Made by a program: the position numbers and the translations under genes. A DNA stretch of 64,000 bases from Turneriella parva DSM 21527. GTDB lineage: Bacteria; Spirochaetota; Leptospiria; Turneriellales; Turneriellaceae. The notes under the pieces are model-generated. The model did not search any database and was not told the DNA's origin. It was given only the letters and a program-made list of their open reading frames with translations. The stretch spans positions 2,790,001 to 2,854,000 of the forward strand of contig NC_018020.1 in NCBI RefSeq assembly GCF_000266885.1, read 5' to 3'. How positions within the stretch are numbered: position 1 is the first letter of the stretch; every line of letters begins with the position of its first letter. Positions 1-64,000 of this stretch are shown in pieces.

Positions 1-520
1 CGATGATTTTCATATTCTCTTCGAGGGTGAAGTCAGAGAGCATGAAGGCTTTGATTTCGTTTTCTTTGGGGTTCGGAAATTCTTTGCCGCGAATTTTGAC
101 CGGGCCAACGCCCATGCGAATGCGGACAAACTTGTCAGACTTAAGGCCGCGCGCGATCGACTCGACGCCGATGTTCGGTATTTCTGGCGGGCCCTGCGCA
201 ACGACAACTTCGCCGTATTTCAGCGTGATGTCGTCATGCACGACGATGATATTGGCAACCTGCACCCGCAGAAACGAAGCGATGTAGAGCACGGCTTCGC
301 CTGAGAGATCCATGAAGGTCTGTGGCTTCAAGAGCACGATGTCATGGCCTTCGAAGTCGCCCTGGCCGAGCAGCGACTTTTTTTTCTTCGTTTTAATCTG
401 AATGCCGGTGTTGTTCGCGAGAACATCGACAACTTTAAAGCCGATGTTCTTGCGATTATTCATGTATCGGTCGCCGGGGTTGCCGAGACCAATTACAAGT
501 TTTAGATTCGAGAGCGCCAT
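1..520 (-). CDS. pth: Peptidyl-tRNA hydrolase family protein, 3'-truncated by the window edge
   Basis: Pth releases tRNA from peptidyl-tRNA that has dropped off the ribosome. The visible 173 residues start MALSNLKLVIGLGNPG and carry the family blocks in order: GLGNPG (11-16), KPQTFMDLSG (65-74), VVHDD (93-97), and a GxGxxR-like region around MGVG. Asp96 and Asn14 are in place. The residue matching the catalytic His20 of E. coli Pth is Lys24 (RKNIG instead of RHNxG), and the residue matching Asn68 is Asp71. The usual GGHNG block is replaced by PEIPNIG. The gene lies 25 nt downstream of rplY and is the third gene of prs-rplY-pth, the standard pth location. The C-terminus runs off the window. 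Family membership is sure; normal catalysis is not. Confidence 0.88.
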   Translation of the reverse strand, partial: MALSNLKLVIGLGNPGDRYMNNRKNIGFKVVDVLANNTGIQIKTKKKKSLLGQGDFEGHDIVLLKPQTFMDLSGEAVLYIASFLRVQVANIIVVHDDITLKYGEVVVAQGPPEIPNIGVESIARGLKSDKFVRIRMGVGPVKIRGKEFPNPKENEIKAFMLSDFTLEENMKII

Positions 521-545
521 TCAGTCAGCGGATGCGATACCCTGT

Positions 546-1181
546 TTATTTCTTTGCAGGTTCTGCTTTCGCCGCAGCAGCAGGCGCAGCGCCTGCTGCT
601 GGTGCTGCAGCAGCCGCAGGTGCTGCCTCTTCTTCTTTAGCAGCATGCGTCACGTGGCAGATAACCGTCTGTGGATCCATGAGTATTTTACTCTCAGGTG
701 GCAGCTGAACGTCGCTGACGTGAATCGAACCACCGATGTCGAGATGCGAAATGTCGATTGTCAGAAATTCTGTGAGGTGTCTTGGGTACGTTTCGTATGG
801 TACTTCGGTCAGGAATATCTCGAGAACGCCACCGTTCTTCACGCCTTCGGGCTTGCCTTCGACGTGAACCGCGATACGCGTGCGCAGTTTTTCGTCTTGC
901 GAAACGCGGTAGAAGTCGAGGTGCTGAACCATTTCATTGACCGGGTGCGACTGGTAGTCTTTAACGAAGACCTGTTCGATTTTGCCGTCGATATCGAGGT
1001 CGATGAGGCGCGATTCTGAAATGCCGTGTGCAAACAGTTTGCGCGTGTCTTTCTCGAAGATCTGAATATTTTCGCTCTTACCGTGGTTATAGATCACAGC
1101 AGGAATGATTCCCGCACGCAGCAGATTCTTGCCGCCGATTTTGCCATCCCGCTTTTGAGCCTTGAGTGTTGCCTTTTCCAT
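546..1181 (-). CDS. rplY: 50S ribosomal protein L25 (long, CTC/TL5 type)
   Basis: L25 binds 5S rRNA in the large subunit. At 211 residues this is the long CTC/TL5 form: an N-terminal 5S-binding beta-barrel (about 1-95, with GGKNLLRAGIIPAVIYNHG near 16-34), then a second beta domain (about 96-185) and a low-complexity Ala/Pro/Glu/Lys tail of about 30 residues. The start is backed by an AGGAG box upstream on the minus strand. It lies between prs and pth and is probably cotranscribed with both. The Ala/Pro tail is common in the family and has no known function. Confidence 0.95.
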   Translation of the reverse strand: MEKATLKAQKRDGKIGGKNLLRAGIIPAVIYNHGKSENIQIFEKDTRKLFAHGISESRLIDLDIDGKIEQVFVKDYQSHPVNEMVQHLDFYRVSQDEKLRTRIAVHVEGKPEGVKNGGVLEIFLTEVPYETYPRHLTEFLTIDISHLDIGGSIHVSDVQLPPESKILMDPQTVICHVTHAAKEEEAAPAAAAAPAAGAAPAAAAKAEPAKK

Positions 1182-1198
1182 TTTATTCTCCTGCTGAT

Positions 1199-2140
1199 TT
1201 ATAGAAACAATGAGCTGACCGAACGCTCTTCGTGAATGCGCTGTATTGCGGTGCCAAAGATGGCCCCGACAGAGAGCACGCGCATACGCGGAAAACGCTT
1301 CTCGTCAGAAATTTGCAATGTGTTGGTAACGACGACCTCGTCGATGGGTGAACCGATCAGGTTCTGTATTGCATTGCCCGAAAGCACGCCGTGCGTTGCC
1401 GCCGCGATGATCTTCAGTGCGCCTTTTTCTTTGAGGGCAATCGCCGCCTTGCAGATTGTGCCTGCAGTATCGATCATGTCGTCGATGAGGAGGCAATTTT
1501 TACCTTCAACGTTACCGACAATGTTCATGACTTCTGCTTCATTCGCGCGTTCGCGGCGCTTGTCGATAATCGCCATGTTGGCACCGAGCTGCTTACCGAA
1601 GAACCGCGCGCGTTCTGCACCGCCCGAATCGGGCGATACAATCACGAGTTCGCCCAGCGCAAGTTCTTTAAAGTACTTCACCAGAATGGGCGCCCCAAAC
1701 AGGTGATCGACGGGTATTTCGAAAAAGCCCTGAATTTGGTTCGCGTGCAGGTCCATCGAAAGAATGCGCTTCACGCCAATCGCTTCGAGCATGGTGGCCA
1801 CAACTTTGGCCGAAATCGGCACGCGCGGTTCGACCTTTCTGTCTTGCCGGGCATAGCCGTAATAGGGTATAACTGCCGTAATGCGCCGGGCCGAGGCGCG
1901 GCGCAGCGCGTCGACGATCAGCATGAGCTCCATCAGGTTGTCGTTTGCGGGGTTGCTCGTCGATTGAATGACAAATACGTCGGAGCCCCGGACATTTTCT
2001 GAGATCTTAACCGAAATTTCGCCGTCGCTGAATCGCCTGCACTCAATGCCGCCGAGTTTAATGCCCAGCGAATCGGCGATTTCTTGTGCCAGGCCCGGGT
2101 TCGACCGGCCAGCAAGTACTTTGAGTTCAGCTTCGACCAT
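1199..2140 (-). CDS. prs: Ribose-phosphate pyrophosphokinase (PRPP synthetase)
   Basis: The enzyme makes PRPP from ribose 5-phosphate and ATP, for purine, pyrimidine, NAD, His and Trp synthesis. The protein has 313 residues, the usual length. It shows the ATP-binding region with [10 protein letters not shown], the PRPP/ribose-5-phosphate region [19 protein letters not shown], the flexible-loop KRRE motif, and the DDMIDTAGT phosphate-binding loop. The reading frame is open further upstream, but that extension has no family similarity. The ATG at 2140 ([11 protein letters not shown]) matches the usual start. It is the first gene of prs-rplY-pth. Confidence 0.96.
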
Positions 2141-2274
2141 GAGATTTTTCGCCGGCCAACGGACCGTACCGGCTAGATTGTGGTTTTCAGACACGCTGTA
2201 AACTATTTCAGGCACCCTGCATGTCTGCCGGGTGCCGGCCTGACGGGCGGGCGGCCAGGTTCTGCCAGACTGCG

Positions 2275-3924
2275 TCAGATTTCGCGCCGGTGCGTCTCGG
2301 GCAAAAAGAAGATGCCCATGACCGCAGACGCCGCCGCAACGACTACAGGGTACCAGAGCCCGTAGTAGATGTCGCCGGTGGCGGCCACCATCGCAAAGGC
2401 GACGGTCGGCAGAAATCCGCCGAACCAGCCATTGCCGATGTGGTAGGGCAGCGACATAGAAGTGTAGCGAATGTTCGTCGGGAAAAGTTCGACGAGCCAT
2501 GCGGCAATGGGACCATAGACCATCGTCACGTAGATCACGAGCAGCGAAAGCAGCAGCAGCACCATGGGGATATTGACTCTACTCGGGTCGGCCCTGAGCG
2601 GATAACCGGCCGCTGTGACTGCCGCGCCGATTTCTTTTTCTGCCGCTGCGAAGTGCTCTTTGAACTCCGCCGTGCCGAGGTTGCCGCCGTTTCGCACGCT
2701 AATCTCTTGCGTGCCGACTTTGACGCTGGCAGCATAACCTGGCGGCGCCGGTTCTGTGCGATACGCTACGGCCCGTTTCGCGAGTACAGAGCGCGCGACG
2801 TCGCAGCCGCTCGTGAACTTCGCCGAACCGACCGGGTCGAACTGAAAGCTACAGGTTTTTAGGTCGGCTGAAATCGTGACCGGGCTCTGCTGCGCCGCCT
2901 TGTAGAGGGCGGGATTTGCATATTGAGTTAGCGCATGAAAAATCGGAAAGTAGGTCGCCGCAGCAATGAGGCAGCCGAGCAGAACAACGGGTTTACGTCC
3001 GACCCTGTCTGAGAGGGCCCCAAAGAAGAGAAAGAACGGCGTGCCGATTAAGAGCGCGCCCGCGATCAGCAGGTTGGCCGTTTCTGCTTCGACTTTTAAT
3101 ATCTGCAATAAGAAAAAGAGCGCGTAGAACTGCCCGGTATACCAAACCACTGCCTGGCCCGCGGTGCCGCCGAGCAGCGAGAACAGAACAATTTTCAAAT
3201 TTTTCCATTTTGCAAACGCATCTTTCAAGGGTGAGGCGGATGTCTTGCCTTCTGCCTTCATGCGCTGAAAGACAGGGGATTCAGAGAGCTGCAAACGAAT
3301 ATAGACCGAAATCGCCAGCAGGGCAATGGACAGCAAGAACGGAATGCGCCAGGCCCAGACATCGAAGTCAGCCTTGAAGAGGCTGCGACATCCTAATATT
3401 ACCAATAAAGAAAGAAAGAGGCCTAGGGTTGCGGTCGTTTGAATAAAGCTCGTATAGAAACCGCGCCGGCCATGAGGGGCATGTTCGGCGACATAGGTGG
3501 CGGCCCCGCCATATTCGCCGCCGAGCGCGAGGCCCTGCAGCAACCGCAGCGAAACGAGCACAATGGGCGCCGTCACGCCGATCGTCGCATAAGATGGCAG
3601 AACGCCGACGAGTGCGGTTGATATGCCCATGATCAGAATCGTGATCAGAAAAGTGTGCTTGCGGCCCACCCGGTCGCCGAGCCTGCCGAAAACAATCGCG
3701 CCAAACGGGCGCACGGCAAAGCCCGCGGCGAATGCCATGAGGGCAAAGATGAACCCGGTCGTTTCATTGACGCCCGAGAAAAACTGTTTGCTGATGATAC
3801 CCGCGAGCGAACCATAAAGATAGAAATCGTACCACTCAAACACTGTGCCGAGCGATGCCGCGAATATCACCCGTTTCTCTTCGCGTGTCATCGGCGCATG
3901 TTTGGTTTTTTTCTTCTGGCTCAT
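2275..3924 (-). CDS. MFS transporter, metabolite:H+ symporter (MHS/ProP-like) family
   Basis: An inner-membrane proton-coupled symporter of the group that includes ProP, KgtP and ShiA; the substrate cannot be told from sequence. The 549 residues open with a cytoplasmic Lys-rich stretch, then [17 protein letters not shown], a signature of this group. The MFS loop motif [13 protein letters not shown] lies between TM2 and TM3, with a second copy ([13 protein letters not shown]) between TM8 and TM9. About 12 membrane segments are seen. A soluble insert of about 110 residues, around 325-440, separates two late TM segments; similar long forms exist in proteobacteria. The start at 3924 (MSQKKKTK) is preferred over an in-frame ATG six codons upstream; neither has a strong RBS. 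A GGCACCC/GGGTGCC hairpin at 2211-2236 lies just past the stop and could weakly terminate transcription. Confidence 0.85.
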
Positions 3925-4049
3925 GGTGGGTGACCGGTGCACCCTGCCATAGCGCCGCCGTAAACTCCGATTCGCTCAGGCATTCTGCATTTCCGTAAAC
4001 CGTTAGCTCTTTACGGCCTCTCTCTTTTGTTTTTTCAGGAGGCATGCCG

Positions 4050-6032
4050 ATGCGCGGAACCCTGACTTTTCCCGGTGACAAATCTCTGTCGCACCGGGCT
4101 GCGATTCTGGCGACGCTCGCAAGCGGCACTTCGACGATTTCGAATTTTCTCGATGCGGGCGACACGATGAACACGCTGAAGGCGATGCAGGCGCTCGGTG
4201 CGCGTGTCACCGAAACGGGCCCCCGCAGCTTTCGCATTGAATCGGGGGGATTAAAAACTCTCAGGTCTCCAGAGACCGTGATTGATTGCGGCAACTCTGG
4301 CACGGGAGCTCGCCTCATCATGGGCCTTGTCGCCGGTCTCGAAGGGGTGAGCGCCGTGATCGATGGCGATGCGAGTCTCAGAAAGCGGCCGATGCGCCGC
4401 GTGCTGGCGCCCCTCGAGAAGCTCGGGGCAAAATTTGAGTGGCTAAGCGATACCGACTGCCTGCCCGTGCGCATTCATGGCACGAAAATTCACAAAGTCG
4501 AATTTACCGAAACGCTGGGCTCGGCGCAGGTGAAGTCTGCAGTGATGCTTGCTGCACTCGCATCGGGTGCTGAGCTTACGCTAACAGAAAATATTCCGTC
4601 GCGCGACCACACCGAGAACATGCTGCGCTTCGCGGGAGTGCAGGTTCTGCGTGAAGGCAATACCATTCGCGTGCCTGCGGGGCAGGTGCCCGCGCCGCGT
4701 GAATATAAAATATGGGGAGATATATCTTCAGCAGCCTTTTTTGCTGTGGGGGCAAGCCTAGTGCCTGACAGCGAACTGGTGCTCCGCGGTGTGCTATTGA
4801 ATCCGTTTCGAGATCGTTATCTCACTGCACTCAAAGACATGGGGGCAGCGATTGAAATTCTGCCGCAGCGCGATGAGTGTGGCGAAAAGGGTGGCGATGT
4901 GATGGTGCGTTCGTCGCGCCTCAAAGGCATTCAGCTGCCGGCCGAGAGTATTCCGTCACTGATAGACGAGATACCCGTGCTGACGATTGCCGGGGCATTT
5001 GCTTCGGGCAGGTTCTCGTACCGCGACGCGAAAGAACTGCGCGTCAAAGAGTCAGACCGCATCGGCATCATGGTGAAGAATCTGCAGGCGTGCGGGGTTG
5101 CTGTTACCGAATTCGACGACGGACTCGAACTTGCCGGCGACCCACAGCGCAGGCTTACGGGCACCATTGAACCCCACATGGATCACCGTATCGTCATGTC
5201 GTTTGAAGTCGCGAATCTTGCGGGCGGCGGTGGCCTCAAGATCGACGGCAAAGAGTGGATAGAGACGAGCTTTCCCTCTTTTTACGAGAAACTGCAATTT
5301 GTGACCTCGGGAAAGATGCCCGATCACAAAAAGATCGAGGTGATCACCATCGACGGCCCGGCAGGTTCGGGCAAATCGACAGTTGCGTACATGGTGGCGA
5401 AGGCGCTGGGGTATAACCAGATCGACTCGGGCGCGCTCTATCGCGCATTTACCTGGGCAGGCTATGAAAAATTTCGCCAGCTCGGCGGCAGCGGTGACTG
5501 GGCGACAGCGATTGAAGCGAACAGCGGGCTCAAGACGTATCTTTCTGAGATCCCCCTTGAAATATCTTTTGGTAGCGACGGCCGCCAGCACGTTTATGCT
5601 GCCGGGCGCGAACTCGGCGATGAGCTGCGTTCGCCCGAAATTGCGAGCCGCATTAAGCCCGTTGCCGATGCGCGCTACCTGCGCGAGCGGGTGCGCGAAG
5701 TTTTAGTCGATGCCGCGAGCAGGTTTTCACTCGTCGCCGACGGCCGCGACATGGGCACCGATGTTTTTGTCGATGCGGCCTATAAGTTCTTTCTGACGGC
5801 CGACAGCCGCACGCGCGCGGCACGCCGCCTGGCAGAATTTCAACAGAAACAGGCGGGCATTACCCTCGATGAAGTGCAGGCGCAGATTGAAGCTCGCGAC
5901 CGCGACGACGAAAATCGCGAATTTGGGGGGCTGAGGCCGGCCCATGAGGCCATTTTCATTGACACGTCGTCTCGAACTCAGGAGCGAGTGGCAGATATAA
6001 TGCTCGCGTATATCCGTTGTGCACGGATGTAA
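4050..6032 (+). CDS. aroA-cmk: Fused EPSP synthase (AroA) - cytidylate kinase (Cmk)
   Basis: One uninterrupted frame encodes two enzymes. Residues 1 to about 425 are EPSP synthase (shikimate pathway): GDKSLSHR at the N-terminus, CGNSGTGARL, LRKRPM, SAQVKSAVML, RDHTENML, DEIPVL, KESDRI and MDHRIVMSF, resembling class II enzymes. From residue 428 a cytidylate kinase follows (CMP/dCMP to the diphosphates): P-loop GPAGSGKST, DSGALYRA, ADGRDMGTD, and the C-terminal RDRDDENR and AIFIDTS. A linker of about ten residues joins the halves, with no stop, frameshift or internal RBS. An ATG at 4044 lies only 1 nt after the AGGAGG box (4037-4042), so the ATG at 4050, 7 nt away, is the better start. rpsA follows. 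aroA and cmk are neighbours of rpsA in many bacteria, so the fusion preserves a known gene order. Confidence 0.93.
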   Translation: MRGTLTFPGDKSLSHRAAILATLASGTSTISNFLDAGDTMNTLKAMQALGARVTETGPRSFRIESGGLKTLRSPETVIDCGNSGTGARLIMGLVAGLEGVSAVIDGDASLRKRPMRRVLAPLEKLGAKFEWLSDTDCLPVRIHGTKIHKVEFTETLGSAQVKSAVMLAALASGAELTLTENIPSRDHTENMLRFAGVQVLREGNTIRVPAGQVPAPREYKIWGDISSAAFFAVGASLVPDSELVLRGVLLNPFRDRYLTALKDMGAAIEILPQRDECGEKGGDVMVRSSRLKGIQLPAESIPSLIDEIPVLTIAGAFASGRFSYRDAKELRVKESDRIGIMVKNLQACGVAVTEFDDGLELAGDPQRRLTGTIEPHMDHRIVMSFEVANLAGGGGLKIDGKEWIETSFPSFYEKLQFVTSGKMPDHKKIEVITIDGPAGSGKSTVAYMVAKALGYNQIDSGALYRAFTWAGYEKFRQLGGSGDWATAIEANSGLKTYLSEIPLEISFGSDGRQHVYAAGRELGDELRSPEIASRIKPVADARYLRERVREVLVDAASRFSLVADGRDMGTDVFVDAAYKFFLTADSRTRAARRLAEFQQKQAGITLDEVQAQIEARDRDDENREFGGLRPAHEAIFIDTSSRTQERVADIMLAYIRCARM

Positions 6033-6143
6033 ACGGGTCGGCGGCCACTTGCTGATTGTATAGTCATCAGCCTGGGTGTTTGCCGACGACCGGGGCGCAG
6101 CAGCCGGGCGTCAGATTGCGGCCGGTGAATAAGGTGGTTTTCC

Positions 6144-7847
6144 ATGGCAACGCGTAAGGTTCTTTTCCAAGACAGCAACGTCTCAATGGCAGACGTTTTT
6201 AAGACTGACACAGAAGTGGCAGATATTCGCTCAGGCGCAGAAGTCAGCGGCAAGATCGTCAGCATTACTCCTGAATTTGCGATCATCGACATGGGTGGCA
6301 AATCTGAAGGCCGCATCGGCATTCGTGAATTCGATACCGAGCCCGCAGTCGGCGAAACAGTCGAGGCGCTCGTGCGCTCTTATGACCGCGACACGGGCCT
6401 CGTTTTGCTCTCGAAGCGCGAACTCGAATTGCGCAAGGGCTGGGAAGTTGTTAAAGAAGCATTTGAAAAACAAGTGCCGGTAAATGCACTCATTAAGCGT
6501 TCAATGCGCGATGGCTACATGGTGAATGTTGAAGGCGTCTTTATGTTTCTGCCGCATACTGCGGTGGGCCTTCTCGGGCCGCGTGACCGTGGCGCGAAAA
6601 AAGTCAGCATCATCGGCCAGACATACCTCGTCAAAATTACCGAGCTCAATGAGCGCCGCAAGTCGGGCACAGTTTCACGCAAGATTTTTCAAGACGAGCA
6701 GAACGCTACCGTCTGGAAAGACATCGGCAACAAAATTCACATCGGCGACAGCGTGCAGGGCATCGTGACCAAGCACACCAACTCGGGTGTTTTTGTGAAC
6801 GTTCAGGGCATCGAGGGTTTTCTGCACCGCAGCAACCTGACGTGGGAGCGCAAAGCCGACAGCGCAAAAGATAAACTCGAAGTCGGTCAAGAAGTGACCG
6901 TGCGCGTTCTGGAAATCGAACCTGAGAACAACCGCCTGTCGCTTGGCCTCAAGCAGCTGACCGACGACCCATGGTCAACGGTGCTCACCCGCTTCAAAGT
7001 GGGCGACAAAGTGACGGGCACGGTTTCATTCGTCGCGAACTACGGTGCATTCATAGAGCTCGGCCAGGGCCTCGAAGGCCTCTTGCACATCACCGAGATG
7101 AGCTGGACACGCAAGGTCAACCACGCGAACGAAATTCTCAAAGTAGGGCAAGAAGTTGAGACCAAGATTATTGGTATCAACAAAGACGACAAGCGCATCT
7201 CGCTCGGGCTGCGCCAGCTGCATGCCAACCCATGGGATACCATTCGCACCGAAATCAAAATCGGCGAAACCATGAAGGGCAAAATTCGTGGCCTCACCAA
7301 TACCGGTATCTTCGTTGCGATCACCGACAGCATCGACGGTTTAATCAAGAAAGAAGACATCGGCTGGACAGAACCTGCACCAGACCCGAAAAAAACCTAT
7401 AAAATCGGCGACGAGATTGAATTCAAGGTTATCGAAATTAACTCTGAAGACCGCAAGGTGCAGTGCTCGATTCGCCACACGCTGCCGAACCCTTACAAAA
7501 AGCTGCGCGACAAATACCCACGCGGTACCGTCATCGAAGGTACCGTTTCGGGCATCGTCGACTTCGGTATCTTTATCAAATTTGATGAAGGTTATGAAGG
7601 TCTCGCACACCTTTCTACGATGGAAAAAGAGCAGGTGACTACCTACAAGAAGACCTTCACCAAAGGCCAGCCGGTCAAGGCAGTCATCAAGAGCATTGAC
7701 CCCGAGAGCCGCAAGATTTCATTGTCGCTTAAAGACGTAACGTACGCGCTCGAGAAAATCGAAATGCGACAATACCTCGAAAAAGAGAATACCAATAAGG
7801 CAGAGACAACGAGCCCCTTTGCCAACCTGAAAACCCTGGTGTCGTGA
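6144..7847 (+). CDS. rpsA: 30S ribosomal protein S1
   Basis: S1 binds mRNA on the small subunit and helps start translation of structured messages. The 567 residues hold six S1 RNA-binding repeats of about 70-85 residues; repeats 3 to 6 are easily recognised by blocks such as TNSGVFVNVQGIEGFLHRSN, ANYGAFIELGQGLEGLLHIT, TNTGIFVAI and VDFGIFIKFDEGYEGLAHLS. An AAGGTGG box precedes the ATG. It follows the aroA-cmk fusion by 111 nt. Its stop overlaps the GTG of the next gene by 4 nt, tying a membrane transport pair to a ribosomal protein gene. Confidence 0.97.
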   Translation: MATRKVLFQDSNVSMADVFKTDTEVADIRSGAEVSGKIVSITPEFAIIDMGGKSEGRIGIREFDTEPAVGETVEALVRSYDRDTGLVLLSKRELELRKGWEVVKEAFEKQVPVNALIKRSMRDGYMVNVEGVFMFLPHTAVGLLGPRDRGAKKVSIIGQTYLVKITELNERRKSGTVSRKIFQDEQNATVWKDIGNKIHIGDSVQGIVTKHTNSGVFVNVQGIEGFLHRSNLTWERKADSAKDKLEVGQEVTVRVLEIEPENNRLSLGLKQLTDDPWSTVLTRFKVGDKVTGTVSFVANYGAFIELGQGLEGLLHITEMSWTRKVNHANEILKVGQEVETKIIGINKDDKRISLGLRQLHANPWDTIRTEIKIGETMKGKIRGLTNTGIFVAITDSIDGLIKKEDIGWTEPAPDPKKTYKIGDEIEFKVIEINSEDRKVQCSIRHTLPNPYKKLRDKYPRGTVIEGTVSGIVDFGIFIKFDEGYEGLAHLSTMEKEQVTTYKKTFTKGQPVKAVIKSIDPESRKISLSLKDVTYALEKIEMRQYLEKENTNKAETTSPFANLKTLVS

Positions 7848-8575
7848 AACGTAACCCTTTGACCGTCGTCTGGCAGATTTGCCGGCGCGAACTCAAAAGT
7901 TATTTTCAATCACCCCTGGCGTATTTCATCTTAAGTATCTCGTTTAGCCTCGCGTTTCTGTGGGGCTACGCATACATTCGCCACGAAAGCACTTCAACTT
8001 TGGCGTTGCAGCGCATTTTCTACATGCTCTCGGGCACGACGATGATCACGGGCGTGCTGATTTCGATGCGGCTCATTGCCGAAGAGAAAATGAACGGCAC
8101 GATCGAGCTGCTTTTCACCTCGCCGATCAGCGAAGCGCAGCTTGTCACAGGCAAGTTTCTTTCTGCACTGCTTTTTCTGGTGGTGCAGGCTGTGGTGACA
8201 TTGCCGATCGCCTTACTCGTCGTGGTTTTTGGGGGCAGCAACCTCGGGCATGTCGCAGCCGGATTTCTCGGCGTGCTGCTCATTGGTGCTGCGGTGGCGG
8301 CCATGGGCACCTTCTATTCATCGCTCACCAAGACGCAGCTTTTGGCGGCTCTCATGACCGCCGCGAATCTGGTGTTTTTTCTGTTGCTTGGTTTTTTTTC
8401 TCCTTTTATCGACCAACCGCTAAAGAGCGTGTTGCGAGAACTCAGTTTCTACGTGCACTTTATGGATTTTGAGAAGGGCGTGATTTCAGTGAAGCATATG
8501 CTTTTCTATTTCAGCATCATCATTCTTTATCTGTACGCAGCGTCGATGGTGCTGGCATCGCGCAGGTGGCGTTGA
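7844..8575 (+). CDS. ABC-2 type transporter permease, GldF-like
   Basis: A 243-residue inner-membrane protein with about six membrane segments. The family pattern includes an N-terminal RRELKSYFQSPLAYFILS block and an EEKMNGTIELLFTSPIS segment after TM2, typical of ABC-2 permeases of the GldF/NosY group. It starts at a GTG that overlaps the rpsA stop (GTGA) and is followed 1 nt later by a GldG-like gene. Together these look like the membrane part of an ABC exporter. The ATPase expected for such a system is not in this window. The substrate is unknown; some relatives support gliding, but nothing here shows that role. Confidence 0.85.
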   Translation: MKRNPLTVVWQICRRELKSYFQSPLAYFILSISFSLAFLWGYAYIRHESTSTLALQRIFYMLSGTTMITGVLISMRLIAEEKMNGTIELLFTSPISEAQLVTGKFLSALLFLVVQAVVTLPIALLVVVFGGSNLGHVAAGFLGVLLIGAAVAAMGTFYSSLTKTQLLAALMTAANLVFFLLLGFFSPFIDQPLKSVLRELSFYVHFMDFEKGVISVKHMLFYFSIIILYLYAASMVLASRRWR

Positions 8576-8576
8576 C

Positions 8577-10376
8577 ATGACAGTGGAAAAGCTCATCAAT
8601 TTGGGTAAGCAGCAACTGAACGCAGCGCTGCTCGCCGTTCTGTTGCTCTTCTACGTCGCCTCGGGGTTCAGCGGCAAATCATTCGCATACCTGATGCTGC
8701 TTTTTCTCGCGGCGCTGCTCTATGTCGGTTGTGGGGTGCTGCTCTACACGACGTTTAAAGGCGCAGATAAGAAAAACGGTCATTTCAGACTTCTGCAGCT
8801 TGCCTACTGGCTCATGCTCGCAGCCGTGTTCTTCTATACCGCGCAGGCAGATGCAGTTTGGCAGAAGGTCGCGGGCGAATCGGTTCAGACTTTTTATGAG
8901 AGACTCAGGCAGATATTGCAGATTCTTTATTTTACAGGCTTTGCCACCGCGATCGTAACCCTGTTGCTTTCAATGGCAGTGAAGACCGAAGCCCGGGGCG
9001 CGACGCAGGCACTCGTCACGGGCGGCGGTCTTCTGGTGTTGCTGGTCGCGCTCAATTACTGGGCGCACATTCGGCCGGCTTCGGTCGACATGACGCTGAT
9101 GCGCCGCTTTTCGCTTTCAGCCGACAGCCGCGAGCTCTTGCGCGGCATCGACGGCGAGATTAAGGTTACCGCGTTCTATCCATTTTTTAGCGAGATGTAC
9201 CGAGATGTCGAGCTGATGCTGCGCGACGCTGCGGCAGCGAATGCAAAAATTTCTTATACGTTTATCGATCCGCTGCGGGAAAAAAATCTGGCTGATGAGA
9301 AGAAGGTCGATCGCATTGGCACCATTCTTCTCGAAGCCGCCGAAACCGAAGCGGGCAAGGGGCCGCGCTCGACGCGCTTTGAGATTCTCGACGAAGACGC
9401 GATCAAGCGTTTTGAGCGTGAGCTCGTCAGCAATATTCTACAGATCAGCGGCAAGCGCAAGAACATCTATTACAGCCAGGGCCATGAAGAAAAATCGGTT
9501 TCAGGTCCTTTTGCCGACGATACCATCGCGATACTCGATGAAAATCTGCGCGCGCTGCGCCACCACGTGAAACAGCTGACTCCTCAAGAAGGGTTTCCCG
9601 GCAAGATGCCTGAGGCCGACGCTGTTCTGATTATCGGGCCGCGCCGTGATTTCACGCTGGCAGAGAAAACGCAGCTCAAGAAATATTTTGATGCCGGTGG
9701 CAAGATTCTGGTTGCAGTCGACCCTGAATCGGCGGCAGACTTCAGCTTCTTGCTCGGCCCTTTGAAGGTGAAACTTGCGAAAGAGCGCCTGCACAGCGAC
9801 TATGCTCTGCCCCCCGGTAAGACCACGCTGCAGTCGGCGAACTATTCTGAGCACGCGATCACAGCGCCTTTTGTCAAGCGGCCTGAAGAACGCAAACTGA
9901 CGGTTTTTCCCGGTGCAGGGTATTTTGAAACCGGCAGCGAAACGAATGCCGACTATGACATCAATTATTTTGTGCTCAGCCATTTCACGAGCTGGGTTGA
10001 TACGATCAGAAACGGTATGCGCGACGACAAGAAAGAACCGCTCGCTTCTTTTAAGATCGGTCTGGCGGCGAAGGCGAAAAATAATTCGGGGCGGCTTATT
10101 TTTCTGACAGATTCTGATTTTATGGTGAACCGCTACATCGACATGCAGCAGAACAAAGAGTTAGCCCTGCGCACGATCGCCTGGCTCGCCGAAGACGAAA
10201 AGCTGACGGGCATTGTTGCCGGCAAATATGACGACGAAAAAGTGAAACTCACCGGCGCGAAAGACACGGTCATTTTTCACTTGTTTTTGTATATCTACCC
10301 TGGGCTCATTCTTCTGGTGGGCTACATTGTGGTGCGCAACAAAAAACGGCGCCTGACCGAAAACCGGGAAGCATAA
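8577..10376 (+). CDS. GldG-like ABC transporter auxiliary protein
   Basis: The 599-residue membrane protein has four to five N-terminal membrane segments (up to about residue 165), a large periplasmic part, and a C-terminal anchor (about 570-590) followed by a basic KKRR tail. The periplasmic part has the features of the ABC-auxiliary/GldG domain: RRFSLSADSRELLRGIDGEI (start of the domain), TAFYPFF, YYSQGHEEKS, DAVLIIGPRRDFTLAEKTQL and GGKILVAVDPE. It starts 1 nt after the GldF-like permease stop, so the two are translationally linked. Its mechanistic role is not established even in better studied relatives. Confidence 0.82.
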   Translation: MTVEKLINLGKQQLNAALLAVLLLFYVASGFSGKSFAYLMLLFLAALLYVGCGVLLYTTFKGADKKNGHFRLLQLAYWLMLAAVFFYTAQADAVWQKVAGESVQTFYERLRQILQILYFTGFATAIVTLLLSMAVKTEARGATQALVTGGGLLVLLVALNYWAHIRPASVDMTLMRRFSLSADSRELLRGIDGEIKVTAFYPFFSEMYRDVELMLRDAAAANAKISYTFIDPLREKNLADEKKVDRIGTILLEAAETEAGKGPRSTRFEILDEDAIKRFERELVSNILQISGKRKNIYYSQGHEEKSVSGPFADDTIAILDENLRALRHHVKQLTPQEGFPGKMPEADAVLIIGPRRDFTLAEKTQLKKYFDAGGKILVAVDPESAADFSFLLGPLKVKLAKERLHSDYALPPGKTTLQSANYSEHAITAPFVKRPEERKLTVFPGAGYFETGSETNADYDINYFVLSHFTSWVDTIRNGMRDDKKEPLASFKIGLAAKAKNNSGRLIFLTDSDFMVNRYIDMQQNKELALRTIAWLAEDEKLTGIVAGKYDDEKVKLTGAKDTVIFHLFLYIYPGLILLVGYIVVRNKKRRLTENREA

Positions 10377-10382
10377 GCGCAA

Positions 10383-11180
10383 ATGCAGCTTGCTCAAAAA
10401 ACAGTCTGGATCACGGGAGCAAGTTCAGGAATCGGCAAAGCCCTCGTCGCCGAGGCGGCCAGGCACGGCGCCAATGTTGTACTTTCAGCACGCGACAAAG
10501 CGGCGCTTGTGCAGGTTGTGAAGGATTCAGGCCTCACACCAGCCAATTCGCTGATTCTGCCGCTCGACCTGAGCCGGTACAAAAAATTCGACGCTGAAGT
10601 TAAAACAGTATTAAAAAAGTTCTCCAAAATCGATTTTCTCATCAATAATGGCGGCATTAGCCAACGATCGCTTGCCGCCGAGACCCAGATTCAGGTCTAT
10701 GAAGAAATCATGGCGGTGAACTACTTCGGTAATATCTCGCTCACTCTTGCCGTGTTGCCGTCGATGCGTAGCCGCAGGTCGGGCTCAATCGCCACCATTT
10801 CAAGCGTTGCCGGCAAGTTTGGCACACCGTATCGTTCTGGGTATTCGGCGAGCAAATTCGCTTTGAGTGGCTTTTATGAGGCATTGCGCGCAGAAAACTT
10901 CAAAGAGAATATTCAGGTGAGCATTGTCTACCCTGGTTTTGTCAAAACGAATGTGTCGCTGAATGCGCGCACCGGCTCGGGCAAGAAGCAGGGCACCATG
11001 GATACGGGGCAATCTGTGGGCATCAGTGCTGAAGAGTGCGCGCAGCGGGCGCTCGCGGGTATCGTCAGAGGCAAGAATGAGATTTACATTGCCGGCCCCA
11101 AAGAACGCTTCGCCGTGTTGCTCCATCGGTTTTTTCCCGGTTTGTTCGCGCGGGTAATCCGCAAGGCGAAGGTTACCTGA
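10383..11180 (+). CDS. Short-chain dehydrogenase/reductase (SDR)
   Basis: A 265-residue classical SDR: the N-terminal NAD(P)-binding GASSGIGKA (about 11-19), NNGG after beta-4, catalytic Ser in ISSVAGK, and catalytic YSASK near 157-161. The protein resembles the DHRS7/YqjQ-like subgroup, with a C-terminal stretch (AGPKERFAVLLHRFFPGLF) that could associate with a membrane. The substrate cannot be inferred. It lies 6 nt after the GldG-like gene, and its TGA overlaps the ATG of the thioredoxin-like lipoprotein by 1 nt. Confidence 0.88.
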   Translation: MQLAQKTVWITGASSGIGKALVAEAARHGANVVLSARDKAALVQVVKDSGLTPANSLILPLDLSRYKKFDAEVKTVLKKFSKIDFLINNGGISQRSLAAETQIQVYEEIMAVNYFGNISLTLAVLPSMRSRRSGSIATISSVAGKFGTPYRSGYSASKFALSGFYEALRAENFKENIQVSIVYPGFVKTNVSLNARTGSGKKQGTMDTGQSVGISAEECAQRALAGIVRGKNEIYIAGPKERFAVLLHRFFPGLFARVIRKAKVT

Positions 11181-11725
11181 TGCGATCTTTCTTTGCAGCG
11201 CTCGTATTATGCTCGCTGCTCTCGGCCTGCAAAGCCAAAGAAACTTTTGTCGATGAACAGCAGGCTTTTAAAGCCCTCGCCGGCGATGGCTCATTTAGTC
11301 TCGCGTCTGTGGCACCTGAAGTGCAGACCGTGGTATTCAATTTCTACGCCCCCGATTGTCCGCCGTGCGAGAAAGAAGTGCCGGCGCTCAAAGCGTTCGC
11401 GCAGAAATACGCGGCCGCCAGAAATCTTCGCTTCGTCGCCGTGGGTTCGTCGCTGCGCGCTGTGGCACAAGACAAAGAACCTGCACAGGGCGCAGTGACG
11501 CTGAACGAAATTGTGTCAGAGCTGAATGCGTTTAGCCGAAAGTTTAACCTGGGATATCCTCAATATATTGCAGAGGCGGCGCAGCTGAAGAGCTGGCGTG
11601 TGACAGGTTTTCCCGAGACGTTTGTTTTTCAGCGCGTGGCGGGCCGGTGGCAGCTTGACCGTAAGTACATCAGCGAAATTACTTTTGATCAGCTCGAGCA
11701 GGTAACGGGTGGAATCAGGCATTAA
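11180..11725 (+). CDS. Thioredoxin-fold lipoprotein (TlpA/ResA-like)
   Basis: A 181-residue protein with a lipoprotein signal peptide (LCSLLSAC, lipidated Cys about 17) and a thioredoxin fold. The redox motif is CPPC inside NFYAPDCPPCEKEVPALKAF, and the cis-Pro is in VTGFPETFVF. It is therefore probably a periplasm-facing thiol-disulfide reductase. The TRX core is interrupted by a segment typical of the TlpA/ResA group. It overlaps the upstream SDR by 1 nt; its last 17 nt overlap the GTG-initiated KUP transporter. Confidence 0.87.
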   Translation: MRSFFAALVLCSLLSACKAKETFVDEQQAFKALAGDGSFSLASVAPEVQTVVFNFYAPDCPPCEKEVPALKAFAQKYAAARNLRFVAVGSSLRAVAQDKEPAQGAVTLNEIVSELNAFSRKFNLGYPQYIAEAAQLKSWRVTGFPETFVFQRVAGRWQLDRKYISEITFDQLEQVTGGIRH

Positions 11726-13691
11726 ACACCACAAGGTCACTGCCGCGGGGCTTTTGGTCTCGCTTGGCATCATTTATGGCGACATCGGCACATCGCCACT
11801 CTATGTTCTTTCGGCGATATTCAGTGGCCGCAAAGTATCTGAAGAACTCGTACTCGGCTCTCTTTCATGCGTATTCTGGACTCTGACCCTGCTCACGACG
11901 ATCAAATACGTCATCGTCACACTGCGCGCCGACAACAAAGGTGAGGGCGGCATCTTCTCGCTCTTCACTCTCGTGCGCCGCCGTGGCAGGTGGCTGCTGA
12001 TACCGGCGGTGATTGGCGGTTGCGCGCTGCTCGCCGATGGCATGATTACACCGCCGATTTCGGTGTCGTCGGCGATCGAAGGTCTTGATTACCTAATACC
12101 GGGTATACCGACCGTCAAAATTGTTCTGGTGATTCTCACGCTGCTCTTTTTCGTGCAGCAGTTCGGCACCAATGTTGTCGGGCGTTTTTTCGGGCCGATC
12201 ATGCTAGTGTGGTTTGGCATGCTCGCGGTATTGGGTCTATGGCATTTGTCGCGCAACCCGCATGTACTGGTGGCGATGAACCCTTACCATGCATGGCACC
12301 TGCTCGTGAACTATCCTCAGGGTTTTTTTATTCTGGGTGCCGTTTTTCTCTGCACCACCGGCGCCGAAGCGCTTTACACCGACCTTGGGCATTGTGGTCG
12401 GCAAAATATTCGCGTGAGCTGGGCGTTTGTGAAAATCGCGTTGCTCTTGAACTATTTCGGCCAGGGCTCTCTGTTGCTCGACCTCGCCGGGCAAACACTG
12501 ACCGCGGACGGCAAAACCTGGCTCGGTCTCACGCCGTTCTATTCGATGATGCCGCACTGGTTTTTGCCGATCGGCATCGGTATCGCGACGATCGCGGCAA
12601 TCATTGCGTCTCAGGCGATTATCAGCGGTGCGTTTACGCTGATCGCTGAAGCGATTCGCCTCAATCTTTGGCCCAAGGTACGAATTAAGTATCCTTCGAT
12701 ACTCAAGGGGCAGATCTATGTGCCAAGCGCCAACCGTCTGCTCTGGGCCGGGTGCATCAGCGTGACCCTGTTTTTCGGCAAGGCTGCGTACATGGAAGCC
12801 GCATACGGGCTGGCGATCACTCTCGACATGATGATGACGACCCTGTTGCTCACAGTCTTTCTGCTTTCGCGAGGGGTTCGGTGGCCGATTGCCGCGCTTA
12901 CTCTGGCGGGATTTTCCAGTATCGAAGTTTCATTTCTCATCGCGAATCTCGGTAAATTTTCTCACGGGGGCTGGGTGACACTCGTCATGGGCCTGATATT
13001 TTTCGTCGTAATCTGGTCATGGTATTCGGCGCGCAAGATTCGCAATCGTTACGTCGAATTTGTTCGTCTCGAAGAATATTACGACACGCTGCATGACCTG
13101 AGCCACGACTCTTCGATAGGTAAGCATGCGACAAACCTCGTGTACATGACTTCGGCGAACAACAAATATGAAATTGAATGGAAAGTTATCTATTCGCTGC
13201 TCTACAAACAGCCCAAGCGTGCGGATATCTATTGGTTTGTTCACGTCGACGTCACCGACGAACCGTACACACGGTCGTGCACCGTCGACGTGCTGGTACC
13301 GAACGATGTCATTCGCGTCGACTTCAAGCTCGGCTTTCGCGTCGAGCCGCGCATTAACCAGTACTTCAGAAAGGTGGTGACCGAACTCGTGCAAAAGGGT
13401 ATAGTCGACATCACCAGCCGCTACTCTTCGCTGCACGAGAAAAATATCATCGGCGACTTTCGCTTCGTTGTGCTCGACCGGGTGCTGACGCACGACAACG
13501 AGCTGAATTTTTACGAAAAAATCGTCACGTCACTGCACCGCCTGTGGAAAGCCATGTGCCCCGGTGAGGAACGTGCCTTCGGGCTCGACACATCCATCGT
13601 CGAGGTTGAGCGTGTGCCGCTCATTGTCTCAAAACCCCGCGAATTCAGCCTCGATATTCAGCTTTCTTCTGATAAACCCCCGGCGTCATGA
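11709..13691 (+). CDS. kup: KUP-family potassium transporter, copy 1
   Basis: A proton-coupled K+ uptake protein of the Kup/HAK/KT family, 660 residues. It shows the family opening [20 protein letters not shown], then [35 protein letters not shown] and the conserved [18 protein letters not shown]. Twelve membrane segments end near residue 440, followed by a cytoplasmic domain with the family C-terminal pattern. The start is a GTG at 11709 inside the end of the preceding gene; it is the only reasonable start before the first conserved block. A close paralogue follows in tandem 81 nt downstream. Confidence 0.94.
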   Translation: MESGIKHHKVTAAGLLVSLGIIYGDIGTSPLYVLSAIFSGRKVSEELVLGSLSCVFWTLTLLTTIKYVIVTLRADNKGEGGIFSLFTLVRRRGRWLLIPAVIGGCALLADGMITPPISVSSAIEGLDYLIPGIPTVKIVLVILTLLFFVQQFGTNVVGRFFGPIMLVWFGMLAVLGLWHLSRNPHVLVAMNPYHAWHLLVNYPQGFFILGAVFLCTTGAEALYTDLGHCGRQNIRVSWAFVKIALLLNYFGQGSLLLDLAGQTLTADGKTWLGLTPFYSMMPHWFLPIGIGIATIAAIIASQAIISGAFTLIAEAIRLNLWPKVRIKYPSILKGQIYVPSANRLLWAGCISVTLFFGKAAYMEAAYGLAITLDMMMTTLLLTVFLLSRGVRWPIAALTLAGFSSIEVSFLIANLGKFSHGGWVTLVMGLIFFVVIWSWYSARKIRNRYVEFVRLEEYYDTLHDLSHDSSIGKHATNLVYMTSANNKYEIEWKVIYSLLYKQPKRADIYWFVHVDVTDEPYTRSCTVDVLVPNDVIRVDFKLGFRVEPRINQYFRKVVTELVQKGIVDITSRYSSLHEKNIIGDFRFVVLDRVLTHDNELNFYEKIVTSLHRLWKAMCPGEERAFGLDTSIVEVERVPLIVSKPREFSLDIQLSSDKPPAS

Positions 13692-13772
13692 ATTAGACTT
13701 GTAACCGGGTAAATGTTATTCACAGCGAACTGATCGCCGGCGCATGAACTGAAAAACGCAACTCACAAGCTG

Positions 13773-15731
13773 ATGCAAAATTCTGGTTCACACCATCGTA
13801 TCTCTTTCGGGGGCCTGATTGTCGCGCTCGGCATTATCTACGGCGACATTGGAACATCACCGCTCTATGTGTTTTCTGCGATAGCGGGCACCCGGGTGCT
13901 CAGCGAAGAGCTGATTCTGGGCGGGTTATCGTGCATATTCTGGACTCTCACGCTTGTCACCACGCTCAAATACGTGACGGTGACGCTGCGTGCCGATAAC
14001 CACGGCGAGGGTGGCATCTTCTCCCTTTTTACACTCGTGCGCCGGCGCAGCCGCTGGCTGATTGTGCCCGCCGTTGTGGGTGGATGCGCGCTGCTCGCCG
14101 ACGGCATGATCACGCCGCCCATTTCTGTTTCGTCGGCTGTCGAAGGCCTCGAAGCGCTCGTACCCGGCATACCGACGGTCAAGATCGTCGTCGTTATACT
14201 CACCGCATTATTCGTCTTTCAGCAATTTGGTACCAACATTGTGGGCCGATGGTTCGGGCCGATCATGCTTGTGTGGTTTGGTATGATCGCCGTGTTGGGT
14301 CTCGGACAATTGGTCCACAACCCCTGGGTTCTGAAAGCCGCGAACCCATGGTATGCCTACCACCTGCTTGCTGAATATCCGCAAGGTTATTGGATTCTCG
14401 GTGCGGTGTTTCTCTGTACAACCGGTGCCGAGGCGCTCTATACAGACCTCGGGCATTGCGGATTAAAAAATATACGGTCGAGCTGGGCATTTGTCAAGCT
14501 TGCACTGCTGCTGAATTATGCCGGGCAGGCGGCTTTCTTGCTCTCGATCTCGGGGCAGTCACTCGATATCAACGGCCGAACACAGGGAGGCCTAACTCCT
14601 TTTTATTCACTGATGCCGTCATGGTTTCTGCCTGTGGGTATTCTCGTCGCCACGATTGCAACCGTGATAGCTTCGCAGGCGATCATCAGCGGCGCATTTA
14701 CACTGATCGCCGAGGCGATTCGGCTGAACCTATGGCCAAAAGTTCGTATCAAATATCCTTCGAATCTGAAAGGCCAGATCTATGTGCCGAGCGCCAACCG
14801 GCTGCTCTGGTTTGGTTGTATTGCCGTAACGCTCTGGTTTGGCCGCGCCGCAAACATGGAAGCCGCTTACGGCATGGCCATCACGTTCGACATGATGATG
14901 ACAACCATTCTGCTGACTGTTTTTCTGGCCGTGCGCGCAAAAACGTTTCTGGTGCCCATGACCGCCTTTTTCGGATTTATCAGCGTGGAGATCGCATTTC
15001 TGATCGCGAATCTCGAAAAGTTTTCACATGGGGGTTGGGTAACTCTGGTCATCGGCTCGGCAATCTTTTTCATCATGTGGTCTTGGTACGCCGCACGCAA
15101 GATCAGAAACCGCCTGGTCGAGTTTGTGCCCTTATCTGATTACTTTGATATTCTGCACGAACTCAGCTACGATACCTCGGTGCCGAAATACGCGACGAAT
15201 CTTGTTTATCTCACTTCGGCGAATAATCCGACAGAAATCGAATGGAAGGTCATCTACTCGCTGTTTTTTAAACAGCCCAAACGTGCCGATGTCTATTGGT
15301 TCGTGCACGTCGACGTGACCGATGAACCCTATACGATGGCATACAAGGTCGACGTGCTCGTGCCGAACGACGTCATTCGTATTGAATTCAAACTCGGCTT
15401 TCGAGTCGAGCCGCGCATCAACCAGTTCTTTCGCAAAGCCGTCTCTGCGCTGGTCGAAGAGGGTATAGTCGATATCACGAGCCGCTACGCATCGCTTAAC
15501 CAAAAGAATATTCTTGGTGATTTCAGATTTATTATCTTCGACCGCGTGCTAAGCCATGATAACCAGCTCAACGTGTACGAACGTGTTGTGACGACTTTCT
15601 ATAAAATGCTTAAACTGCTGTGTCCAACAGAAGAAAAGGCCTTCGGGCTCGATACATCGATAGTTGAGATAGAAAGAGTGCCCCTGATTGTGTCGAAGCC
15701 GCGCGAATTTCAATTGGAGAGACTGACCTGA
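13773..15731 (+). CDS. kup: KUP-family potassium transporter, copy 2
   Basis: The second of two adjacent KUP transporters, 652 residues, with the same blocks ([56 protein letters not shown]) and a cytoplasmic C-terminal domain. The two proteins are alike over their whole length, with most positions identical by eye, so this is a tandem duplication. Differences are greatest at the N-terminus, in TM5-TM7 loops and around TM11. The last codon overlaps the ATG of the carboxyltransferase gene by 1 nt. Confidence 0.94.
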
Positions 15732-17398
15732 TGCCAATCATCGACGAAATGAATCTGCCCGCCTTCGAGAGCCGCATTTCTGCCAACAGCGCAGACTTTA
15801 AGGCGAATGCCGAGGCGTATGCAGCGCACCTGAATCTGCATGCGCAGAAGCTTGAGCAGACTTCACCCCAGCGCCGCTCTGCTGCGCTGAAGCGCCATAC
15901 CGAGCGCGGCAAACTTTTTGCCCGGGACAGAATCAAGGGGCTGATCGACGAAGGTTCGCCTTTTCTAGAGTTGGGCGCATTTGCAGGTCTTGATCTCTAC
16001 CCCGGTGAGGACATTCCCGGTGCAGGCGCCGTCGCGGGCCTCGGCTATGTTCACGGCCGGCTCGTTGCAATTCTGGCGAACGACGCAACTGTCAAGGGTG
16101 GCACTTATTATCCGATTACGGTGAAAAAACACCTGCGCCTGCAAGAAATCGCCGAACTCAACCGGTTACCCTGTGTCTACATGGTCGATAGTGGCGGGGC
16201 GTTTTTGCCTAAACAAGACGAGGTTTTTCCCGATCGTGATCATTTCGGCCGCATCTTCTACAACCAGGCGCGCATGTCAGCGGCAGGCATTGCGCAGATT
16301 GCGATTGTCATGGGTTCTTGCACTGCGGGCGGCGCGTACGTACCAGCGATGTGCGATGAAACGATTATTGTCGAAAAGCACGGTACGATTTTTCTTGCAG
16401 GGCCGCCGCTCGTCAAAATGGCCACCGGCGAAGAGGTGACTGCCGAAGACCTGGGCGGCGCGAGATTGCACACCGGCCGATCGGGCGTTGCAGACCACTA
16501 TGCGATCGATGACTTCGACGCTCTGCAAAAAGCCCGCAGCATTATCAGCACGTTGCCACGCCCAGAGACCAACCAGCTTGCCAGAACACGCTCCACCGAA
16601 TTTGCCGAACCTGTGTATTCGCCCGCCGAAATGCAGGGCATAATACCCGCCGAAAGCCGCAAGCCGTTCGACGTGAGAGAAATTATTGCCCGACTTGTCG
16701 ACGGCAGCGAATTTTTGGAGTTCAAAGCCGAATATGGCAAGACGCTGGTCTGTGCCTTCGCCTCTATCGGCGGCTTTCGCGTCGGCATTCTGGCCAATAA
16801 TGGCGTGCTGTTCTCAGAGTCGGCGCTCAAGGGCACGCATTTTATCGAGTTATGCTGCCAGCGGCAAATACCGCTGGTGTTCCTGCAGAATATCACGGGC
16901 TTCATGGTAGGCAAAAAATACGAAGAGGGCGGCATCGCGAAAGACGGCGCGAAGATGGTGAGCGCCGTTTCGAATGCGAACGTGCCAAAGTTTACCGTGA
17001 TCATCGGCGGTTCTTACGGGGCTGGCAATTATGGCATGTGCGGCCGCGCCTATTCACCCGACATGCTATTCATGTGGCCGAATGCCCGCATTTCGGTCAT
17101 GGGGGGTAACGAAGCTGCCGGTGTGCTCGCAATCGTAAGGGAGCAATCCGCGATTGCCGAGGCCAAAAAGAGCGGCAAAGAAACAGACAAGGCGAAGCTT
17201 GAAGCAGAGCTTGCCGAGATCAGAAAGAAGATTTCGGCGCAATTTGAGGCGCAGTCTGGTGCCTACTATTCATCGGCCCGCCTGTGGGATGACGGCGTCA
17301 TTACCCCGGCAGAAACGCGGCAAGTATTGCGCCTGGCGCTCGAAGCAGCTTCGATGAGGCCTCTCAAGAGTTTTGTACAGCCCGTCTACCGCATGTAA
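15731..17398 (+). CDS. Acyl-CoA carboxylase carboxyltransferase subunit (methylcrotonyl-CoA carboxylase beta-like)
   Basis: The 555-residue protein transfers CO2 from carboxybiotin to an acyl-CoA. It has two crotonase-like carboxyltransferase halves: N-terminal [32 protein letters not shown] and [14 protein letters not shown]-terminal [38 protein letters not shown] and [19 protein letters not shown]. The last two blocks point to the methylcrotonyl-/geranyl-CoA carboxylase subgroup rather than AccD or propionyl-CoA carboxylase. An enoyl-CoA hydratase follows in the same direction, which fits leucine breakdown, where methylglutaconyl-CoA hydratase acts next. The biotin carboxylase/biotin carrier subunit is not in the window. 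The ATG overlaps the KUP stop. Confidence 0.9.
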
Positions 17399-17414
17399 GG
17401 GATAGATCCTCATT

Positions 17415-18164
17415 ATGATTGAAAAGAAACTTGAAGGCCAAATCTGGCATGTGACGCTGAACCGACCCGAAAAACACAATGCGTTTGACGCCGCGATGAT
17501 TGCATCGCTCGGCGAGGCGCTGCAATCGATACCAGCAGAGGCGCGGCTGGTGCTCATCACCGGCAACGGCAAGTCTTTCTGCGCGGGGGCTGACATCAAC
17601 TACATGCGCGCGCAGGCAGGCTATTCAGAAGAGCAGAACCGCGACGATGCGAAGAAGCTCTCGGCCATGTTTGAATTCATCTACGAACTGCCGGTGCCGA
17701 CGGTAACCTACGCGCAGGGTAACATTTTTGGCGGCGGGCTTGGCATTCTCGCTGCCTGCGACATCGCCATCGCGTCAGATAATGCGAGGTTCTGTTTTTC
17801 AGAGGTGAAGATGGGCATAATACCCGCTGTGATTTCACCTTATATTCTGCGCAAGACGACGAATGCGTTTGCCAAAAGGTATTTTCTTTCTGCCGAAGTA
17901 TTCGACGCGCAGGTGGCGCTGCGCAGTGGTCTGATTGCAGAAATTGTGAGCGAAAGCAATGCGAATGAGACTGTCGACCGGCTGTGCCAGAGCCTTATGT
18001 CAGCCGGCCAACAGGCGCAGCGCAGCGCCAAGCGGCTGATGCACGCATACGAAAATTTTGAACCCATGAGCCGCGATCAGCTGATACACGAACTCGCCAA
18101 GCTGCGGTCAACCGAAGACGCGCAAACGCGCATGAAGACGTTTCTAGAAAAGTCTAAAAAATAG
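17415..18164 (+). CDS. Enoyl-CoA hydratase/isomerase family protein
   Basis: A 249-residue crotonase-fold protein: oxyanion-hole segments GNGKSFCAGADINYM (about 54-68) and QGNIFGGGLGILAACDI, and the second catalytic region SEVKMGIIPAVISPYI. The Glu of SEVKMGI is present; Gly-rich GGGLG replaces the first catalytic Glu region, as in several subgroups, so the exact reaction is open. Given the carboxyltransferase 16 nt upstream, methylglutaconyl-CoA hydratase is a fair guess. The gene ends at a palindromic repeat region and converges with cysK. Confidence 0.86.
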   Translation: MIEKKLEGQIWHVTLNRPEKHNAFDAAMIASLGEALQSIPAEARLVLITGNGKSFCAGADINYMRAQAGYSEEQNRDDAKKLSAMFEFIYELPVPTVTYAQGNIFGGGLGILAACDIAIASDNARFCFSEVKMGIIPAVISPYILRKTTNAFAKRYFLSAEVFDAQVALRSGLIAEIVSESNANETVDRLCQSLMSAGQQAQRSAKRLMHAYENFEPMSRDQLIHELAKLRSTEDAQTRMKTFLEKSKK

Positions 18165-18176
18165 GATGGCTTCACC

Positions 18177-18243
18177 CTTCGACAGGCTCTGCAGGCAGAG
18201 ACTGCGTCGCAGGGTGACAATTGTCATGCTGAGCTCGTCGAAG
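18177..18243. repeat. Inverted-repeat element between convergent genes (possible bidirectional terminator)
   Basis: The gap between the hydratase and cysK holds an imperfect palindrome. The left arm CTTCGACAGGCTC (18177-18189) pairs with the right arm GAGCTCGTCGAAG (18231-18243) at 11 of 13 positions, and TGACAATTGTCA inside it is itself a palindrome. The layout (CTTCGACAGGCTC ... GTCATGCTGAGCTCGTCGAAG) resembles a repeat I remember seeing scattered in intergenic regions of unrelated bacteria; this is from memory, not from a search. Its position fits transcription termination of both genes. Confidence 0.6.
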
Positions 18244-18252
18244 CATGGCGAA

Positions 18253-19176
18253 TTACGATGGTAACTGAAACAGGCCTTCGATTGACAGGTATCTTTCACC
18301 TGTGTCGTAGTTGAAAGTGAGAATGCGCGAACCTTTTTTCAGTTCGGGAATTTTCTTGGCGACTGCGGCAAGCGACGCGCCGCTCGAAATACCGATAAAG
18401 AGCGCTTCTTCTTTCGCTGCGCGTTTGGCATATTCAAATGCTTCTTCTTTGGTCACCTGAATCACACCGGTCAGAAGATCTTTCTTGAGGTTCTTGGGAA
18501 TAAAGCCCGCGCCGATGCCCTGAATCGGGTGGGGGCCGGGTTGACCGCCTGAAATCACAGGCGAGGCAGCAGGTTCAACAGCATAAACCTGCAGGTTGGG
18601 CCATTTTTGGCGCAAAATTTCTGTCACACCTGTGAGGTGACCACCCGTGCCCACGCCGGTGATCATCACATCGACACCTTCGGGAAAATCGCGAAGAATT
18701 TCTTGCGCTGTAGTCTTGCGGTGAACCTCGATGTTTGCTTCGTTTTCGAACTGCTGCGGCATCCATGAGTTGGGTGTCGAAGCCACGAGCTCCGTTGCCT
18801 TTTCGATTGCGCCTTTCATTCCCTTTTCGCGGGGCGTGAGTTCAAAACTTGCGCCATAAGCAGCCATAATCGCGCGACGCTCAACCGACATGCTCTCAGG
18901 CATCACGAGCGTGAGCTTGTAACCTTTCGCCGCTGCAACGAGAGCGAGACCAATGCCCGTGTTTCCCGAAGTCGGTTCGATAATGACGCTGCCCGGCTTT
19001 AAGATACCGCGCCGTTCGGCGTCTTCGATCATCGCCAGCGCGATGCGGTCTTTGATGCTGGCGCCGGGGTTTTGCCGCTCAAGCTTCACCCAGACTTCTG
19101 CGTCGGCAGAAAAAAGTTTATTGATGCGCAAATGGGGGGTGTTGCCGATTGCTTCGGTCATGCTCTTGTATTTCAT
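18253..19176 (-). CDS. cysK: Cysteine synthase (O-acetylserine sulfhydrylase)
   Basis: A PLP enzyme making cysteine from O-acetylserine and sulfide, 307 residues as usual. Lys42 in GASIKDRIA is the expected Schiff-base residue. Phosphate-binding [10 protein letters not shown] and GTGGHLTG and the C-terminal SSGASLAA block are all present, along with [23 protein letters not shown], typical of CysK/CysM. It is transcribed alone on the minus strand; the 120-nt upstream region shared with the divergent lipoprotein gene shows no clear operator. Confidence 0.95.
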
Positions 19177-19299
19177 GCACCCGAATTGCGCCTTTCAGAC
19201 GCTGCGGCAAGTGTTTAAGGCCGCAGATTTTCAGATTTAGCGTGCGGATTTTGACTTTATTGTTTACATACGCCGCAACGGCGGGCAAAGGTGTATGTA

Positions 19300-19815
19300 A
19301 TGCTCCCGGCGAGAATATACACCGCCCCCTATGTTGTACTGCTGTCTCTCGCGCTTTCGGCATGCCGTTTCGATAAGAGGGAGGATTTCGATTTTTCTAC
19401 CGACCAGCCGCTGCGCTGCGGCATTTTTCAATCGTACTACTTTGTGCGCGAAACCAGAGAAGAAGTCTACGCCGATCTCGGCCTCGTTGCCGCCAATCGC
19501 CAGAGCCTCGGCCTGACTGCCGCGCAGGGGCTCGCGCTGCAGAATGCGGCGCGCGAGTGCACAGAAATCTGCACTGTGAAGAAAGACCGGCTGCGGCTGA
19601 TGCAAGAATCCATAAAGGCTAAACTGGCGCTCAACGAAATTAAAGGCGACCTGCGCCTCTTGGCAAAAGATGTGCGTGAATTTGAAACTGCAAAGCGCGC
19701 GTGGCTGCAAGACCACCGCACACGCTACCATAAGGGCCTCGAAATTCTGAGTGAACCCCAAAGGGCGAAGTGGGCGCTTGCCGAGCAGCGCCTCGCGCGC
19801 TGGCCTGAGCCTTAA
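19300..19815 (+). CDS. Small lipoprotein, Spy/LTXXQ-like helical protein (tentative)
   Basis: A 171-residue exported protein: MLPARIYTAPYVVLLSLALSAC is a lipoprotein signal with lipobox LSAC. The mature part is mostly helical and charged. A segment ending in ILSEPQRAKWALAEQRL resembles the LSPEQR-type motif of the Spy/CpxP/CnrX-like group, so a periplasmic stress or metal-sensing role is possible but weakly supported. An AAAGGTG box lies 6 nt before the ATG at 19300; a GTG nine nt earlier sits on this box and is unlikely. It is 17 nt from the degenerate phosphatase gene and may be cotranscribed with it. Confidence 0.65.
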   Translation: MLPARIYTAPYVVLLSLALSACRFDKREDFDFSTDQPLRCGIFQSYYFVRETREEVYADLGLVAANRQSLGLTAAQGLALQNAARECTEICTVKKDRLRLMQESIKAKLALNEIKGDLRLLAKDVREFETAKRAWLQDHRTRYHKGLEILSEPQRAKWALAEQRLARWPEP

Positions 19816-19832
19816 CCAGCAACAAGATTTTC

Positions 19833-21089
19833 ATGTTCTGGCAGCGTGTACGGTCTCTACCCTGGTGGGCAATTAGCCTTTCGTTGGGGGTGAATATCAT
19901 TTCGCTCATGGCGGCGATATTTGCCATCTCGCAGTTTCGTGACGAGTTGCCGGTCGTCGTCGTCGCGTTTCTGTTCGTGCATATCTTCGTGGCCCAACCC
20001 GTTAAAGATTTTATTATCTCGCGCATGGGGCTTGGGGCACGCTATTCAACGCAGGCAAGTTTCGTCTCATTCGATAACCGCGTGTCGCGCATCACCCGTC
20101 TCGGCGATGTGCTCGACTTTCTCAGCTGGCTCATTCGTGCCTGGCGTATCGGCAGGTTGCGGCTGCTCGTTTTTGATAACGAAGATTTCATCTATTATTT
20201 CGCGCTGGGTAAAAAACCCCGTAAGATGCGCCTGCGCGACGAGCTCACCGATGCGTTTCGGGACGAAATCGCCGCCGACAAAACGAGCCGTGCGATCAGC
20301 AGCCTTTCGACTCCGCTAAAAAATTATATGCAATCGCGCAAGGTGAAGTTCATCACCCCGGTAATGTTTCGCGACCGCCTCATCGGTCTTATCGGTTTTA
20401 ACGATATTCTCGACCGGGCGCGCCTGCCGCTGATCGACCACGCGGCCCACCGCATTGGGCTCGCGCTTGAGAACGAACAGCTTGAGCGTACAGTACCGCG
20501 CAGCGAGTTTTTGAAGAAAGAGTTTAAACTCGCCGAGCGAATCGAACGGCACCTGAGCGGAGTTTCACACTACCAGGCAGGTACATTCGCCATACAGAAG
20601 CTCGACACCGCCTGGGATAAGAAACACTTCGCCGCAATCTTTGGCTGCACGCAGGGTTCGGGTGAGCAGGGCGGTGCTGCCATTTATTTTGCAATGCTGC
20701 TGCGGCTGAATGTCGCCTCAACGCGCAGTAATGCGCTGCAGCTTTTTTCAGCTCAGGGGTATTTTTATTCACTCTGCCGCAACCAGACCAACGTCGAAGG
20801 GCTTGCCTCTGCAATGAACCGCAGCCTGGTTGAAAATGAAAACGGCGCGATCGTGCTCGAGGGCTTTCTCGTGGGGTTTCATTCTGCCGAGAATCGGCTG
20901 CGGCTGATAACTTTTGGCAGTCACCTGGCTTACCGCGACCAAAGCGGCTGGACATGGATCAAAGAAAACGGGCTGCTCGGCATCAGGGGCTTTGAGCCTT
21001 CGGGCGCGTTCGATCTTTACCCCGGTAAAGAGGTAATTCTGAGTATGCGTGAATACCCGCTGCTCATGATTTCAGGGGGCCGCGCGTGA
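19833..21089 (+). CDS. Membrane protein with GAF-like and degenerate SpoIIE/PP2C-like domain (pseudo-phosphatase)
   Basis: A 418-residue protein: two N-terminal membrane segments (about 10-55), a middle domain that reads like GAF (about 85-215, with KVKFITPVMFRDRLIGLIGF), then a region of about 190 residues that follows the plan of a SpoIIE phosphatase. In it FAAIFGCTQGSGEQGG takes the place of the metal-binding GDVSGHG, LITFGSHLAYRDQSG the place of NAGHPPALL, and VILSMREYPLL the place of ILYSDG. The Asp ligands for Mn/Mg are therefore missing. Its stop overlaps the GTG of a full SpoIIE phosphatase by 4 nt, so the two are made together. I infer a catalytically dead partner or regulator; the domain assignment rests on pattern only. 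Confidence 0.65.
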   Translation: MFWQRVRSLPWWAISLSLGVNIISLMAAIFAISQFRDELPVVVVAFLFVHIFVAQPVKDFIISRMGLGARYSTQASFVSFDNRVSRITRLGDVLDFLSWLIRAWRIGRLRLLVFDNEDFIYYFALGKKPRKMRLRDELTDAFRDEIAADKTSRAISSLSTPLKNYMQSRKVKFITPVMFRDRLIGLIGFNDILDRARLPLIDHAAHRIGLALENEQLERTVPRSEFLKKEFKLAERIERHLSGVSHYQAGTFAIQKLDTAWDKKHFAAIFGCTQGSGEQGGAAIYFAMLLRLNVASTRSNALQLFSAQGYFYSLCRNQTNVEGLASAMNRSLVENENGAIVLEGFLVGFHSAENRLRLITFGSHLAYRDQSGWTWIKENGLLGIRGFEPSGAFDLYPGKEVILSMREYPLLMISGGRA

Positions 21090-23371
21090 GCCGCATTTTC
21101 TGGGGGGCTGCATTCGCCTCACTGCTGGTGGCTTTTGTGCTGCAGGTCGGGGCCGTTAAAAAACTCATAGAAACGCGCCAGCCGCGAATTCTCACAACCG
21201 AGCATTCATTGGCGTTGATACCGCTGGCTTTCGATCTGCCGTCTGACGCGATGTACCTGCGCCCCTACAATGAGCCGATGGTCATGCGCCCGCCGGGTAC
21301 GCTGCGATACGTGCAGGCGCTCTTGCCGATCTATGCCGGCGCGTTCTTCTTCTGGTTTACGGGAATTTTCTTGTACATCTTTTCACGCGTGCGCCGCCTC
21401 GAGCGCGCTTACATTTTGTTTTCGCTGTTTGTCTGCACATACCTTCTGCTCTTTGTAGACTACTTCACCCTGCGCGTCACCGGTAGTTTTTTTCTGACAT
21501 TCAACATACTGATTATCGGGCCCTTTCTTTATATGTACCGCAGCGTCTATTCGCTCGCGACGCAAGGGGTGCTCTATGCTGCGGTTCTGCTATTCTCTCT
21601 GGCGATGTCTATCTTCTATCCGGTGAATTCTGCCGAGGCCGAAATATTCTTCATAAAACTTCTGGGTGTGGTGTTTTCTGCAACCTTCGTTTATTGCGCC
21701 GCGCTCTTTATTCGGGCCGAAATGGATAAAGAAAAGCAGAGCCTGGGAAAAAAACTCTGGGCCGAGCGCATATTCAATATTTCACTGGTTTTTGCAGTCG
21801 CAATGCCGCCCGCATTCTTCTTCATGCTGTATTATTTTCCGGTACGCGTTGATGTGAACTACAACGCGCTCTTCTTTTTGCCCGCTCTTTTTCCGATCAT
21901 TTTTCTGACGCTCAGCCTGCGGTGGGGTCTGGTCAGCTTTCATGTACCGATCAGCCTTGCGGCAGTGCGCTTCATGTATTTCGCTTTTTTTGGCTTTCTT
22001 TATTGGTTCACCATCGGCTTCAGCCTGGGAGAGATCTACCAGAGCGAAATGACCCGCGCCGGGCATATCTGGCTTCTGGGCTTGTTTTTGTTGCTGATCG
22101 ATCCGCTGCGCACTGCGCTCTTAACCTCGCTCGACCAATACAGCAGCTCGCGGCGTAAAGTGCTCGATAATTTCTTGCTGCAGAGTTCGCAGCAGATTGC
22201 AAACCCCGGCCGTGCCGTGCAGTTTATCGAAAGGCTTGCCGGTTCCCTCACCGAGGGGCTTGGCAGTTACTGGGTAAAGGTCGTCATGAGCCGCGATCTA
22301 TTCACGAACTGGGACAGCGACAGCGACAAAATTGTCTATTTGCCCGACGACGACCCGTTTTGGGTTCAGGCCCGAACCTGGGTACCCCGCAGCCGCTACG
22401 CGGTTCTGACGCAGACTTTTGTCGGGCCGGTGCGTGACTTCTTGCAGGGCAGGGGCGCATTCATGGTTATCGGCATGAATAAATTCAAGGCCGGCATCAT
22501 GATCTCAGAGCGGCGCGAAAATATGCCATACTACCGTGAAGATGTGCGCTTCATGCGCCAGGTAATCCGTGAGGCAGAGGTTTTGATTCAAAATTACCTT
22601 TTTCTGATCGAGAATGTGAAGCTGCGCCGCCGCGAACGTGAGCTCGCTTACAGCGCGCGCATTCAGAAGCGCGTTATACCGGGCCACCGCAAATTTGAAC
22701 ATTTTGAATTCTGGTCTTACAGCAGGGCGTACGAGAGTGTGACAGGCGATTACGTCGATCTGCTGCAGATCGACCCGCAGACATTCGTGGTATTGCTGGG
22801 TGATGTCAGCGGCCACGGCATATCGAGCGGCTATCTGGTCGCCTTTGCGCGTGCCTACCTCAGGGGTGCTCTGGCAGACCGCAAAGCCAGCCTGAAAGAT
22901 GCACTCGGCGGTCTGAATGCCTACCTGGCTGAGAATTACCGCGGTAATGAATTCATCACGCTTTTTGCCTTGCAGATGGTGTTTCATGAGGATTCATTGG
23001 CGTTACGCTACATTAACGCCGGTCAGCATCCGGCTTTGCTCTATACCGAGAAAGGCCTTATTAAACTCGAAGAGAGCCAGCGTCTTCTTGGAGTCATCGC
23101 CAATACCTACCACGAGTCCGTTCTCACTCTGCCTGCTGGCAAGGTGAGGCTGATTCTCTATTCAGACGGGGCATTCGATGTATTCAACAAGTCAGGAAAA
23201 ATTCTCGGTCAGAAAAAATTCTTCGATTGGGTCGAGTCGTCGCTTGAAAAACCCGCGGCAGAACAACTGGCATTCTTGCGCCAGCGCATCGAAGGTTATA
23301 CCTCTTCAGGGCAAGAGAGTGATGATCTGGCGCTCATCATCATCGAGGCCAATGAGCGCCGTGAAAGTTGA
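21086..23371 (+). CDS. Multi-TM, GAF and SpoIIE-type PP2C serine phosphatase
   Basis: The 761-residue protein starts with a periplasmic/TM segment, then about nine membrane helices to residue 350, a GAF-like domain (about 365-505), a short coiled linker (RRRERELAYSARIQKRVIP) and a SpoIIE/RsbU phosphatase (about 530-755). Metal-binding motifs are intact: GDYVDLL, GDVSGHG, NAGQHPALLY, LYSDGAFDVF and SDDLALI. Such enzymes dephosphorylate anti-anti-sigma factors in partner-switching pathways. No kinase or STAS-domain gene is adjacent. It overlaps the pseudo-phosphatase gene by 4 nt (GTGA). Confidence 0.88.
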   Translation: MSRIFWGAAFASLLVAFVLQVGAVKKLIETRQPRILTTEHSLALIPLAFDLPSDAMYLRPYNEPMVMRPPGTLRYVQALLPIYAGAFFFWFTGIFLYIFSRVRRLERAYILFSLFVCTYLLLFVDYFTLRVTGSFFLTFNILIIGPFLYMYRSVYSLATQGVLYAAVLLFSLAMSIFYPVNSAEAEIFFIKLLGVVFSATFVYCAALFIRAEMDKEKQSLGKKLWAERIFNISLVFAVAMPPAFFFMLYYFPVRVDVNYNALFFLPALFPIIFLTLSLRWGLVSFHVPISLAAVRFMYFAFFGFLYWFTIGFSLGEIYQSEMTRAGHIWLLGLFLLLIDPLRTALLTSLDQYSSSRRKVLDNFLLQSSQQIANPGRAVQFIERLAGSLTEGLGSYWVKVVMSRDLFTNWDSDSDKIVYLPDDDPFWVQARTWVPRSRYAVLTQTFVGPVRDFLQGRGAFMVIGMNKFKAGIMISERRENMPYYREDVRFMRQVIREAEVLIQNYLFLIENVKLRRRERELAYSARIQKRVIPGHRKFEHFEFWSYSRAYESVTGDYVDLLQIDPQTFVVLLGDVSGHGISSGYLVAFARAYLRGALADRKASLKDALGGLNAYLAENYRGNEFITLFALQMVFHEDSLALRYINAGQHPALLYTEKGLIKLEESQRLLGVIANTYHESVLTLPAGKVRLILYSDGAFDVFNKSGKILGQKKFFDWVESSLEKPAAEQLAFLRQRIEGYTSSGQESDDLALIIIEANERRES

Positions 23372-23403
23372 TTTAGAAGCTGACTGAATCAGTCAACCTG
23401 CGA

Positions 23404-24693
23404 CTACTCTGCCTTTTCGGTCTGGTTGTAGCGTATGATGCGAATATTGCTGCGGTGAATTTCGAGCGCAGCCGTTAAGAGCTGCGCATAGTTGGTTTTA
23501 CCCGAATTTTCCGCCGTTTTCTCGAATGACACATCTTTTGGCAGCGTCTTGATTTTCGCCACCTCATCGCTGGCTTTGGTCTGTAGTTTTGCATAGTCGG
23601 CGGCCGGCGGCAGCGCGACAGACTTACGGCTCACCACGGCAAAGAAGTACACAGAACCGCCTGCATCCACCGGGCCTACGACCTGACCTACCGGGGCCGA
23701 AAGCCGCTGGCGCATAAAAATATCCGATTGTTGCAGCGGCGAAAGTGCAACGTTTGCGTTATCTTTGCCTTTTTTGCCGTCGAGGTCGGTGCTGAGGCCG
23801 GCATCGTCAATTGCGATGACCTTCGCTGCTGCGAGAGCCGCCACCTGACCGATGCCTGCTTTAGAGGCGTTTGTGAGGCTCTGTGTGAATTCTTTTTCGA
23901 GCGCCTGGCGCTTCTCGCTGAAGAGCGAAGCTTTGATCGTTTCTCGTTTCGAATTATCGAGCACGGCTTTGGGGTCTTTGCTTAAAAATTCGACTTTAAA
24001 TTTGTTCTGAATATCTGCTTCGCTCGGGTTGAATTTACCGCGCAGAATTTTGTCGCGTGCCGCCCCGTCGATCGCGATGATGCGGTATGAATTTTGTGTC
24101 GCTGCAAACTGAAGTTCGTCGAGCGTGGCAAAATCAGAGGCGTACGACGCCCCCTGCAGCATCTCATAGGCTTTCGCAGGGCCATATTCTTGCAGCATGT
24201 TTCTGCCAATCTGGTCGAGGCTCATGCGCCGCTGAGAGAGAAATTCGTTCAGGCGCTGGGTGTCGAGTTTGCCGTTCACAATGTATTCTGAAAACTGTTT
24301 CTTGTAAAAATTGGCGAGCACACGCGCTTCGGTCGAACTTGCGGGTACGTAACCGGCGCGCGAGAGCAGCTGCGTGAAGACCTTGCGGTCAATCGCTTCG
24401 TCGAGCGCGCGGCCACGAGTCATGTCTTCGAACATTTTGCGGCTTTTCTCGTCGAGGCCTTTCATATTCTGAGACATACGCTCTTCGAGGCGTTTCTGGT
24501 ATTCAGAAACTTCACCTTTGGTAAGATAATCACTGCCCACCTTGGCTGCGTTGTATGCGTCGATTTTTGATTTCGTGCCCAGTACGTCGGGCATACCGAA
24601 CATAAAGACGATGATTATAAGAATAAATACCAGAAACGCCCAGGTGCCGGCCTTGACGATTTTTTCCCTGAGGGTAGATTTAGATTCAGACAT
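23404..24693 (-). CDS. PpiD/SurA-N-like membrane-anchored chaperone without a clear PPIase domain
   Basis: A 429-residue protein: a cytoplasmic N-terminus, one membrane anchor (about 17-38, FLVFILIIIVFMFGM) followed by DVLGTKSKIDAYNAAKVGSD, the layout of PpiD/SurA N-terminal domains. It helps fold exported proteins at the inner membrane in relatives. A helical periplasmic region follows. A short C-terminal segment (about 310-370, SAPVGQVVGPVDAGGSVYFF) resembles the end of a parvulin-type domain, but its central motifs are absent. It is transcribed convergently with the phosphatase gene and lies divergent from proA. Confidence 0.75.
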   Translation of the reverse strand: MSESKSTLREKIVKAGTWAFLVFILIIIVFMFGMPDVLGTKSKIDAYNAAKVGSDYLTKGEVSEYQKRLEERMSQNMKGLDEKSRKMFEDMTRGRALDEAIDRKVFTQLLSRAGYVPASSTEARVLANFYKKQFSEYIVNGKLDTQRLNEFLSQRRMSLDQIGRNMLQEYGPAKAYEMLQGASYASDFATLDELQFAATQNSYRIIAIDGAARDKILRGKFNPSEADIQNKFKVEFLSKDPKAVLDNSKRETIKASLFSEKRQALEKEFTQSLTNASKAGIGQVAALAAAKVIAIDDAGLSTDLDGKKGKDNANVALSPLQQSDIFMRQRLSAPVGQVVGPVDAGGSVYFFAVVSRKSVALPPAADYAKLQTKASDEVAKIKTLPKDVSFEKTAENSGKTNYAQLLTAALEIHRSNIRIIRYNQTEKAE

Positions 24694-24799
24694 TCGCCAG
24701 TCTCGATTTTTGATTTACCTCAGCAAACTGAATTCAAGCCTGCAAAGCAGGTTCTCATGACGCAGTGCCGCTAAACTCCGTCTGAATTCCGATCTGACT

Positions 24800-26059
24800 A
24801 TGAACGAATACATACACAAAATAGCCGATAATGCCCTTGAAGTTTCGCAAGATCTGCGCGTCGCCAGAACATCGCAAAAAAATGCGGTCTTGAAGACCCT
24901 CGCCGGCCTGCTGCTCGAAAAGCGCTCTGAACTTCAGGCCGAAAATGCCCGTGACATTGCGTATGCCCGCGAGGCAAACCTCGATGCAAGCCTGGTAGAC
25001 CGGCTGACGCTTTCTGATAAGGTGTTGCAGTCGATGAGCAAGGCTCTCGGCGAAATTGCTGCTCTGCCCGACCCGGTAGGTGAAGTCATTGAAGGGCGCA
25101 CGCTCACGAGCGGCGTCAGACTTACCAAAGTGCGCGCCCCGTTGGGTGTTGTCGCGATGATCTATGAATCGCGCCCCAATGTTACAACCGATGTCGGTGC
25201 GCTCTGCCTGAAATCGGGCAACGCAGTGATTCTGCGTGGTGGCAAAGAGGCGATACACAGCAACCGCGCGCTCGTGAACCTGTTTCATGAGGCACTCAAA
25301 GCGCATGACCTGCCCGCTGAGTCAGTGCAGCTGATCGAAAAAACCGAAAGGGCGCTGATTGTCGACCTCGTGCGCTGCGTGCGACAGATAGACCTCGTGG
25401 TGCCGCGCGGCGGCGAAGCACTGATTCAGTTCGTCACGGAAAATAGCCTCATACCCGTTGTGAAGCATGATAAAGGCGTGTGCAATATTTATATCGAAAA
25501 AGACGCGCCATTGCAGATGGCGATCGACATTGTGTTGAATGCGAAAACACAACGGCCCGGCGTGTGCAACGCGGCGGAGTGTCTGCTCATTAACAGCGGC
25601 TGGCCGCATGCAGCAGAATTACTAAAAGCTCTCACGGCAAAGGGTGTGAAACTGCACAGCAACCCGGCTGGTATCGCCTGGGCAGCGGCGAACGGTGCGA
25701 GCGCAGAACCTTTTGTGAACGACCTGGGGTTTGGCCATGAATACCTGAGCCTTGCGATTTCGATAAGGCCCGTGCACGATCTCGACGAAGCAGTGCAGCA
25801 CATTCTGCAATATGGCTCGAAACATTCTGAGGCCATCATCACGAATGATTATACACTGTCGCAGCGGTTCATCGATTCGCTCGATTCTGCCGCTGTATTT
25901 GTAAACTGTTCGACCCGTTTTCACGATGGCGGCGAGTTCGGTCTCGGCGCCGAAGTTGGTATCGCCACCGGCAAACTGCATGTGCGCGGGCCCATGGGCC
26001 TCAAAGATCTCACGACGACGCGCTACGTGGCGCTCGGTTCTGGTGAAGTGCGCGCCTGA
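24800..26059 (+). CDS. proA: Glutamate-5-semialdehyde dehydrogenase (gamma-glutamyl phosphate reductase)
   Basis: Second step of proline synthesis: reduces gamma-glutamyl phosphate with NADPH. The 419 residues align with ProA throughout: GVRLTKVRAPLGVVAMIYESRPNVT, KSGNAVILRGGKEA, VPRGGEALI, and the nucleophile region QRPGVCNAAECLL. The C-terminal FHDGGEFGLGAEVGI and VRGPMGLKDLTTTRYV are signatures of the family. proB is not next to it. nadD follows 8 nt downstream. Confidence 0.96.
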   Translation: MNEYIHKIADNALEVSQDLRVARTSQKNAVLKTLAGLLLEKRSELQAENARDIAYAREANLDASLVDRLTLSDKVLQSMSKALGEIAALPDPVGEVIEGRTLTSGVRLTKVRAPLGVVAMIYESRPNVTTDVGALCLKSGNAVILRGGKEAIHSNRALVNLFHEALKAHDLPAESVQLIEKTERALIVDLVRCVRQIDLVVPRGGEALIQFVTENSLIPVVKHDKGVCNIYIEKDAPLQMAIDIVLNAKTQRPGVCNAAECLLINSGWPHAAELLKALTAKGVKLHSNPAGIAWAAANGASAEPFVNDLGFGHEYLSLAISIRPVHDLDEAVQHILQYGSKHSEAIITNDYTLSQRFIDSLDSAAVFVNCSTRFHDGGEFGLGAEVGIATGKLHVRGPMGLKDLTTTRYVALGSGEVRA

Positions 26060-26067
26060 AAGGCGAG

Positions 26068-26625
26068 ATGACCTATTTTTTTGGCGGCACCTTTGACCCA
26101 CCGCATGCGGGTCACCGTGCGATCGTGTCGCACCTGCTCGCAGCATCGCCGAAAGCGAAAGTAATCGTGATGCCGGCACCCATGGCACCCCTGCGCGGCG
26201 CAGAAAAAGCTTTCACCTACCGGCAGCGCTTTCATCTGCTGCGGGTCATGTTTGCCGACGCGATCGTTTCGGGCCTGGTTACACTTTCGGTGCTCGAACG
26301 CCGTTTGCCCCCACCGCATTATACAATCAACACGCTCGAGGCCCTCGGCAAATATTGCGATGAAAAGCCTGTGCTCGTCATTGGTGGCGACCAGGCTGAA
26401 AAGCTGCCGCGCTGGCACCGGTACACAGACATTGCGTTGGCCTATCGCTTCGTCATTTTTTCGCGGCAGGGCTCTGCTATCAGCAATCTACCGAATCTGC
26501 GCTATGAGCAGATTACAGATTTTTCTTGCGATGAATCTTCGACTGCCGTGCGTGATCAGCTAATGGCACTCGGGCCCGAAGCCCGGTTCGCAGCGGCGCT
26601 TGCAATCGCCGAAGCGGTGCGTTAA
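26068..26625 (+). CDS. nadD: Nicotinate-nucleotide adenylyltransferase
   Basis: Adenylates nicotinate mononucleotide in NAD synthesis. A 185-residue nucleotidyltransferase with the HxGH-type motif GGTFDPPHAGH at the N-terminus, GGDQAEKLPRWHR in the middle and the SSTAVR phosphate-binding motif near residue 155. It follows proA, with which it is often linked (proBA-nadD). It stops just short of a convergent gene on the minus strand. Confidence 0.94.
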   Translation: MTYFFGGTFDPPHAGHRAIVSHLLAASPKAKVIVMPAPMAPLRGAEKAFTYRQRFHLLRVMFADAIVSGLVTLSVLERRLPPPHYTINTLEALGKYCDEKPVLVIGGDQAEKLPRWHRYTDIALAYRFVIFSRQGSAISNLPNLRYEQITDFSCDESSTAVRDQLMALGPEARFAAALAIAEAVR

Positions 26626-26642
26626 GCGCCGCCGCTCTAGGG

Positions 26643-27545
26643 TTAACCGACGAAATAAAGACAGAACCGCGCCGCGAGGCGGCGAGCCGTTTGCAGCGGA
26701 TTCAGCAGGTTTAGGTTCGTCAGAAAGTAGGTAGGAGTAATCGCCACGGCAAAGGCAAAAACGATCGCTCCCGCCGCCGGGGCAGCCAGGCAGAGCAGTG
26801 TCGCCGCGTAGACGGCAATTTGCGCCACATGAAAGACCGGGGTTTTCTGCGAATAAGCCGACGCAAACGCCCCATGCGCCTTCCAGTGACGATATGCAGC
26901 AATAGTCCTCGACGTGGTGGCCAGCCAGCGCACCGATTGGCGCGCAGAAACCGCACGGCTATTGCCATAGAACGCAAACAGATCCGCCTCGGCGCCCTGC
27001 TTTAAAATCTCAGCGTAGGTAATTTGGGCACGCACGCTGCGCGCCGATTCTCGCGGCGATAAAACAGCCATCGCCGAAGCGTCGGTAACACGATTCCAGA
27101 CGGTGCGCTGCAGGTGCAGGCGTGCTTCGCGCATCGCAAAGCCAGACAAGGGCTCATGCGGGTTGCGCGCCACGCGCCTCGGCATCAACAGCACCTGAGC
27201 GTGCTGCTGCGCATAGCCGACCAGATGCCAGACATCTTGCGCGGCGATGAGCAGGCTGGCATCAAAAACGATGACCGTCGTATTTGCCTGGCGCGCAATG
27301 CGTTCTGCGAGTGGCCATTCGCCCGCGTTTTTAAGGCGTGTATACCTCACGCCGTTCGCGGGCTGGGTCCAGTCGCTGAGCCGCGCGGGCAGGTGATAGA
27401 AAATTTCGGCGCTGATGGGGCGCGTTGCCTTCGCCACGACGCGTGCGAGCAGCGCAATGTTGCGCTGGTCGATCGCCAAAATGCCGCCTGTGCGGTAGAC
27501 CAGAAGAATTTCGGCGCTATCGTTGCGGGCGAAATCTTCTGGCAT
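26643..27545 (-). CDS. Unrecognised membrane-associated protein (possibly GT2-like fold)
   Basis: I do not recognise this 300-residue protein. A soluble N-terminal part (about 1-225) is followed by two hydrophobic segments near 235-265. The order of motifs (VIVFDASLLIAAQD, QVLLMPRRV, then GAEADLFAFYGNSRAV) faintly resembles a family 2 glycosyltransferase with C-terminal membrane helices, but the DxD and QxxRW-type motifs are not clear. It is Arg-rich and lies 3 nt downstream of lgt on the same strand, so it is probably in the lgt operon. Confidence 0.6.
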   Translation of the reverse strand: MPEDFARNDSAEILLVYRTGGILAIDQRNIALLARVVAKATRPISAEIFYHLPARLSDWTQPANGVRYTRLKNAGEWPLAERIARQANTTVIVFDASLLIAAQDVWHLVGYAQQHAQVLLMPRRVARNPHEPLSGFAMREARLHLQRTVWNRVTDASAMAVLSPRESARSVRAQITYAEILKQGAEADLFAFYGNSRAVSARQSVRWLATTSRTIAAYRHWKAHGAFASAYSQKTPVFHVAQIAVYAATLLCLAAPAAGAIVFAFAVAITPTYFLTNLNLLNPLQTARRLAARFCLYFVG

Positions 27546-27548
27546 ACG

Positions 27549-28466
27549 TCAGCCGTTCTTAAGCATCGCGGGTTTCTTTACAAAGGCGAAAACGACATAA
27601 CCCATCGACAGTAGCATCAGAATGATTGAAATAAACTGTGCCTGCGAAACGCCAAAGACGTCGCGCGGGTTCAGGCGTATAAACTCGATCGAGAAGCGAA
27701 ACAGCGCGTGCAAAAAGAGATAGAGAAAGAATTTCGCGCCGAGAGGCCAGTCCTTTTTGCGCACGGACCAGAGAAACACAAAGCAGAGAAACGAAAATGC
27801 GCTCTCAAAAAACGGGGTGTTGATCGCGGTTGCGAGTGGGTTGCCGTCGCTGTGTTTCATGAGCCATTCAGACCAGCTTGCAGCACCATTCGGGAAACTC
27901 ATGCAAAACGGAGCTGGCCAGTTCATTGTGCAAAGCCCACCGTAGCAGCCGTCGCCCGAAAAGATGCAGCCGGCCCGGCCGAAAACGTAACCGAGCGCCA
28001 GCATCGGTGCCAGCAGATCGATACCGAACAGAATATTTACCTTGTTTCGGCGCAGAATGTAGATGATGAGACTGCTCGCGAGAATAAAACCACCGTACCA
28101 GGTAAGGCCTGCGCCCGAAAACAGGTGCGACATGAGCGTGCCCTGCATGAACTCGGGTGTATTGCGGATTTCAATTACATATGCAATTTTTGCGCCGACG
28201 ATGCCGCCGACGACACCTGCGAGCAGAATATAGTCGCCGAGCTGCACCTTGAGCCCCACACGCGGAAACTCGCGTTCGATCAGCAAGAAGGCCGAATAGA
28301 ACGCGAGCGCCATGGTAATACCGTAGGGCGAAACCTGCGCCCACGAAACGATGGTGCTCTTGAGCATACCTTCTTTATATGTGCAGGCGGCCAGTACGAG
28401 CGGCAGAAGATAGACGAGAAATTTGAGACGTTTAAGCATATGGCACTGCTGCGATGAAAAACGCAT
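27549..28466 (-). CDS. lgt: Prolipoprotein diacylglyceryl transferase, with N-terminal lipobox extension
   Basis: Lgt adds diacylglycerol to the lipobox Cys of prolipoproteins. The 305-residue protein has seven or so membrane segments and the family motifs WYGGFI, VFGRAGCIFSGDGCYG (the Lgt signature region) and FRFSIEFIR near the C-terminus. The start at 28466 is supported by an AAGGG box 7 nt upstream. This start gives about 33 residues ahead of the normal Lgt N-terminus, including FLVYLLPLVLAAC, which is a good lipobox with Cys28. An internal Met (28367) would give a conventional protein, but its GAAGG box is only 1-2 nt from the ATG. Confidence 0.9.
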   Translation of the reverse strand: MRFSSQQCHMLKRLKFLVYLLPLVLAACTYKEGMLKSTIVSWAQVSPYGITMALAFYSAFLLIEREFPRVGLKVQLGDYILLAGVVGGIVGAKIAYVIEIRNTPEFMQGTLMSHLFSGAGLTWYGGFILASSLIIYILRRNKVNILFGIDLLAPMLALGYVFGRAGCIFSGDGCYGGLCTMNWPAPFCMSFPNGAASWSEWLMKHSDGNPLATAINTPFFESAFSFLCFVFLWSVRKKDWPLGAKFFLYLFLHALFRFSIEFIRLNPRDVFGVSQAQFISIILMLLSMGYVVFAFVKKPAMLKNG

Positions 28467-28481
28467 CGTCAATCCCTTAGG

Positions 28482-28514
28482 GTCGCGTCGAATTTGACTT
28501 TACGTCGAGGCGAC
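28482..28514. promoter_or_regulatory. Inverted repeat between divergent lgt and EI24-like genes
   Basis: GTCGCGTCGA (28482-28491) and TCGAGGCGAC (28505-28514) are complementary at 9 of 10 positions, separated by 13 nt that contain TTGACT. The site sits in the 68-nt divergent promoter region of lgt and the EI24-like gene. It may be an operator or simply a chance palindrome; no regulator is identified. Confidence 0.35.
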
Positions 28515-28534
28515 CGATTACTTTTCCTGAGTGC

Positions 28535-29272
28535 ATGTTTGCACGCATTGCACGGGGCTTCAGCGCTCCGCTCAGTAGTTTCGGCTACATGTCTGACAAC
28601 AAACTCTGGGGTTTCGCTGTAATTCCCCTGTTGCTCACACTCGCCATTGTGGTTGCGATGGCTTTTTTCGTCTGGGTCTATCTGCTGGGTTACATCTCAG
28701 ATAAACTCGCCTTCGACGTGAGCGACTGGCCGCAATTCTTGCAATTTCTCATAGCAGGATTACAATTCGTCATGAAACTCGTGATCATCTATTTCTTTTT
28801 CACTTTTCTGCTGCGGGTCTTTATGGCGTTATTCTCAATTATTGTGATTCCGTTTTTGTCTCCGCTGGTCGAAAAAATTCTCGCGAAAGAGGGTGTTACC
28901 ACCATCAAAATCAGCAACCTTGAACTCATCGGTTTCATCTTCTCGTCGATAGTGTATAACGTGAAAATTCTCGTGGTGCAGTCGATATTCGCGCTTCTGC
29001 TGCTTTTTACCGGGCCCTTGCAGCCGATACTCAACTTTTTTACGTCGAGCTATTTTGTCGGCCGCTCATATTTCGACTATGTCTTTGAGATGCTCGGTAA
29101 ACCGCGTGAATTTGGTGAAATGGCGAAAGGTTACCGGGCGATTTCGGTTGGCGTCGGTATGTTCTCGCATGTATTTCTTTTTGTGCCGATAGTCGGCGCT
29201 GTGTTCACCCCGATCTTGTGTGTGGTTGCCGCGACGCGCATTTTCGCAGAAAGCTCAAAGCAGCAAAGGTGA
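28535..29272 (+). CDS. EI24/CysZ-domain membrane protein
   Basis: A 245-residue protein with four long membrane regions, matching the EI24 domain plan (PF07264): N-terminal FSAPLSSFGYMSDNKLWGFAVIPLLLT, a second long hydrophobic hairpin, and the C-terminal FVGRSYFDYVFEMLGKPREF followed by GVGMFSHVFLFVPIVGAVFTPI. CysZ in this family carries sulfate; other members have no known role, and cysK is 9 kb away, so sulfate transport cannot be claimed. It overlaps the next gene by 4 nt (GTGA). Confidence 0.8.
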   Translation: MFARIARGFSAPLSSFGYMSDNKLWGFAVIPLLLTLAIVVAMAFFVWVYLLGYISDKLAFDVSDWPQFLQFLIAGLQFVMKLVIIYFFFTFLLRVFMALFSIIVIPFLSPLVEKILAKEGVTTIKISNLELIGFIFSSIVYNVKILVVQSIFALLLLFTGPLQPILNFFTSSYFVGRSYFDYVFEMLGKPREFGEMAKGYRAISVGVGMFSHVFLFVPIVGAVFTPILCVVAATRIFAESSKQQR

Positions 29273-30819
29273 CGAAACAAAGTCTCGCTCTAATCTGCTT
29301 TCTCGCTGTGTCGCTGACGGCCCGGCTTGAGGCAAAGCTGCACCTGTTTCTGGACGAACGGTTGCGCGGCAGCGTGCATGAAAAAGTACTCTACAAGTTT
29401 ATTCCGCTGACGAGTGCGCAAGAAGTTGACCTCGTCTATGTCTCAGATTTTCTGCAGGTTGGCAACGCAGCGAAGGCTGCTTCGAAACTGGGTGAATCTG
29501 ACCGTGGTATCTATCTGGGCGCAGACCGCTGGCCGGGCGATTCTGACATCGGCAAATTGATTAAGTCTCCCGAATGGTTCACCATGCTCGGCAAAATCTC
29601 GTTTATGGTCGAGAACGACGCGCCCGAATATGCCGCAATGCCGAGAGGGCTTTACCCGCGCGGCGAACTTTGGCGCAAGTTCGCACAGCTGACCGGCGTT
29701 GACTATGCGGGCAACCTGAACCTGCATTTTCTCGAGGCGCGGCCGGTCAGCCTCGAAAAGGGAAAATGGCAGCGGGCGGTGTGTGTCGCCTCGGCGATGT
29801 CTGCAGATGGCGCAAAGACCAAAAGCCCGCTGGAATGGGGTGTATCCTCATTGAAGCTGAATTTTCGCGACACAAAACAACTCGCATACCTGGGCCAGCA
29901 TGTCTGTATTGACGCACCGGGTGGCCATACGCTTGCCGAGCTGCGCATCGCGCGAACCGATGTCGCTCTCAGCGCAGACGACGGGCGCTTTTCAGTCTGG
30001 AACGAGGCGCAGCCGCTGCGCGTGACGCTCAGCAGCGATCGGCTCATTACCGCGCCGCTGCACCTGAAGCTCGTGCCGCAGAGCCTAAGTGAGCCGGTTG
30101 ATTTCTTTTTTCAGGGCGACAGAATCGACTGCGACAAGGCTTCGCGGTGCAGGCCGGCTGCGGCTAACTTTCTCTTACCGCAGCCGAAAGAACTGACCGC
30201 GCACCATGAACTCGCGATTCGCTCTTCGGGTACGGCCTATTTTCGGGGCACGCTGCAGCTACTGGCCGGTTCAATCGAGGTGGCTAAAAGTGAGGTGCGT
30301 TTCACGCAGCACAGCTGGCTCGCCGAAACGCTCTATGCCCTCTCTCACCCGTCTGAATACCAGGGCTTGTTTCTGTTGCTCATCGCGGCGGTCATCGCCC
30401 TCATCGCCTTGATTTGGCTTCTGCTGCACCAGATTGGTCGCCTGCGCGCCAGAAAACTCGCGCGCGAAAATATGCCGCCGGCAAGGCAGACGAGCGCATC
30501 GCTCACGATTCGGCACGGCGCGCGGCTGCACCTGACCGCCGTCGATAATCCGTTTGGCTGCGAACTCGTCGATTTCGGCGGCATTGTGGATATAGAACTA
30601 GCTGAGGCGGGTTTTTCAGTGCGCCATGGCAATGGCGCAGGCGGCACTTGGCCGTTGGGGCAGGTGAAGTACCGGTTGCCCGATGGCTACGAGATTCAGC
30701 TGCGGCCGCTCGCTGACGGCAACTATCTGCTTGAGGTGTTTCTGCTCAGCGGAAAGGATTCGTCACCGACATCTGCGAAATCTTCACAAAATCCGCAGAC
30801 TGCGCTTCGCGGCGCGTAA
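29269..30819 (+). CDS. Exported single-pass membrane protein of unknown function
   Basis: I do not recognise this 516-residue protein. A signal peptide (residues 1 to about 22, SLALICFLAVSLTARLEA) is followed by a periplasmic region of about 350 residues, one membrane segment (about 368-392, GLFLLLIAAVIALIALIWLLL), a basic stop-transfer (GRLRARKLARE) and a cytoplasmic beta-rich domain of about 120 residues. The layout is that of a membrane protein coupling outside and inside. The GTG start overlaps the EI24-like stop. Its 3' end overlaps the convergent minus-strand gene by 74 nt. Confidence 0.72.
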   Translation: MTKQSLALICFLAVSLTARLEAKLHLFLDERLRGSVHEKVLYKFIPLTSAQEVDLVYVSDFLQVGNAAKAASKLGESDRGIYLGADRWPGDSDIGKLIKSPEWFTMLGKISFMVENDAPEYAAMPRGLYPRGELWRKFAQLTGVDYAGNLNLHFLEARPVSLEKGKWQRAVCVASAMSADGAKTKSPLEWGVSSLKLNFRDTKQLAYLGQHVCIDAPGGHTLAELRIARTDVALSADDGRFSVWNEAQPLRVTLSSDRLITAPLHLKLVPQSLSEPVDFFFQGDRIDCDKASRCRPAAANFLLPQPKELTAHHELAIRSSGTAYFRGTLQLLAGSIEVAKSEVRFTQHSWLAETLYALSHPSEYQGLFLLLIAAVIALIALIWLLLHQIGRLRARKLARENMPPARQTSASLTIRHGARLHLTAVDNPFGCELVDFGGIVDIELAEAGFSVRHGNGAGGTWPLGQVKYRLPDGYEIQLRPLADGNYLLEVFLLSGKDSSPTSAKSSQNPQTALRGA

Positions 30820-31834
30820 TGTTTTTCACGCAGGCAAACGCCTCGGCGTCGGCTGCGTCGACCGCCATTATGCGAGAGGCGCTGCCTTTTTGTTCGGCCA
30901 GAAACGCGTCGAGCGCCTGGCAAAAGTTTCCCTTATCGGGTGAGGTTACGTATGCCCTGAAGGTGCGAAAGTTCATAATGCGCGCCGTTTGATAGAATGA
31001 TGACTCGGTATGCGCGTCTGCGTCGATGAGTGTGAGCTCGCGCTCGCCGTTTTTTTCTTTCATCGCCGCGAAAAGAGCGCGCAGCGCCGGCACGTTCTTG
31101 CAGAACCGCGAACAGTAGAGCGGGCTGATACCCTGAACGCCCTCTTCATCGATGTCTTTGAGATATTCGTCGAGTTTTTCGGGTGTTAAGGCGTCGCTGA
31201 TCGTCAGCAGACTGCCGTCGGCAACTTCGATATTTTCGTCTTCGAGCGGCACGGCGAGGTAGACCTCTTCGCGGTACTCTTTCAGCTTTTCAGAAATCGC
31301 GGCGGTGTCGCTGCGCCCGAGCGTTACGCCAAAACTCAGCGGCACACCGAGAGTGCGCCACTTTACCAGGTCAGAGAGCGAGCGCAGGTTCTGTATGTAA
31401 AGTGCGACCTGGTGACCGACAACCGGGTTGCGTGGCCACAGGTCATTCGCGTTACGAACAAAAAGCTTGAAATAGACCACGCGCCGGCCAAACAGAGTCT
31501 TGTAGAGATACATACCATGCTGCGGTCGCAGGCGGTACGATTCGGTCTGCAAAACGAATGCATGTTTAAAAAGCACATCGAGAAATTTTGCGCGCTGTGC
31601 CCTGTCAAAATTTCCGCTGCAGGCAACCGTGGCAAGCGGGTGGCCCTTTTTTTTGACAATGACTGTCTCGCAGGCTTCTTCGGCCCAAAGCGCTTCAAGA
31701 TCGGCCACGGTTTCAGTGATCGCTTCTTGCAATCGGGCCGTTTCAGCACCCAGCGGCGAATCGACAGGTGCGATGGCAAGCATCGCAGCCGCGGCCAGAA
31801 AGCAGAAGGGGTGGCGCTTATTTATTGTTTTCAT
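30746..31834 (-). CDS. Exported YibQ-like (divergent polysaccharide deacetylase) protein, catalytic motifs altered
   Basis: A 362-residue protein with an N-terminal signal (MKTINKRHPFCFLAAAAMLAIAP). The C-terminal half has the order of elements of the YibQ/DUF610 divergent deacetylase family: VPLSFGVTLGR, a segment of the kind EVYLAVPLE, LTPEKLDEYL, then RALFAAMKEKNGERELTLIDADAHTESSF, and a final AFLAEQKGSASRIM. The family signature containing NNHMGS is replaced by QGISPLYCSRF, so the metal site is probably lost. The assignment is from pattern and uncertain. An ATG at 31858 is possible; 31834 gives the cleaner signal peptide. It overlaps its upstream neighbour by 17 nt. Confidence 0.65.
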   Translation of the reverse strand: MKTINKRHPFCFLAAAAMLAIAPVDSPLGAETARLQEAITETVADLEALWAEEACETVIVKKKGHPLATVACSGNFDRAQRAKFLDVLFKHAFVLQTESYRLRPQHGMYLYKTLFGRRVVYFKLFVRNANDLWPRNPVVGHQVALYIQNLRSLSDLVKWRTLGVPLSFGVTLGRSDTAAISEKLKEYREEVYLAVPLEDENIEVADGSLLTISDALTPEKLDEYLKDIDEEGVQGISPLYCSRFCKNVPALRALFAAMKEKNGERELTLIDADAHTESSFYQTARIMNFRTFRAYVTSPDKGNFCQALDAFLAEQKGSASRIMAVDAADAEAFACVKNITRREAQSADFVKISQMSVTNPFR

Positions 31835-32519
31835 CGGGTAGAATGTAATTCTCGTCATAGTTGATTTTTGCGGGTTCAGCTTTTGCAGGCTGTGTACCCA
31901 TGACTGCCTCAGGTGCGAGTACGGGCAGATTGCCAGGCATGTTCACGTAGTAGATGCGGGCCCAATCGGCAAGCGCATCGGCCTTGCTTTGGCTGCTGGC
32001 TGCCGGTGCACTGCCGCCTGTCGAAAGAGAATAAAAGGCATTATCGCAGTGGGTGCGCAGCTCGGCGTATTTTTCGGCAGGCACGACGCACGATACGACA
32101 ACCGGGCCCGCATCGGCGAGCACGATGCCGGTTTCATCACGATAGAGTTTGCCTTTCGATTTGAACTCCCACACCGACAGATGCAGGTCTTCACGGTATT
32201 TTGAATTGCGTTCGTCGACGAGGCGAACAAAGGTGAATTCACTCGCCAGCCTTGCCGCTTTCTGATTCACAATGGCAGAAAATTCGGATTTATCTTTGCC
32301 GACGAAACTGCGCACTTCGATGCGGGCATCGCGCCGGCGAAACTGCGTGATGACCCCGTTGCGCTTGACCGACTCGCGCAGGCGCCACGCTTCGGGAACA
32401 TCAAGTTCAAAACCGGCTTCGCCGTTCTTCGATTGCCACGTATAGGGCACCGCGTGCAGAGTCTGTGCCGCAAAGAGACATAAGGTGGTGGTTACGAGTA
32501 TGGCTCGCCAGGGGCGCAT
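31818..32519 (-). CDS. Exported protein of unknown function
   Basis: The 233-residue protein has a signal peptide (residues 1 to about 23, ILVTTTLCLFAAQTLHA). The segment after it, KNGEAGFELDVPEAWRLRES, is the kind of opening found in PsbP/DUF1795-type folds, with a following mixed beta region (about 25-165). A low-complexity Ser/Ala linker follows and a C-terminal tail rich in Pro, Ala and Asn. No catalytic motif is visible. It overlaps the YibQ-like gene and belongs to a minus-strand set of exported proteins. Confidence 0.65.
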   Translation of the reverse strand: MRPWRAILVTTTLCLFAAQTLHAVPYTWQSKNGEAGFELDVPEAWRLRESVKRNGVITQFRRRDARIEVRSFVGKDKSEFSAIVNQKAARLASEFTFVRLVDERNSKYREDLHLSVWEFKSKGKLYRDETGIVLADAGPVVVSCVVPAEKYAELRTHCDNAFYSLSTGGSAPAASSQSKADALADWARIYYVNMPGNLPVLAPEAVMGTQPAKAEPAKINYDENYILPDENNK

Positions 32520-32575
32520 CCCTTATATCATCGGCCGCGCGCGCGCCCGAATCAAATGAACCGATGAATTTTGCT

Positions 32576-32875
32576 TCAGCGCAGGTGCTTCAGCGAGTGC
32601 TCGCGCCGTTCAATGGTCTGCTCAATCGTGGCAGTCTCGTTTTGCGGTATACAGCCGGCAGCCGCACGGTTGGTACGCCGCGCCTCAAGGTTCTGGTAGA
32701 GTTCAAACCAGTCGTGCGACCGGTCTTCGCCGAGAAACTGCACGTTGGCGAGGTGCATCTTGTTTGAAGAGTAGCCCAGATCAAGATCGCACGGCTGAAC
32801 GCTGAGCTTCGGTTTCGCGCAGCCGATTGCGAGCAGAGTAAGAATAACGAATATATGGGAAATCCGCACGTTCAT
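32576..32875 (-). CDS. Small lipoprotein
   Basis: A 99-residue lipoprotein with signal MNVRISHIFVILTLLAIGC and a lipobox AIGC (Cys19). The mature part is 80 residues, with two further Cys residues that could form a disulfide. No family is recognised. A GTG two codons upstream is an alternative start; the ATG at 32875 has a GAGAG stretch upstream. Confidence 0.65.
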   Translation of the reverse strand: MNVRISHIFVILTLLAIGCAKPKLSVQPCDLDLGYSSNKMHLANVQFLGEDRSHDWFELYQNLEARRTNRAAAGCIPQNETATIEQTIERREHSLKHLR

Positions 32876-32930
32876 CTTCACTCTCTATCGGCGCCGGGCT
32901 GTGGTGAATTGAGAGCCCGGCCGAATAAAG

Positions 32931-33596
32931 TCAGTCGTAGTTGTGCTTCAGCAGATCTTTGTAGGCACCCTTGAGGTCGGTTGTGTCTTCGACGGCGCCT
33001 TTCTGTGCATCCATGTTCCAGTTGAGCTTTTTCGTCCACGCATACGCTTTGGGCTTCGGAATCGGTTTAGAGCTGGGTATAACAATACCTTCGCCGGCGT
33101 TCACGTTGACGTCACTTTTGGTTGAGGTGTCGACGACGTTTACCTGACCTTCGTTCACGCAGAGCCACAGGTCGGCTTTATCTGATTTCTTCTTGCCGAA
33201 AGCAAAGTAGAATTCGGTGCCGCGAACCGCCGCAACCATCGTCTGCGCGCGAATTTGAAAAGTCTGTCCCGGTTGACGCTTGCCGACTTTTGAGAAAATA
33301 GAACCACTTTCGACGTCTATAGTGGTCGAAGCGCCCACAGCGCTCAGAATAATCTGTGAATCCGATTTGAGCTTCAGCGCAGCGCCCGATTTGAGGCTAA
33401 TAATGACTGTGCCTTTTTTGCCCGTACGGATTTTTTCGTTTTCTTTGACCAGAGCGCCGAGCGCGGCCTTTTGCCAGCTCTTACCGTCATGAATTTCGAC
33501 TTGTCCCGACACAAAGGTCAGTTTGCCTGCATCAGCGGCGAGGCTCAGAGTGCCGAATAAAGCCACGGCAGCGATGAATAGATTTTTTGACTGCAT
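32931..33596 (-). CDS. FecR-domain exported protein
   Basis: A 221-residue protein with a signal peptide (residues 1 to about 20, FIAAVALFGTLSLAADA) and a FecR domain: GKLTFVSGQVEIHDGKSWQ, VKENEKIRTGKKGTVIISL, ALKLKSDSQI, and QTMVAAVRGTEFYF. FecR domains of this kind are common in spirochaete periplasmic proteins, mostly with no tested function. A GGGGAG box on the minus strand sets the start at 33596 rather than 18 codons upstream. Lys-rich C-terminal tail. Confidence 0.82.
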   Translation of the reverse strand: MQSKNLFIAAVALFGTLSLAADAGKLTFVSGQVEIHDGKSWQKAALGALVKENEKIRTGKKGTVIISLKSGAALKLKSDSQIILSAVGASTTIDVESGSIFSKVGKRQPGQTFQIRAQTMVAAVRGTEFYFAFGKKKSDKADLWLCVNEGQVNVVDTSTKSDVNVNAGEGIVIPSSKPIPKPKAYAWTKKLNWNMDAQKGAVEDTTDLKGAYKDLLKHNYD

Positions 33597-33754
33597 AATA
33601 TCTCCCCTGGGGAATTTGATTACCCTGACAGCAGGCTCGGCCTGCACCACGTGAGGGCAATCACAATTTTGCCACGGTCGTTCTGGCTCATCTGTTTTTA
33701 GCTGCGAATGCTGAAAATCTGTTTACGTATTGAAAACGATCTGCATCCGAACGA

Positions 33755-34174
33755 ATGCTTCGCTGGCCTGTCTACAATATGTTTATTTTGCTGGCTCTGG
33801 CGTTCGTCGCCGCATGCGGCAGCAAACTTGTGCGCAAAGAAGAAGTGCAGCGCATTAGCAAAGACTACGAGGGCATCTATGTGGTCAAAGACCGCATCGA
33901 CGTTGGCAATTTTGACAGCCTGAACAAGGGCGCGCGCGTGAAAATCTTCTTCAAGACAGCCGGCGATTATGTCTCGGTATACGCATACCCTTATTCGCAG
34001 CCGCGCGAAGAAGCCAACGGCAAGAACATTCTGCAGATGTTCGAGGGTGATTTTCCCGACAAGAAGTTCAGCGAAGAGCTGCTGCGAAAGCGCATTGCCG
34101 ATCTGGTTGAAGAGCATACCGGCAAGCTGCCACCGGGTGAAGCGGCAAAACCCGCCGGCCGCCGCGGCCGTTAG
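33755..34174 (+). CDS. Small lipoprotein of unknown function
   Basis: A 139-residue protein with a lipoprotein signal (MFILLALAFVAAC; lipobox VAAC) and a basic, charged mature domain. No family is recognised. Met9 (33779) is an alternative start. It ends 4 nt before hom, so the two are likely cotranscribed. A minus-strand reading frame overlaps it completely, but the lipobox and codon pattern favour this strand. Confidence 0.7.
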   Translation: MLRWPVYNMFILLALAFVAACGSKLVRKEEVQRISKDYEGIYVVKDRIDVGNFDSLNKGARVKIFFKTAGDYVSVYAYPYSQPREEANGKNILQMFEGDFPDKKFSEELLRKRIADLVEEHTGKLPPGEAAKPAGRRGR

Positions 34175-34178
34175 AACC

Positions 34179-35423
34179 ATGCGCGTCGGAATCTTCGGTC
34201 TAGGTACGGTTGGTCAGGGTCTCTTGCAGATTCTGCGCGAGCGGCAGCCTGCGATAGAAGCTGTCGCGGTGGTCGACCGCAGCTATGCGCGAAAGGCAGA
34301 ACTTCTCGCCGGCATCAAGGCTTCGGATGACAAGAACTTGATTCTGAAAGACAAGAGTATCGACACGGTTGTCGAACTGATGGGTGGCATCGACGACGCC
34401 CTGTATGTGGTCCGCTCGGCCATCGAAAACGGCAAGAATGTCGTTACCGCAAATAAGGCGCTTCTGGCAGAACATGGTTACGCGCTGTTTCAATTTGCAT
34501 CCGAACACGGGCGCACCATCGCCTTCGAGGCAGCCATTGCGGGCGCGATACCAATTGTGCGCAATATTGAAACAATCTTTCGCCACGAGCGCATCACGCG
34601 CCTCATGGGCATCGTGAACGGCACCACGAACTACATTCTGACGCGCATGCGCAAAGACCACCTGAGCTATGGCGAAGTGCTCGAAGCTGCGCAGAAGCAG
34701 GGGCTCGCCGAGGCCGACCCGACGCTTGATGTCGGTGGTTACGATGCGCAGCAGAAACTCGCATTGCTCACTTCGCTGATCACCGGCGAATGGGTCGAAG
34801 CCAAGAATATTCCAGTGCGCGGCATAACTGAAATTTCAGCGCAAGACGTCGTTTGGGCTGAGCGGTTTCATAACCGCATTCGCCTCGTGGCGGAGTATAA
34901 TCTGATTCAGGGCCAGCATTATATGCATGTGACGCCGGCCCTCGTCGGCGAGCAGAACGTGCTCTATGACATCGAGTACGAGAATAATGCACTGCTGTTT
35001 CACGGCGAATATTCGGCAGAACATCTCTTCATGGGCAAAGGCGCGGGTAAGTTTCCGACTGCTTTTTCTGTCTATTCTGACCTGATTCAACTGCAGCTCG
35101 CCGCGGCGAGCCCGGTGCCGGTGCGCAAAATTGAAACCTATCTGCCGATCGCCAATATCGCCGACACTACGTCGGCGTTTTACCTGCGCCTCAGAGTCAA
35201 AGACCAGCCCGGCGTGCTCGCGGCGATCGCGCAGATTCTCGGCAACAACGCGCTTTCGATTGCGTCAGTGCATCAAGATCACTCCGCTGTCGCGGCCGGT
35301 GAAGTGGATATCGTGATACATACGCATGCACAGAAACGCTCCGGTTTTTATAAGGCACTCAAAGAAATTCATGCGCTAAAGAGTATTGTGCTGCACCATG
35401 TCTATTTGCCGGTGCTGGGCTGA
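34179..35423 (+). CDS. hom: Homoserine dehydrogenase
   Basis: Reduces aspartate semialdehyde to homoserine for Thr, Met and Ile synthesis. The 414 residues have the N-terminal Rossmann fold (VGIFGLGTVGQGL), the homoserine dehydrogenase core (NGKNVVTANKALLAEHG, IAGAIPIVRNIE, MGIVNGTTNYILTRM, GLAEADPTLDVGGYDAQQKL) and a C-terminal ACT domain (about 330-410, KDQPGVLAAIAQILG), which usually senses threonine. The frame is open upstream, but the ATG at 34179 gives the normal N-terminus. Confidence 0.96.
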   Translation: MRVGIFGLGTVGQGLLQILRERQPAIEAVAVVDRSYARKAELLAGIKASDDKNLILKDKSIDTVVELMGGIDDALYVVRSAIENGKNVVTANKALLAEHGYALFQFASEHGRTIAFEAAIAGAIPIVRNIETIFRHERITRLMGIVNGTTNYILTRMRKDHLSYGEVLEAAQKQGLAEADPTLDVGGYDAQQKLALLTSLITGEWVEAKNIPVRGITEISAQDVVWAERFHNRIRLVAEYNLIQGQHYMHVTPALVGEQNVLYDIEYENNALLFHGEYSAEHLFMGKGAGKFPTAFSVYSDLIQLQLAAASPVPVRKIETYLPIANIADTTSAFYLRLRVKDQPGVLAAIAQILGNNALSIASVHQDHSAVAAGEVDIVIHTHAQKRSGFYKALKEIHALKSIVLHHVYLPVLG

Positions 35424-35547
35424 TAGCCTGCTTTACCGAATCATTTGCCCGCAATCGGGTGCCCGTGGGTCTGAAACCCGGGTCTAGCCATTCGCCCAAT
35501 TGCATAAATCACTTGCGCGTCTCGTCTCGCATTGTAGATTTGCCGCT

Positions 35548-37077
35548 ATGGAAATATTGCAGTGGATTTCAGAACATCCGGTAAAAACCGTGTTCAGCGC
35601 TCTCGGTGTGTTTCTTCTTCTCGTGGCGATTAAAGATGTGACGCAAAAAAAGCGCACGATACAGCATAACTTTCCGGTAGTGGGTCGTCTGCGCTATATG
35701 CTCGAAGTGATCGGGCCCGAGCTTCGGCAATATTGGGTTGCCAATGATAAAGAAGAGATGCCGTTCAACCGTGCCGAACGGCGCTGGGTATATGCGACCT
35801 CAAAAGGGCAGAACAGCAACTTTGGTTTCGGTACCACCGAACAGCTTTACGAAGCGGGTTACCCGATTATCAAGCATGCGGTGTTCCCTTTCCCTGAATC
35901 CAAGGCGGTGATTATCCATGACGACCCGTCGGCGATACCCTGCCTCAAGGTCATTGGTGAGTCGCACAAACGCCCCAAGGCATGGCGGCCCCCCTCGATC
36001 GTGAATATTTCAGCGATGTCCTTTGGTTCGCTGGGCGACCATGCAGTGCGCGCTCTCAACCAGGGGGCAAAACTGGCGCATTGCTGGCACAACACCGGCG
36101 AAGGGGGATTCTCCCCTTACCACACGAGCGGCGCCGATGTCGTCTGGCAGATTGGTACTGGTTATTTTGGCGCCCGCGACGAGCACGGCTTTCGACTAGA
36201 GAAAGTGGTTGAGAAAGTCGACCAGAACCCGCAGATACGCATGATCGAAATTAAACTCTCGCAGGGCGCAAAGCCAGGCAAGGGCGGTATATTGCCGGGC
36301 ACAAAAGTGACTGCAGAGATCGCCGCGATTCGCGGGGTTGCAAAAGGCAAAGACTGTATATCTCCCAACTTTCATTCTGAATTTTCGACGGTCGATGAAA
36401 TGATTCGTTTCGTCGAACGCATTGCAGCGGCGACGGGCCTGCCCGTAGGCATCAAAAGCGCGATCGGCGAACTTGATTTCTGGCAAGAGCTCGCGCAGCG
36501 CATGAAGCAGACGAAAAAAGGGCCTGACTACATCGTCATCGATGGTGGCGAGGGGGGCACCGGTGCCGCACCGCTCACTTTTGCCGACCACGTGGCTCTG
36601 CCATTTAAGACAGGGTTTGCGCGCGTATACCAGATTTTTCAGAAGCAGAAAATTTCTGAGCGCATCGGTTTCATCGGCTCGGGCAAACTGGGTTTTCCCG
36701 ACCGTGCGGTGGTTGCGCTCGCGATGGGCTGCGACCTCATCAACGTCGCCCGCGAGGCGATGATGTCGATCGGCTGCATTCAGGCACAGAAGTGCCATGA
36801 TGGCCATTGCCCTGCGGGAGTCGCGACGCAGAACTGGTGGCTACAGCGGGGCCTCGATGTCGACGATAAGACGAACCGCGCAGCTCGCTATATCAAGGGT
36901 TTCAGAAAAGAATTATTGTCGCTTGCCCACGCGGCGGGCTACGAGCACCCCAGCCAGTTTACGGGTGAAGATATTGAAATCAGCTCAGGCCTTAACCGCT
37001 TCAAGACCCTGACCGAGGTGCTTGAGTACAGGCGCGACAAGGTCGTCTTTCCGGGAATGGCGAAGCTGGTGGCGTAA
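35548..37077 (+). CDS. FMN-binding glutamate synthase-like protein
   Basis: A 509-residue protein with one N-terminal membrane segment (about 12-30) and a glutamate synthase FMN/3Fe-4S domain. Blocks include SIVNISAMSFGSLG, HNTGEGGFSPYH, KLSQGAKPGKGG, YIVIDGGEGGTGAAP, GSGKLGFPDRAVVALAMGCD, and the iron-sulfur ligands CIQAQKCHDGHCPAGVATQ. There is no amidotransferase domain. Membrane-anchored forms like this one are widespread; the acceptor and true reaction are not known. The ATG at 35548 is preferred to a TTG 48 nt upstream. Confidence 0.88.
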   Translation: MEILQWISEHPVKTVFSALGVFLLLVAIKDVTQKKRTIQHNFPVVGRLRYMLEVIGPELRQYWVANDKEEMPFNRAERRWVYATSKGQNSNFGFGTTEQLYEAGYPIIKHAVFPFPESKAVIIHDDPSAIPCLKVIGESHKRPKAWRPPSIVNISAMSFGSLGDHAVRALNQGAKLAHCWHNTGEGGFSPYHTSGADVVWQIGTGYFGARDEHGFRLEKVVEKVDQNPQIRMIEIKLSQGAKPGKGGILPGTKVTAEIAAIRGVAKGKDCISPNFHSEFSTVDEMIRFVERIAAATGLPVGIKSAIGELDFWQELAQRMKQTKKGPDYIVIDGGEGGTGAAPLTFADHVALPFKTGFARVYQIFQKQKISERIGFIGSGKLGFPDRAVVALAMGCDLINVAREAMMSIGCIQAQKCHDGHCPAGVATQNWWLQRGLDVDDKTNRAARYIKGFRKELLSLAHAAGYEHPSQFTGEDIEISSGLNRFKTLTEVLEYRRDKVVFPGMAKLVA

Positions 37078-37090
37078 GAAATTTACTGGC

Positions 37091-37141
37091 GTAGAGGCGC
37101 GCTTAAAGCGCGTCCCCCATATAACCCGAGCGTGTCTCTAC
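37091..37141. repeat. Palindromic element between convergent genes
   Basis: GCGCGCTT (37097-37104) and AAGCGCGT (37106-37113) form a hairpin with a single-base centre, and GTAGAG (37091-37096) is complementary to CTCTAC (37136-37141), which overlaps the prmA stop. It lies between the FMN protein gene and prmA, so it may end both transcripts. The form resembles GTAGAG..CTCTAC palindromes that I recall as intergenic repeats in other bacteria; not checked. Confidence 0.5.
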
Positions 37142-38055
37142 AGACTATTCTGACAGAAATAAATCTGCCAGTCTTCTTTCGTGCGGATTTCGAATGAGCC
37201 TGGGGCAATCGTTTTCAGAAAGGCGGTGAACGACTCTTCTTGTGCCGAAGGTATTCCCGAAAGGGCCCATGCACGGCAGTTCGCGAGGGCAAATTTCAGA
37301 TCTGCGGCATTCGCTTCGAAAATATTCGGCAGAATGTTTGCCAGAAACACCGTGTTCGCCCGGTCGATGGTACGCTCGTGTAACGTCGAAAAATCACCTA
37401 CGGCGAATTCACATGCAAACGCCGCACCGTGGCGCTCTTCGTTGAGGGTCTTGTTGGCCGCGGCGGATTCGACTGCCAGCGTCTCGACGTCGACGCCCCA
37501 CGCAGAGGCAGCCCCCCAGAGCATAGCGGCAATCGCCAGAATACCCGAGCCGCTGCCAATATCGATCACGGTGTCGCTCGGCCTTATGGTCTTTTCAATA
37601 AATTCGACCATGAGTTGCGTCGTGGCATGTTTACCCGTGCCGAACGCCATGCCGGGCACCAGCCAGAGTTTTTTGAAACCGGGGCCGATATCGGCATTTT
37701 CTGCATCCCAAGGCGGCACGAGCGCCGTTTTTTGCGTCAGCGCGAAAGCGCGAAATGACTTCTCGAATTCTTTCAGGTAGTCGGCGTACTGTACCTGAGA
37801 GATTTTGAACTCGAGGTCGGCGAAACCCAGGGTCGCGAGTGCCATCGGTGCGAAAGCCCGTGCGGGAAAATTTTCGGCAAAGAAAAAGAAAAGCTGCGTG
37901 TTGTCTTCTATCAGGTTCGAGGTGCGGCCTTCTTCATAGAGCAATTCAAAAGTGCTCTGCGCGCCCGATTTCAGAAAAAATTCTTCAATTTCTGCGGCAT
38001 GCTCTTTCGGCGCGTTGATTTCGATCTGCCAGAAGACAGCAGTGATATAGCTCAC
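37138..38055 (-). CDS. prmA: Ribosomal protein L11 methyltransferase
   Basis: SAM-dependent methyltransferase acting on L11. The 305 residues have an N-terminal substrate domain (about 1-100) and a Rossmann methyltransferase domain: FGTGKHATTQLMVEFIE, DTVIDIGSGSGILAIAAMLWGA, GVDVETLAVESAAAN, and FLANILPNIF, which replaces the typical NI(L)A motif IV. It overlaps the hemB stop by 4 nt (ATGA). Confidence 0.92.
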   Translation of the reverse strand: MSYITAVFWQIEINAPKEHAAEIEEFFLKSGAQSTFELLYEEGRTSNLIEDNTQLFFFFAENFPARAFAPMALATLGFADLEFKISQVQYADYLKEFEKSFRAFALTQKTALVPPWDAENADIGPGFKKLWLVPGMAFGTGKHATTQLMVEFIEKTIRPSDTVIDIGSGSGILAIAAMLWGAASAWGVDVETLAVESAAANKTLNEERHGAAFACEFAVGDFSTLHERTIDRANTVFLANILPNIFEANAADLKFALANCRAWALSGIPSAQEESFTAFLKTIAPGSFEIRTKEDWQIYFCQNSL

Positions 38056-39056
38056 GAGATAGCCGCCCTGTGGGCGGCGAACTCGTGAGCGAAATAGCTT
38101 ATCACTGCATCGGCGCCGGCGCGAAAAAACCCGAGCAGCATCTCGTCACGGGCCTTATCGCCGTCGAGCCAGCCTTTCTCGGCGGCAGCTTTGACCATTG
38201 CGTATTCGCCGCTGACGTTGTAGCACACGACGGGCAAATCGGTAGCTTCTTTTACCCGGTGAATAATATCCAGATACGCCAATGCAGGCTTGACCATTAA
38301 GAAATCTGCACCTTCGGCCGCATCGAGGCGCGCTTCGCGCAGTGCCTCTGCCGCGTTCGCAGGGTCCATCTGGTAGGTTTTTTTGTCGCCAAACTTGGGG
38401 GCAGACGCGAGAGCATCACGAAACGGGCCGTAGAAGGCGCTCGCGTACTTGGCGGTATAAGACATGATGCCGGTTTCGGTGAAGCCTGCGGTATCGAGGG
38501 CTTCACGCAGAAAACCCACGCGGCCATCCATCATGTCTGAGGGGCCAATGATATCGATGCCGGCTTCGGCCTGGGCGAGCGACATTTTTCCCAGAACTTC
38601 GAGTGTTTCATCGTTCAGAATTTTACCGTCGCGCACGATGCCGTCATGGCCATCGCTGCTGTAAGGGTCGAGCGCGACGTCAGAAATGAGAACCGCTTCG
38701 GGAAAACGCTGCTTTATCGCGCGAATTACGCGCAGATAAAAACAATCGCTGCGGTATGAATATGACGCATGCTTGTCTTTGAGCGCATCATCAACCGCGG
38801 GAAACAGAATAAAGCTGCAAATACCGAGGCCCAGCGATTTTTCAATGTGGCTGAGCGCCTTGTCTTCGCTGAGGCGGTTGATGCCGGGCATTGAGCTGAT
38901 GGGTTCGGCTCTGGAATTTCCGTCGATGAGAAAAAGCGGTTCGATTAGTTTGTCGACGCGGACAAAATTCTCACGGGCGAGGGCGCGAATGCCTGCTGTG
39001 TTTCTGTTGCGCCGTGGCCTTTCATTCAGGTACGTGCGTCGCGGCCGGGTGTCCAT
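38052..39056 (-). CDS. hemB: Porphobilinogen synthase (delta-aminolevulinate dehydratase)
   Basis: Condenses two 5-aminolevulinates to porphobilinogen in haem synthesis. The 334 residues start with RRTYLNERPRRNR and have the two Schiff-base lysines (in MVKPALAYLD and the SYTAKYASAFYGPFRDA block). The metal region reads DVALDPYSSDGHDG: the three Cys of Zn-type enzymes are absent, so this is the Asp-rich, Mg/K-dependent type. The start is 1 codon after a 4-nt gap from the M23 peptidase gene on the same strand. prmA overlaps its end. Confidence 0.95.
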   Translation of the reverse strand: MDTRPRRTYLNERPRRNRNTAGIRALARENFVRVDKLIEPLFLIDGNSRAEPISSMPGINRLSEDKALSHIEKSLGLGICSFILFPAVDDALKDKHASYSYRSDCFYLRVIRAIKQRFPEAVLISDVALDPYSSDGHDGIVRDGKILNDETLEVLGKMSLAQAEAGIDIIGPSDMMDGRVGFLREALDTAGFTETGIMSYTAKYASAFYGPFRDALASAPKFGDKKTYQMDPANAAEALREARLDAAEGADFLMVKPALAYLDIIHRVKEATDLPVVCYNVSGEYAMVKAAAEKGWLDGDKARDEMLLGFFRAGADAVISYFAHEFAAHRAAIS

Positions 39057-39059
39057 GGG

Positions 39060-39908
39060 CTAAAGTTTTTCGCCGGGTTTGGCAGCAAGTTTGTTGCGCG
39101 TGGCAAGGTCGTTTTCGTATTCGAGTGCCTGCTTCAGGTGCTCTTCATAAGGGAGAAAAAAGAAATGTTCGGGGTCGAGAATGATACCCTGTTGCGTGCG
39201 CATTTCAAAGTGCAGGTGGGGGCCGGTTGAACGGCCGGTATTGCCTGAGATACCAACGATCTGGCCCCGCGCGATCTTGTCGCCGGTCTTGACATACGAT
39301 TCGGTCAGGTGGGCATACCAGGCAACCGTGCCGTCGTGGTTCTCGACGAACACACAATGACCATATGCACCCTGATCACCCACGATCATCACCGTGCCTT
39401 CGGTGGCGCCAACGACGATGCTGCCGCGCGCTGCGGCAACGTCAATGCCGCCGTGCAGTTTACCCCAGCGCGAGCCCACGCGGCTCGTGATGCGCAGGCC
39501 CATGACCGGCCAGAGGTACTGGCCCTTCTTGAGTTGCAGGCGCAATCTCTCAACGCCAGATTCTTTAAAGGCTGCGAGCTGCGCAGCAGCGTAGGGCAGA
39601 AAATACAGCCCTGACCGTTTTAGATATTTCTGGTCGTTCGCGAGTTCGTTGATCGAGCGAAAAAGCCCCATGTCGCAGATGCCGTCACGGCAGACTTTCT
39701 TGAGCGCCACATTTGCGCCGCTCGTAATCCACACACCGGCGTAACCCTGGTAGGTCTGAATGAGTTTGTTGTCAATCTGAACTTCGGTGGGTTCGAGCAG
39801 CTGCTGTGCCTTTTCGGCCATAATCTGCCAGCTGCTGTGAGGGTTCGCACCGGCGTGAATTGCAACCGGCAGAAGTAGCGCCGCGATTTGCAGCGCTCGG
39901 TAAAGCAT
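39060..39908 (-). CDS. M23-family (LytM) peptidase, exported
   Basis: A 282-residue protein with a signal peptide (MLYRALQIAALLLPVAIHA) and a C-terminal M23/LytM domain (about 150-245). Zn ligands are in HGGIDVAA and HLHFEM, with GHCVFVENHDGTVAWYAHL between. It is probably a periplasmic peptidoglycan endopeptidase or amidase activator. The middle part (about 30-145) is family-unspecific. The start at 39908 overlaps trigger factor's 3' end by nothing (7-nt gap); an in-frame ATG at 39929 is possible but lengthens the basic N-region and overlaps tig. Confidence 0.85.
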   Translation of the reverse strand: MLYRALQIAALLLPVAIHAGANPHSSWQIMAEKAQQLLEPTEVQIDNKLIQTYQGYAGVWITSGANVALKKVCRDGICDMGLFRSINELANDQKYLKRSGLYFLPYAAAQLAAFKESGVERLRLQLKKGQYLWPVMGLRITSRVGSRWGKLHGGIDVAAARGSIVVGATEGTVMIVGDQGAYGHCVFVENHDGTVAWYAHLTESYVKTGDKIARGQIVGISGNTGRSTGPHLHFEMRTQQGIILDPEHFFFLPYEEHLKQALEYENDLATRNKLAAKPGEKL

Positions 39909-39915
39909 GCTTCTT

Positions 39916-41319
39916 TTAGGCACCTGCATTTTCAGCCGGTGCTGACGCGGCGAGTTGTTCTGACAACTCTTTATACGGCATTTTCTTGCCCTTCTTGACA
40001 ATGCCTTCGTCGTCAAAATAACGAAACAGAAAATCACGGCTAAAGACGGTCAGGTACGACGATACCAGAGACTCCCAGGGAGACTGGCGGTTCTCGCCGG
40101 CTATCATGCTGTCTACGGTCGCATCGAGTTCGGCAAGCAGCGCATCGGTTTTTTCATTCTGGCCTTCGAATGCTGTTATTTCTTCGCGGATATAGCGCTT
40201 AAACGCGCCAATATATGTTTCGTCAGTCTTGTTCTTCTTCTGGTGGTACTTCTCGGCATCGTTGATGAGCTGGCGCATCAAGAGGCCTGGCTTTTCACGG
40301 TCGCCGAGAGCTTTTCTGAGGCCCTCGAGCTGTGGGCCGGTGACTTCGGCTTTGTCCATGTTGCGCTCTTTGAGAAAGTCTTCGAGCTTCTGGTCGACGA
40401 AACTTTCTGACAGAAAGAACTGTGCGCCTTCTTCGAGTGCCTTCAGCGCTTTGTCGGTTTCTGAACGGACCAGCGCGATATTAAAGCGCTTTTCGAGGTC
40501 GGTGCGAACGCGCGCGCGCAGTTCTGCAACTGTTGAAGAACCTTTGAACTTCTCGGCAACAAACGCATCAGTGAGTTCTGGCAGTTTGGGCTTTTGTATC
40601 TTCTTTATGGTCGCGATGATCTCATAACTGCGCGGGGCGCCGTCCTGCTGTGCGGGAATGTCTTTTTTGAGTTTGAACTCCTCACCGACTTTGCCCTTGC
40701 GCTCGGCGATCTGCTGTTCGAGTTCGCGGCTCAGCGTGCCCGACCCGAGATCGAACACGAAGTCTTTGTTCACTTCGCCCGAAGGCGCGTCATCGACCCA
40801 GATCTCAAAGTCGACTGTGAGTTTGTCGTTTTTCTCTGCCGTTGCCGTAGCCGCGTCGCTGTCGGGATATTCAGCGTAGCGCACAAGCCGGTCTTTGATT
40901 TCGGCGTCGATGTCGCTTTCGTCAATATTCGCAAAGTGGCGCGTCATCTGGGCGGCTTTCAGTTTGCCGACCTTGACGTACGGGAAAAGGTCGATTTTCA
41001 CCGCGAACGACAGCTTGTCGCCTTTCTCTTGCACATCTTCGATGCGCACGAGGCGGTAAACGCGCTCTTCAATCTTCTTTTCGACGTCGCCGATGTGCTG
41101 GTCGACGAGGCCAAACAGGGTCTCGAGCCTGATGTCAGAGGCGAACTTTGCTTTGATTAAGTGGGCAGGGGCTTTGCCCTTGCGAAAGCCTTTGATTTCA
41201 GCCTGTGAGCCGATTTTTTTAAGCGCCTGCTCTTCAGCAGGTCTCATTTCTTCTGAGTTTACGGTAATGTCAGCTTTGACGCGGGTTTCAGACTCGCGGC
41301 TGATCGATATAGATGGCAT
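39916..41319 (-). CDS. tig: Trigger factor
   Basis: Ribosome-associated chaperone, 467 residues. The N-terminal ribosome-binding region has the signature GFRKGKAP (about 46-53); the central FKBP-type domain is recognisable around EKNDKLTVDFEIWVDD; the C-terminal helical chaperone arms follow (about 250-440). The acidic/Ala C-terminus ends SAPAENAGA. A GTG at 41346 is an alternative start nine codons up. It is divergent from hydC. Confidence 0.9.
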   Translation of the reverse strand: MPSISISRESETRVKADITVNSEEMRPAEEQALKKIGSQAEIKGFRKGKAPAHLIKAKFASDIRLETLFGLVDQHIGDVEKKIEERVYRLVRIEDVQEKGDKLSFAVKIDLFPYVKVGKLKAAQMTRHFANIDESDIDAEIKDRLVRYAEYPDSDAATATAEKNDKLTVDFEIWVDDAPSGEVNKDFVFDLGSGTLSRELEQQIAERKGKVGEEFKLKKDIPAQQDGAPRSYEIIATIKKIQKPKLPELTDAFVAEKFKGSSTVAELRARVRTDLEKRFNIALVRSETDKALKALEEGAQFFLSESFVDQKLEDFLKERNMDKAEVTGPQLEGLRKALGDREKPGLLMRQLINDAEKYHQKKNKTDETYIGAFKRYIREEITAFEGQNEKTDALLAELDATVDSMIAGENRQSPWESLVSSYLTVFSRDFLFRYFDDEGIVKKGKKMPYKELSEQLAASAPAENAGA

Positions 41320-41424
41320 AACCGGCAACTTGCGATTTTGAGACACCCCGTCAATTAAGGGGCCTTAGTGCCAATCTGCACTATTCGCTTTACTGGATAT
41401 ATTGGTCTTGTATTGAATGCCCCA

Positions 41425-41886
41425 ATGCCGGCGGCAGCGGAAAAGACAATTGCAGAGGTCGCGGCTCTGGTGGAGCATTACACCGATGAACCCGACAACC
41501 TCATTCTGATACTGCACGCGATTCAAGATGCGCACGGTTATGTGCCGCGCGAGTCGGCTCTCGTGCTCTCAGAGAAGCTCGGCATACCGTTGGCGCGAAT
41601 CTACGAGGTTATCACGTTCTACCATTATTTTCGCACGGCGCCGGCGGGGCAGCACAACGTTGTGGTCTGTCATGGCACGAGTTGCTGGCTCGCGGGCAGC
41701 ACAGCGGTGCTCGAAGCTGTGCGCAGACACGCAGCAGCGAACCCGCAGATAACCGTGAGCGAGGTGCGCTGCGTCGGTTGCTGCGCGTTAGCCCCGCTGG
41801 CGTTCGCCGATAAGCGCATCTGCACGCACCTCGACGAAGAAAAAACGCAAAAGATGCTCGCCGAACTTGGCAGGCTGCAGGCATGA
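41425..41886 (+). CDS. hydC: [FeFe]-hydrogenase subunit HydC / NuoE-like 2Fe-2S protein
   Basis: The 153-residue thioredoxin-like ferredoxin of the NuoE family. It carries the N-terminal helical part (IHAIQDAHGYVPRESALVLSE region) and the four Cys ligands: CHGTSC (Cx4C, about 83-88) and CVGCCALAP (Cx3C). It takes part in the NAD side of the hydrogenase as in HydABC. It is the first gene of hydC-hydB-hydA, with a 4-nt overlap to hydB (ATGA). An ATG at 41368 reads in frame, but 41425 gives the usual N-terminus. Confidence 0.9.
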   Translation: MPAAAEKTIAEVAALVEHYTDEPDNLILILHAIQDAHGYVPRESALVLSEKLGIPLARIYEVITFYHYFRTAPAGQHNVVVCHGTSCWLAGSTAVLEAVRRHAAANPQITVSEVRCVGCCALAPLAFADKRICTHLDEEKTQKMLAELGRLQA

Positions 41887-43715
41887 AAGAACCCAGCGGC
41901 CTCATTCGTGTCGCGCTCGATTCAGGCGGCATTGCCGCCGGAGCTGCAGCCGTTTTCGACGAACTTCGCGAGCTCACGGCAAAGTACAGCGAGATCAAAG
42001 TCATAGCGGTAGGCACGCCCGGCATGTGCTACGCCGATGCGCAGGCAGAATTTCTCATTGAGGGCAGGCCGCATCTGCATTTCGGCAGGTTAACCAGGCA
42101 AAACGTCAGGCAGATCTTTGAAGAGTTTGTAGTAAAAGGGCGTATGCCCGCGCCAAATTCGGTGCATGAATATGTGGTGCTGGGCGCGCGCTCGCCGGGG
42201 CATGAATTGCCTCAGGCGGTCGCGAGTATCGTTTGCGCCGACACGCAGCAGCACGGCGATCAAGATCTGGTCGCGCTACTCAAGGCCTGCGTCGGGCCAG
42301 AGACAGAAATTATCGAAGTTGCGGATTTCGGTTTTTACAACCGCGGCTTCGCATTGCAGTTCTTTCCCGGTGGGCTAATGCTCGCCGACCTCGCTCGCGA
42401 TGACATCGCGCACGCGGTCGCAATGGTGCGAAGGGGAGAAATACCCGACGTGGGCACTGTCGTTAAAGAAGCCGCGCAGCTGCGCATTGCCAGCCGCAAT
42501 TGTGGTCTGGTAGACCCTGAAAGTATTGCGGCTTACGAGGCTGCAGGGGGGTACACTGCACTAAAACGGGCTTTACAAATGTCACCGGCAAAAGTCGTGA
42601 ACGAAGTTCTGGCCAGTGGACTGCGCGGTCGCGGTGGCGCAGGTTTTTCAACGGGTAAAAAATGGCAGCTGAGCGCAGCCGAAACGGCTGACGAAAAATA
42701 CGTCATCTGCAACGGCGACGAGGGTGACCCCGGCGCGTTCATGGACCGCAGTCTGCTCGAGGGCGACCCGCACTGCGTGCTCGAAGGTCTCATCATCGCC
42801 GGGCTTGCCACCGGCGCGAACCAGGGTTACTTTTATATTCGCGCAGAATATCCACTGGCGACGGCGCGCGTGCAGAAAGCGATCGATGCAGCTGTTTCAG
42901 CGGGATACCTCGGCAAAAATATTCTCGGCAGCAGCTTCTCGTTCGAAGCGCGCGTGCGCCTCGGTGCCGGCGCCTATGTTTGCGGCGAAGAGACGGCGCT
43001 CATTGCGTCGGTCGAAGGCAAACGCGGCAGTCCGCACCCCCGCCCGCCTTACCCCTCGGTCAGTGGGTTGCACCGAGCGCCGACGACGATCAACAATGTT
43101 GAAACGCTCGCCACCGTGCCCGAAATTTTGGTGCGCGGCGGTGCATGGTATGCTGGCATCGGCGAGGGCAAATCAAAGGGCACGAAACTTTTCGCCGTCT
43201 CTGGTAAAATACGCCGCACGCAGCTCGTCGAGGTACCGCTCGGCACCAGCGTGCGCGAAGTTGTCGAGAACCTCTGCGGCGGCATCGCCACCGGGAAAAA
43301 AATCAAAGCTGTGCAGACCGGGGGGCCCTCGGGCGGTTTTGTCCCTCAGCAGCTGCTCGACACGCCCCTCACATACGAAGACATGTCGGCGCTTGGTTCG
43401 ATCATCGGCTCTGGCGGCATGATCGTGCTCGACGAAGATGTCAACATGGTCGAGCTGATGCGGTTTTATCTCGGTTTCAATACTGACGAATCATGTGGGC
43501 TGTGCGCACCCTGTCGCATAGGGGGATTTCAACTGAAACGGCTTTATGACAAACTGCTCGCACATGACGCATCGCACGACGACCTCGCGCAAATCGAGAA
43601 GATTGCGCACGCGATGCAGAGTGCTTCGCTCTGCGGTTTGGGAAAATCAGCACCGTCACCACTCTTTGCGACACTCAAATACTTTCACCCGGAGTATGAA
43701 GCATGCCTGAAATAG
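41883..43715 (+). CDS. hydB: [FeFe]-hydrogenase subunit HydB / NuoF-like flavoprotein
   Basis: A 610-residue NADH- and FMN-binding subunit. An N-terminal region (about 1-125) resembles the thioredoxin-like ferredoxin of HydB but lacks a clear four-Cys set. The NuoF core begins near residue 235: GLRGRGGAGFSTGKKW, CNGDEGDPGAFMDRSLLEGDP, GAGAYVCGEETALIASVEG, then TGGPSGGFVP, SGGMIVLDED and the 4Fe-4S ligands ESCGLCAPCRIGG with a distal CGLGKSAPSP. The usual C-terminal 2x4Fe-4S ferredoxin of bifurcating HydB is not present. It oxidises or reduces NAD(H) in the hydrogenase complex. The hydA ATG overlaps its 3' end by 13 nt. Confidence 0.9.
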   Translation: MKEPSGLIRVALDSGGIAAGAAAVFDELRELTAKYSEIKVIAVGTPGMCYADAQAEFLIEGRPHLHFGRLTRQNVRQIFEEFVVKGRMPAPNSVHEYVVLGARSPGHELPQAVASIVCADTQQHGDQDLVALLKACVGPETEIIEVADFGFYNRGFALQFFPGGLMLADLARDDIAHAVAMVRRGEIPDVGTVVKEAAQLRIASRNCGLVDPESIAAYEAAGGYTALKRALQMSPAKVVNEVLASGLRGRGGAGFSTGKKWQLSAAETADEKYVICNGDEGDPGAFMDRSLLEGDPHCVLEGLIIAGLATGANQGYFYIRAEYPLATARVQKAIDAAVSAGYLGKNILGSSFSFEARVRLGAGAYVCGEETALIASVEGKRGSPHPRPPYPSVSGLHRAPTTINNVETLATVPEILVRGGAWYAGIGEGKSKGTKLFAVSGKIRRTQLVEVPLGTSVREVVENLCGGIATGKKIKAVQTGGPSGGFVPQQLLDTPLTYEDMSALGSIIGSGGMIVLDEDVNMVELMRFYLGFNTDESCGLCAPCRIGGFQLKRLYDKLLAHDASHDDLAQIEKIAHAMQSASLCGLGKSAPSPLFATLKYFHPEYEACLK

Positions 43716-45454
43716 CCGTTGAAGTCAATGGCATCAAGATCGCTGTGAAGCCGGGCAGCACGCTGCTCGACGCCGCACAGGCGGTTCAGGTCAAGATACC
43801 CACGCTCTGCAAACATCCCGATTTGGTCGCCAACGGCGCGTGCGGACTATGCATCGTGCGCGTTGAGGGGCTTCACGGTCTGCCCCGGGCCTGCACGACA
43901 CCAGTAGAAGAGGGAATGCGCATCACGACGCATGACGGTGAAATTACCGAAATCCGCAAAACCGTTCTCGAGCTCATTCTCTCGACCCACCCCAATACAT
44001 GCCTTAGCTGCGGCCGCAACCAGAGCTGCGAACTTCAGACGCTCGCCGCCGACTTCGGCATTCGTGAAGACCTTTGGGGACATGCGCTTTCGGGCCTCGG
44101 CAAAGATACCTCAACTGGTTCTCTGGTACTCGATTTTGACAAGTGCATCAAGTGCGGGCGGTGCGTACACATCTGTCAAGACGTGCAAAACGTGCACGCA
44201 CTTTCTTTTTTGGGCCGGGGTATGCAGACACGCATGGCACCTGCAGGTGATATTCTGCTCGCCGAATCACCGTGTGTCATGTGCGGTCAATGTTCGGCGC
44301 ATTGCCCCACTGGCGCGATCGTTGAGGCCGACGAGACGGCAACCGCATGGAACTTTCTGCGGGGTAAAGAGAACTTCACCGTTGTTCAGATTGCGCCATC
44401 GGTGCGCGTCGCCATCGGTGAAGAGTTTGGCTACGAACCAGGCACAAACCTCACCGGCAAGCTCTACGCGGCTCTGCGCCGGCTCGGGTTTGATGCGGTC
44501 TTCGACACAAATTTCTCGGCCGATGTGACAATCATGGAAGAGGCGAACGAATTTGTCGAGCGCTTCAAACACGGCAAGCGCGAACTGCCGCTCATTACCT
44601 CGTGCTGCCCGTCATGGACAGACTATATGGAAAAGCTGCACAGCGACTTTATACCGAACTTTTCTTCGACCAAATCGCCGCAGCAGATTATGGGGGTGCT
44701 GGCGAAAACCTACTATGCCCAGAAGATGAACATCGACCCTGCGGGTATGCGAATGGTTTCGATTATGCCGTGCACGGCCAAGAAGTATGAAATAACCCGC
44801 GACCACGAAATGTTCGCCTCGGGTTTCAAAGACGTCGATGTGGTGCTGACCACACGCGAGCTCGCACGCATGATACGCCAGGCAGGCATCGACTTTCGTC
44901 ATCTTCAAGACCATAAAGCAGATAGCTTCTTAGGTAGCTATTCGGGCGCTGGCACGATGTTCGGCACAACCGGTGGCGTTATGGAGGCGGCGCTGCGCAC
45001 CGCCCAGTTTATTTTAACCGGCGAAAAGATGCCGAAACTCGTCTTTGAAGAAATTCGCGGCCTTGAGGGTATTAAAGAGACTAAAGTCGTGATCGCGCAA
45101 GAAGAAATTCGCATCGCGGTGGCGCATGGCCTCGGGCATGTCGGCGAGGTGCTCGAGCGGGTGCGTCGTGCCAAAGCCACGGGTGAAGAACCTCCCTATC
45201 ACTTCATCGAGGTCATGGCCTGCCCAGGGGGCTGCATCGGTGGCGGCGGCCAGCCCTATCGCGTCACCGATGCGATTCGCAAAAAAAGAATGCAGGGCCT
45301 CTTCGCCGACGACCGCGACAAGGCTGTGCGCTGTTCGCACGACAACGCCGAAGTGCAGCAGGTTTACAATGAGTTTCTGGAGAAACCTCTTTCAGAAAAA
45401 GCGCACCGGCTCTTGCATACAACATACCATGCGCGGCCGGTTTACAAGAAATGA
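43703..45454 (+). CDS. hydA: [FeFe]-hydrogenase catalytic subunit HydA (group A, trimeric type)
   Basis: H2-evolving or -oxidising subunit, 583 residues. N-terminal 2Fe-2S domain (TLCKHP, GACGLC, RACTTPV), His/Cys4 cluster site HPNTCLSCGRNQSCELQ, two 4Fe-4S motifs CIKCGRCVHICQD and CVMCGQCSAHCPTGAI, then the H-cluster domain. All three H-cluster motifs are intact: TSCCPSW (about 299-305), MPCTAKKYE (355-363) and EVMACPGGCIGGGGQP (503-518). A C-terminal small-subunit-like tail follows. With hydB and hydC this gives the HydABC layout known for NAD-linked, often electron-bifurcating enzymes. The maturases HydE, HydF and HydG are outside the window. Its stop overlaps the next gene by 4 nt. Confidence 0.95.
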   Translation: MPEIAVEVNGIKIAVKPGSTLLDAAQAVQVKIPTLCKHPDLVANGACGLCIVRVEGLHGLPRACTTPVEEGMRITTHDGEITEIRKTVLELILSTHPNTCLSCGRNQSCELQTLAADFGIREDLWGHALSGLGKDTSTGSLVLDFDKCIKCGRCVHICQDVQNVHALSFLGRGMQTRMAPAGDILLAESPCVMCGQCSAHCPTGAIVEADETATAWNFLRGKENFTVVQIAPSVRVAIGEEFGYEPGTNLTGKLYAALRRLGFDAVFDTNFSADVTIMEEANEFVERFKHGKRELPLITSCCPSWTDYMEKLHSDFIPNFSSTKSPQQIMGVLAKTYYAQKMNIDPAGMRMVSIMPCTAKKYEITRDHEMFASGFKDVDVVLTTRELARMIRQAGIDFRHLQDHKADSFLGSYSGAGTMFGTTGGVMEAALRTAQFILTGEKMPKLVFEEIRGLEGIKETKVVIAQEEIRIAVAHGLGHVGEVLERVRRAKATGEEPPYHFIEVMACPGGCIGGGGQPYRVTDAIRKKRMQGLFADDRDKAVRCSHDNAEVQQVYNEFLEKPLSEKAHRLLHTTYHARPVYKK

Positions 45455-46242
45455 TGCGCAGAATTCTCGCGCCTCGTTCTTTCGCTGCCGCACCATTTGT
45501 GCTGCTCGCGCATGATTTTCCTGACAGATACCAGCTCGCATTTTTTACTGACCATAACTCGGCGCTTGCCGCACTTGCGCAGTCTGAAGTTGATCTGCTC
45601 TGCACGGGCTACACCGAAACGCAGCGGTTTAGTGGTGGCGCTCCCCTGAAGCGCGTCTGCACCTACATATGGGGATTATCGGCTCTGCTGGTGCGCGACG
45701 CTCAGATTCGTGATTTCTCCTCACTTGTAAATCACGATGGCCAGCTACTGCTGCCCTTTACCGGCAGCCCACTGGATCTGCAGGTGCGGGCGTTGTTCAA
45801 AAAGCTGGCCCCGCAGCGTACGATCGAACTTGTTAACGGTGAGATTCCCGAAATACTCGGGCGGTTGCAGCAGGGTAATGCCGCGGCTGCAGTGCTGCCT
45901 GAGCCATTGGCCACCTTGCTCTGCGAGGCTGGCAAGGCGCACCGGCTCGGCGACCTTGCCGGGCTTTGGGCCAGTGCATTTGGCGACGTGATGACACCCC
46001 AGGTCTCATGCTTTTGCCGCAGCGATCGCTCCGTTGCCGGTGACTTGATGTCCGATATCGACCGCGCGGTTCTGAAACTGACGATGGCAGACGAAGTGTG
46101 CGCTCGGCGCGTCGCGGCGGCCATTGAACAAAAAGCGGAAATTATTCTGAGCGCTTTGCCTCACGTCATTTTTTCGCTACCCGAAGCCGCCGAGGCCGAA
46201 CGCCTTGAGAGCCGCTACGGTAAAATACTCGACTCTCTGTGA
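45451..46242 (+). CDS. Soluble substrate-binding-protein-like (periplasmic-binding fold) protein, hydrogenase-linked
   Basis: A 263-residue protein with the layout of a type 2 periplasmic-binding protein (NrtA/SsuA/TauA-like): LAFFTDHNSALAALAQSEVDLLCTGYTE, then RIDFSSL-like SLVNHDGQLLLPF, and IPEILGRLQQGNAAAAVLPEP. There is no signal peptide or lipobox, so it probably stays in the cytoplasm. It shares a 4-nt ATGA overlap with hydA, so translational coupling is likely. No ABC permease or ATPase is adjacent. The ligand is unknown; it may act as a metabolite sensor or as an enzyme built on this fold (as with MqnA/MqnD), which is inference. Confidence 0.7.
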   Translation: MMRRILAPRSFAAAPFVLLAHDFPDRYQLAFFTDHNSALAALAQSEVDLLCTGYTETQRFSGGAPLKRVCTYIWGLSALLVRDAQIRDFSSLVNHDGQLLLPFTGSPLDLQVRALFKKLAPQRTIELVNGEIPEILGRLQQGNAAAAVLPEPLATLLCEAGKAHRLGDLAGLWASAFGDVMTPQVSCFCRSDRSVAGDLMSDIDRAVLKLTMADEVCARRVAAAIEQKAEIILSALPHVIFSLPEAAEAERLESRYGKILDSL

Positions 46243-46261
46243 GCGACCTTCAGCGCACCAC

Positions 46262-46840
46262 ATGCTCGCTCTCTTTGATTTTCTGGTCTGCGCGACTGCA
46301 TTCTATGCCTTCACGCGTTCGCAGCAGCACCGCATATCTGACGTTCTGGCGCCGCTCGGCTTTTTGCTGATTGCAGGCGCTGCCGCAGTCGGCACGCTGC
46401 GATATGCCTGGTTTCCCGAATTTCTTCAGCTGCACAAATGGGCGTCGGCGCTGGCATCTGTATATGGCGTGCCGGCGATCGCGGCGGGCTTTTTTCTGAC
46501 CGCAGAAGAGGTCAGGGGACGGCGGTTTTGGTTACTGGCAGCTGCCGCACTCTTGCTACCGGCGCTCTTGTTGATCGGTTCGCCACTCTATGCTCTGCTC
46601 GCCGGGTTAGCCGCGCAGCTTGTATGGCTTCTCGCGGCAATTCGATTTCAAAAATTGTATCGCGGTTTGCCGCTCTTGATTGGCATCAGCGTTGTCTGCG
46701 TTTCGGTCGCAGGTCTTGTTTTTGGTAAGCCAGGCGTCACAGCCGGTATCATGAATGAAAACTGGTTTCATGGCTTTTTAGCTCTGGGCATTATGCAACA
46801 GGCTCTGGCATTCAGCCTCGTGCTGAAACGGCGCACTTGA
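46262..46840 (+). CDS. Six-TM membrane protein of unknown function
   Basis: A 192-residue hydrophobic protein with about six membrane segments and short loops; many Ala and Leu residues. No family recognised. The ATG at 46262 is chosen because it starts at the first membrane segment; an upstream start at 46205 overlaps the previous gene. It ends in a TTGA overlap with the next gene and may belong to the hydrogenase operon. Confidence 0.6.
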   Translation: MLALFDFLVCATAFYAFTRSQQHRISDVLAPLGFLLIAGAAAVGTLRYAWFPEFLQLHKWASALASVYGVPAIAAGFFLTAEEVRGRRFWLLAAAALLLPALLLIGSPLYALLAGLAAQLVWLLAAIRFQKLYRGLPLLIGISVVCVSVAGLVFGKPGVTAGIMNENWFHGFLALGIMQQALAFSLVLKRRT

Positions 46841-47400
46841 AAGACTTTCTCAAGCGCGTCATCACCGCACCGCTCTATGCAGTTGCGGCAGTCGTCGTGT
46901 TGCTCGAAGACTGGCTGTGGGACGACCTTCAGCGCTTCGCAGAGTACCTCGGCCACCTCCCGGTATTTCACCAGCTCGAAGCCTTTGTCGTGCGACTGCC
47001 GCCAGCCGGCGCGCTCGCCGTTTTTCTGGTACCGACAGTGCTGCTTTTTCCGGTCAAGCTTGTCGCACTCTGGCTCGTTTCAGGTGGCCACGTCGCGCTG
47101 GGTGTTCTGACGATGGTCGCGGCAAAAATTGTCGGCACCGCACTCGTTGCCCGCATTTTCAAGCTGACAAAGCCAAAACTGTTACAATTTTCATGGTTCG
47201 CAAAAATTTATCAGCGTATTACCCTCTTTAAGATGAGGATCTATGAACGTCTGAAATCGACTGCAGTCTACCAGCACCTGCTCCGTCTCAGACTAAACAT
47301 ACGCGAATCGTGGCTGCGGTTTAAGACACGGCGTAAATCGTGGCTCAGACGCCGCTGGCGCGCACTCAGAAAATTCTGGCGGTTGAAAAGAAACGACTGA
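46837..47400 (+). CDS. Membrane protein with a basic C-terminal tail
   Basis: A 187-residue protein: hydrophobic segments near 10-27 and 55-110, then a strongly basic tail of about 60 residues (KTRRKSWLRRRWRALRKFWRLKR), which should lie in the cytoplasm and may touch nucleic acid or phospholipid. It starts at a TTG that overlaps the previous stop (TTGA). I recall similar uncharacterised proteins in proteobacteria; no function is known to me. Confidence 0.65.
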   Translation: MKDFLKRVITAPLYAVAAVVVLLEDWLWDDLQRFAEYLGHLPVFHQLEAFVVRLPPAGALAVFLVPTVLLFPVKLVALWLVSGGHVALGVLTMVAAKIVGTALVARIFKLTKPKLLQFSWFAKIYQRITLFKMRIYERLKSTAVYQHLLRLRLNIRESWLRFKTRRKSWLRRRWRALRKFWRLKRND

Positions 47401-47481
47401 AAAGGCCTTGCGCCTGGTTTCGTGTCCAAAGCAAGAACGCGTGGTGCTTGCCGCCGGCTTTTCACCCGGGAAGCGTGGCGC

Positions 47482-48000
47482 ATGAAACGGCTGTATCCTG
47501 CTCTATTTCTTTTTGCCTTGCACTGCGCGACACCGCAACCGATGCCGAAGGTGCAGAAGGTCGATCTGCCGCGGTTCATGGGAAAATGGTATGTCATCGC
47601 AAATATACCCACGTTTATCGAGAAGGGCGCACACAATGCGATCGAAGAATATTCGCTGAATGCCGACGGTGACGTCGATACGGTCTTCACTTTTCGCGCC
47701 GATGGTTTTGAAGGTAAAGCAAAGCGCTATAGCCCAAAAGGGTTTGTTGTCGATCGTGTCTCTAATGCCGAGTGGAAAATGCAGTTTCTCTGGCCGTTCA
47801 AGAGCGAGTTTCTGATCAGCTATCTGAAAGAAGATTATTCGCAGACGGTAATCGGGCGCACTAGCCGCGATTATGTCTGGATAATGGCGCGCACCCCGCA
47901 GATCAGCGAAACAGATTATGCCGCGATGATAAAGTTTCTCGCTGACAACGGCTACGATGTGGGCAAAATCGAGCGTGTGCCACAGCGCTGGCCAAACTGA
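47482..48000 (+). CDS. Lipocalin-family lipoprotein (Blc-like)
   Basis: A 172-residue bacterial lipocalin. Signal peptide MKRLYPALFLFALHC with a lipobox-like ALHC and lipidated Cys15. The lipocalin signature is PRFMGKWYVIANIPTF near residue 33-48, followed by EEYSLNADGDVD, the MQFLWPFKSEFLISYL block and a TSRDYVWIMARTP strand, as in E. coli Blc. Such proteins sit in the outer membrane and bind fatty acids or lysophospholipids. The upstream frame is open, but the ATG at 47482, with GAAG upstream, starts the signal peptide. Confidence 0.88.
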   Translation: MKRLYPALFLFALHCATPQPMPKVQKVDLPRFMGKWYVIANIPTFIEKGAHNAIEEYSLNADGDVDTVFTFRADGFEGKAKRYSPKGFVVDRVSNAEWKMQFLWPFKSEFLISYLKEDYSQTVIGRTSRDYVWIMARTPQISETDYAAMIKFLADNGYDVGKIERVPQRWPN

Positions 48001-48055
48001 GACGCTATTTAATCGACTTTACGCCTTGCCCGCTGCATCGCAATTTCCGCTGCCT

Positions 48056-48577
48056 ATGGGGTTGATAACCGATACCGAGCTCGCCGCCGCGAAAAAAAAG
48101 CCTGACGACCTTTGGTTTAGGCAGGGTGTGCAGGGTATAATCTCGCGCGCGATCGCAGGTTCATGGGCCGAACCCCTGATGCTGGCGCGCCGCGCGTTCG
48201 GTGAAGCGACCGAGCAGCCTTTCGAATCGATCGCCCGTTTAACAGGAAGCCTCGCCGGCAAGGTGCTGCGGCCGTTCTTCACTCTGGCCCGCAGCGAAGG
48301 CGAGCACCGGCTCGAAGACACGCTGAAGGCAACCCGGCTCGCCGAGAACATGACTGGTATCTACGGCGACGATTTTTATATCAACGACAAGCGTGTTGTT
48401 CGACGCGTGCATACGTGCCCCTTTCGCAGCCGTGAAGGTGCAACAATCATCTGCCACGTGGGCGAGGCGGCAGGGCAAGAGCTCTTCAAAGAATTGGTGC
48501 CAGGCACTCGCCACAAAGTGCATGTGACGATGGCGCGCGGCCATGCGCACTGCGAATACAGCTACGAGATTGACTGA
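48056..48577 (+). CDS. Hypothetical protein with V4R/ATC-hydrolase-like C-terminal signature
   Basis: A 173-residue protein. The C-terminal portion, starting at CPFRSREGATIICHVGEAAG and ending in ARGHAHCEYSYEID, follows the pattern of 4-vinyl reductase (V4R) or ATC-hydrolase-like small-ligand domains (C ... GxxxCEFxI). The N-terminal half is helical. It directly precedes a membrane adenylate cyclase, with only 1 nt between stop and start, so the pair may be a ligand sensor and its cyclase. The assignment is tentative. Confidence 0.6.
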   Translation: MGLITDTELAAAKKKPDDLWFRQGVQGIISRAIAGSWAEPLMLARRAFGEATEQPFESIARLTGSLAGKVLRPFFTLARSEGEHRLEDTLKATRLAENMTGIYGDDFYINDKRVVRRVHTCPFRSREGATIICHVGEAAGQELFKELVPGTRHKVHVTMARGHAHCEYSYEID

Positions 48578-48578
48578 C

Positions 48579-51266
48579 GTGCTGCGCAAAGTTCTCAATA
48601 TTTTCGTCTCGGGTATTCGCGCCAAGCTCGCGCTCTTTACCGGCAGCCTCATTACGCTGACAATTCTGATCTTAAGTTTTACGACGGTCAGGCAGCAGAC
48701 TGCGATTCTGACTGAGAGTTATGAGAAACAGGCTGCCATCTCAAAGCGCTATATATCCTTACTCGTCATAGAGCTCAACAACATTGCGCACAACCTCGTC
48801 AAAATTGAAGAGTTCAGACAGCAGATCGCCGAACAGAAAAAGGCGCTAAAGGTCTACCAGACGCAGAAGGTCGTTCAGCAAGATAAACAGGTAAACCTCG
48901 GACTCTTCAAGACGAACCTGTTCGGCGCGCTCGGCAGCAAGAAAGTGCGTTACCGGGTCGATACATTCTATTCGAAATATCTTAACGAATCTGAGCTGCG
49001 TTCGCTTGAAAATCGCATTCGCCAGCAGATGGCTGTCTATACCGGGACTGCGCTGTCAAACGCGCAGTGGCAGTCGTTGCAGCGCATCGCGCGCAGCATT
49101 GTCGACACGCCCGAACCCGCGAAGCTGATTAAGCTGCGTGCCAACCTTGACAGCAAGCTCGCGGCGATTCTGATTCCGGCGAAGCGCAAGGTAATCGAAG
49201 ACGCGGGCCTTGAACAAAAACTGTTTCGAATTCAGACTTTTCCCGTCACAGACCTTGAAGGCCAAGACCGGCTCGAGCCTTCGTTTGACACCAACCTGCT
49301 CGGCAAGGCCGGGCCGCTCAGCGAACTCACTTCTACGCCCGAACTCGACGCGAATCTGCGGCTGGTCTACACGCGGCTCGTTGAGGCTCCCCAGCGCGAA
49401 ATCACTTCAGATGCAATTAATCTACAGTGGCAGGGCCTTGAGCTGCAAACGCTATATTCACCGCTCTTTCAGCGCCCGAATTCAACATTCTGGGCGCGAA
49501 CGCTGCTCGAACCGGGAAAATCCTCTAATGCAGCGAAGCGGCTCATGCAGCAAGACGCCGAAATTGCGGCGCGTATTGCCGAAATCGCGCAGCAACTCAA
49601 GGCCCGCTTAAAAATTCTGAAGGAGCTCAAACCGCCGAGGCCGCCTTATACCGATCACGATTTCGTCGCACTCTACAAAAAGTACACTGCGCTTGTCGCC
49701 GAACGTGCTGCGGCGATCGATGCCGCTTTTCCGCCGGGCAACGACCCTGAGATCACAGACTTGCGCGCTGAAGCGTGGCGAACTCTGCGCGACTCGGCAT
49801 GGGAAGACTCGATTCTGCTGCGCTACCGCAACGACGAAACCGAGATCGAGCGGTACAATAAGGTCGCCAAAGACCGCGATGCCATGCGCCGTCGCTGGGC
49901 CGAGCTGCGCAAATGGGTGGCCTCGGCGCGCAGCGAAACCGCGCCGCCGGCACTCAAGCGCCTCTATAGCCAGGGACAGATCGCGAGATCGCGCAGCGAG
50001 GCCGAAGCCATTTTATGGGACCTCGACAGCAAACCGATGTTCAGCGACGGGCAACCGACACTGGCGGCTGGCATTCTGCAAGATAACCTGACAGGCATTA
50101 TGCGTACGCTGGTTGACCGCACCGAAGGCGTGGCGCTGGTGAATACCAACCGCAACAAGGTTGTCATTTCGGCGATCGTGATCGGCCTCATCTCGATTCT
50201 TCTGGCGGTTTATATCTCAGGTGTGGTGGTGCAGAAGATCAAACGCATTATCCGCAGTGCAGAAGAAGTGGGGCGGGGCAATCTCGCGGTTGAATTTGAG
50301 CACGGCGGCAACGATGAATTCGGTACGCTCACCGTCGCGCTGAACTCGATGGTGAGCGGGCTCAATGAGCGTGAAAAGATCAAGGGCATTCTCGGGTCGA
50401 TGATCGATCCGGTGGTGGTGACCGAGGCCATGAAAGACCTGGCCGCACTCAAGCGCGGCAGTGAAAAAGAAATCACGGCGTTTTTCTCTGATATTGCGTC
50501 CTTTTCAAACATTTCAGAAAAACTGACCTCGCCCGAACTGGCCTCGTTGCTCAACGAATACCTCTCGGCGATGACGATCATTCTGAAAAAGTATGACGGT
50601 GTACTCGATAAATATATCGGCGACGCGATCGTCGGAATATTCAATTCACCCGTAGACGTTGAAGACCATGCCTATAAGGCAGTCATGGCCTCGATTGAGA
50701 TGCAGGCGAAGCTCGTCGAACTTCGTAAAGAATGGAAAGCGCAGAACCGTTATATTCCCGAAGCACAGAATATGAAGTTTCGCATCGGTCTCAACACCGG
50801 GCTTGCGAAAGTCGGCTTTATGGGCACCGACGCCCTTGCATCGTACACGATGATGGGCGACACGGTCAACCTCGCGGCGCGTCTTGAAGCTGCCGGCAAA
50901 GATTATGGCGTTTCCATTATGGCAACAGATGCCGTTTACGCGCAGATCAAAGATCGCATTTTCACGCGCAGGCTCGATGTCGTGCGGGTCAAAGGCAAAA
51001 CCACGCCGGTGACGCTTTACCAGATTATCTGCCCCAAGGGCCAGGAGCCTGCGCTCATTGCTGATTTTGCGAAACGCTATGAGCAGGGCCTTGACGCGTA
51101 CCTGCAACGATCTTGGGATAGCGCGATTGGCTTCTTTAAAGAAGCGCAAAGACTGCGCAATGCGGCAGATAAGTCGTCTGAACAGTTGATCCAGCGCTGT
51201 GAAGCATACAAGGCAAGCCCGCCGCCGCCTGACTGGGACGGCGTCTATACCCGCACGACGAAATAG
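48579..51266 (+). CDS. Membrane class III adenylate cyclase with HAMP domain
   Basis: An 895-residue receptor cyclase: TM1 (about 14-36), a very long helical periplasmic region (about 40-515), TM2 (about 526-550), HAMP (about 550-605) and a class III cyclase domain (about 630-810), then a helical C-terminal tail. Metal Asp residues are in FFSDIASFS (about 637) and YIGDAIVG (about 681). The Lys of LDKYIGD and the Asp of MMGDTVNLAARLE suggest ATP rather than GTP as substrate. The GTG start is one nt after the stop of the V4R-like gene. Output: probably cAMP. Confidence 0.9.
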   Translation: MLRKVLNIFVSGIRAKLALFTGSLITLTILILSFTTVRQQTAILTESYEKQAAISKRYISLLVIELNNIAHNLVKIEEFRQQIAEQKKALKVYQTQKVVQQDKQVNLGLFKTNLFGALGSKKVRYRVDTFYSKYLNESELRSLENRIRQQMAVYTGTALSNAQWQSLQRIARSIVDTPEPAKLIKLRANLDSKLAAILIPAKRKVIEDAGLEQKLFRIQTFPVTDLEGQDRLEPSFDTNLLGKAGPLSELTSTPELDANLRLVYTRLVEAPQREITSDAINLQWQGLELQTLYSPLFQRPNSTFWARTLLEPGKSSNAAKRLMQQDAEIAARIAEIAQQLKARLKILKELKPPRPPYTDHDFVALYKKYTALVAERAAAIDAAFPPGNDPEITDLRAEAWRTLRDSAWEDSILLRYRNDETEIERYNKVAKDRDAMRRRWAELRKWVASARSETAPPALKRLYSQGQIARSRSEAEAILWDLDSKPMFSDGQPTLAAGILQDNLTGIMRTLVDRTEGVALVNTNRNKVVISAIVIGLISILLAVYISGVVVQKIKRIIRSAEEVGRGNLAVEFEHGGNDEFGTLTVALNSMVSGLNEREKIKGILGSMIDPVVVTEAMKDLAALKRGSEKEITAFFSDIASFSNISEKLTSPELASLLNEYLSAMTIILKKYDGVLDKYIGDAIVGIFNSPVDVEDHAYKAVMASIEMQAKLVELRKEWKAQNRYIPEAQNMKFRIGLNTGLAKVGFMGTDALASYTMMGDTVNLAARLEAAGKDYGVSIMATDAVYAQIKDRIFTRRLDVVRVKGKTTPVTLYQIICPKGQEPALIADFAKRYEQGLDAYLQRSWDSAIGFFKEAQRLRNAADKSSEQLIQRCEAYKASPPPPDWDGVYTRTTK

Positions 51267-51312
51267 AACGTAATGTGACTGACGGCGCATCGGCTTCAGG
51301 CCGGTGTTGCGC

Positions 51313-52242
51313 ATGCGAAAAAAACTCTACTGGCTTTTGAGCGCCCTGCTGATTTCGATGTGGTGCCACTATGTTTGGCTGCGCGTCGGCAAACCGCCGA
51401 TGAACGATGAAGCGCGCGTGAAATTCGGCAAAAAGTCGATCGCGCTGTCGGCGGGCAAAACGGCGTTCGAATACAGTGAGGGTGAAGGGCAGGCGGTCGT
51501 GCTGGTGCATGGTTTTTCAATACCCTCAGTAATCTGGGATAACACGTACCGCGCCTTGGTTTCGGCGGGCTTTAAGGTGCTGCGCTACGATCTCTACGGC
51601 AGGGGCTTTTCAGACCGCCCCGCGGTAAAATACAGTGCCGACCTCTTTGTCGGTCAGCTCAAAGAACTCACTGATGAGCTCATCGGCAGCGAAAAATTCG
51701 TGCTCTGCGGGCTGTCGATGGGCGGCGCCATTTCGGTGCAGTTTACCGACCGTTACCCTGATCGTGTAGAAAAATTGATCCTCATCGACCCGGCGGGTTT
51801 TCCCATGCCAATGCCTGCTGCGGCGAGGCTCGTGAAATTGCCCGTCATCGGCGACTATGCTGGCCGAATTCTTGCACGCAAGGCCATGGCGAAATCACTG
51901 CCGCTGAATTTTACCGGCAGCGTGCCGCCCGCAGTTGAGGCGGCAGGGCTTATCCAGACCGATTTTGCCGGTTACGACGATGCAATTGTCTCAACCCTGC
52001 GGCACATGAATCTGACCGATCTGAAATCCACCTATGAAAGCGTCGGCCGTCGCAAGATCAAAACCCTGTTATTATGGGGTAAACACGACCAGGTAGTGCC
52101 CTATGCTCATGCGGATAGCGTTCGTGCTGCGATACCGGGCGCGAAATTCGTCTCTTTCGCCAAATCGGGGCATATACCCACGGTCGATGAAAAAGACAAA
52201 GCAAACCGGGCCATTTTGAGTTTTCTGGGCATCGAAGATTAA
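51313..52242 (+). CDS. Alpha/beta hydrolase, membrane-anchored
   Basis: A 309-residue protein with one N-terminal membrane anchor or signal segment (LYWLLSALLISMWCHYVW) and an alpha/beta hydrolase fold (about 60-305). Oxyanion HGFS in VVLVHGFSIPSVIWD, nucleophile elbow GLSMGGA, acid in LLLWGKHDQVVPY and His in SGHIPTVDE. The segment YDLYGRGFSDRP is typical. Substrate unknown. A GTG three codons upstream is possible. It is divergent in role from the cyclase 46 nt upstream but on the same strand. Confidence 0.88.
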   Translation: MRKKLYWLLSALLISMWCHYVWLRVGKPPMNDEARVKFGKKSIALSAGKTAFEYSEGEGQAVVLVHGFSIPSVIWDNTYRALVSAGFKVLRYDLYGRGFSDRPAVKYSADLFVGQLKELTDELIGSEKFVLCGLSMGGAISVQFTDRYPDRVEKLILIDPAGFPMPMPAAARLVKLPVIGDYAGRILARKAMAKSLPLNFTGSVPPAVEAAGLIQTDFAGYDDAIVSTLRHMNLTDLKSTYESVGRRKIKTLLLWGKHDQVVPYAHADSVRAAIPGAKFVSFAKSGHIPTVDEKDKANRAILSFLGIED

Positions 52243-52336
52243 GGGGGATATCTCACATTTCTGTATCTGCCGAACTATGCTAGCCATTGGGTGCCGCAAA
52301 GCGTTGCCGCAATGATTCAGGGGCAAATATTGGCCT

Positions 52337-53092
52337 ATGAAGACGGTGATTGAAGACCTGAAAGACGCAGTGGTCATTGTAACGGGCTCTGGGCGCGGTA
52401 TTGGTCGCGGTATTGCCGAGCAATTTGCCGCGCAGGGCTCTAAGCTTGTCATAACCGACATCGACGCGGCAACTGCCGAGCAGACGGCGCAAGAAATCGC
52501 CAAAATGGGCGTCGAGACAATCTCAATGGCCTGCGACGTGTCAAAATATGATCAGGCAGAGGCGCTCGCGAACAAAGCCGTCGAAAAATGGGGAAAAATC
52601 GACGTTCTGGTCAATAACGCCGGTATCACTATGGATGGCCTGTTTCTGCGCATGAAGCCCGACCAGTGGCAGAAAGTCATCGACATCAACCTTACCGGCA
52701 CATACAACTGCGCGCATGCGGCAGTGAACCACATGCGCAAGGCGCGCAAAGGTGCCATCGTCAACATCAGCTCGATAGCAGCAGGCGGTAACCCCGGCCA
52801 GGCTAACTACAGCGCCTCAAAAGCCGGCGTGCTCGGCTTTACCTATGCGCTCGGCAAAGAGCTCGCACCGATGGGCATTCGCGTCAACGCGGTCGCCCCC
52901 GGGTTCATCAAAACCCCCATGACTGATAAAATTCCAGAGAAATTGCGTGAGCAGATGATCGCCGCAATCCCTCTCAAACGACCTGGAGAACCCGATGACA
53001 TCGCCAAAGTCATCTTGTTTCTCGCGTCTGACCTCTCCGCGTACGTGACCGCGCAGTGCATTCACGTGAACGGCGGACTAGCCGGCCTATAA
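52337..53092 (+). CDS. fabG: 3-oxoacyl-[acyl-carrier-protein] reductase
   Basis: The 251-residue FabG reduces 3-ketoacyl-ACP with NADPH in fatty acid synthesis. Conserved blocks: VTGSGRGIGRGIAEQFA (cofactor), VNNAGITMDGLFLRM, NISSIAAGGNPGQANYSASKAG (catalytic Ser, Tyr and Lys), and NAVAPGFIKTPMTDKI. acpP follows 158 nt later, the usual FabG-ACP neighbourhood, though fabD and fabF are absent here. A short A+T-rich inverted repeat begins at its stop. Confidence 0.96.
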   Translation: MKTVIEDLKDAVVIVTGSGRGIGRGIAEQFAAQGSKLVITDIDAATAEQTAQEIAKMGVETISMACDVSKYDQAEALANKAVEKWGKIDVLVNNAGITMDGLFLRMKPDQWQKVIDINLTGTYNCAHAAVNHMRKARKGAIVNISSIAAGGNPGQANYSASKAGVLGFTYALGKELAPMGIRVNAVAPGFIKTPMTDKIPEKLREQMIAAIPLKRPGEPDDIAKVILFLASDLSAYVTAQCIHVNGGLAGL

Positions 53093-53113
53093 TTTTGATA
53101 ATATGAAAATTAT
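53089..53113. repeat. A+T-rich inverted repeat after fabG
   Basis: ATAATTTT (53089-53096) and AAAATTAT (53106-53113) are perfect inverted repeats with a 9-nt spacer, beginning at the fabG stop codon. It might be an operator or the region of a promoter for acpP (TATAAT and TTGATA occur here), but no clear -35/-10 pair with 17-nt spacing can be defended. Confidence 0.4.
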
Positions 53114-53152
53114 GGCAAAATAAAATACGGGACGAACTTGTTCTCGCAACGC

Positions 53153-53189
53153 GGGGATCTTAAGGGGCGAAGCCCCTTAAGTAATCCCC
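53153..53189 (+). repeat. Long palindrome (TTAAGGGGC/GCCCCTTAA type) upstream of acpP
   Basis: CTTAAGGGGC (53159-53168), loop GAA, GCCCCTTAAG (53172-53181) is a perfect 10-bp hairpin; it is extended by GGGGAT (53153-53158) pairing with ATCCCC (53184-53189) across a 2-nt bulge. The same kind of palindrome occurs between 23S and 5S rRNA (60521-60543). It has no U-tract after it, so it is not a classical terminator. Confidence 0.7.
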
Positions 53190-53192
53190 CCG

Positions 53193-53244
53193 CTCCTTTT
53201 GGGGCGGGAAAACGCTGCGCGTTTTCAATCCGCCCCAAAAGGAG
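53193..53244 (+). promoter_or_regulatory. Hairpin sequestering the acpP ribosome-binding site
   Basis: CTCCTTTTGGGGCGG (53193-53207) is perfectly complementary to CCGCCCCAAAAGGAG (53230-53244). Inside it GAAAACGC (53208-53215) pairs with GCGTTTTC (53219-53226) around a TGC loop, leaving only a 3-nt AAT bulge. The 3' arm ends with the AAGGAG box that serves acpP (ATG at 53251). The stem of 23 bp would hide the ribosome-binding site completely, as in an RNA-based translational switch; no ligand or protein that opens it is known. Confidence 0.75.
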
Positions 53245-53250
53245 ACCCAA

Positions 53251-53493
53251 ATGGCTTCAACAGAAGAAATCATGGGCAAAGTAAAAAAAATCATCTCTGA
53301 GCAACTCGGAGTTGACGAAGGCGAAGTGACCAACGAGTCACACTTCATCGACGACCTCGGCGCAGACTCACTGGATACAGTGGAACTCGTCATGGCTCTC
53401 GAAGAGGAATTCGGTATCGAAATTCCTGACGAAGACGCTGAAAAAATCCAGACAGTCGGCGACGTACAGAAGTACATCGAAGAACACTCTTGA
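53251..53493 (+). CDS. acpP: Acyl carrier protein
   Basis: An 80-residue acidic ACP carrying the 4'-phosphopantetheine site at the Ser of [19 protein letters not shown]. It is the carrier for acyl chains in fatty acid synthesis. An AAGGAG box lies 6 nt before the ATG and is buried in the hairpin at 53193-53244. acpP ends before a strong bidirectional terminator and converges with trmH. Confidence 0.97.
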
Positions 53494-53502
53494 TTTGTGC
53501 TG

Positions 53503-53528
53503 GCCTGCCCGACTCAGGTTGGGCAGGC
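53503..53528. terminator. Bidirectional terminator between acpP and trmH
   Basis: GCCTGCCCGAC (53503-53513), loop TCAG, GTTGGGCAGGC (53518-53528) form an 11-bp GC-rich stem with one mismatch-type pair, followed on the plus strand by TATCTTTT. The right arm touches the trmH stop codon, so it can end both transcripts. Confidence 0.75.
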
Positions 53529-54268
53529 TATCTTTTCAGCCTGGTCCAGTCTGACCAGAGCTGCTCTTTCTCTTCTTCGCTAAGTCCCCAGTCAACAGTC
53601 TCAGAGCGCAGACGATCGCTCAGATAAAAAAGAATCATCGCGGCCGTGACAGAAATATTGTAACTCTCGGTAAACCCGAGCATCGGCAGCGCAATCGCAG
53701 CATCGGCGTTTTCGATTGCCCAGTCGCTGAGGCCCCAATGTTCGCTGCCCAATACAATCGCGTATTTTTTCGTGATGTCGAGTTCGCGTAGTGGGGTGGA
53801 TCTACCCCGTGGGCTCGTTGCGAGCACCGTATAACCATCTTTTTTTAGCGCGGCGAATGCGGCTGCTGTGGAATGCTGCACTCCCTCTGGCTTGATGCGA
53901 AAGTCGACTTTGGTGTTCGCGAAATTTTCGCGGTATTTTTTAATCGTCAGCCAGCTCGCCGCACGACCCGCAACCTTTGCGTGCGCATTGAAGGCATGGC
54001 GGTTCTCGGCGATATGAATATCCTGTATGCCCAGACCGTCAGCGGTGCGCAAGACTGCACTGGCATTCAGGGGGTCGTAAATATCTTCCAGCAGAACAGT
54101 GAGGCGGCGCGTGCGGTTTGCGAGCGCGGCCTGCAATCTTTCGCGGCGCTTTTCAGTTAAGAATCGCGCATCACCGTCACCCGTCACCATGTGCCGAATT
54201 GGCAGGCATTTTTGCAGCTCTGTCAACCTTAAATGTCTCCCTGTCGTCTCAAGGCGCTGATGTGACAT
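53528..54268 (-). CDS. trmH: tRNA/rRNA 2'-O-methyltransferase, TrmH (SpoU) family
   Basis: A 246-residue SPOUT methyltransferase of the TrmH subgroup, which methylates Gm18 of tRNA. Motif 1 is DPLNASAVLRTADGLGI, motif 2 VLGSEHWGLSDWAIENADAAIALPM, motif 3 GFTESYNISVTAAMILF (knot region, SAM binding). The N-terminal helical extension resembles TrmH rather than RlmB. It is transcribed away from the rRNA operon promoter 18 nt upstream. Confidence 0.92.
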   Translation of the reverse strand: MSHQRLETTGRHLRLTELQKCLPIRHMVTGDGDARFLTEKRRERLQAALANRTRRLTVLLEDIYDPLNASAVLRTADGLGIQDIHIAENRHAFNAHAKVAGRAASWLTIKKYRENFANTKVDFRIKPEGVQHSTAAAFAALKKDGYTVLATSPRGRSTPLRELDITKKYAIVLGSEHWGLSDWAIENADAAIALPMLGFTESYNISVTAAMILFYLSDRLRSETVDWGLSEEEKEQLWSDWTRLKR

Positions 54269-54285
54269 AATAACTGCAATTCTTT

Positions 54286-54314
54286 TTGCCGACTTTGCGC
54301 ATAATGGCTATACT
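54286..54314 (+). promoter_or_regulatory. Candidate rRNA operon promoter
   Basis: TTGCCG (54286-54291) and TATACT (54309-54314) are spaced by exactly 17 nt, a good match to a sigma-70 -35/-10 pair. It lies about 430 nt before the 16S gene, just upstream of the trmH start on the other strand. No other -35/-10 pair of this quality is seen in the leader. Confidence 0.65.
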
Positions 54315-54739
54315 CCTCATCACGGTGAGCCCGTAATCGGCCTCACTGCATTGCCACAAGGCCTAGGGCCCACCGGCAGATGCTTAATCTCGGGACATAA
54401 AAACTTCAATTTAGTTGACGCTCTGTTGAGCGTTCACAAACTGGCTCTCCGCTAACGACGCCTACGGCGTCTCTAGCGAACCTTCAGACGCGTTTGGCGC
54501 AGCTGAATGATCTGTTCTTTGACAGACGGATAATGATAGAAAATTGTTATGAAGCTTGAATCTGTAGCAATACAGACGCAAGGACTTCGTAAATTTCTTT
54601 AAGAACCTTGAGCAAAAGTCGCGCCAATTCACTTGGCGCGCAAACAATGATGAATGACAAAAACTGTCCAGCGACAGTTTAAAGGGTCAATCAAACACCG
54701 TTTTATATCAAGGCATCGCTTGCGATGCCTTGATTAAAC
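54315..54739 (+). other. rRNA leader region with multiple perfect hairpins
   Basis: The leader from the promoter to the 16S 5' end has no gene. It holds a hairpin CGCTA..GACGCC-TAC-GGCGTC..TAGCG (54450-54478), CGCGCCAA/TTGGCGCG (54620-54640), AAACTGTC-CAGC-GACAGTTT (54661-54680) and ATCAAGGCATCGC-TT-GCGATGCCTTGAT (54707-54734). TGTTCTTTGACA (54512-54523) resembles the boxA antitermination site, but it is also one strand of the 16S processing stem (54510-54534). TCTGTAGCAATACAG (54561-54575) repeats a 16S segment at 54810-54824. Confidence 0.6.
54510..54534 (+). other. Upstream arm of the pre-16S processing stem
   Basis: This 25-nt stretch is complementary to 56317-56341 in the 16S-23S spacer, with a short internal mismatch (TGAC opposite TTTG). 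Together they loop out the 16S precursor as an RNase III-type processing stem. Confidence 0.7.
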
Positions 54740-56258
<1,519 letters not shown>

Positions 56259-56316
56259 AAAGGAAACCAGTTGAACCAAGAAGATTCGCAAGAATTTCCC
56301 TTGGGACTCAAGGTAC

Positions 56317-56341
56317 ATTATCCGTCTTTTGAAGAACAGAT
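56317..56341 (+). other. Downstream arm of the pre-16S processing stem
   Basis: Pairs with 54510-54534 in the leader (see there). Located 59 nt after the mature 16S 3' end. Confidence 0.7.
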
Positions 56342-56419
56342 CGAAGGCCATAGGGCTTTGAAAAGTAGAGCTTGTAGCACCTAGTGCGGATTGCTATCGC
56401 TGCGAAGATATAAGCCGAA

Positions 56420-56530
56420 GGGCTTGTAGCACTTCCGCGAAATGCTGCGCATTTCGCTCCAGAGAGCGAAGACGCTCACAGTGGTTAGAGCACTCGCTTG
56501 ATAAGCGAGCGGTCGCTGGCGATGAGACTG
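56420..56530 (+). pseudogene. Decayed tRNA-Ile copy with hairpin insertion
   Basis: GGGCTTGTAGC (56420-56430) matches the start of the intact tRNA-Ile downstream. Then about 47 nt of hairpin-forming sequence intervene, then CAGTGGTTAGAGCACTCGCTTGATAAGCGAG (56479-56509; D-loop through anticodon arm, anticodon GAT) reappears unchanged, followed by a shortened GGTCGCT. The T-arm and 3' acceptor strand are missing. It therefore cannot fold as a tRNA. Confidence 0.7.
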
Positions 56531-56554
56531 TAACTAAGAGTTTCAAGCAATAAT

Positions 56555-56627
56555 GCGCTTGTAGCTCAGTGGTTAGAGCACTCGCTTGATAAGCGAGGGG
56601 TCGCTAGTTCAACTCTAGCCAGGCGCA
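56555..56627 (+). tRNA. tRNA-Ile (GAU)
   Basis: A 73-nt cloverleaf: acceptor GCGCTTG pairs with CAGGCGC; anticodon arm CTCGC-TTGATAA-GCGAG gives GAU; T-arm CTAGT/ACTAG with TTCAACT-type loop. CCA is not encoded. It lies in the rRNA operon, as in many bacteria. Confidence 0.93.
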
Positions 56628-56668
56628 CATGGGATATTAGCACCGATGACGGAGCTGATACCTATTAA

Positions 56669-56741
56669 GGGGCATTAGCTCAGCTGGGAGAGCGCCAGAT
56701 TTGCATTCTGGAGGTCAACGGTTCGATCCCGTTATGCTCCA
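56669..56741 (+). tRNA. tRNA-Ala (UGC)
   Basis: A 73-nt cloverleaf: acceptor GGGGCAT pairs with ATGCTCC, D-arm GCTC/GAGC, anticodon arm CCAGA-TTTGCAT-TCTGG giving UGC, T-arm ACGG with GTTCGATC loop. CCA is not encoded. The second spacer tRNA of the rRNA operon. Confidence 0.94.
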
Positions 56742-57319
56742 CAAACTTTAAGTAAAGACTTAAAGTTACATTGAAAACGCGGAGCATTAGCACCGAAGAC
56801 AGAGCAAAGGCATTTCGTAGAAACGCCACTGCACAGCTGGGAGAGCGCCAGGTTTGCATTCTGGAGCCGCCGGAACGGCGGACGCCGCAGGCGAGTCAAC
56901 GGTTCGCAGCCGAAGGCCCGGCGCGAAGCGACGGCTCCCGTTATGCTCCACAGCGTAACCTGAGCAAGTAAGTCGAAGAGCTTATCTTCACCTTACTTGT
57001 TTAGGTACTCTCGCCTAACGGCGAGCATAGCTAAACCACCGAATCATAGAGATGATTCAGTGAAGTTTGACAACGAATATGGGTAGAGGATTAATAAGAG
57101 GCGCGCGAGCGTTGCTTGTTGATCCAACACAATTTTGAAGAAGATTTAAGAAAATAACGCGCATTGATACGACAGGATGTCGTTCAGTCGGCGCGGGCAC
57201 GATGCCCGCGAGCGCCGACCGAATGGCCGAGCCATCGTATCTATATGAGGAAAAGAATTAAGTGTCAAAAAGATCGTATAACAGATCTTCGACTCAGTGA
57301 GTCGAAGGGAGCATAATAT
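56742..57319 (+). other. tRNA-Ala to 23S spacer with many hairpins
   Basis: No protein gene. Besides the decayed tRNA-Ala, it has the perfect palindromes CTCGCC-TAAC-GGCGAG (57010-57025), GAATCAT-AGAG-ATGATTC (57041-57058), a nested GTCGGCGC/GCGCCGAC arm (57187-57219) and CTTCGACTCA/TGAGTCGAAG (57287-57307). The last one directly precedes the 23S processing arm. Confidence 0.6.
56781..56951 (+). pseudogene. Decayed tRNA-Ala copy with three hairpin insertions
   Basis: Segments of tRNA-Ala appear in order but are split by inserts: GGAGCATTAGC (56781-56791), then CAGCTGGGAGAGCGCCAG with TTTGCATTCTGGAG (56833-56866), then GTCAACGGTTCG (56895-56906), then CCCGTTATGCTCCA (56937-56950). The inserts are GGCATTTC-GTA-GAAACGCC (56809-56827), CCGCCG-GAA-CGGCGG plus CGCC-GCA-GGCG (56867-56893), and a 30-nt arm with AGCCG/CGGCT ends holding GCC-GAA-GGC and CGC-GAA-GCG (56908-56936). 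Each insert can fold on itself and interrupts a loop. It cannot act as a tRNA unless the inserts are removed. Confidence 0.75.

Positions 57320-57326
<7 letters not shown>
57309..57326 (+). other. Upstream arm of the pre-23S processing stem
   Basis: An 18-nt stretch perfectly complementary to 60494-60511 after the 23S 3' end. It includes mature helix 1 (GGTCAAG/CTTGACC) and extends it outward as the RNase III-type processing stem. Confidence 0.85.
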
Positions 57327-60511
<3,185 letters not shown>

Positions 60512-60520
60512 TGAATGATT

Positions 60521-60543
60521 TTAAGGGGGCTACGCCCCCTTAA
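60521..60543 (+). repeat. Palindrome between 23S and 5S rRNA (TTAAGGGGGC type)
   Basis: TTAAGGGGGC (60521-60530), loop TAC, GCCCCCTTAA (60534-60543): a perfect 10-bp hairpin followed by CAACCCCC. It has the same core and trailing C-run as the palindrome before acpP (53153-53189). It lies in the 23S-5S spacer without stopping the operon, so its function is unclear. Confidence 0.7.
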
Positions 60544-60593
60544 CAACCCCCTTCGAGATACCATATTCGAAATCAAATTAACGACAACCCAAA

Positions 60594-60709
<116 letters not shown>

Positions 60710-60722
60710 TTTGGGTTGTCGT

Positions 60723-60787
60723 GCGTTTAAGGGTTGTTTTAAAATTTTTGTTTACTTTGCGCGCAAACCTGATTGCATTGCCGCGTG
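60723..60787 (+). other. 5S downstream region
   Basis: A short A/T-rich gap (GTTTTAAAATTTTTGTTTAC). No clear hairpin is visible before the T-run; transcription may end at the T-run following the 5S stem. Confidence 0.4.
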
Positions 60788-62692
60788 GTGAGCCGTTTTT
60801 TGCTTCTGCCATTCGTGCTCACACCCATATTTGCTTTCATCGAAACTGCTGAAATACGGTTAGCTGATCGCGGCGCAACTTCGTTGCGTGGTTTTTGGCA
60901 GTTTTCGTCAGGCCCCGACACACACAAATTACGCGTCGATAAAGAATGGCGCCTGCAGGGCATCAAGAATGTCGCCAACGGGCGCTTTAGCCTGGCGATC
61001 GATATACCTGCAGAATTGCGCACCGGTGATTTTGCGATTATTCTCCCGCCGGTTTCGGCAGCGGTACGTATCTCGCTAAACGGCCAACTGATCGCCGACA
61101 AAGGAATAGTATCGCCCGCATTCAGATATCCGCAGAATTCATCAGAGGCATTTTCGTGGTACCCGGTGAAAGCAGAGTTGCTTCGTGCGGGTTTGCGGCA
61201 AGAATTGGCCCTCGATATCACTGGCTTTCATGGCGGCGGTGGGCTTTATGGCAATTCGCATATCTACTTCGGTGGTCTTGAGGCGATAAAAGAGAAGTAT
61301 AACTTCATTTTTCTGATGACGGCCTTCTTATCGGCAGCCATGTTCATGATTGCCATTTTTCATTTTGCCCTTGTGTCTGATAAGCACTATCGTCGCGCCA
61401 ATCTGCATTATGTGCTGCTGTCATTGGCGATGTCAGCGCATATCTTGGGCATGAATGGACTTGGCTATTATCTCTGGAACGATTTCATTTTTAACGCGGC
61501 GCTGATACACCTACTGGTGGCAGCATTTCCGTTTGCACTCACCGGTTTTACCCTGCGGTATTTTCAGCTGCATTATCCGGTGATTCGCCGGCTCGCATAT
61601 TGGTATGGCAGTGCGATGGCGTTGTTTTTGGCCACTGTTGCTGCTTTTCCGGTGTTTATTCCGTTATACTTAAATGTCGGTCTGCCGTTTGGTGTGACGG
61701 TTATGGCTCTGTCGCTGGCGTTTGCGATTTTCGGCGCGATACAAGGCGTGAGACAGAATATCGAGGGCGCGCAGCTGGTTCTGATTGGTCTTTTGACCTA
61801 TGGTGTCGCGGTACTCAATGACGTTATTTTCTATTTTTATTCTGCCACGCAATATAAATTTGCGGATGCAGGTTTTCTTGTGACTGTCATCTGTGTGGCC
61901 CTCGCTCTTGCCCAGCGTTTGCAGCGGTCTGCGTTCGAGAAAGAAGAACTGCGCGACTGGAAAAAAGAGGTGTCTTTGGCTGCGCAGATTCAGAATCTCG
62001 CGCTGCCGCGCCGCAGCATAAGCAATGCGAACCTGCAGATCGAAACGCTGTTCAAGCCCATGAAAATAATTGGCGGGGATTTTTTTGGGTTTCATGAAAT
62101 ATCTGAGAACGTAACCGGTGTTTTGATTGCAGATGTCTCGGGGCATGGCATCGCCGCTGCGCTCATGGTGAACACACTCAATACGGTATTTTTGCAGCAG
62201 CGTGAGAATGCTGCAAACCCGGCCCAGTTAATGCAAAAGATGAATGCCGCGCTGTACCCGCATCTGCAAGAGCAGTTTGTAACAGCGGCTTATTGCCTGC
62301 TCGATTTTTCGGCGCGCAAGATACTCTTCGCTCAGGCCGGCCACCCGCCGATATACCTTCTTCGCCGCGACGGACAAGGGCTTGAAAAGGTGAAGCCGAA
62401 GGGTAAATTCTTCGGTTTTTTGCCGCAGATGTCGTATGAAATAGCCGAACTCAGCATGAACGATTACTCACGGTTATTTCTTTATTCTGATGGCGTTATT
62501 GAAGCCGGGGCGATTCAGGGGCGTCCGTATTCTGTTGCACGGCTCGAAAATTTTTTGCTGAAGTCTGGTCAGCTTGCGCCGCCAGAACTTCTGGCTGCCC
62601 TGGATCGCGATATTCAACACGCCACGCAGACTTCGATGAACCACGACGACGATTCGAGCTGTGTCGTCGTTGACCTGCGGCTCGCAGCCTGA
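60788..62692 (+). CDS. 7TMR-DISM receptor with SpoIIE-type PP2C phosphatase
   Basis: A 634-residue protein: signal peptide (FLLLPFVLTPIFAF), an extracytoplasmic sensor domain of the 7TMR-DISM kind (about 25-165, with TSLRGFWQFSSG and a beta-sandwich pattern), seven membrane segments (about 175-390), a short coiled linker (LRDWKKEVSLAAQIQNLALP) and a SpoIIE/RsbU phosphatase (about 410-630). Metal motifs GGDFFGF, ADVSGHG, AGHPPIYLLR, LYSDGVIEAG and DDSSCVVVD are intact. It probably dephosphorylates an anti-anti-sigma factor. The start is uncertain: GTG at 60785, GTG at 60788 or TTG at 60773, none with a good RBS. Confidence 0.85.
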   Translation: MSRFLLLPFVLTPIFAFIETAEIRLADRGATSLRGFWQFSSGPDTHKLRVDKEWRLQGIKNVANGRFSLAIDIPAELRTGDFAIILPPVSAAVRISLNGQLIADKGIVSPAFRYPQNSSEAFSWYPVKAELLRAGLRQELALDITGFHGGGGLYGNSHIYFGGLEAIKEKYNFIFLMTAFLSAAMFMIAIFHFALVSDKHYRRANLHYVLLSLAMSAHILGMNGLGYYLWNDFIFNAALIHLLVAAFPFALTGFTLRYFQLHYPVIRRLAYWYGSAMALFLATVAAFPVFIPLYLNVGLPFGVTVMALSLAFAIFGAIQGVRQNIEGAQLVLIGLLTYGVAVLNDVIFYFYSATQYKFADAGFLVTVICVALALAQRLQRSAFEKEELRDWKKEVSLAAQIQNLALPRRSISNANLQIETLFKPMKIIGGDFFGFHEISENVTGVLIADVSGHGIAAALMVNTLNTVFLQQRENAANPAQLMQKMNAALYPHLQEQFVTAAYCLLDFSARKILFAQAGHPPIYLLRRDGQGLEKVKPKGKFFGFLPQMSYEIAELSMNDYSRLFLYSDGVIEAGAIQGRPYSVARLENFLLKSGQLAPPELLAALDRDIQHATQTSMNHDDDSSCVVVDLRLAA

Positions 62693-63415
62693 TCAGCCCT
62701 GAGTTTTTGCGGCAGCAGCGAGCATCGTTGAAGCGGCCAGCAGGTTCTGCAGCGAATGGGCACAGAAGGCCGGCCAGAGGCTTCCGCTCCGAAATGTCAT
62801 TGCGTGCAAAACGAGTGACATCGCGAATATGGGCGGCAGCGCCGTGAGGCTGTGTGCTCCTTCTACGTGCACAGCGGAAAAAATCAAAGAAACAAAAAGC
62901 CCCGCTATCACACTGTCGCGGCTGCGCTCAGAGTCAGTAACGAGAACACCGAAAAAGAGGCCCCTGAATACCCATTCTTCGTAGGCTGGTACGACGACTG
63001 AGGTCAGCACGAGAAAGGCTCCGCGGTTTTTGAGGATGTCTTTCATATCCAGATAAGCGAGCTGGCTGGGTTTGGTATCGAGTACCGCGTAAAGCAGGCT
63101 GAACAATACCATCACGAGCAGAATCAGCGCACAGGCAATAACCAGGTAGCGTGAATCAGTCTTGCGATAGGTATAATTACGGCCACCTGTGAAATAGAGA
63201 AGCAGGGGTGCCGGCAGTAAGAAAGCCACCATTTGGGCGATGACGCTGTACATCAATGCCATAAAGCCAATCCCGGTTGTGGTCGAGATGGTCGCGGCGG
63301 GTATCAACCGGCCCTGCAGCGAGATGATCGCGCGTGTCAGCAGCATGACAGCTATGAGATAAAGCGGAATCGAGAGATAGCGCAGCCAAAGAGGACGCAG
63401 GGCAGAAGGCTGCAT
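62693..63415 (-). CDS. CPBP-family intramembrane metalloprotease (CAAX/Abi)
   Basis: A 240-residue membrane protein with about seven membrane segments. CPBP motifs: EEWVFRG (EExxxR, about 149-155), FSAVH and CAHSLQN supply the metal ligands. Members include type II CAAX proteases and bacteriocin-immunity proteins; no function is evident here. It ends right after the convergent phosphatase gene's stop and lies 3 nt downstream of queF on the same strand. Confidence 0.88.
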   Translation of the reverse strand: MQPSALRPLWLRYLSIPLYLIAVMLLTRAIISLQGRLIPAATISTTTGIGFMALMYSVIAQMVAFLLPAPLLLYFTGGRNYTYRKTDSRYLVIACALILLVMVLFSLLYAVLDTKPSQLAYLDMKDILKNRGAFLVLTSVVVPAYEEWVFRGLFFGVLVTDSERSRDSVIAGLFVSLIFSAVHVEGAHSLTALPPIFAMSLVLHAMTFRSGSLWPAFCAHSLQNLLAASTMLAAAAKTQG

Positions 63416-63418
63416 CTC

Positions 63419-63808
63419 TTAGCGCGAGTAGCTGCGTGAGACCGTGGTCGTTATGCCGCCGCGCGGATTGTAAACGACGCTGATTTCGGCGCTGCGCATA
63501 TCAGCCGCGAGAATGATGTCGTCGAGCACACGGTTGACAACGTTCTCATGGAAAATGCCGACAGTGCGGTAACTGAGAAAATATTCTTTCAGTGATTTGA
63601 GTTCGAGACAGTATTTGTCAGGTGAATAGTTGATCGTGACCACACCGAAGTCGGGCAGACCTGTTTTCGGACAAATGGCTGTGAATTCGGGAAACTCCAA
63701 CCTGATATTGTAGTCGCGGTCAGGGTAGATGTTTTCGAACACGTCGATTTTGGGCAGGTCGAGTGCCCGAATATGCCCTTGCCGCCCTTCGTACGCTGTT
63801 TCAGCCAT
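63419..63808 (-). CDS. queF: NADPH-dependent 7-cyano-7-deazaguanine reductase
   Basis: The short (unimodular) QueF, 129 residues, reduces preQ0 to preQ1 in queuosine synthesis. Catalytic Cys is in AICPKTGLPDFG and the QueF motif region is KSLKEYFLSYRTVGIFHENVVNRV. The ATG at 63808 (MAETAYEGRQG) is preferred; a GTG at 63829 would add seven residues. Followed by the CPBP gene. Confidence 0.94.
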   Translation of the reverse strand: MAETAYEGRQGHIRALDLPKIDVFENIYPDRDYNIRLEFPEFTAICPKTGLPDFGVVTINYSPDKYCLELKSLKEYFLSYRTVGIFHENVVNRVLDDIILAADMRSAEISVVYNPRGGITTTVSRSYSR

Positions 63809-63853
63809 TTGTTTTAACGTTGCCGGCACCGTGGCGATGCCGGCATTCTTTCT

Positions 63854-64000
63854 TTAAGCGGCCGCGCTCAATGTCACGGTAAGGCCTGCCAGGTAGCGTC
63901 GGCTCATCACATGAAAATGGGGAAACACCTTCGCTTTTGATTCGGCAATTTCTTTGAGGCCTTTCTCTTTGGCAATCTGCAGCTGCTGCGCCAGCAATAT
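63854..64000 (-). CDS. Truncated gene, C-terminal part only
   Basis: An open frame enters from the window's right edge and stops with TAA at 63854-63856. The visible 48 residues are helical and basic, ending in a Leu/Ala-rich stretch (YLAGLTVTLSAAA). The protein cannot be identified from this. It lies just upstream of queF on the same strand. Confidence 0.55.
   Translation of the reverse strand: MLLAQQLQIAKEKGLKEIAESKAKVFPHFHVMSRRYLAGLTVTLSAAA

Follow-up and report, generated by a model that had tools for sequence, protein, structure and literature searches.

The window analysed here, a 64-kb stretch of the Turneriella parva genome (4,409,302 bases in two contigs), contains, on the + strand, the two genes that flank the element described below. 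The upstream one, fabG, encodes 3-oxoacyl-ACP reductase (52337..53092; TIGR01830, 311 bits for a cut-off of 298) and ends with a TAA stop codon at 53090-53092. The downstream one, acpP (53251..53493), had been taken for an acyl carrier protein gene in a preliminary description of this DNA, and the assignment holds, as both NF002148 and TIGR00517 score above cut-off (120 bits against 70 for the latter). A single PF00550 match exists in the T. parva genome, acpP thus being the only ACP-type gene found, for a protein that is essential and usually abundant. Beyond acpP, a terminator-like hairpin of 13 pairs followed by TCTTTTCAGC occupies positions 53501..53530 of the same strand, and a scan of 52950-53560 found no promoter-like site on the + strand. 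A gene for RNase III is present in the genome. The organism grows at 11-37 C, with long-chain fatty acids serving as its source of carbon (PMC3746428).

The fabG-acpP spacer includes, on the + strand, a 52-nt inverted repeat (53193-53244), hereafter B2. Its 5′ arm (53193-53207, CTCCTTTTGGGGCGG) and its 3′ arm (53230-53244) are exactly complementary over 15 bp, separated by a spacer of 22 in an inverted-repeat search. The region between them (53208-53226) folds into an inner stem of 8 bp, with 53208-53215 paired to 53219-53226 around a TGC loop (53216-53218; UGC in the RNA), and the only interruption of the helix is a 3-nt bulge, AAT, at 53227-53229. The SD motif AAGGAG (53239-53244) lies within the 3′ arm, 6 nt ahead of the acpP ATG at 53251. 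The geometry given in the preliminary description was accurate in all these respects, and the fold that it had proposed as a check, that of 53115-53300, has an RNAfold minimum free energy (MFE) structure containing B2, with z = -6.96 relative to 200 dinucleotide shuffles, none of which was equally stable.

The predicted energetics are considerable. B2 folded alone reaches -38.2 kcal/mol, and its two arms, taken as a duplex, -30.7 kcal/mol. Opening the acpP SD would cost 11.8 kcal/mol, the highest value among the 33 genes of the window (median 3.8), and in a larger genome sample just two of 119 genes with an SD-like site exceed it; both of these have GTG starts, called by a crude gene finder, and 4-nt SDs adjoining the base of another perfect hairpin. 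By MFE as well as by opening energy, the SD is thus predicted in silico to lie in a stable helix of the leader. In growing transcripts this hairpin becomes the MFE structure only once about position 53240 has been transcribed, and for an RNA starting at 53236 the SD is computed to be 91% unpaired.

A long hairpin is in itself not rare in this genome, since a 464-kb sample (the window plus a 400-kb sample, L135-L154) includes 24 perfect inverted repeats of at least 15 bp, mostly with loops of 3-4 nt and mostly differing in sequence, some of them inside long ORFs. Within the window, no perfect inverted repeat of 13 bp or more (spacing up to 60) occurs other than B2. What is unusual about B2 is its position on the SD and its evolutionary history, not its length. 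Two control hairpins, L141:12051-12094 and L148:8147-8186, are absent from every congener in which the site could be aligned. A dispersed palindromic repeat of the REP, RPE or MITE kind was also considered and rejected: B2 has only self-matches in its own genome, and in the congeners it matches only the acpP site. Among the palindromes of the sample, which include L141:14484-14530 as well as the two controls, one of 20 bp inside an ORF resembles an insertion, is missing from three congeners and is reminiscent of gene-inserted palindromic elements, though without shared sequence; three (L154:5133-5176, L142:5982-6021 and L135:18549-18588) share the apical half-arm GTAGGGGTAGGT, so that a small repeat family may exist.

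In a genome-wide search with the pattern CYCCTTN{10,40}AAGGAG, the acpP site is the only match in T. parva. This uniqueness is weaker evidence than it appears, because AAGGAG occurs at only about a fifth of the frequency expected from uniform base composition (24 observed versus 113 in 464 kb) and a control pattern also gave zero matches; AGGAGG is likewise much rarer than the uniform expectation (7 versus 113 in the same sample). Few genes of this sample carry a strong SD, and acpP is among them.

The history of the element was followed in seven Turneriella genomes, namely that of T. parva and six others (G001-G006). B2 is present in four of them (T. parva, G002, G003 and G005) and differs by no more than four changes, while fourfold-degenerate sites differ from those of T. 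parva by 52%, 23% and 43% in G002, G003 and G005, respectively. The 3′ arm carrying the SD is the best conserved part and is nearly invariant in these three species, and three of the four variable columns fall among the six unpaired positions of loop and bulge (P = 0.003). The near-invariance suggests purifying selection on structure or on sequence. Together with the folding, it supports the earlier proposal of an SD-hiding hairpin on acpP: the helix persists in four species and its variable bases lie in the loop and the bulge. In G005 one outer pair, the second, is broken (U-A to C.A), and the opening cost of the SD drops to 6.1 kcal/mol.

The comparison of acpP upstream regions for covarying pairs, which the preliminary description had suggested for the Leptospirales, gave a divided answer: B2 shows no compensatory change across the four species that carry it, and covariation appears in the adjacent upstream hairpin, B1. 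In the remaining congeners, G001, G004 and G006, AAGGAG and its 6-nt spacing are kept, unrelated hairpins stand upstream and the SD is free, with an opening cost of 0.3-0.6 kcal/mol versus 6-12 in the species bearing B2. Burial of the SD is thus lineage-specific. It is not order-wide either, as in the relatives examined from the family and the order the spacers are shorter or unrelated and SD opening costs 0.2-5.4 kcal/mol. In a fabG tree of weak resolution, the four SD-burying species do not group cleanly together. Nevertheless, a stable hairpin of some kind, of unrelated sequence, occupies the fabG-acpP spacer of all seven congeners. That of G006 (L091) is an imperfect hairpin of about 100 nt, somewhat tRNA-like; ARAGORN finds no tRNA in it and Rfam gives no match.

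Between T. parva and G002, the spacer stretch 53127-53250 is 98% identical, whereas the fabG stretch differs by 18%. Strong constraint or an exchange of short DNA between species may account for this identity; G003, a closer relative than G002, has a diverged B1.

Two further hairpins precede B2 on the + strand. Hairpin A (53085..53116; GCC-ATAATTTT ... AAAATTAT-GGC) spans the fabG stop codon and holds a TATAAT at 53088-53093. By eye, a pattern GGCCTATAATTTT...AATT..GGCAAAA of variable loop length recurs in the family and in parts of the order. An automatic alignment gave no covariation for hairpin A, and for this reason order-wide conservation as RNA is not claimed; the sequence may reflect a promoter, an RNA hairpin or codon constraint. 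Hairpin B1 (53150..53192), part of the MFE structure, has an inner stem (53159-53168/53172-53181) and an outer stem (53150-53158/53184-53192). Five of the ten inner pairs have changed on both sides and none is broken, in an alignment of only four sequences that was cut by hand to line up the loops.

The foot of B1 and the 5′ arm of B2 can also pair in another way. In this competing pairing, S2 (53189..53208, + strand; CCCGCUCC-UUUU-GGGGCGGG), a candidate antisequestor, 53189-53196 pairs with 53201-53208. S2 can form in all four hairpin-bearing species, at -15.8 kcal/mol in each, and as the transcript grows it is the MFE structure for 3′ ends between about 53208 and 53236, until the SD hairpin replaces it near 53240. 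In the complete leader the S2 state is 17-19 kcal/mol less stable. As modelled, the B1 outer stem, S2 and the SD hairpin are arranged like a switch with three states, although pairings of the S2 kind come cheaply where G and C occur in runs.

Several known classes of regulatory RNA do not fit. Temperature control, one of the modes that had been envisaged for the hairpin, is not supported by the fold: the predicted unpaired fraction of the SD is 0.5% at 37 C and rises only to 1% at 42 C in an organism growing at 11-37 C, so that the helix is far too stable for an RNA thermometer and heat cannot release the SD. Control by a ligand fares no better, as only simple hairpins are seen and no Rfam family was recognized; no meaningful match came from cmscan searches of the loci of ten relatives or of the region in the window (E ≤ 1), a hit to SNORD11 from the latter lying on the opposite strand and far below the gathering score. 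An intrinsic terminator or attenuator was discarded too, since no U-run follows the helix (what comes after the 3′ arm is ACCCAAATGG) and the one site returned by a terminator scan lies beyond acpP.

The reading that we favour, tentatively and with somewhat less than even confidence, takes B2 as a brake that acts in cis on the translation of acpP and is released when the helix is cut or opened, most plausibly through processing by a nuclease. The pairing in silico, its energetics and its conservation are results; we infer that the 5′ arm belongs to the acpP mRNA, that the helix represses translation and that a nuclease opens it. The intact mRNA would fold into the 23-bp helix whose outermost pairs hold AAGGAG, and initiation on acpP would be low because the SD is held there, in a helix presumably too stable for ordinary binding of the 30S subunit. 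RNase III typically acts on near-perfect helices of some two turns, and an endonucleolytic cut of such a long stem by an enzyme of this type would part the 5′ arm from the SD, leaving a shortened acpP mRNA whose site is open and from which ACP would be made. A cut near the tip only would leave the arms paired (by the duplex energy given above) unless the 5′ fragment were removed. The brake is favoured by the opening cost of the SD and by the conservation of B2 in the face of change at fourfold-degenerate sites, which the two control hairpins do not share. We rank processing first as heat is predicted not to open the helix, an RNase III gene is present, the SD is open in silico in an RNA starting at 53236, and precedents exist in Staphylococcus aureus. 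Against the brake, three of the seven congeners manage without SD burial, G005 has lost an outer pair, and B2 itself has no compensatory change. A regulated switch and a constant processing step may both be accommodated by the sequence.

The overlap of B1, S2 and B2 lends itself to a different explanation, a switch controlled by a factor and operating without cleavage. Four segments would pair in alternation as 1:2 (B1 outer stem), 2:3 (53189-53208) or 3:4 (SD hairpin), and a protein, an sRNA or another signal would tip the balance, turning acpP translation on or off. The persistence of S2 in four species though the surrounding B1 region has diverged would accord with this, as would the covariation of B1, the passage of growing transcripts through S2, and the T-to-C change of G005, which breaks a pair of the SD hairpin and at the same time strengthens S2 (G-U to G-C). 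The stability deficit of S2 with the full leader and the cheapness of such pairings among G/C runs weigh on the other side, and neither an aptamer, an SD-led leader peptide nor an Rfam match was detected; on balance we regard it as unlikely, albeit worth keeping in mind. In its most elaborate form, a novel class of riboregulator in Turneriella, a three-way RNA switch built on the same elements would couple synthesis of the only ACP to fatty acid supply via a protein or RNA factor, which we consider quite doubtful. It is also conceivable, but rather improbable, that B2 is a passive set-point fixing a low rate of initiation, with ribosomes loading before the helix closes and with neither release step nor signal. 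The late formation of the SD hairpin, after 53240, would leave time for this, and the open SD of three congeners indicates that evolution can tune the level. Yet a penalty of 12 kcal/mol on the strong SD of an essential single ACP gene would be costly, and strict conservation of the entire helix exceeds what a set-point needs.

If the spacer hairpins served to protect or to separate the fabG and acpP messages, the SD overlap would be a side effect, and the occurrence of some stable hairpin of unrelated sequence in every congener would be readily understood. Such a boundary or stability element does not need to overlap the SD, given that the hairpin stops short of it in G001, G004 and G006, and the best conserved part of B2 is precisely the arm containing it; we therefore hold this explanation to be quite improbable. 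Least credible of all, and very improbable, is that B2 is no leader element, being a DNA palindrome, perhaps one of the many in this genome, or having an arm that stays outside the acpP transcript owing to a message start close to the ATG. Palindromes are indeed frequent (the 24 repeats above, some in ORFs), the two that were tested are not conserved, and in Leptospira interrogans leaders are often very short (PMC5243855). B2, by contrast, is conserved and single-copy, and its variable positions are mostly unpaired ones; every congener retains the SD and its distance from the ATG, and the promoter scan of 52950-53560 came out empty on the + strand.

In S. aureus, a member of a distant phylum, the ACP leader has been reported to hide or process the RBS. 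A conserved hairpin burying the SD of the sole ACP gene in a spirochete that feeds on fatty acids would therefore suggest more than one origin of post-transcriptional control of ACP. The use of long-chain fatty acids by T. parva offers a possible, conjectural reason to hold back fatty acid synthesis, and the close congeners with and without SD burial constitute a natural experiment. In the papers searched, no publication on the acpP leader element of T. parva was found, and the element is absent from the RNA library searched (Rfam).

Comparison with known systems helps to place the element. In ermC-type attenuators, alternative 1:2, 2:3 and 3:4 pairings are combined with an SD in segment 4. 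The predicted pairings of the acpP leader share this layout, SD included; unlike in those attenuators, segment 1 is not overlapped by a leader peptide with an SD of its own. As read from the sequence, the only candidate frame, ATGAAAATTATGGCAAAATAA from 53104, ends upstream of segment 1 and lacks an SD, so that membership in this class was rejected, and with it a leader peptide MKIMAK, which has no SD and is in part simply the right arm of hairpin A. The sRNA RgsA reportedly controls AcpP in Pseudomonas aeruginosa, according to work by Lu et al. in 2016. The likeness resides in the post-transcriptional control of ACP synthesis and the difference in that RgsA acts in trans; to our knowledge, no hairpin of the B2 kind takes part in it.

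Closer parallels come from S. aureus. In the leader of acpP/hmrB (SA1075), hairpin I is predicted to sequester the RBS, and a cut at +16, possibly by RNase III, was proposed by the authors to free it (PMC3937233). Gene function and a hairpin predicted over the RBS of an essential ACP mRNA are common to both cases, a likeness of description rather than of sequence comparison; the phyla differ and the origin is apparently unrelated. The SA1075 hairpin also covers the start codon, and its cut was observed in the form of a 5′ end, whereas in T. parva the cut is putative. In cspA of the same bacterium, the mRNA becomes more stable and is translated more once RNase III has cleaved a helix in its leader (PMC3386247); there, as here, a long near-perfect helix (32 bp in cspA, 23 bp in T. 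parva) stands upstream of the coding region. The gene is another one, its cleavage has been demonstrated and that of B2 is presumed, and in T. parva the SD itself lies in the helix. By analogy, B2 would work like an SD-sequestering leader relieved by a nuclease, the presumed cleavage being the step that defines the class.
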